This document shows, in pieces, positions 1-19,554 of a DNA stretch of 19,554 nt (its first letter is position 1; every line of letters starts with the position of its first letter). Origin of the DNA: Entophlyctis helioformis (taxonomy: Eukaryota; Chytridiomycota; Chytridiomycetes; Chytridiales; Chytriomycetaceae); the NCBI GenBank assembly GCA_025526915.1, contig JAHLKH010000332.1, positions 1-19,554 of the forward strand, read 5' to 3'. The notes under the pieces are model-generated. The model worked only from the letters and a program-made list of their open reading frames with translations. It was not told the origin of the DNA and searched no databases. Both the position numbers and the translations under genes were made by a program.

Positions 1-38
1 CAATATGAGCACGATCAACGGCGTGGCTCGTCACGGCC

Positions 39-3000
39 ATGCAGCTGATGATGCACCGGTCATGGACGCGAGGCATGGTGCACGCCAATGCGATCAAGAA
101 AGGCATACCACAGCCCAAAATGCCGCCAGCTGTCGCGCAGGAGCCGGCTCTACCAGACAGGCTTGACGGCAGCCTCTGCGCGGAAGCTGCGAATGATATC
201 TTCAGCAACCTCGCCAAGAGTGTGTGTGCCATGCTGGCGCAGCACTACATTGGAAGCCAGTCCGACCTGGTGTTTGCAGCGTGCCTCAAGCTTGTGCGCG
301 GTTCAACTCCCAAGCAAGCGACGGCGTGGACTACGTACCTGATCAAGAAAGCCAGGGACGCTGAGACCGCCAAGCGTGCTGCTGCCAACGCCGCCAAGCG
401 CGCTGCTGCCAAAGCTGCCAAGGACGCCGCAGACGCCAAGGATCCCAAGCGTGTAGCTGCCAACGCCGCCAGGGACGCCAAGCGCGCAGCTGCCAAAGCC
501 GTCAGGGACGCCAAGCGCGCAGCTGCCAAAGCTGCCAAGGACGCCGAGCGTGCAGCTGCCAAAGCCGCCAGGGACGCCGAGCGTGCAGCTGCCAAAGCCG
601 CCAGGGACGCCGAGCGTGCAGCTGCCAAAGCCGTCAGGGATGCAGCTGCCAAAGCCACCAGGGACGCCAGGCTTGCTGCTGCCATAGCCACCAAGAAGCC
701 ACGCGTTGGGAAGGCTGCCACTGAGGACGCCGTGCCAACCCACAAGCGGACCGCGTCCAGCACTTCAATCACCGACAAGGGCGGCGTAGCCAAGAAGGTA
801 CGCGTCGGCAAGGACCCCGCGCCAACCCACAAGCGGACCGCGTCCAGCACTTCAATCACCGACAAGGGCGGCGTAGCCAAGAAGGTACGCGTCGGCAAGG
901 ACCCCGCGCCAACCCACAAGCGGACCGCGTCCAGCACTTCAATCACCGACAAGGGCGGCGTAGCCAAGAAGGTACGCGTCGGCAAGGACACCACTGCCAA
1001 GGACGCCACGGCTGCCAACGGTGCTGCTGCCAAAGCCGCCAAGAAGCCACGCGTTGCTAAGGCCGCCGCTGCCAAGGATGCCAAGAAGCCATGTGTCGGG
1101 AAGGCTGCCACCACCGAGAGCGCGGCGCCGAGCCCATCGCCAGCCACGGAGGGCAAGGACGCACCAAAGAAGCCACGCAGCAAGAAGGCCGCAGCATCCA
1201 GCTCTTCCTCAGCCACAGAGGGCAAGGCCGTTGTCGTGCTACCTCCAGAGCTAGACGAGCTCGCTGCGATTGTGCTCAGTGAGTCGCTGTCGCATCCCGG
1301 CAAGTTCCATGCGCTGCGCGATCTCGCTGGGAGACAGAGCATCAAGCTTTGCCCGCAGCCGGCAAGCTGCGACCCTTTCGTTCTCATCACAGAGAGGACA
1401 CTCTTTTGGTCTGTGATGGGGACAAAGAAGGAGCGCGACAGCAAGGGGCAGGATCCTGCTTTGCAAGCACTGCGAAAGGAGCTACTTGCTGCGATCAGTA
1501 AGTTGCACTGCCTGTTTGTGCCATCTTTTTATGATTTGATACTAACAATCCACCTTTCTCAAAGAGCCTGGCTCGAAAAAGTTGACACTCAAGTCAACCG
1601 ACAGCGAGATCAAGAAGGCATTCAGCTCGAGTCGCGAGAATTGCGTCATGGACGTCCTGCTTCCCGGCCTCCGCCCCAAGAAAGGCCGGTATCAAACGCC
1701 GGCAGAAGCCGAAGCGGAAATGGAGGCAGCCAACACCAAGGCAAAGAAAGTGGCCAAAGCCAAGGCGACGCGAGCGGCCAAGAAGCAGCGTCTGCGTGGC
1801 AAGGAGCGCGAGGACTTCATCCAGGCTGCGGTTGATGCTCTACCCCCAGCGAGACCAACCAAACGGACACGGATGAGTAGCGTCATCTCGAACGGATACA
1901 GCGTCGGCCAGTTGGTTCGCGATTATCGCACAGACCGTCCAGAGTCGCCTTGCAGTATGTGCCGTGCTTGGATGCTTTGGTGCACACATCAATTCTAACC
2001 GCCGCCTTGCTTCGCAGGTCCCGACACGGCGTCTTCATGCGAGCTTCCCAGTCTTGCCAATGAGGCTGATTGTGTGCCTGATTACCTCAACGGCGAATGT
2101 GAGTTGCTGTGCCAATCCAGACGCGTACTTGCTGTCCACACCAACTGACATGCCATCCACAGCTGCCAAGCCAAAAGTGCCAAACCTTGTATGTCACTTG
2201 CATGCTAACCTCGCGCATTGGTGCACATGCATTGCACATCCCTCACTCATGCCATGGCATGACAGGCCAAGCGCAACTTCAATGCATCCCAGCGACTACC
2301 TGATGTTGCTGATGCCAACAAGCTGCTCGCCGAAAAGGGCTACCAGACTGTTCGCGTTGTCAGTCTAGACTGGGGCCAGCGGTACCTGTTTGGCGCGTCC
2401 AGCATGCTGCTCAACGTCAATACCGGCACATACACGCTCGAGGCCAACTATGTGCTCTCCTCTGGCTTATTTCAAGCTGAGCGCGAACTTCTGCGATGGT
2501 ATGTATGCAATGACTCTGTGCACTCTTGACCAGATCAACTCACAGCGCCTGTCTCTTGTGCCAGGTTCAATGGCCGATATGCCAAGGCAGCCGACATCCA
2601 TGAGGCGATTGCCTTCAAGATGGCAAAGCATGCCGATCCACGTCTCAGCAGGCGAGAGAGCGTTTTGGGATCTTCGCTGCTTGGCGTACTGCTCGACATT
2701 CCTGAATGCAAAGGTATGTTTTCTCTGCTTCTGGATGCCCATTGACATGATCGCCATGCTGCTTGATCGCCTGCTGATTGCATTGGAGTGGCATGGCATG
2801 GCATTCCACAGAAGGTCAAGGCCGAGCGTTTTTCCATGCGCAGCAACAGCATGTCTGATCGCGGACATGCTCTTGAAGGCATCATGAAGCTGGCAGGATC
2901 GACCACTGGCAAGCGCGCATCTCCTGCGTCTCAAGGCCTGCCCTTCGACCAAACAAAGCCGGCAGAGGACAACATTCCCGTTGTCTGGGCATTGGGCATG

Positions 3001-3553
3001 ACTTTACAGGCCAAGGTGGCCGGCATGCAGTGTTTGAGAAGTTTCTCATCAGGCATCTGCGGTCGTCTGGATATGCCTATGTGCGTCTGATGCCATGCTG
3101 TCCATCCATCCATCCATCTGTGCACCAACTGACCACACGATCATGCACACACACACACAGATCTACCGCTGCAACGAGAACCTGACCAGCCAGATGTGCC
3201 CGCAGTGCAAGCAACGGATCCCAGACAAGAACCGCACCAACCTGCGACGCTACGAGTGCACAGCATGCAAGGCCGTCTACCACCGAGACGTGCTTGGAGC
3301 CACCAACATCGGAATGGTCGCACTGGGGCATTTGCTCGATGGAGAGCGGCCGCTCTACTTGACGCACACAAAGGCCAGTCAGCCTGTCGTCCAGCAGCTT
3401 CCAGTACCTGAGCTGCCTGTCAACCAGCGGCCTCCAAGACCACCCGATCCGCCCATCGTCCTGCCGCCTCCACCACGGACACGGTCTGTCCGCGGGTCAC
3501 GAGCCAGCAAGGCACATGCAACTCCACGTGCTGTGACTTCCAGCACAATATGA
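39..3553 (+). CDS. Fz: Fanzor (eukaryotic TnpB-family RNA-guided nuclease), 8 exons
   Basis: Predicted exons are 39-1497, 1565-1954, 2018-2098, 2163-2188, 2266-2498, 2565-2713, 2812-3080 and 3161-3553: 3000 nt, 999 codons plus stop. Seen: RuvC-I Asp in SLDWGQRY (codon 2368, residue 687); VVWALG then GQGGRHAVFEKF, the block that precedes RuvC-II; RuvC-II Glu in NENLTSQMCPQC (codon 3176, residue 875); a zinc ribbon of CPQC and CTAC (C882, C885, C902, C905); RuvC-III Asp in HRDVLGATNI (codon 3287, residue 912). This order is diagnostic of TnpB/Fanzor proteins, which cut DNA guided by an RNA from the element's own end. Residues 1 to about 400 are Lys/Ala-rich repeats with KKPRV/KKVRV basic clusters, probably nuclear-targeting; the last 60 residues are Pro-rich. 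An upstream in-frame stop at 6-8 precedes Met39, but an earlier exon outside the window is possible. The frame switches at about 2853 and 2996, with opposite sign. Decay or sequence error cannot be told apart here. Confidence 0.85.
471..635 (+). repeat. 33-bp tandem repeat coding an 11-residue Lys/Ala motif
   Basis: Five consecutive 33-bp units begin at 471, 504, 537, 570 and 603 in Fanzor exon 1. Each codes a variant of RDAKRAAAKAV (K/R-DA-K/E-RAAAKA-A/V). Degenerate units flank them, from about 360 to 680. The 11-residue period with alternating Ala and charged positions predicts a long amphipathic helix. It resembles the 11-mer design of group 3 LEA proteins or lysine-rich H1 tails. That likeness is compositional and not evidence of homology. 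Confidence 0.85.
735..988 (+). repeat. 87-bp tandem repeat, three near-identical copies
   Basis: Copies start at 735, 822 and 909, exactly 87 bp apart, and stay in frame within Fanzor exon 1. Each codes 29 residues beginning PTHKRTASSTSITDKGG and containing AKKVRVGK, a basic cluster like a monopartite nuclear localisation signal. The third copy diverges at its last codons. Near identity implies recent duplication or ongoing homogenisation. Confidence 0.9.
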
Positions 3554-3609
3554 ATCGGGGCACCTCCCGATCGACCAATAGGGTCACTTTACGAAGGTGA
3601 GCACTTCGT
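3554..3609 (+). ncRNA. Candidate Fanzor guide-RNA (fRNA/omegaRNA) scaffold: two hairpins
   Basis: Directly after the Fanzor stop codon, ATCGGG (3554-3559) can pair with CCCGAT (3566-3571) across a 6-nt loop. Then ACGAAG (3591-3596) can pair with CTTCGT (3604-3609) across a 7-nt loop. In TnpB and studied Fanzor loci, the guide-RNA scaffold comes from the 3' end of the gene and adjoining noncoding DNA, and the guide is copied from beyond the element end. Location and structure fit. The assignment is inference, and two short stems can occur by chance. Confidence 0.35.
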
Positions 3610-4117
3610 TGGATGTGCCTCGCCCGCCTGTCGTCCATGCTCGTTGCTGACTCAACCTTCAATCGTGTGTTATGCTTGCCTTACATTCGACGCCTCTCGC
3701 GTCCAATTTAATTCAATGATTCTTGGTAATTGTTTGGATGTCGGGCATTTTGCCGGCAACTGCCGGCATTCCCTCGCCCTATTGCCCACCCCTCGTGAGT
3801 GATCAGAAGATGGCTTGTGCGCCATAAGCGACGATGCGTCGCGTGCCTTTACAGCCAGCCAGCGAGTCACCTGACACCCACGTGACCAAGTCTCAGATGC
3901 GCAGCAGATGCGCAGCGCCATAAAGCGCAGCCGCCGCCTCACCGCGCTTTCCCGCCATCCAACCAATAAGCGGACAATGATGAGTCGCACACCTCGAGAC
4001 GCCCTGCGCTGCTTCCGAGCGCGCGTGGGTTGAGAGAGAGCCAGTGCCCGCGCCCACACCACCTTGTTGTACAAGCGGCACTCGAACGACACTGAGTCCT
4101 CCTCCTCCTACTTGCCC

Positions 4118-4161
4118 TGCTGCCTCTCTGCTGCCTCTCTGCTGCCTCTCTGCTGCCTCTC
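4118..4161. repeat. 11-bp tandem repeat, 4 copies
   Basis: Four perfect copies of TGCTGCCTCTC run from 4118 to 4161, downstream of the minus-strand gene's 3' end. It is a simple pyrimidine-rich minisatellite with no evident function. Confidence 0.9.
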
Positions 4162-4204
4162 TGCCCTTCGACTTGCCTTGAACCAGTCGTCAATACAATC
4201 CACG

Positions 4205-4210
4205 TTTATT
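4205..4210 (-). promoter_or_regulatory. AATAAA polyadenylation signal (minus strand)
   Basis: TTTATT on the plus strand reads AATAAA on the minus strand, about 19 nt past the stop codon of the 4229-5293 gene. The position is right for a cleavage/polyadenylation signal and supports that minus-strand reading over the overlapping plus-strand frames. Confidence 0.55.
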
Positions 4211-4228
4211 CAAGCAAACAAGGTCCCT

Positions 4229-5293
4229 TTAGTACCGCTGCTGCGGCTGCTGCTGCTGCCCGTTCATGCTGCTGCTGCCGCCGATGCTGCTGCTGCCGTG
4301 GTGTGCGGCCAGCGACGACAGCGACGACAGCGACGTTGCCGATGCCTTGCGCTCCTGCAGCCGCTGGCGGATCCTGTCCTTGACAGCCTCGCTCGTCTGT
4401 GTGCGGCTGCCGCCTGCTGCGTCTGTGGGCGACACGCCGTTAGCGCCGTGCGTGGCTGCGCTGCTGCTGCTGCTGATGGTGCCGTTGCCGTTGCTGCTGC
4501 CGCCCGCCACGCCGTGCTGGCGGTCAAACAGGATGCGCTTGCTGGTGTCGCTCAGCTGCTCGACCACGTCGCCTGCGGCCAGGAAGCCGTCGAGGCCGCG
4601 CAGCACCAACGCCGCCCGCTGATCAGCTGTTGGCTGGCGCAGAGGCACGGCCTGCACGGCCTGCATGGCTTGCATGGCTTGTGAGGGCTGCACGGGCTGC
4701 GTGCTGCGCTGCGCAGACACCGACGCCGATCGCACCGGCCGCACCCGCTCGCTCGCCACATCCTGCAGTGCTGCTACAGCCGCCGTCGGAGGCCGCTGGC
4801 CCACGCGCTGGCTCGCCCGCTTGGCCTGTGCGCTGCCACCGCCCGCCGTGCTGCTGTTGCCGCCCCAGTCCGACACGTCCGTGTCTGCGTCGACGGTGCC
4901 GGCAGCCGCTGCCCCGCCGCCGCCCATGTTGGCCAGCGATCGCCGCAGCGATGTGCCGTCGGCGTATGCACCTGGCCCGCCCGGCCCGCCCGGCCCGCTC
5001 GCCGCTGCCGCACCAGGCACTGACGGCGGCTTGCGTGCCGTCGCTCTCTGCTGCTGCTGCTGTTGGGCAAGAGCAGACGCGGACAGTCGCTGGGCAATGC
5101 GCTCTTGCTGCAGCTGGAGCTGCGCGTGGCGCGACGGCACGTCCGAGTCGTCGCCGTACGAGTAGTCAGAGTCGAGGTCCACCTGGTGCTGCTGCTGCTG
5201 CTGGTTGTGTGCCTGCGATCGGCTGCTCGTGCTGGACCGTGCGCCATCGACACGCCGACACGTCGACACGTCGTCCAGAACCAGACCTCGCAT
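4229..5293 (-). CDS. Unrecognised Gln/Ser/Ala-rich protein, 354 aa
   Basis: A single uninterrupted minus-strand frame. I start it at the Met at 5293-5291 (MRGLVLDDVST); the frame stays open to 5530, but that part lies antisense to the first helicase exon. Seen: a Gln-rich N-terminal third with an acidic DLDSDYSYGDDSD stretch, poly-Gln runs, a Gly/Ala linker, a helical segment RAALVLRGLDGFLAAG followed by DVVEQLSDTSKRILFDRQHG (plus positions about 4518-4615), then a Ser-rich stretch and a basic helix EAVKDRIRQRLQERKAS. It ends QQQQPQQRY. No catalytic domain or membrane segment is apparent. The helical middle is the most conserved-looking part, so it may be an adaptor or scaffold protein. It is divergently paired with the helicase gene, with 23 bp between start codons. 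Function unknown. Confidence 0.6.
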   Translation of the reverse strand: MRGLVLDDVSTCRRVDGARSSTSSRSQAHNQQQQQHQVDLDSDYSYGDDSDVPSRHAQLQLQQERIAQRLSASALAQQQQQQRATARKPPSVPGAAAASGPGGPGGPGAYADGTSLRRSLANMGGGGAAAAGTVDADTDVSDWGGNSSTAGGGSAQAKRASQRVGQRPPTAAVAALQDVASERVRPVRSASVSAQRSTQPVQPSQAMQAMQAVQAVPLRQPTADQRAALVLRGLDGFLAAGDVVEQLSDTSKRILFDRQHGVAGGSSNGNGTISSSSSAATHGANGVSPTDAAGGSRTQTSEAVKDRIRQRLQERKASATSLSSLSSLAAHHGSSSIGGSSSMNGQQQQPQQRY

Positions 5294-5316
5294 CTTGTCC
5301 AGAATCGGACAATCCA
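5294..5316. promoter_or_regulatory. 23-bp gap between divergent start codons
   Basis: The minus-strand ATG (5291-5293) and the plus-strand ATG (5317-5319) are separated by only 23 bp. Any promoters must lie inside the opposite gene's transcribed region, or one of the two start codons is misplaced. No TATA box fits in the gap. Confidence 0.4.
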
Positions 5317-8300
5317 ATGCCTCCAAGACGCACAAAGGCTGCACCAGCTGCTGCGGCCCCGTCTCAGCCAGCTGCATCGGCCGCTCAGCCTGTCGCAATG
5401 CGCTCGTTCTTGCCAGTGCCAGTCCCCGCCCAGGCTGCACTGCCGGCCCCAACCAGCACGCAGACATGCGCTGCGAGTCTGGACGAGCTGCAGCAGACGC
5501 TGAGAGTCCTGTCGTCGCAGAAGGAGTCATACCAGAAGCAGGTCAACATCCTCGACGGGCACATGAACGGCCGCCGCACCAAGCCGTTCGAGCGGCAGCT
5601 GTACACCACCCAGCGCCTGACGCTTGTCGAGCACATAGCCAAGATCGACCGTCAGATGCAGGCTGCGCTCGCTGCCGCCCTTCCTGCACCTGCACCTGCA
5701 CCTGCACCTGCACCGTCCCAGTCTGCACAGCAACAGGCACCACAGCCGTCCGGATCTGCTGGATCTTCGTCTCGCTCTCTGCGGCCACTCCAGTCTCGTC
5801 CAGTTGTGCCAGCCGAGCCCGTCGCCCAGCCTGCTCCTCAAGGTACTTGCATGCTGTCCAGATGCTGTTCGGACATGGCCATTCAGCACGCTGATCTGCA
5901 TGCGTGTCTGCCTGCGTGTCGCACAGTGTCACCAGCAGCGTCGAGTTCAGCCAAGCGCTCTGCACCCAGCCGTTCGGCTGCCTCGGCTGCTTCTGGAGCC
6001 GCAGACGAAACGACCGCCAAACGCCGTGCTACTCGGTCGACCGTATCTGCGCTTGCTACTCTTCCGGCTGCCGCTGCTGTATCTCGAACCCAGAGCGCCA
6101 TGCTGCCCAAACCAATGCCTCCAACTCCGCCTGCACCTGCACCTGTGCTGGCACCCCAGCCTCCTGTGATCTCCGCTCCGCCTGTCCAGCCTGCTGCTGC
6201 TCCGGCCATTGTCCCACAGCCAGCCAAGCGAGCTTACACGCGTCGCACACCAAAGAAGGATGCCCTTCCAGCTGCAGCTCCAGCTCCAGCTCCAGCTCCA
6301 GCTCCAGCTCCTCTTCCAGTCGCTGCTCAAGTCCCAATGCTTGTGCCCACGCCGGCACAAGCAACAGCAGCCGCTGTGTTCGCACCGGTTCCTGTGGCCG
6401 AGGCCGCCATGCCAGTCAAGCCAACTCGTGGCAGACCCAAGAAAGCCGCCACGAAACCCGAGCCTGAACCTGCAGCTGCACATGCCACGCGGTCCAAGCG
6501 GAATGCCGATCCAACTGCGCCAGTTCAAAACAAGGAGAATGCTGCTCCTGCTACTCTCCTCCCCATCCACGCTGCACAAGATCGCACGATCGCTGCAGAT
6601 GGCGTTGCCAAGGACACCAAGGAAATGGAGAAGCAGGTGCCAGCACCGGCCGACACAATGTCGGTCTTGGAGAAGATGTCTCTGGAGGTCAGCGACGCGC
6701 TCAGCTCGGCTTTGGCTTTTGCGCCATCTGGATCGTGCAGTGGCTTGGCACCAGCCGGCTCCAGCATGCAGCAGCAACAGCCTTTGCAAGACAAAGGCGT
6801 ATCGCGTGTAGACAGCGGCATCGAGTTGCCAGGCATTTTATCGACTCTCATGGCATATTTCCAGCAACCCGTTCAGCAGCAACAGCAGCCACTGGCTCGG
6901 AGCGCAACCTCGAATCCAGCCAAAACTAGCCATGGATCGCCACACACGTCCTTCAATGTTGGCCAGCAGTCATCCCAACCCAGCAGCAGCAGCACGCCAT
7001 CCTCAAAGATCATGCGATCTGCCAGCACGCCTTCGTTTTCCCTGTCGTTCTCGTCGCCTCACACAGAGAGTGCACGTCCATCGTCAGTATTGCACACGCC
7101 TGTTAGCCGCATCCAGTCGCATGCCGAGGCGTCCAGTACCATCAAGAAACTCAGCACCGCCACCGCAGCAACAATGCTGTTTGATGACAGCAACGACGAT
7201 GATTGCGAGATCATTGATCTCACTGCGTTTGCCTCGTCTATTGGCAGGCCAACGCCAGCGTTTGCTCCCTCGCTGCCATCATCTGCAAATACCGCGACGA
7301 CAAGGTCATTTGCGACGCCAAAGCATGTCTCGAAAGCCATCGAGACACCAGCCGGCGGCCCAGCTGTGATCAAATCAGCTGCAGCCACACCCGCTGCTTT
7401 TGGCTCGTCGTCTCTGGCCATCATCGATCTGGACGCTACGCCCAAGGCAAGCACAAACAAGCCGCTTGGGCAGCCGCTCTCCAAGACTGCCGACGCCGAC
7501 AGCGATGCGCTCATGGTGATCGACGATCTGCCCGACAGCGGTTTGCTTGCAAGCGTGACAGATCTCACTGCCATGGACGACAAGGACAACGAGAGCAGCG
7601 GCGACGACGACATTCAGATGGGGCGGTCTCGCGCACGCCCGGCGACCGTCACGCTCGGCAGCGGTATGGGTAGCGGCAGTGCAAGCACTGGCACGTCCGA
7701 CGGAATGGCGGTAGATGACAAGTCCGACGACATGGATGAAGACAACTGGGAAAACGAGATGCTCAAATGGAACCAGGGCACTGTGCGCGCGTTTGAGCTG
7801 GAGGCCGACTGGGTCAAGAAGACCATCGAGATGATTCCAGTGGAGGAGTCGCTGGAGCAGGCGCTCGAGACGGGCATTGCAGACCTCAAGGCGGAGTATG
7901 GCGACAAGGCGACACCGGCAGGCATGAGCATTGAGCTCATGAAACACCAGATTCGCGGTCTGGCCTGGCTCGTGCGCATGGAGAACCACGAGCTCCATGG
8001 CGGCATTCTTGCTGATGACGTGAGTCTGCTGCTTTGCCGATCCTGCTTGTTCAGTGTCTTGTTGACCGACGCAGACTGACGCGCACTTGTTGGCTGCTCT
8101 TGGAATCGTGTGCAGATGGGTATGGGCAAGGTGAGATGTCTCTTGGCTGCTTATCGTAGGTCGTGCTGCTCACTGACAGCCCTTTGTATGTGCAGACGGT
8201 CCAAATGCTGGCACTCATGATGCACCATCGCAGGAGACCCACCAAGGACCGGGGCGGCACGCTCATCATCGCACCCCTTGCGCTCATCACCCAGTGGCGC

Positions 8301-11174
8301 GACGAGACGATCCAAAAGTGCAAGGGCAATCTGTCCGTATATGTGCATCACGGCCCTGACCGCACCAAGCTCAAGAACGACCTGCGTCGCTTTGACGTGG
8401 TTATCACCACATACGCCGTCGCCACCATCGAGGCGCCGCGCGAATCCGTGCTGGTCAATGGCGAGATCGTCCCACCGTTCAAGGGCGGCCCGCTGTTCCG
8501 CGCGCGCTGGCACCGCGTCATCCTCGACGAGGCACAGATGATCAAGAACCGCACCACGAGGGCCTCTATCGCATGCTCGGCGTTGGACAGCATCTCCCGC
8601 TTCTCGCTCTCGGGCACGCCCGTGCAAAACAACGTGGACGAAGTGTACAGCCAGTTCCGGTTTCTGCGCATCCCGCACTGGTCCGACTACCGACACTTTT
8701 ACGAGCAGGTCACGAGCCGCATCCGCAAAAAGGACGAGCATCTCAACAAGATTGCGATCCAGCGGCTGCAGGTCGTGCTGGGCTCGTGTCTGTTACGGCG
8801 CATCAAGACGGCCAAGGACGAGAACGGCGATCCGATTCTCACGCTGCCCGAACGCAATGTGGACATGACCGAGGTCGACCTCAGTCCCGAGGAGCGCGAG
8901 TTTTACTCGGCGATTGAGACGTTTGCGTCAAACGAGTTCAACAAGTACATGAAAGAGGGTGAGGATGCTGTGCACCGTCTGTTTTGTGCAGTGTGCCATG
9001 TGGCGACTGACCAGATTGGTGTGTGTGATGTGCCGGGTGTGATGTGCCGGGTGTGATGTGCGATGGACAGGAAGCGTCATGAAGAACTATTCGAATGTGC
9101 TGGTGCTGCTTCTGCGACTGCGGCAGGCTGCCACGCACCCGCATCTTGTGAAGGAGGCGTTTGAGGATGCCGAGCGCGGCGTCTTTTCTCTACAGTTTAT
9201 GAGCCGCAGCCTTGGGTTCGGCGACAGGCCGACTGTGAGCGTTCTCGAGGCAGACGACTTGGGGCGTGTGGCTGCATCCTCGCTGTCGTCGGCAGGCCGC
9301 GCGGGACCCTCGATCGCGTCTGGAAGCGGGTCGGGAAGCGGTTTTGGAACTGGGTCGGGAAGTGGCAGCGGCAGTAAGAGTGCCGAGCCTGCTGGTCCTG
9401 TCGCGCTGTCCAAGGAGCTGCTTCAGACAAAGCGCATCATGAAGATGGCCGTCTTTAGCCGTGTCATGAACGCTGCCAAGGAAAACCTGCGGGCGTTCCT
9501 TTCGGAGGAGTGTCCGCTGTGTATCGATATTGTGCAGACACCGTCGATCACGAGCTGTGGACACATGTTTTGCCGCGACTGCATCAACGAGTACGCGCGT
9601 CTGTGTGCGTGTCGCGCGTTATGGAGTGGCACGAGACTGACTGGCACATGGCTTGACAGACACCTTCAGTATCACGGCACTGATGGCGAGGATGGCTCGG
9701 TGACGGCACCTTGTCCAGTCTGTCGTGCCAACATCAAGTATGTCTCCATGTGTTGTCCATGCCGGTGGCAAGTCACAACTGACGCAAGCATCCATGCATT
9801 CATCCACCCCTCTATCATGGGAATGCGCAGGACGGATGGTGTCTTCCCAGCAGCGTGGTTTGCAAGCCATGTCCAGCCGAGGCGCGAGATCCCCACAGTA
9901 GCTGCCTACCAGCCGACGCCGCAGCCCTCATCACAGCCAAACCTGTTTGCACCACAAGGCATCAAGGACCTGGTGACAGGCATGGACGGCCCTGCCAAGC
10001 CAGTCGACCTGCAGGCTGCGCTCCAAGGCCTTCACCCGGACGGGTAACTAGCACTCTGCCATCCCTCGTGCTTTTGAATTCGGCTAAATGGAGATGCTGT
10101 CGTTGGCAGAGACTACTCGTCATGGATTTCGTCATCCAAGGTCGACAAGATGGTCAAGGTGCTTGAAGCGACACGCGAAGAGGACCCGCTGATCAAGACT
10201 GTCGTGTAGGTGGCATTGGATGGCACTGGATAGCACTGGATGGCATTGGCAGAGGTGGGCCGACTGACACTGTTGGACAGGTTTTCACAGGTGACACACT
10301 CGAGAGATGGTGCAGAGGCGTCCTGATGGTGTGTGCTAACGCGGCCCTGCTGACATGCTTGCCGATGGACAGTGGACATCGAATCTGGACCTGATGGAAG
10401 TTGCGCTTCGCAAGCGACGATTCCGTTTCTGCCGGGTACGCAACCAATGAGGCACACTCGTCATTCTCATCCTCATTGATGGCCAAGCTGACGCATGCTC
10501 TGGTGTGCGCACAGTATGACGGCGGCATGAGCCACAGCGCGCGCGACGAGGCGATCCGAGAGCTGTATGACAACCGGTACACGACGGTCATTCTCGTGTC
10601 GCTCAAGTGCGGCGGCGTGGGTCTCAACCTCAACGTCGCGTCGCGCGTCATCATGATGGACCTGTGGTGGAACCCGGCCGTGGAGGACCAGGCCATCGAC
10701 CGCGTGCACCGCATTGGCCAAAAGAGCAACGTGAGCGTGTCGCGTCTTGTGGCCAAGGGCACGGTGGAAGAGCGTATCCACGCTCTCCAGGAGCAAAAGG
10801 TGTGTTGGTGAGTTGGTGTGTTGGTGCGGATGGACACTGACGCGTTGTGCACGGACGCACAGCGCAAGATTGCGGCAGGAGCATTAGGCGAGGGCGAGTT
10901 CAAGCTCGGCCGGCTCAGCATGCAGGAGCTGGTGTTTCTGTTCCGGCCGTCGGGTCTGGACGGTGCGGGCGATGCCGACGAGGGGCCGCGCAGACACCGC
11001 GGTCGTGGCCGTGCGGGCCGCCGTCGGGGCAACGCGATGGGCGGCGGCATGGGCGGCATGGGCGGCGGCATGGGCTGCACGGGGATGGAGGCCGACTGTG
11101 TCTGCGGGCAGTGTGCGGGCGAGTCTGACGGCGGCAGCCCGACCGACAGCGAGACGGACAGCCAGGCGGGCTGA
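5317..11174 (+). CDS. ULS1: SNF2-family helicase with RING finger (ULS1/Rad5/Rad16 class), 12 exons
   Basis: Predicted exons: 5317-5842, 5927-8019, 8116-8130, 8196-8958, 9071-9590, 9660-9737, 9831-10043, 10110-10205, 10281-10290, 10373-10435, 10515-10799, 10863-11174. They total 1657 codons in an unbroken frame. Residues 1 to about 590 are Ala/Pro-rich with an AT-hook RGRP (343-346). SUMO-interacting motifs EIIDL (603-607), AIIDL (673-677) and MVID (705-708) sit among acidic residues. The SNF2 core has motif I ILADDMGMGKT, motif II DEAQ (989-992), motif III LSGTP, a C3HC4 RING (CPLC at 1280 to CPVC at 1324) inserted between lobes, motif [14 protein letters not shown], and motif [13 protein letters not shown] (from 1518). 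A RING inside the helicase defines the Rad5/Rad16/ULS1 class. Several N-terminal SIMs and no evident HIRAN domain favour ULS1, a SUMO-targeted ubiquitin ligase and translocase acting on chromatin. The tail is Arg/Gly-rich with CVCGQC. The ULS1 versus Rad16-like assignment needs phylogeny. Confidence 0.88.
8116..8130 (+). other. 15-nt microexon coding MGMGK of helicase motif I
   Basis: The upstream exon ends ..GGILADD at 8019, followed by GTGAGT. ATGGGTATGGGCAAG is preceded by TGTGCAG and followed by GTGAGA. The next exon starts ACGGTCCAA (TVQ) at 8196 after GTGCAG. Only inclusion of these 15 nt rebuilds the Walker A sequence DDMGMGKTVQ. Flanking introns are 96 and 65 nt, all phase 0. Skipping would keep the frame but remove the ATP-binding lysine. 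Confidence 0.88.
10281..10290 (+). other. 10-nt microexon completing helicase motif IV
   Basis: The exon ending at 10205 codes ..LIKTVV. The frame then meets a stop unless GTAGGT at 10206 is used as donor. Ten bases, GTTTTCACAG, lie between acceptor GGACAG and donor GTGACA. With the exon starting at 10373 they give [16 protein letters not shown], the expected motif IV. Flanking introns are 75 and 82 nt. Skipping would shift the frame. Confidence 0.85.
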
Positions 11175-11449
11175 TCTGGTGGATCTGGTGGACCTGCTGG
11201 CCGTGACTGCGTGTTCCTTCGGCGGTGCACAAGCGAGCGGCGATGTGTAAGCGGTGGATTGGTGATGCATTAGTGACGTTTAAGCGATGCATAAATGGGC
11301 CGTGAGGCAATATCTCCTTTCCTCCGACAAGTGAGCCCGCAAGCTCGACAGACAGCGACCACCACCGGCAACCACCACCGGCAACCACCACCGGCAACCA
11401 CCACCCGCACGCACGCACGCCAACCACCACCCGCACGCCAGCCAGCGCA
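11175..11449. promoter_or_regulatory. ACS upstream region with a TATA-like site
   Basis: This is the 275-nt gap between the helicase stop codon and the ACS start. GCATAAATG near 11288 is a weak TATA-like element. From 11358 on, 13-bp repeats and (CGCA)n occupy the probable 5' leader. No helicase polyadenylation signal of the AATAAA type was seen. Confidence 0.35.
11358..11409. repeat. 13-bp tandem repeat in the probable ACS 5' leader
   Basis: ACCACCACCGGCA occurs three times without a gap (11358, 11371, 11384). A one-base variant ACCACCACCCGCA follows at 11397 and recurs after a short CGCA stretch. It ends about 40 bp before the ATG, so it is probably transcribed. Confidence 0.85.
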
Positions 11450-14056
11450 ATGACCACCGATTCCGGCGCCGCAGCCCCCGACGCAAAGACGCTCGTCTTC
11501 GAGCCGCCCGTGCACGCCGGCCACACGCCGCACCTGGCGTCGTTTGACGAGTACCAGCGCCTGCACAAGGAGAGCATCGCAGACCCCGACGCCTTCTTTG
11601 GAAAGGTGCGTCTGTCTCGCTGTTGTCTCACGCCTGCCTGGTTGTCTGTCTCACGCCTGTCTCACACTCGCCATTGCGTATCTGGCGCTGCAATGGCGTG
11701 CTCGCTGCCTGCCCGCCTGCCCGCCTGTCTGTTTGCCCGCAGCTCGCAACGGACCTGCTGACGTGGTCCAAGCCCTTCACGGCCGTCTCGTCTGGGTGCG
11801 TGCGTCTGTCTCTTGCCTCGCCTTGCCTCGCCTTGCCTGTCTCCTGCCGAGCCACCCTTGTCTCGCCTCGCCATGCCTGCCATCGCCCCCATCAAGCTTC
11901 CTCTCACGTGCACCACTGCCCGCTCGTGACCCCGTCCAAGACACCCCCCATGCCACCACCTGACGAGCCCCTGTCAGAGTGACTAACACTCGCCCCGCTG
12001 CTCAGCGACTTCCAAGAGGGCGACTGCGCCTGGTTCCTCGACGGCGAGCTCAACGTGTCCGCCAACTGTGTCGATCGCCACGCCCTCGCCAACCCCGACA
12101 AGCCCGCCATCATCTGGGAGGCCGACGAGCCGGGCGTGCACCAGACCTGGTCGTACAAGAAGCTGCTGCAGGAGGTCTGCCGCTTTGCCAACGTGCTGCT
12201 CAAGTACGGCGTGCGCAAGGGCGATGCCGTCGCCATCTACATGCCTATGGTGCCCGAGGCCGCCGTCGCCATGCTCGCCTGTGCCCGCATCGGCGCCATC
12301 CACTCGGTCGTCTTTGCCGGCTTCAGCGCAGAGGCTCTCCGTGACCGCATCCTCGACGCAAGCTGCAAGCTGCTCGTCACCGCCGACCAGGGCAAGCGTG
12401 GCGGCAAGACGGTGCATCTCAAGAAGATCGCCGACGAGGCCCTCGAGGGATGCCCCCTTGTGTCAACCGTCATTGTCTACCAGCGCACGGGCGACATGAA
12501 CGCTCCTTTCAACCCGCCTCGCGACGTCTGGTGGCACGAGGAGACTGTAAGTTTGCCATCAGATCGCGATGCTTCCCGCACACGCCTTGCACACGCGACC
12601 GGCCAGCTGACTGACTGCCTGCCTGCCTGCAAACCTCTGTGCAGTCCAACCAGCGTCCATACTGCCCGCCTGTTGCCATGAACAGCGAGGACCCCCTGTT
12701 CATGCTCTACACGTCTGGCTCGACTGGAAAGCCAAAGGGCGTGGTGCACACGCAGGCTGGATACCTGCTTGGCGCAGTCACCACCTGCAAATACGTCTTT
12801 GACATGCACCCCAACGATGTGTTTGGCTGCATGGCTGATGTCGGGTATGTGCCGCAGGATCTACTCTCTCTCTCTCTTGATGCCAGCTTGCAACCTCCCT
12901 CTGAACCTCGTCTGACTTTGTCCCATCAGATGGATCACCGGCCACACGTACATTGTCTACGGCCCTCTGGCCCTTGGTGTCACCACGGTCATGTTCGAAA
13001 GTGTCCCCACCTACCCCAACGCTGGCCGCTACTGGTGAGTCGCAACGTTTTCTATGGCTCTCGCTTGGACCCCCGCAACTCATATCGCATCTGCATATAT
13101 GTGCGCAGGGATCTTGTCGACAAGCACAAGGTCACCCAGTTCTACACCGCCCCAACCGCCATCCGCTCGCTCCGTCGCCTTGGCGATGAGCACGTCACGC
13201 CGTACAAGCTCGACTCGCTCCGCGTCATTGGCTCTGTCGGCGAGCCCATCAACCCCGAGGCTTGGCTGTGGTACCACGAGGTCGTCGGCCGCAAGCGCTG
13301 CATGGTCGTCGACACGTACTGGCAGACCGAGACCGGCTCGCACGTCATCACCCCATTCCGGGCGTCTCGCTCACCAAGCCTGGATCTGCAACCCTGCCCT
13401 TCTTTGGCATTGATGTTGCCATCCTCGATCACGCGACGGGCAGAGAGCTCACTGGAAACAACGTCACGGGTGTTCTGGCCATCCGCAAGCCGTTCCCGTC
13501 CATGGCCCGGACCGTGTACAACAACCACAAGCGCTTCCTCGACACGTACCTCAAGCCATACCATGGCTACTACTTCACCGGAGATGGTGCCACGCGCGAC
13601 CAGGACGGATTCATCTGGATCGAAGGCCGCCTCGACGATGTGATCAACGTTGCTGGTCACCGACTGAGCACGGCCGAGATCGAGGCTGCCCTCATCCTGC
13701 ACCCTGCTTGCGCCGAGGCTGCTGTTGTTGGCGTCCCTCACGATGTGACTGGCCAGGCCATTGTCTGCTACGTCACGCTCAAGTCTCACGGCGACCTCCA
13801 GGCCCTCGAAAAGGCGTTTGTCGGCCAAGTCCGTGCCCACATTGGTCCCTTTGCGACACCTCAGCGCATCGTCATCACCAGCGATCTGCCCAAGACGCGC
13901 TCTGGCAAGATCATGCGCCGCATTCTCCGCAAGATCGCTGCAAAAGAGGTCGTCCTGGCCGATGCATCTGATGATGAGTCGCTTCGCAACAAGCTCGGCG
14001 ATCTCAGCACGCTTGCCGACCCTTCCATCGTCAAGCACCTGCTTGAAAAGTTCTGA
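11450..14056 (+). CDS. ACS: Acetyl-CoA synthetase (AMP-forming), 6 exons, one apparent frameshift
   Basis: Converts acetate, ATP and CoA to acetyl-CoA, AMP and PPi in cytosol and nucleus. Predicted exons: 11450-11605, 11743-11795, 12006-12546, 12645-12844, 12930-13034, 13109-14056, giving 667 codons if one base is restored; the family is usually about 650-670. Seen: the N-terminal [11 protein letters not shown] block, P-loop-like [11 protein letters not shown] (residues 272-282), ACS-specific CMADVGWITGHTY built across an intron, DTYWQTETG (about 420), [20 protein letters not shown], and [11 protein letters not shown], whose lysine (about 619) is the acylation-regulated catalytic residue of the family. 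The frame changes at the C run 13351-13354: GSHVITP is in one frame and [17 protein letters not shown] in the next. One missing C explains it and no intron fits. In a central-metabolism gene a sequence error is the likeliest cause. Introns 1 and 2 are the longest here (137 and 210 nt). Confidence 0.93.
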
Positions 14057-14314
14057 ACGGCGCATGTATCAACATCCCCCCATCATCATCATGACTGCCA
14101 ATCCGTCACCTTGAATGAACAGCTGTCCCACTTTCAAATGCAAGGCGTGCCAGATACGCATCTGACCTGCACGGCCACTGTTTTATGTCTAGCGTTTTAT
14201 AGGGATGTCAAGAAACAAAGCAAGCAGCCGGCCATCTCGTGCAGCTTGCGGCAGTGAAGCATGAAATGAAAGATGTAGGAGCCGCCAAGAGAGCAACCAG
14301 GCCAAGATATCCCG
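14057..14314. other. Short gap between convergent genes
   Basis: It holds the 3' ends of ACS (+) and the large minus-strand gene. Two TTTTAT motifs near 14181 and 14197 read ATAAAA on the minus strand and could serve as its polyadenylation signal. Nothing else was recognised. Confidence 0.4.
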
Positions 14315-17300
14315 TCACATTGTGGCCATCATCTGCGATGCATTTGCGGCAGTCGACGGCCGGCCTTGCAGGCCCATGCCCATGCCCACATGCACGTCGT
14401 CCATCGGCATGTACACGGCAGGCGGCGGCCGCTGCCCGCAAACACATTGACATTCTGCGCAAACACAACAGCAGTGTCCTCGCCGACGTTGATCGGGTCG
14501 AAATCGTACCGATGCAGCACATGCGGCGGCACGTGCGGGTTGTCGGACAGATACTCGTTGCGTGGATTGAAACCGAGCCGCAGTGGCACCGGTCTGCAGA
14601 CGCGCGTGGTCGTTTCTTGTCCAGCACCAGACGACCTTGCGGCGGGTGGACGCCGAGAGCGCGGGGCATCCGCCAGCACTTGGTGCACACCGACGTTGAG
14701 CAGATCAATGTAGTGGTCCATGGTCTTGAGGAACACGGAGCGCGGTGCCATTTGGGTAAAGAAGATGGTGCCGCTGCTGCATGTCCCATTCGAGGAGCGA
14801 GAACGCGACGTAGCTCTTGTTGGACTCGGTGCTGGTGCCTGCGGTGCCGTCCATGTCTTGGCCGGCGGCTTCTGCAATGGCCAGCTGCGATGCGCGCTGT
14901 GCCTTGGTCAGACGCGGACCTGGCGGACGCGTGCCTCGCAGCTTGCCCGCAGACGCCGAGCCGTTGCTGCCGCCTGACGCGCCGTTGGACGAGCGAGCGA
15001 GCCTGTTGCGGGCGTGGCCGATCCGGCCAGACCCATGCCGTTGCCCGTCATCATGCCCGTGGTGCTCATGCCGCCGACGCCAGCCATGAGGTCGACTCTG
15101 CCCATCTGGTGCACGCTCGATGACGAGCTGTTGTTGCTGCCCGCGCGTGTTCCGGCACCTTCAACAGCCGCCGCCGCAGCAGCAGCAGCCGCCGCCGCAG
15201 CCGCAGCCACAGCCGACGAGGACGCATCCGTGTGAATCGACGACGGCGACATGTTGGGCGGCGGAGAGGTCGACGACGGATCGCCCGCAGCAGCAGCCGC
15301 AACAGCCATGCCGATGCCCATGCTCCTGCCAGTCGGCGCAGCCTCGGCCACATCAATGCGTCTCAGCCACGAAACGTTTCCTTGACGCTAAACTTGCCCT
15401 TGCCCTTGTTGCGGTGGCGCTTGTCCATCCACGCGACGGTAATGTACCGCTTGCAGTGGGGCGGTGCCGGGTTGACCAGCAGATCCATGACCGACTTTTC
15501 CCACATCTTGTCAATGTCCAGACGCACGGCCTGGTAGGTGAGGTACTTTGGCATGTTGATGACGTTGGGCACGGCGTACAGCGACAACATGCAGTCGTAG
15601 AACACGTCTTGGATTCCGTTGAGGACGTCGGGCGGCTGCGTTGCCACGTCAATGACCTGGTAGTTGACGTGTGCGTTGCCGACACGGACATGCGGCAACG
15701 AGCACGTGCGACGGCCCTTTTCAAACAGATCCTTGGGACGCCATTTGCCGGTGCGCTGCTTGCCGCCGCCGCCGCACTCGGAGCAGAACATGTACGCGAT
15801 CGAGCACGACTTGCACACGTACTCGGGCTTGAGGTCCGACATGGCGTGCGTGGGCGACATGCCACGGCCGGTCGCCATACCCAGCACGCGCTTGCACACT
15901 TCGCAGTCGACCGTTGGCACGATGCTGCGGCTGCGCTTCTTGCTATTGATCGTCGCGCCGCTTGCCATGGACGCGCGCGGCGTCTCGCCCGACGACGTTG
16001 ATGATCCCAGATTCTGTCCGCCCGTCTGGCTGTCCGTCGACCCATTCGACACCTGGATCGACGCCATCGAGTCAAACTGCGACGATGACGACGGCAATGC
16101 CCACAACGAGCTGCCAGTCGATCGACCGTCGCACTCTGCGCACGTGACATTGAACAGCGCCTCGACATGCGGGCCAGTCTCGCCGCCGCGCAGGTAAATA
16201 ATGCCCAGCTCGTTGCTGCACTTTGCGCAGTGGAACACCCGCTCGAGCAGCTTGCGACGCGTGCTGGGCATGTTCCATACGCCGCCGCCTGTGCTGCTGA
16301 GCGTGTTGGTCAGCGTCGCCATGCCGGCATTGTCCTGGCTGCCGCTGACCATGCCCGTGGCAATGCCGCCCAGCCCAAACGTCGACACGGACCGAGCTGA
16401 CACCTGCGCCGGAATCCGATCGCAACAGCTTGCTCGACGAGCGCCTGGCTGGCTCGTGTTTCGGCGGCAAAAACGCCTGCGTGTCGGTTGCCGACCCGGT
16501 GTTGGACGCCGACTGTCCATGAGCCGATGGCGGCTGCTGGCCGCCGGTCTGGATCGTTTCCGTGTTGAAGATGGGCATGTAGCCCTCGGGCGATGTGCGG
16601 CGACGCAGATGCGGCCGTTTGGCCACATGGCCACGATCGGTGTGGTGGTCCGACTCGCCGTGCCCGCCTCCGGACGGGTCGTCATGACCAGCGGCAGGCG
16701 TCGGTCCAGGCATCGGGCACTCGAACACAGACGGCGCCATGCCCGTGTTGAGCATGGACGCCAGCCCACTGCGCGAGTCGTACATGGAAAAGAACTGGTT
16801 GCCGCCCACCCGCCGTGGAGGTGCGGGTGGTGGTCTTCCGGCGATGGCAGCTGGTCAAACGACTGGTGGCGGTAGTGGTTGGCATGCCCCATTCGCTGCT
16901 GCTGATGGTGATGTTGGCCCTGCATGACATCCTGGCCGTGCAGATCCGTCATGCCCGGCAGCATGGCGTTGGAATTCTGCAGGCTGTCGAGCGAGACCTG
17001 CGACGAGTACAGGGACGACGGCTGCAGCATGTGTGGCGCGTAGATCGGCGCCGACGTTGCACGCACAATCGGTGCCGGCGGGTGCGGGAACATGGGCTGC
17101 GATCCCGTGAAGAAGTGGAACATCTGGTCGTTGTTGGAAAACCGCATCATGGGCGGCAGCGACGCGTCCATGGCCTGCGGCGTTGGCAGGCCGCCCGCGA
17201 GCTGGCTCGCCAGCTGCTGTGCATCCATCGACGCGTCGGCGACATTGGTGTTGGCGCTGTTGGTCATGTTGGCACTGGCGTCGTGGTGCAGCATGTCGCT

Positions 17301-19387
17301 GCTAGACGTCGAGTGGCCGGAAAGATTGACAAACTGGCTGGCTTCCCGGTCCTGCGCAGCAGTGAGCGCCTCGTCCTTGAGTCCAGCGAATCCATGCGCC
17401 TCCATGACGCGTTGCTCGCGCTCGGCTTGCTGCTGGCCGTGCGCTTCCTGCTGTTGCTGCTGCTGGTACGCTCTATCATGGTTGTCGTAGTAGTGGTAGT
17501 CATGTGTCAGCGGCTGCGAATGGTACCGACTCGGGACAGCATCCGTCTGGCCGCCGCTCTGGCCCTGCACTTGGTGCTGGTTGTGCTGGTTCTGCAACTG
17601 GCGCTGCTGGCGCTGCTGGTTCAGCTGCGACAAGTGACGGAACGAGTGGCGCAGCGGAGGCGGTGTGCGCGACGACATGCTATCTCCCAGATTCAGCTGG
17701 CTCTGCACCAGGCTGTTGATGCTCGACGTGAACGACTCGCCAAGCTTGTCCGAGCCCGATTGCTGCGACGTGGACAGCTCCAGCGACGTTGCAGCCAAGT
17801 TCCCCTCGGACGGCTCGCCCAGCCGCTCCATGAACGACCGACTGAACCCTGCCGTGCCGATCAATGGGACAGCGTCAAGCGACCCTTTGCCAAGCCCCTT
17901 GATGTTGGGCTGATCGTCCTGCCCAAACGAGTACTGCCATGCAGCCGTCTGGTTGGACCCGGACGTGCTGGCACCCAGATCAGCATTGCTCTGCGCTTCA
18001 TGGATCGTCGTGATCCCGCCGTAGCCGTTGGATGGCAAGTACTCTTCGGGAATTGAGTCAATCGCCTGCGAGATGCCATGCACCGACGACTGCTGGGGGA
18101 GACCGCTGCTCCGACGCGATGCCGGGCCCATGGTCGTGTTGGACGTGATGGACGATCGGCCTGAGTCGCCAAAGCCGTGGCCCTTTGCCAGGTGGAACAG
18201 CGACGGGTCAGACGACGACATGGAGGACGCGAGAGTGGTCTGGGACGATCGCTTGCTCTCGTAGTCAAAGCGACGGTCAGACGAGTCCTTGCGCCACATC
18301 TGGTACGGCTTGGCTGGGATGTGCGAAAAGCGCGAGCATCGTATGCAGTGGTTGGGATCGGTGGTTGACGGATGAGAGGCAGCGTGCGAGACGCGCAGAT
18401 ACACATTATTGTTAGTGGCCGAGTCAAGGTGGGCAGAAACACCAGCCAGTATTGGTAGATGCATAAAAGACGGCTCTGGAGCGGTTCTGGTGCACAGAAT
18501 CCAAACGGCTCCTTTGTTTGGATGGCCGCACGCTGGAAATCGGCCAGGCAGTCGAGGATGGGTACACAAAGACTGGATTTCCAGCCCCCCATAATGGCGA
18601 GATGCTGGCAAGAGGGACATGGGAACAGGGTCGACAGACATGGGGTCGACGAGGGGGTTTGGGGGGACGGGGAAAGGGAGGGCCCACCTGACGTTGACGA
18701 ATACTCGAGAAGAGCGTTTGACGAAGGCGGCCTTGAAAAAGGCGGCATCATAATGTCCGCTCGCGTCGAGTCGCGCGACAGCTGGCTGTTGTTGTTATTG
18801 ATGCATTGCAGCATCGTCAGCAGGTCGTCCTGCGGCTCATGCGACGACGTGGACGTGGACACGTGCAGCGCATGCTCCGCGTGGCTCTCGCCCAGCACAT
18901 GGCCGCTGCCGCCCGACGTCGTGTACTGGGCGAGCGACATTTCCTCTGCGCTCGTGAATTGCGACGACGGATTCGGCGGTGTTGACATGCCGCCGTGCTG
19001 GCCGCTTTGCTGGTGATGTTGGCTGAGGTGCTGGTTTTGGCCGCGATACGGGCCATCGGACGCATGGTGGCCTGCAGAAGCGCTGTGCTGGTTCTGGTAG
19101 TGCTGCAGCAGACGGTTGGGGAAGTAGGGCGGAAAGTCGGATGCCGTCGAGGACGACGACTGCATCATGTCGGACGAGAGCGGATTGAGCAGGTCGGCAG
19201 ACGACAGCCGGAGATCCTTGCTGAAGTGGGGCGCGGCCGCGGCTGCAGCCGACATTTTGGTCATGGCTGCGTACGACGGGTGCGCGCTGATGTGGGCATT
19301 GGATGCGTTTGTTGCGCCGACAGGCAGACGCGCAATGGTCGCTTGCGCCAGCACAGATCCAGAGAGCTCGTTCGTGTCGTCGGCCAT
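14315..19387 (-). CDS. Large unrecognised zinc-binding protein with disordered N-terminus; frame broken in several places
   Basis: It starts at the Met at 19387 (MADDTNELSGSV), with a Ser/Gln/His-rich disordered half. One or more introns begin at about 18687 (CAG|GTGGGC on the minus strand) and end near 18315-18420; the acceptor is unresolved. The cysteine region follows: CAKC..CAEC (about 16230-16130) and CEVC, then CKSC..CSEC (about 15905-15775). It continues into GRRTCSLPHVRVG, FYDCMLSLYAVPNVINMPKY and KRYITVAWMDKRHRNKGK. Beyond that lie a poly-Ala tract, SYVAFSLLEWDMQQ, FLKTMDHYIDLLNVGVHQV and HRYDFDPINVGEDTAVVFAQ. It probably ends MGMGLQGRPSTAANASQMMATM at stop 14315-14317, each block plausible but frames differing. 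Frame changes fall near 16808, 16400, 15378, 14995, 14775 and 14441; they sit mostly in homopolymers or short repeats. I infer zinc-binding from CxxC pairs and do not know the function. Either the assembly is faulty here or the gene is decaying. Confidence 0.6.
15160..15215 (-). repeat. GCC/GCA trinucleotide tract coding poly-Ala
   Basis: GCAGCAGCAGCCGCC-type repeats on the plus strand code about 15 consecutive alanines in the minus-strand reading frame (SSSAVAAAA..). Mixed codons suggest a constrained protein tract as well as slippage. Confidence 0.7.
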
Positions 19388-19554
19388 CTGGGGTCTCTGT
19401 TGCTGCTCTTACTGACGGTTCGGGTTGGTGGATGTAAAGGGACTTTTGAGGTTTCTGGGCTGGTCTTTGTGTGATTGTTTGTGGACCAAATTTGTGAATC
19501 TCATTGTTTGCCAGTCACGAGGCATCGCTCAACAGCCGCAGTGTCATGACCCAG
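19388..19554 (-). promoter_or_regulatory. Upstream region of the large minus-strand gene
   Basis: This is 167 nt upstream of the minus-strand ATG up to the window edge. It is AT-richer than the coding DNA, with CAAACAAT and CACAAATTTGG stretches on the minus strand. No TATA or CCAAT element was clearly identified. The promoter assignment rests on position only. Confidence 0.3.

Follow-up and report, generated by a model that had tools for sequence, protein, structure and literature searches.

Exon layout of the gene end in the window

In the window, a stretch of 19,554 nucleotides of the chytrid Entophlyctis helioformis (Chytridiales), a decayed DNA transposon copy of a ~9.8-kb family is represented by its 3' end. 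The coding part of this end lies on the forward strand and comprises a partial exon 12 and exons 13 to 19, whose borders we inferred from reading frames, GT-AG sites and comparison with relatives. Exon 12 (1 to 1497), which is cut by the contig start and measures 2197 bases at full length in the relative L017, encodes Lys/Ala-rich repeats followed by a conserved stretch and, compared with the L017 reading, switches frame near bases 20 to 25. Exon 13 (1565 to 1954) is followed by exons 14 (2018 to 2098) and 15 (2163 to 2188), which are separated by intron 14 (2099 to 2162), including a 55-base stretch that recurs at 72 genomic places with three mismatches at most. Exon 16 (2266 to 2498) carries RuvC-I, with the aspartate codon at 2368 to 2370 within SLDWGQRY. 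Exons 17 (2565 to 2713) and 18 (2812 to 3080) each carry a frame break, near 2640 and near 2999, respectively. Exon 19 (3161 to 3553) encodes a repositioned glutamate (3176 to 3178), the four cysteines of a zinc ribbon (codons 3197, 3206, 3257, and 3266), the RuvC-III aspartate (3287 to 3289) and a proline-rich tail ending at the stop codon at 3551 to 3553. The noncoding 3' end of the element follows on the same strand (3554 to 3794); it folds strongly and is a candidate guide RNA scaffold. Just inside its end, the sequence contains the palindrome TGCCGGCA-AC-TGCCGGCA (3751 to 3768, no strand assigned). The element terminates on the forward strand at 3794 (..CCCACCCCTC), and the flank starts at 3795.

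A C-terminal part of TnpB/Fanzor lineage

An earlier note on this DNA, made from the sequence alone, had described 2266 to 3553 as a Fanzor gene with an intact catalytic triad. The positions that it gave for the first bases of the two aspartate codons and the glutamate codon are exact, the four zinc ribbon cysteines are present, and the variant motifs NENLTSQMC and RDVLGATNI were quoted correctly. The profile search that it had proposed was positive: PF07282 (Cas12f1-like TNB) matched the last-exon frame of the window (2.2e-10) as well as the spliced relatives L013, which is open (6.9e-11), and L028 (4.3e-11), while the window exons before the last are too short to match singly. The spliced C-terminal part of L013 also gave matches below cutoff to the NCBIfam profiles guided_TnpB (2.5e-6) and IS200_TnpB (4e-6), and the pattern D{P}G..E..CxxC..CxxC..D was found in none of 20000 shuffles of the L013 protein. 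A protein search with the window reading returned two matches, both hypothetical proteins of E. helioformis, and sequence searches of the PDB gave no match to this part. Together, these matches and the D-E-D plus zinc ribbon pattern support the assignment of the C-terminal part to the TnpB/Fanzor lineage, as the earlier note had proposed.

The glutamate stands six residues before the zinc ribbon (ENLTSQMCPQC), a position that the available text of PMC10711439 names E_alt and presents as a Fanzor trait. The same text gives DPG at RuvC-I as "near exclusively" found in Fanzors and DWG as TnpB-like; here RuvC-I reads DWG in L013, L020, L028, L042 and P0001, so that this second trait is lacking. 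The gap between the RuvC aspartate and the glutamate is 188, versus 120 to 160 in the pattern of that source. Since DWG replaces DPG, we file the protein as a Fanzor-lineage variant and not as a canonical Fanzor.

The window copy is dead, other copies are partly open

The window copy is dead. The triad called intact in the earlier note is not so: the catalytic residues are present, but this copy has them in no single frame. With the frame broken in both exon 17 and exon 18, the reading from exon 13 stops at residue 307 of 513. Alignment of 21 copies showed that bases near 2640 are missing in the window and that the base missing near 2999 is kept in the 20 other copies. A programmed frameshift near 2999 was rejected, as none of the other 20 copies shares this break. 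We also rejected the idea that the NCBI gene model P0001 shares the frame breaks of the window; its wrong-frame tail is a gene-model artifact.

Five of the 21 copies (L013, L020, L025, L027, and L028) can be read without interruption from exon 13 through the stop codon, and L018 and L021 are open over exons 13 to 19 except for one insertion each. L011, L012, L017 and the remaining copies are broken, and none of the four full-length copies (L011, L012, L017, and L028) is open throughout. The codons of the three acids and of the four cysteines are retained in all 21 copies, including the window.

Copies, termini and target sites of the transposon

The transposon family occupies over 100 loci in E. 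helioformis, in diverged families (genome searched, 29.57 Mb in 482 contigs). The stretch from 2266 to 3553 matches at least 42 stretches of its own genome (best 40 of 282 candidates scored), and among the matches listed about 19 are full length at 94 to 98% identity, with others at 85 to 92%. The 5' 182 bases of the element gave 93 to 100% identity for the best 40 of 84 candidates, and the best 40 of 85 candidates for the 3' 91 bases scored as copies; both sets include loci of diverged families.

Full-length L011 measures 9839 bases and is flanked by exact 9-bp repeats, AGATCCCAT, a target site duplication (TSD). The ends of the element read GAGGGG.. and ..CCCCTC, with ~14 bases imperfectly inverted, and the 3' terminus at window position 3794 is common to the copies. 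Both ends could be read in eight elements. Three of them have an exact 9-bp TSD (C121, C144, and C264, the last read by eye and with an end that varies by one base), three have an imperfect or shorter one (seven exact bases in C14 and C95, seven of nine in C15) and two have none (C98 and C13). No TSD was seen at five 5'-truncated copies (L018, L019, L025, L026, and L027).

The open reading frames of the element that were scanned, beyond its first ~2 kb, gave no transposase match. Of the features of MuDR elements, the 9-bp TSD is present, while long terminal inverted repeats (TIRs) are absent and the same scan gave no match to a MULE transposase. A LINE-like origin, suggested by 5'-truncated copies with a common 3' end, was rejected, since it is the full copies that have the 9-bp TSD and the truncated ones that do not, and since the scans gave no reverse transcriptase match. 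The truncation and the palindrome would fit a Helitron, but the TSD and the absence of a Rep/helicase match do not.

Full-length relatives probably carry one long gene

In L017, 19 exons can be delineated, separated by GT-AG introns and one GC-AG intron, at the same intron positions as in L028. Starting at MGIIGQ.., exons 1 to 16 join in phase and stay free of stops until shortly after RuvC-I (DWG, residue 1712); the first stop comes at residue 1802, downstream of a break in exon 16 that is specific to L017. Because these exons join without a stop, a single frame of a natural copy spans both the N-terminal domain and RuvC-I, and L017 apparently encodes a fusion of two nucleases, an XPG/FEN1-like N terminus and a Fanzor-lineage RuvC. 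Building on motifs, frame, colinear loci, termini with TSDs and coding constraint, all of which were shown, we consider it probable that the full-length relatives contain a single gene of ~19 exons within the ~9.8-kb transposon, encoding an XPG/FEN1-like and Fanzor-lineage protein of ~2000 residues. In the proposed order, this protein would start with a nuclease-like domain of XPG/FEN1 type, continue with a long middle part that includes Lys/Ala-rich repeats, and end with the TnpB/Fanzor-lineage RuvC and its zinc ribbon. Weighing against this reading are the short NCBI gene models, the lack of a full-length copy that is open throughout, the subthreshold XPG matches, the high dN/dS of the linker exons, DWG at RuvC-I, and the XPG-like loci with no Fanzor locus listed downstream.

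The two parts also occur together across the genome. From at least 192 and at least 336 listed exon matches, we assembled 72 XPG-like and 125 Fanzor loci, respectively. Among the matches listed, 35 of the 72 XPG-like loci are followed, on the same strand and at a distance of at most 16 kb, by a Fanzor locus, versus ~2.4 loci expected by chance, and 27 of these 35 pairs are spaced by 5.4 to 6.9 kb. For none of the 72 was a Fanzor locus listed upstream or on the other strand. The remaining 37 have no Fanzor locus downstream among the matches listed, some of them lying at contig ends.

An alternative is two adjacent genes in one transposon, XPG/FEN1-like upstream and Fanzor downstream, with their own starts and stops and acting in parallel. 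The NCBI gene models split the region, covering the gene only as short separate pieces (P0001 to P0007, 258 to 520 amino acids). Methionines are found inside the linker exons, and some Fanzor elements have a separate endonuclease gene, such as the GIY-YIG gene of PGv-1 described in the available part of PMC3627910. Against two genes, L017 runs from exon 1 to past RuvC-I with neither a stop nor an out-of-phase join, and the interval separating the domains is occupied by coding exons and introns of 58 to 97 bases, too tightly to accommodate a promoter region. We judge the two-gene arrangement unlikely.

The N-terminal domain resembles XPG/FEN1 nucleases

The identity of the N-terminal part of the proposed fusion is weak by profile. 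Among Pfam families, PF12813 (XPG_I_2) ranked first in six of eight diverse members scanned singly, namely, L057 (2.3e-4, 21.2 bits versus a cutoff of 24.2), P0005 (0.0087), P0004 (0.013), P0003 (0.014), L059 (0.019), and L017 (0.12); 5_3_exonuc_N was the second match of P0004 and L017. The best matches of L056 and L050, two of six members in one Pfam scan, were to other families and insignificant. None of the profiles XPG_N, XPG_I, and XPG_I_2 matched the N-terminal domain above cutoff, and a genome search with PF00867 found the host XPG/FEN1 genes while missing the N-terminal exons of the element.

FEN1 has seven active-site acids, D34, D86, E158, E160, D179, D181, and D233. In 29 collected members of the element family, whose rows are not independent because a profile of that same family had served to retrieve them, seven acids were kept, namely, D58 (28/28), D108 (27/28), E194 (25/27), D196 (27/27), D221 (28/28), D223 (28/28), and D281 (27/28). 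Their order, D, D, ExE/D, DxD, D, and their rough spacing are as in FEN1.

These acids could be coincidental and belong to another fold, the protein then being a Fanzor with a large extension of unknown kind. In favor of this explanation, the profile-profile and structure tests failed: hhalign to FEN1/XPG scored 18.4 versus 15.0 (standard deviation, 2.9) for shuffled columns and, in another comparison, 14.2 versus 14.8; the AlphaFold model of P0004, which covers the XPG-like part, was poor (pLDDT, 41), with a best Foldseek E value of 0.24; and sequence searches of the PDB gave no match. The subthreshold Pfam scores point the same way. Speaking against it are the identity of the matches, with XPG_I_2 or, in second place, 5_3_exonuc_N recurring among diverse members, and the conservation of all seven acids in 25 to 28 of 27 to 28 rows. 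On balance, a different fold seems improbable to us, and we describe the domain as XPG/FEN1-like without classing it as a family member. With the XPG/FEN1 family it shares the seven acids in order, an MGxxG start in several members, and the weak XPG_I_2 matches, whereas it lacks a significant profile or fold match and resides in a transposon, in frame with Fanzor.

A Fanzor gene standing alone with its triad intact, as first described, would account for the residues and the zinc ribbon, found where stated, but is very improbable, as the frame continues upstream and as the frame disruptions near bases 20 to 25, in exon 17, and in exon 18 refute it for the window copy unless they are assembly errors. 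What stands of that description is the Fanzor-lineage part; 2266 to 3553 is not a whole gene but exons 16 to 19 of ~19, and "Fanzor gene" alone is too small a name because the gene extends upstream, in one frame with the XPG/FEN1-like domain in L017.

Coding constraint

In exons 2 to 4, dN/dS was 0.21 between L017 and L028 and 0.42 between L017 and L042, compared to 0.60 and 1.00, respectively, in linker exons 6 to 11 and 0.44 and 0.47 in exon 12. From RuvC to the zinc ribbon, six pairs gave 0.40, 0.33, and 0.62 between families and 0.22, 0.30, and 0.41 within the subfamily of the window. Both nuclease parts look constrained, and the linker less so.

Comparison with known Fanzor elements

According to the available text of PMC3627910 and PMC10432273, SpuFz1/SPu-1, the Fanzor1 of Spizellomyces punctatus, likewise belongs to a many-copy chytrid DNA transposon with no transposase found inside and has a RuvC with a repositioned glutamate, a four-cysteine zinc ribbon, and a folded 3' end. 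In these sources, SPu-1 is ~2.1 kb long, with one open reading frame of 633 amino acids, 33-bp TIRs and a TA TSD, whereas the Entophlyctis element has ~9.8 kb, ~19 exons, ~2000 amino acids, an XPG-like N terminus, a 9-bp TSD, and DWG in place of DPG. Mucor and other Fanzor1 families with MuDR-like TIRs, as covered by the available part of PMC3627910, share the 9-bp TSD and the lack of a MuDR transposase, but the terminal repeats of the Entophlyctis element (GAGGGG..) are merely short and imperfect, and it has the N-terminal domain in addition. The Chlamydomonas Fanzor1 Helitrons CRe-1 to -3 (PMC3627910, in part) resemble it in their 5'-truncated copies, common 3' ends, and a palindrome near the 3' end; however, in Entophlyctis the full copies have the TSD and the truncated ones do not, while the reverse is reported for CRe.

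An added domain is also known from PpFz1, a Fanzor1 with an extra FRI domain; in the available text of PMC11423790 that domain is discussed with cyclophilins, and no XPG/FEN1-like fusion appears there. PMC11071296 mentions "Fanzor flap endonuclease homologs (Fendons)" in animal-virus contigs, with no fusion in the portion of the article available. We found no description of a Fanzor paired with an XPG/FEN1-like nuclease in the literature on Fanzor/TnpB with XPG, PIN domain, FEN1, flap endonuclease, or Entophlyctis, of which our coverage was incomplete, and the novelty of the pairing is not certain.

The 3' end as a candidate guide RNA and a possible mode of action

The 3' end of the element (241 nucleotides) folds strongly, with a z score of -4.13 and none of 200 dinucleotide shuffles as strong. 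Its identity between families is 0.85 to L028 and 0.83 to L042. It gave no match in Rfam, and RNAalifold on 22 tails returned a structure, with little variation by which to test it. Judged by fold and place, this end is a candidate guide RNA, sitting where one would be expected.

The folded end, in a transcript continuing into the flank, might serve as the guide, with which the Fanzor part would cut an empty or allelic site in an RNA-guided manner. Flaps or ends of this break might then be trimmed by the XPG/FEN1-like part, and repair would copy the element into it. The extended version of this scheme, a self-sufficient two-nuclease transposon in which RuvC cutter and FEN1-like nuclease cut and repair-copy the element without a transposase, the conserved introns being functional RNAs or guide targets, is one that we regard as doubtful.

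If true, the in-frame union of Fanzor and a repair-type nuclease points to processing of ends or flaps after a guided break; it would allow the cut-and-copy idea to be tested directly and would be a natural dual-nuclease architecture. The more than 100 loci in diverged families form a natural series for the study of guide RNAs.

Introns more conserved than exons

Introns were more alike than both flanking exons in 14 of 18 cases between L017 and L028 and in 15 of 18 between L017 and L042. Intron distances were 0.125 to 0.29 (Jukes-Cantor, splice sites excluded), and the synonymous distances of exons 2 to 15 were 0.69 (L017 versus L028) and 0.79 (L017 versus L042). Within the subfamily of the window, five of six introns tested were less diverse than both neighbors, and more distant families gave few or no intron matches.

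An origin as genome-wide introners was unsupported, the cores recurring at only 23 (intron 3) and 72 (intron 14) places, 19 of the latter exact and in the element family. The intron 3 core comprises 32 bases. For the 55-base intron 14 core, location was judged by eye for the 19 exact places, all at Fanzor or element 3'-end loci. The greater conservation of introns than of exons is a puzzle, and one of independent interest.

Nuclease motif and divergence along the gene

We found that the RuvC-I motif reads DWG both in the window (2368-2376) and in its relatives, and that the glutamate is repositioned as in Fanzor proteins; the nuclease part of the window copy and its relatives combines TnpB and Fanzor traits. 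Comparison of L017, the copy serving as 19-exon reference, with the related copy L028 over exons 2-19 showed that synonymous distance declines from 5' to 3', starting from 1.57 in exons 2-4. Between L028 and another copy, L013, the distance was 0.29 from RuvC to the zinc ribbon. The 5'-to-3' fall looks as if the 3' part had been exchanged or were younger.

Most introns are better conserved than the exons around them

Introns were closer in sequence than their flanking exons in 14 of 18 cases for L017 versus L028 and in 15 of 18 for L017 versus L042, a further relative, and introns 1-18 of L017 were also better kept than synonymous sites in these comparisons. A 55-base segment of intron 14 (window 2099-2162) was found at 72 places in the genome. 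Intron conservation was gone in families at a greater distance, where few or no introns matched.

Incomplete copies and neighboring genes

Five copies (L018, L019, L025, L026, and L027) lack their 5' side from differing points while retaining the 3' part, and a search for a target-site duplication at these copies found none. Numerous copies, among them L013-L016, L019-L021, L023, and L024, lie close to contig ends with their 5' side toward the end, which may reflect breaks of the assembly within the repeat or subtelomeric sites.

In the window, the neighbors are a plus-strand SNF2 helicase gene with a RING finger and Helicase_C (about 8160-10811) and a plus-strand AMP-binding enzyme gene with an acetyl-CoA synthetase N terminus (about 11983-14056). 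The window also holds a long glutamine-rich open frame of 1143 codons on the minus strand (15363-18794), which had no match in a Pfam scan.

The NCBI models of this genome (P0001-P0007) represent the long gene as separate short hypothetical proteins, and the tail of P0001, at least, is in the wrong frame. Lysine/alanine-rich repeats occupy window positions 360-1060, and the number of units varies from copy to copy.
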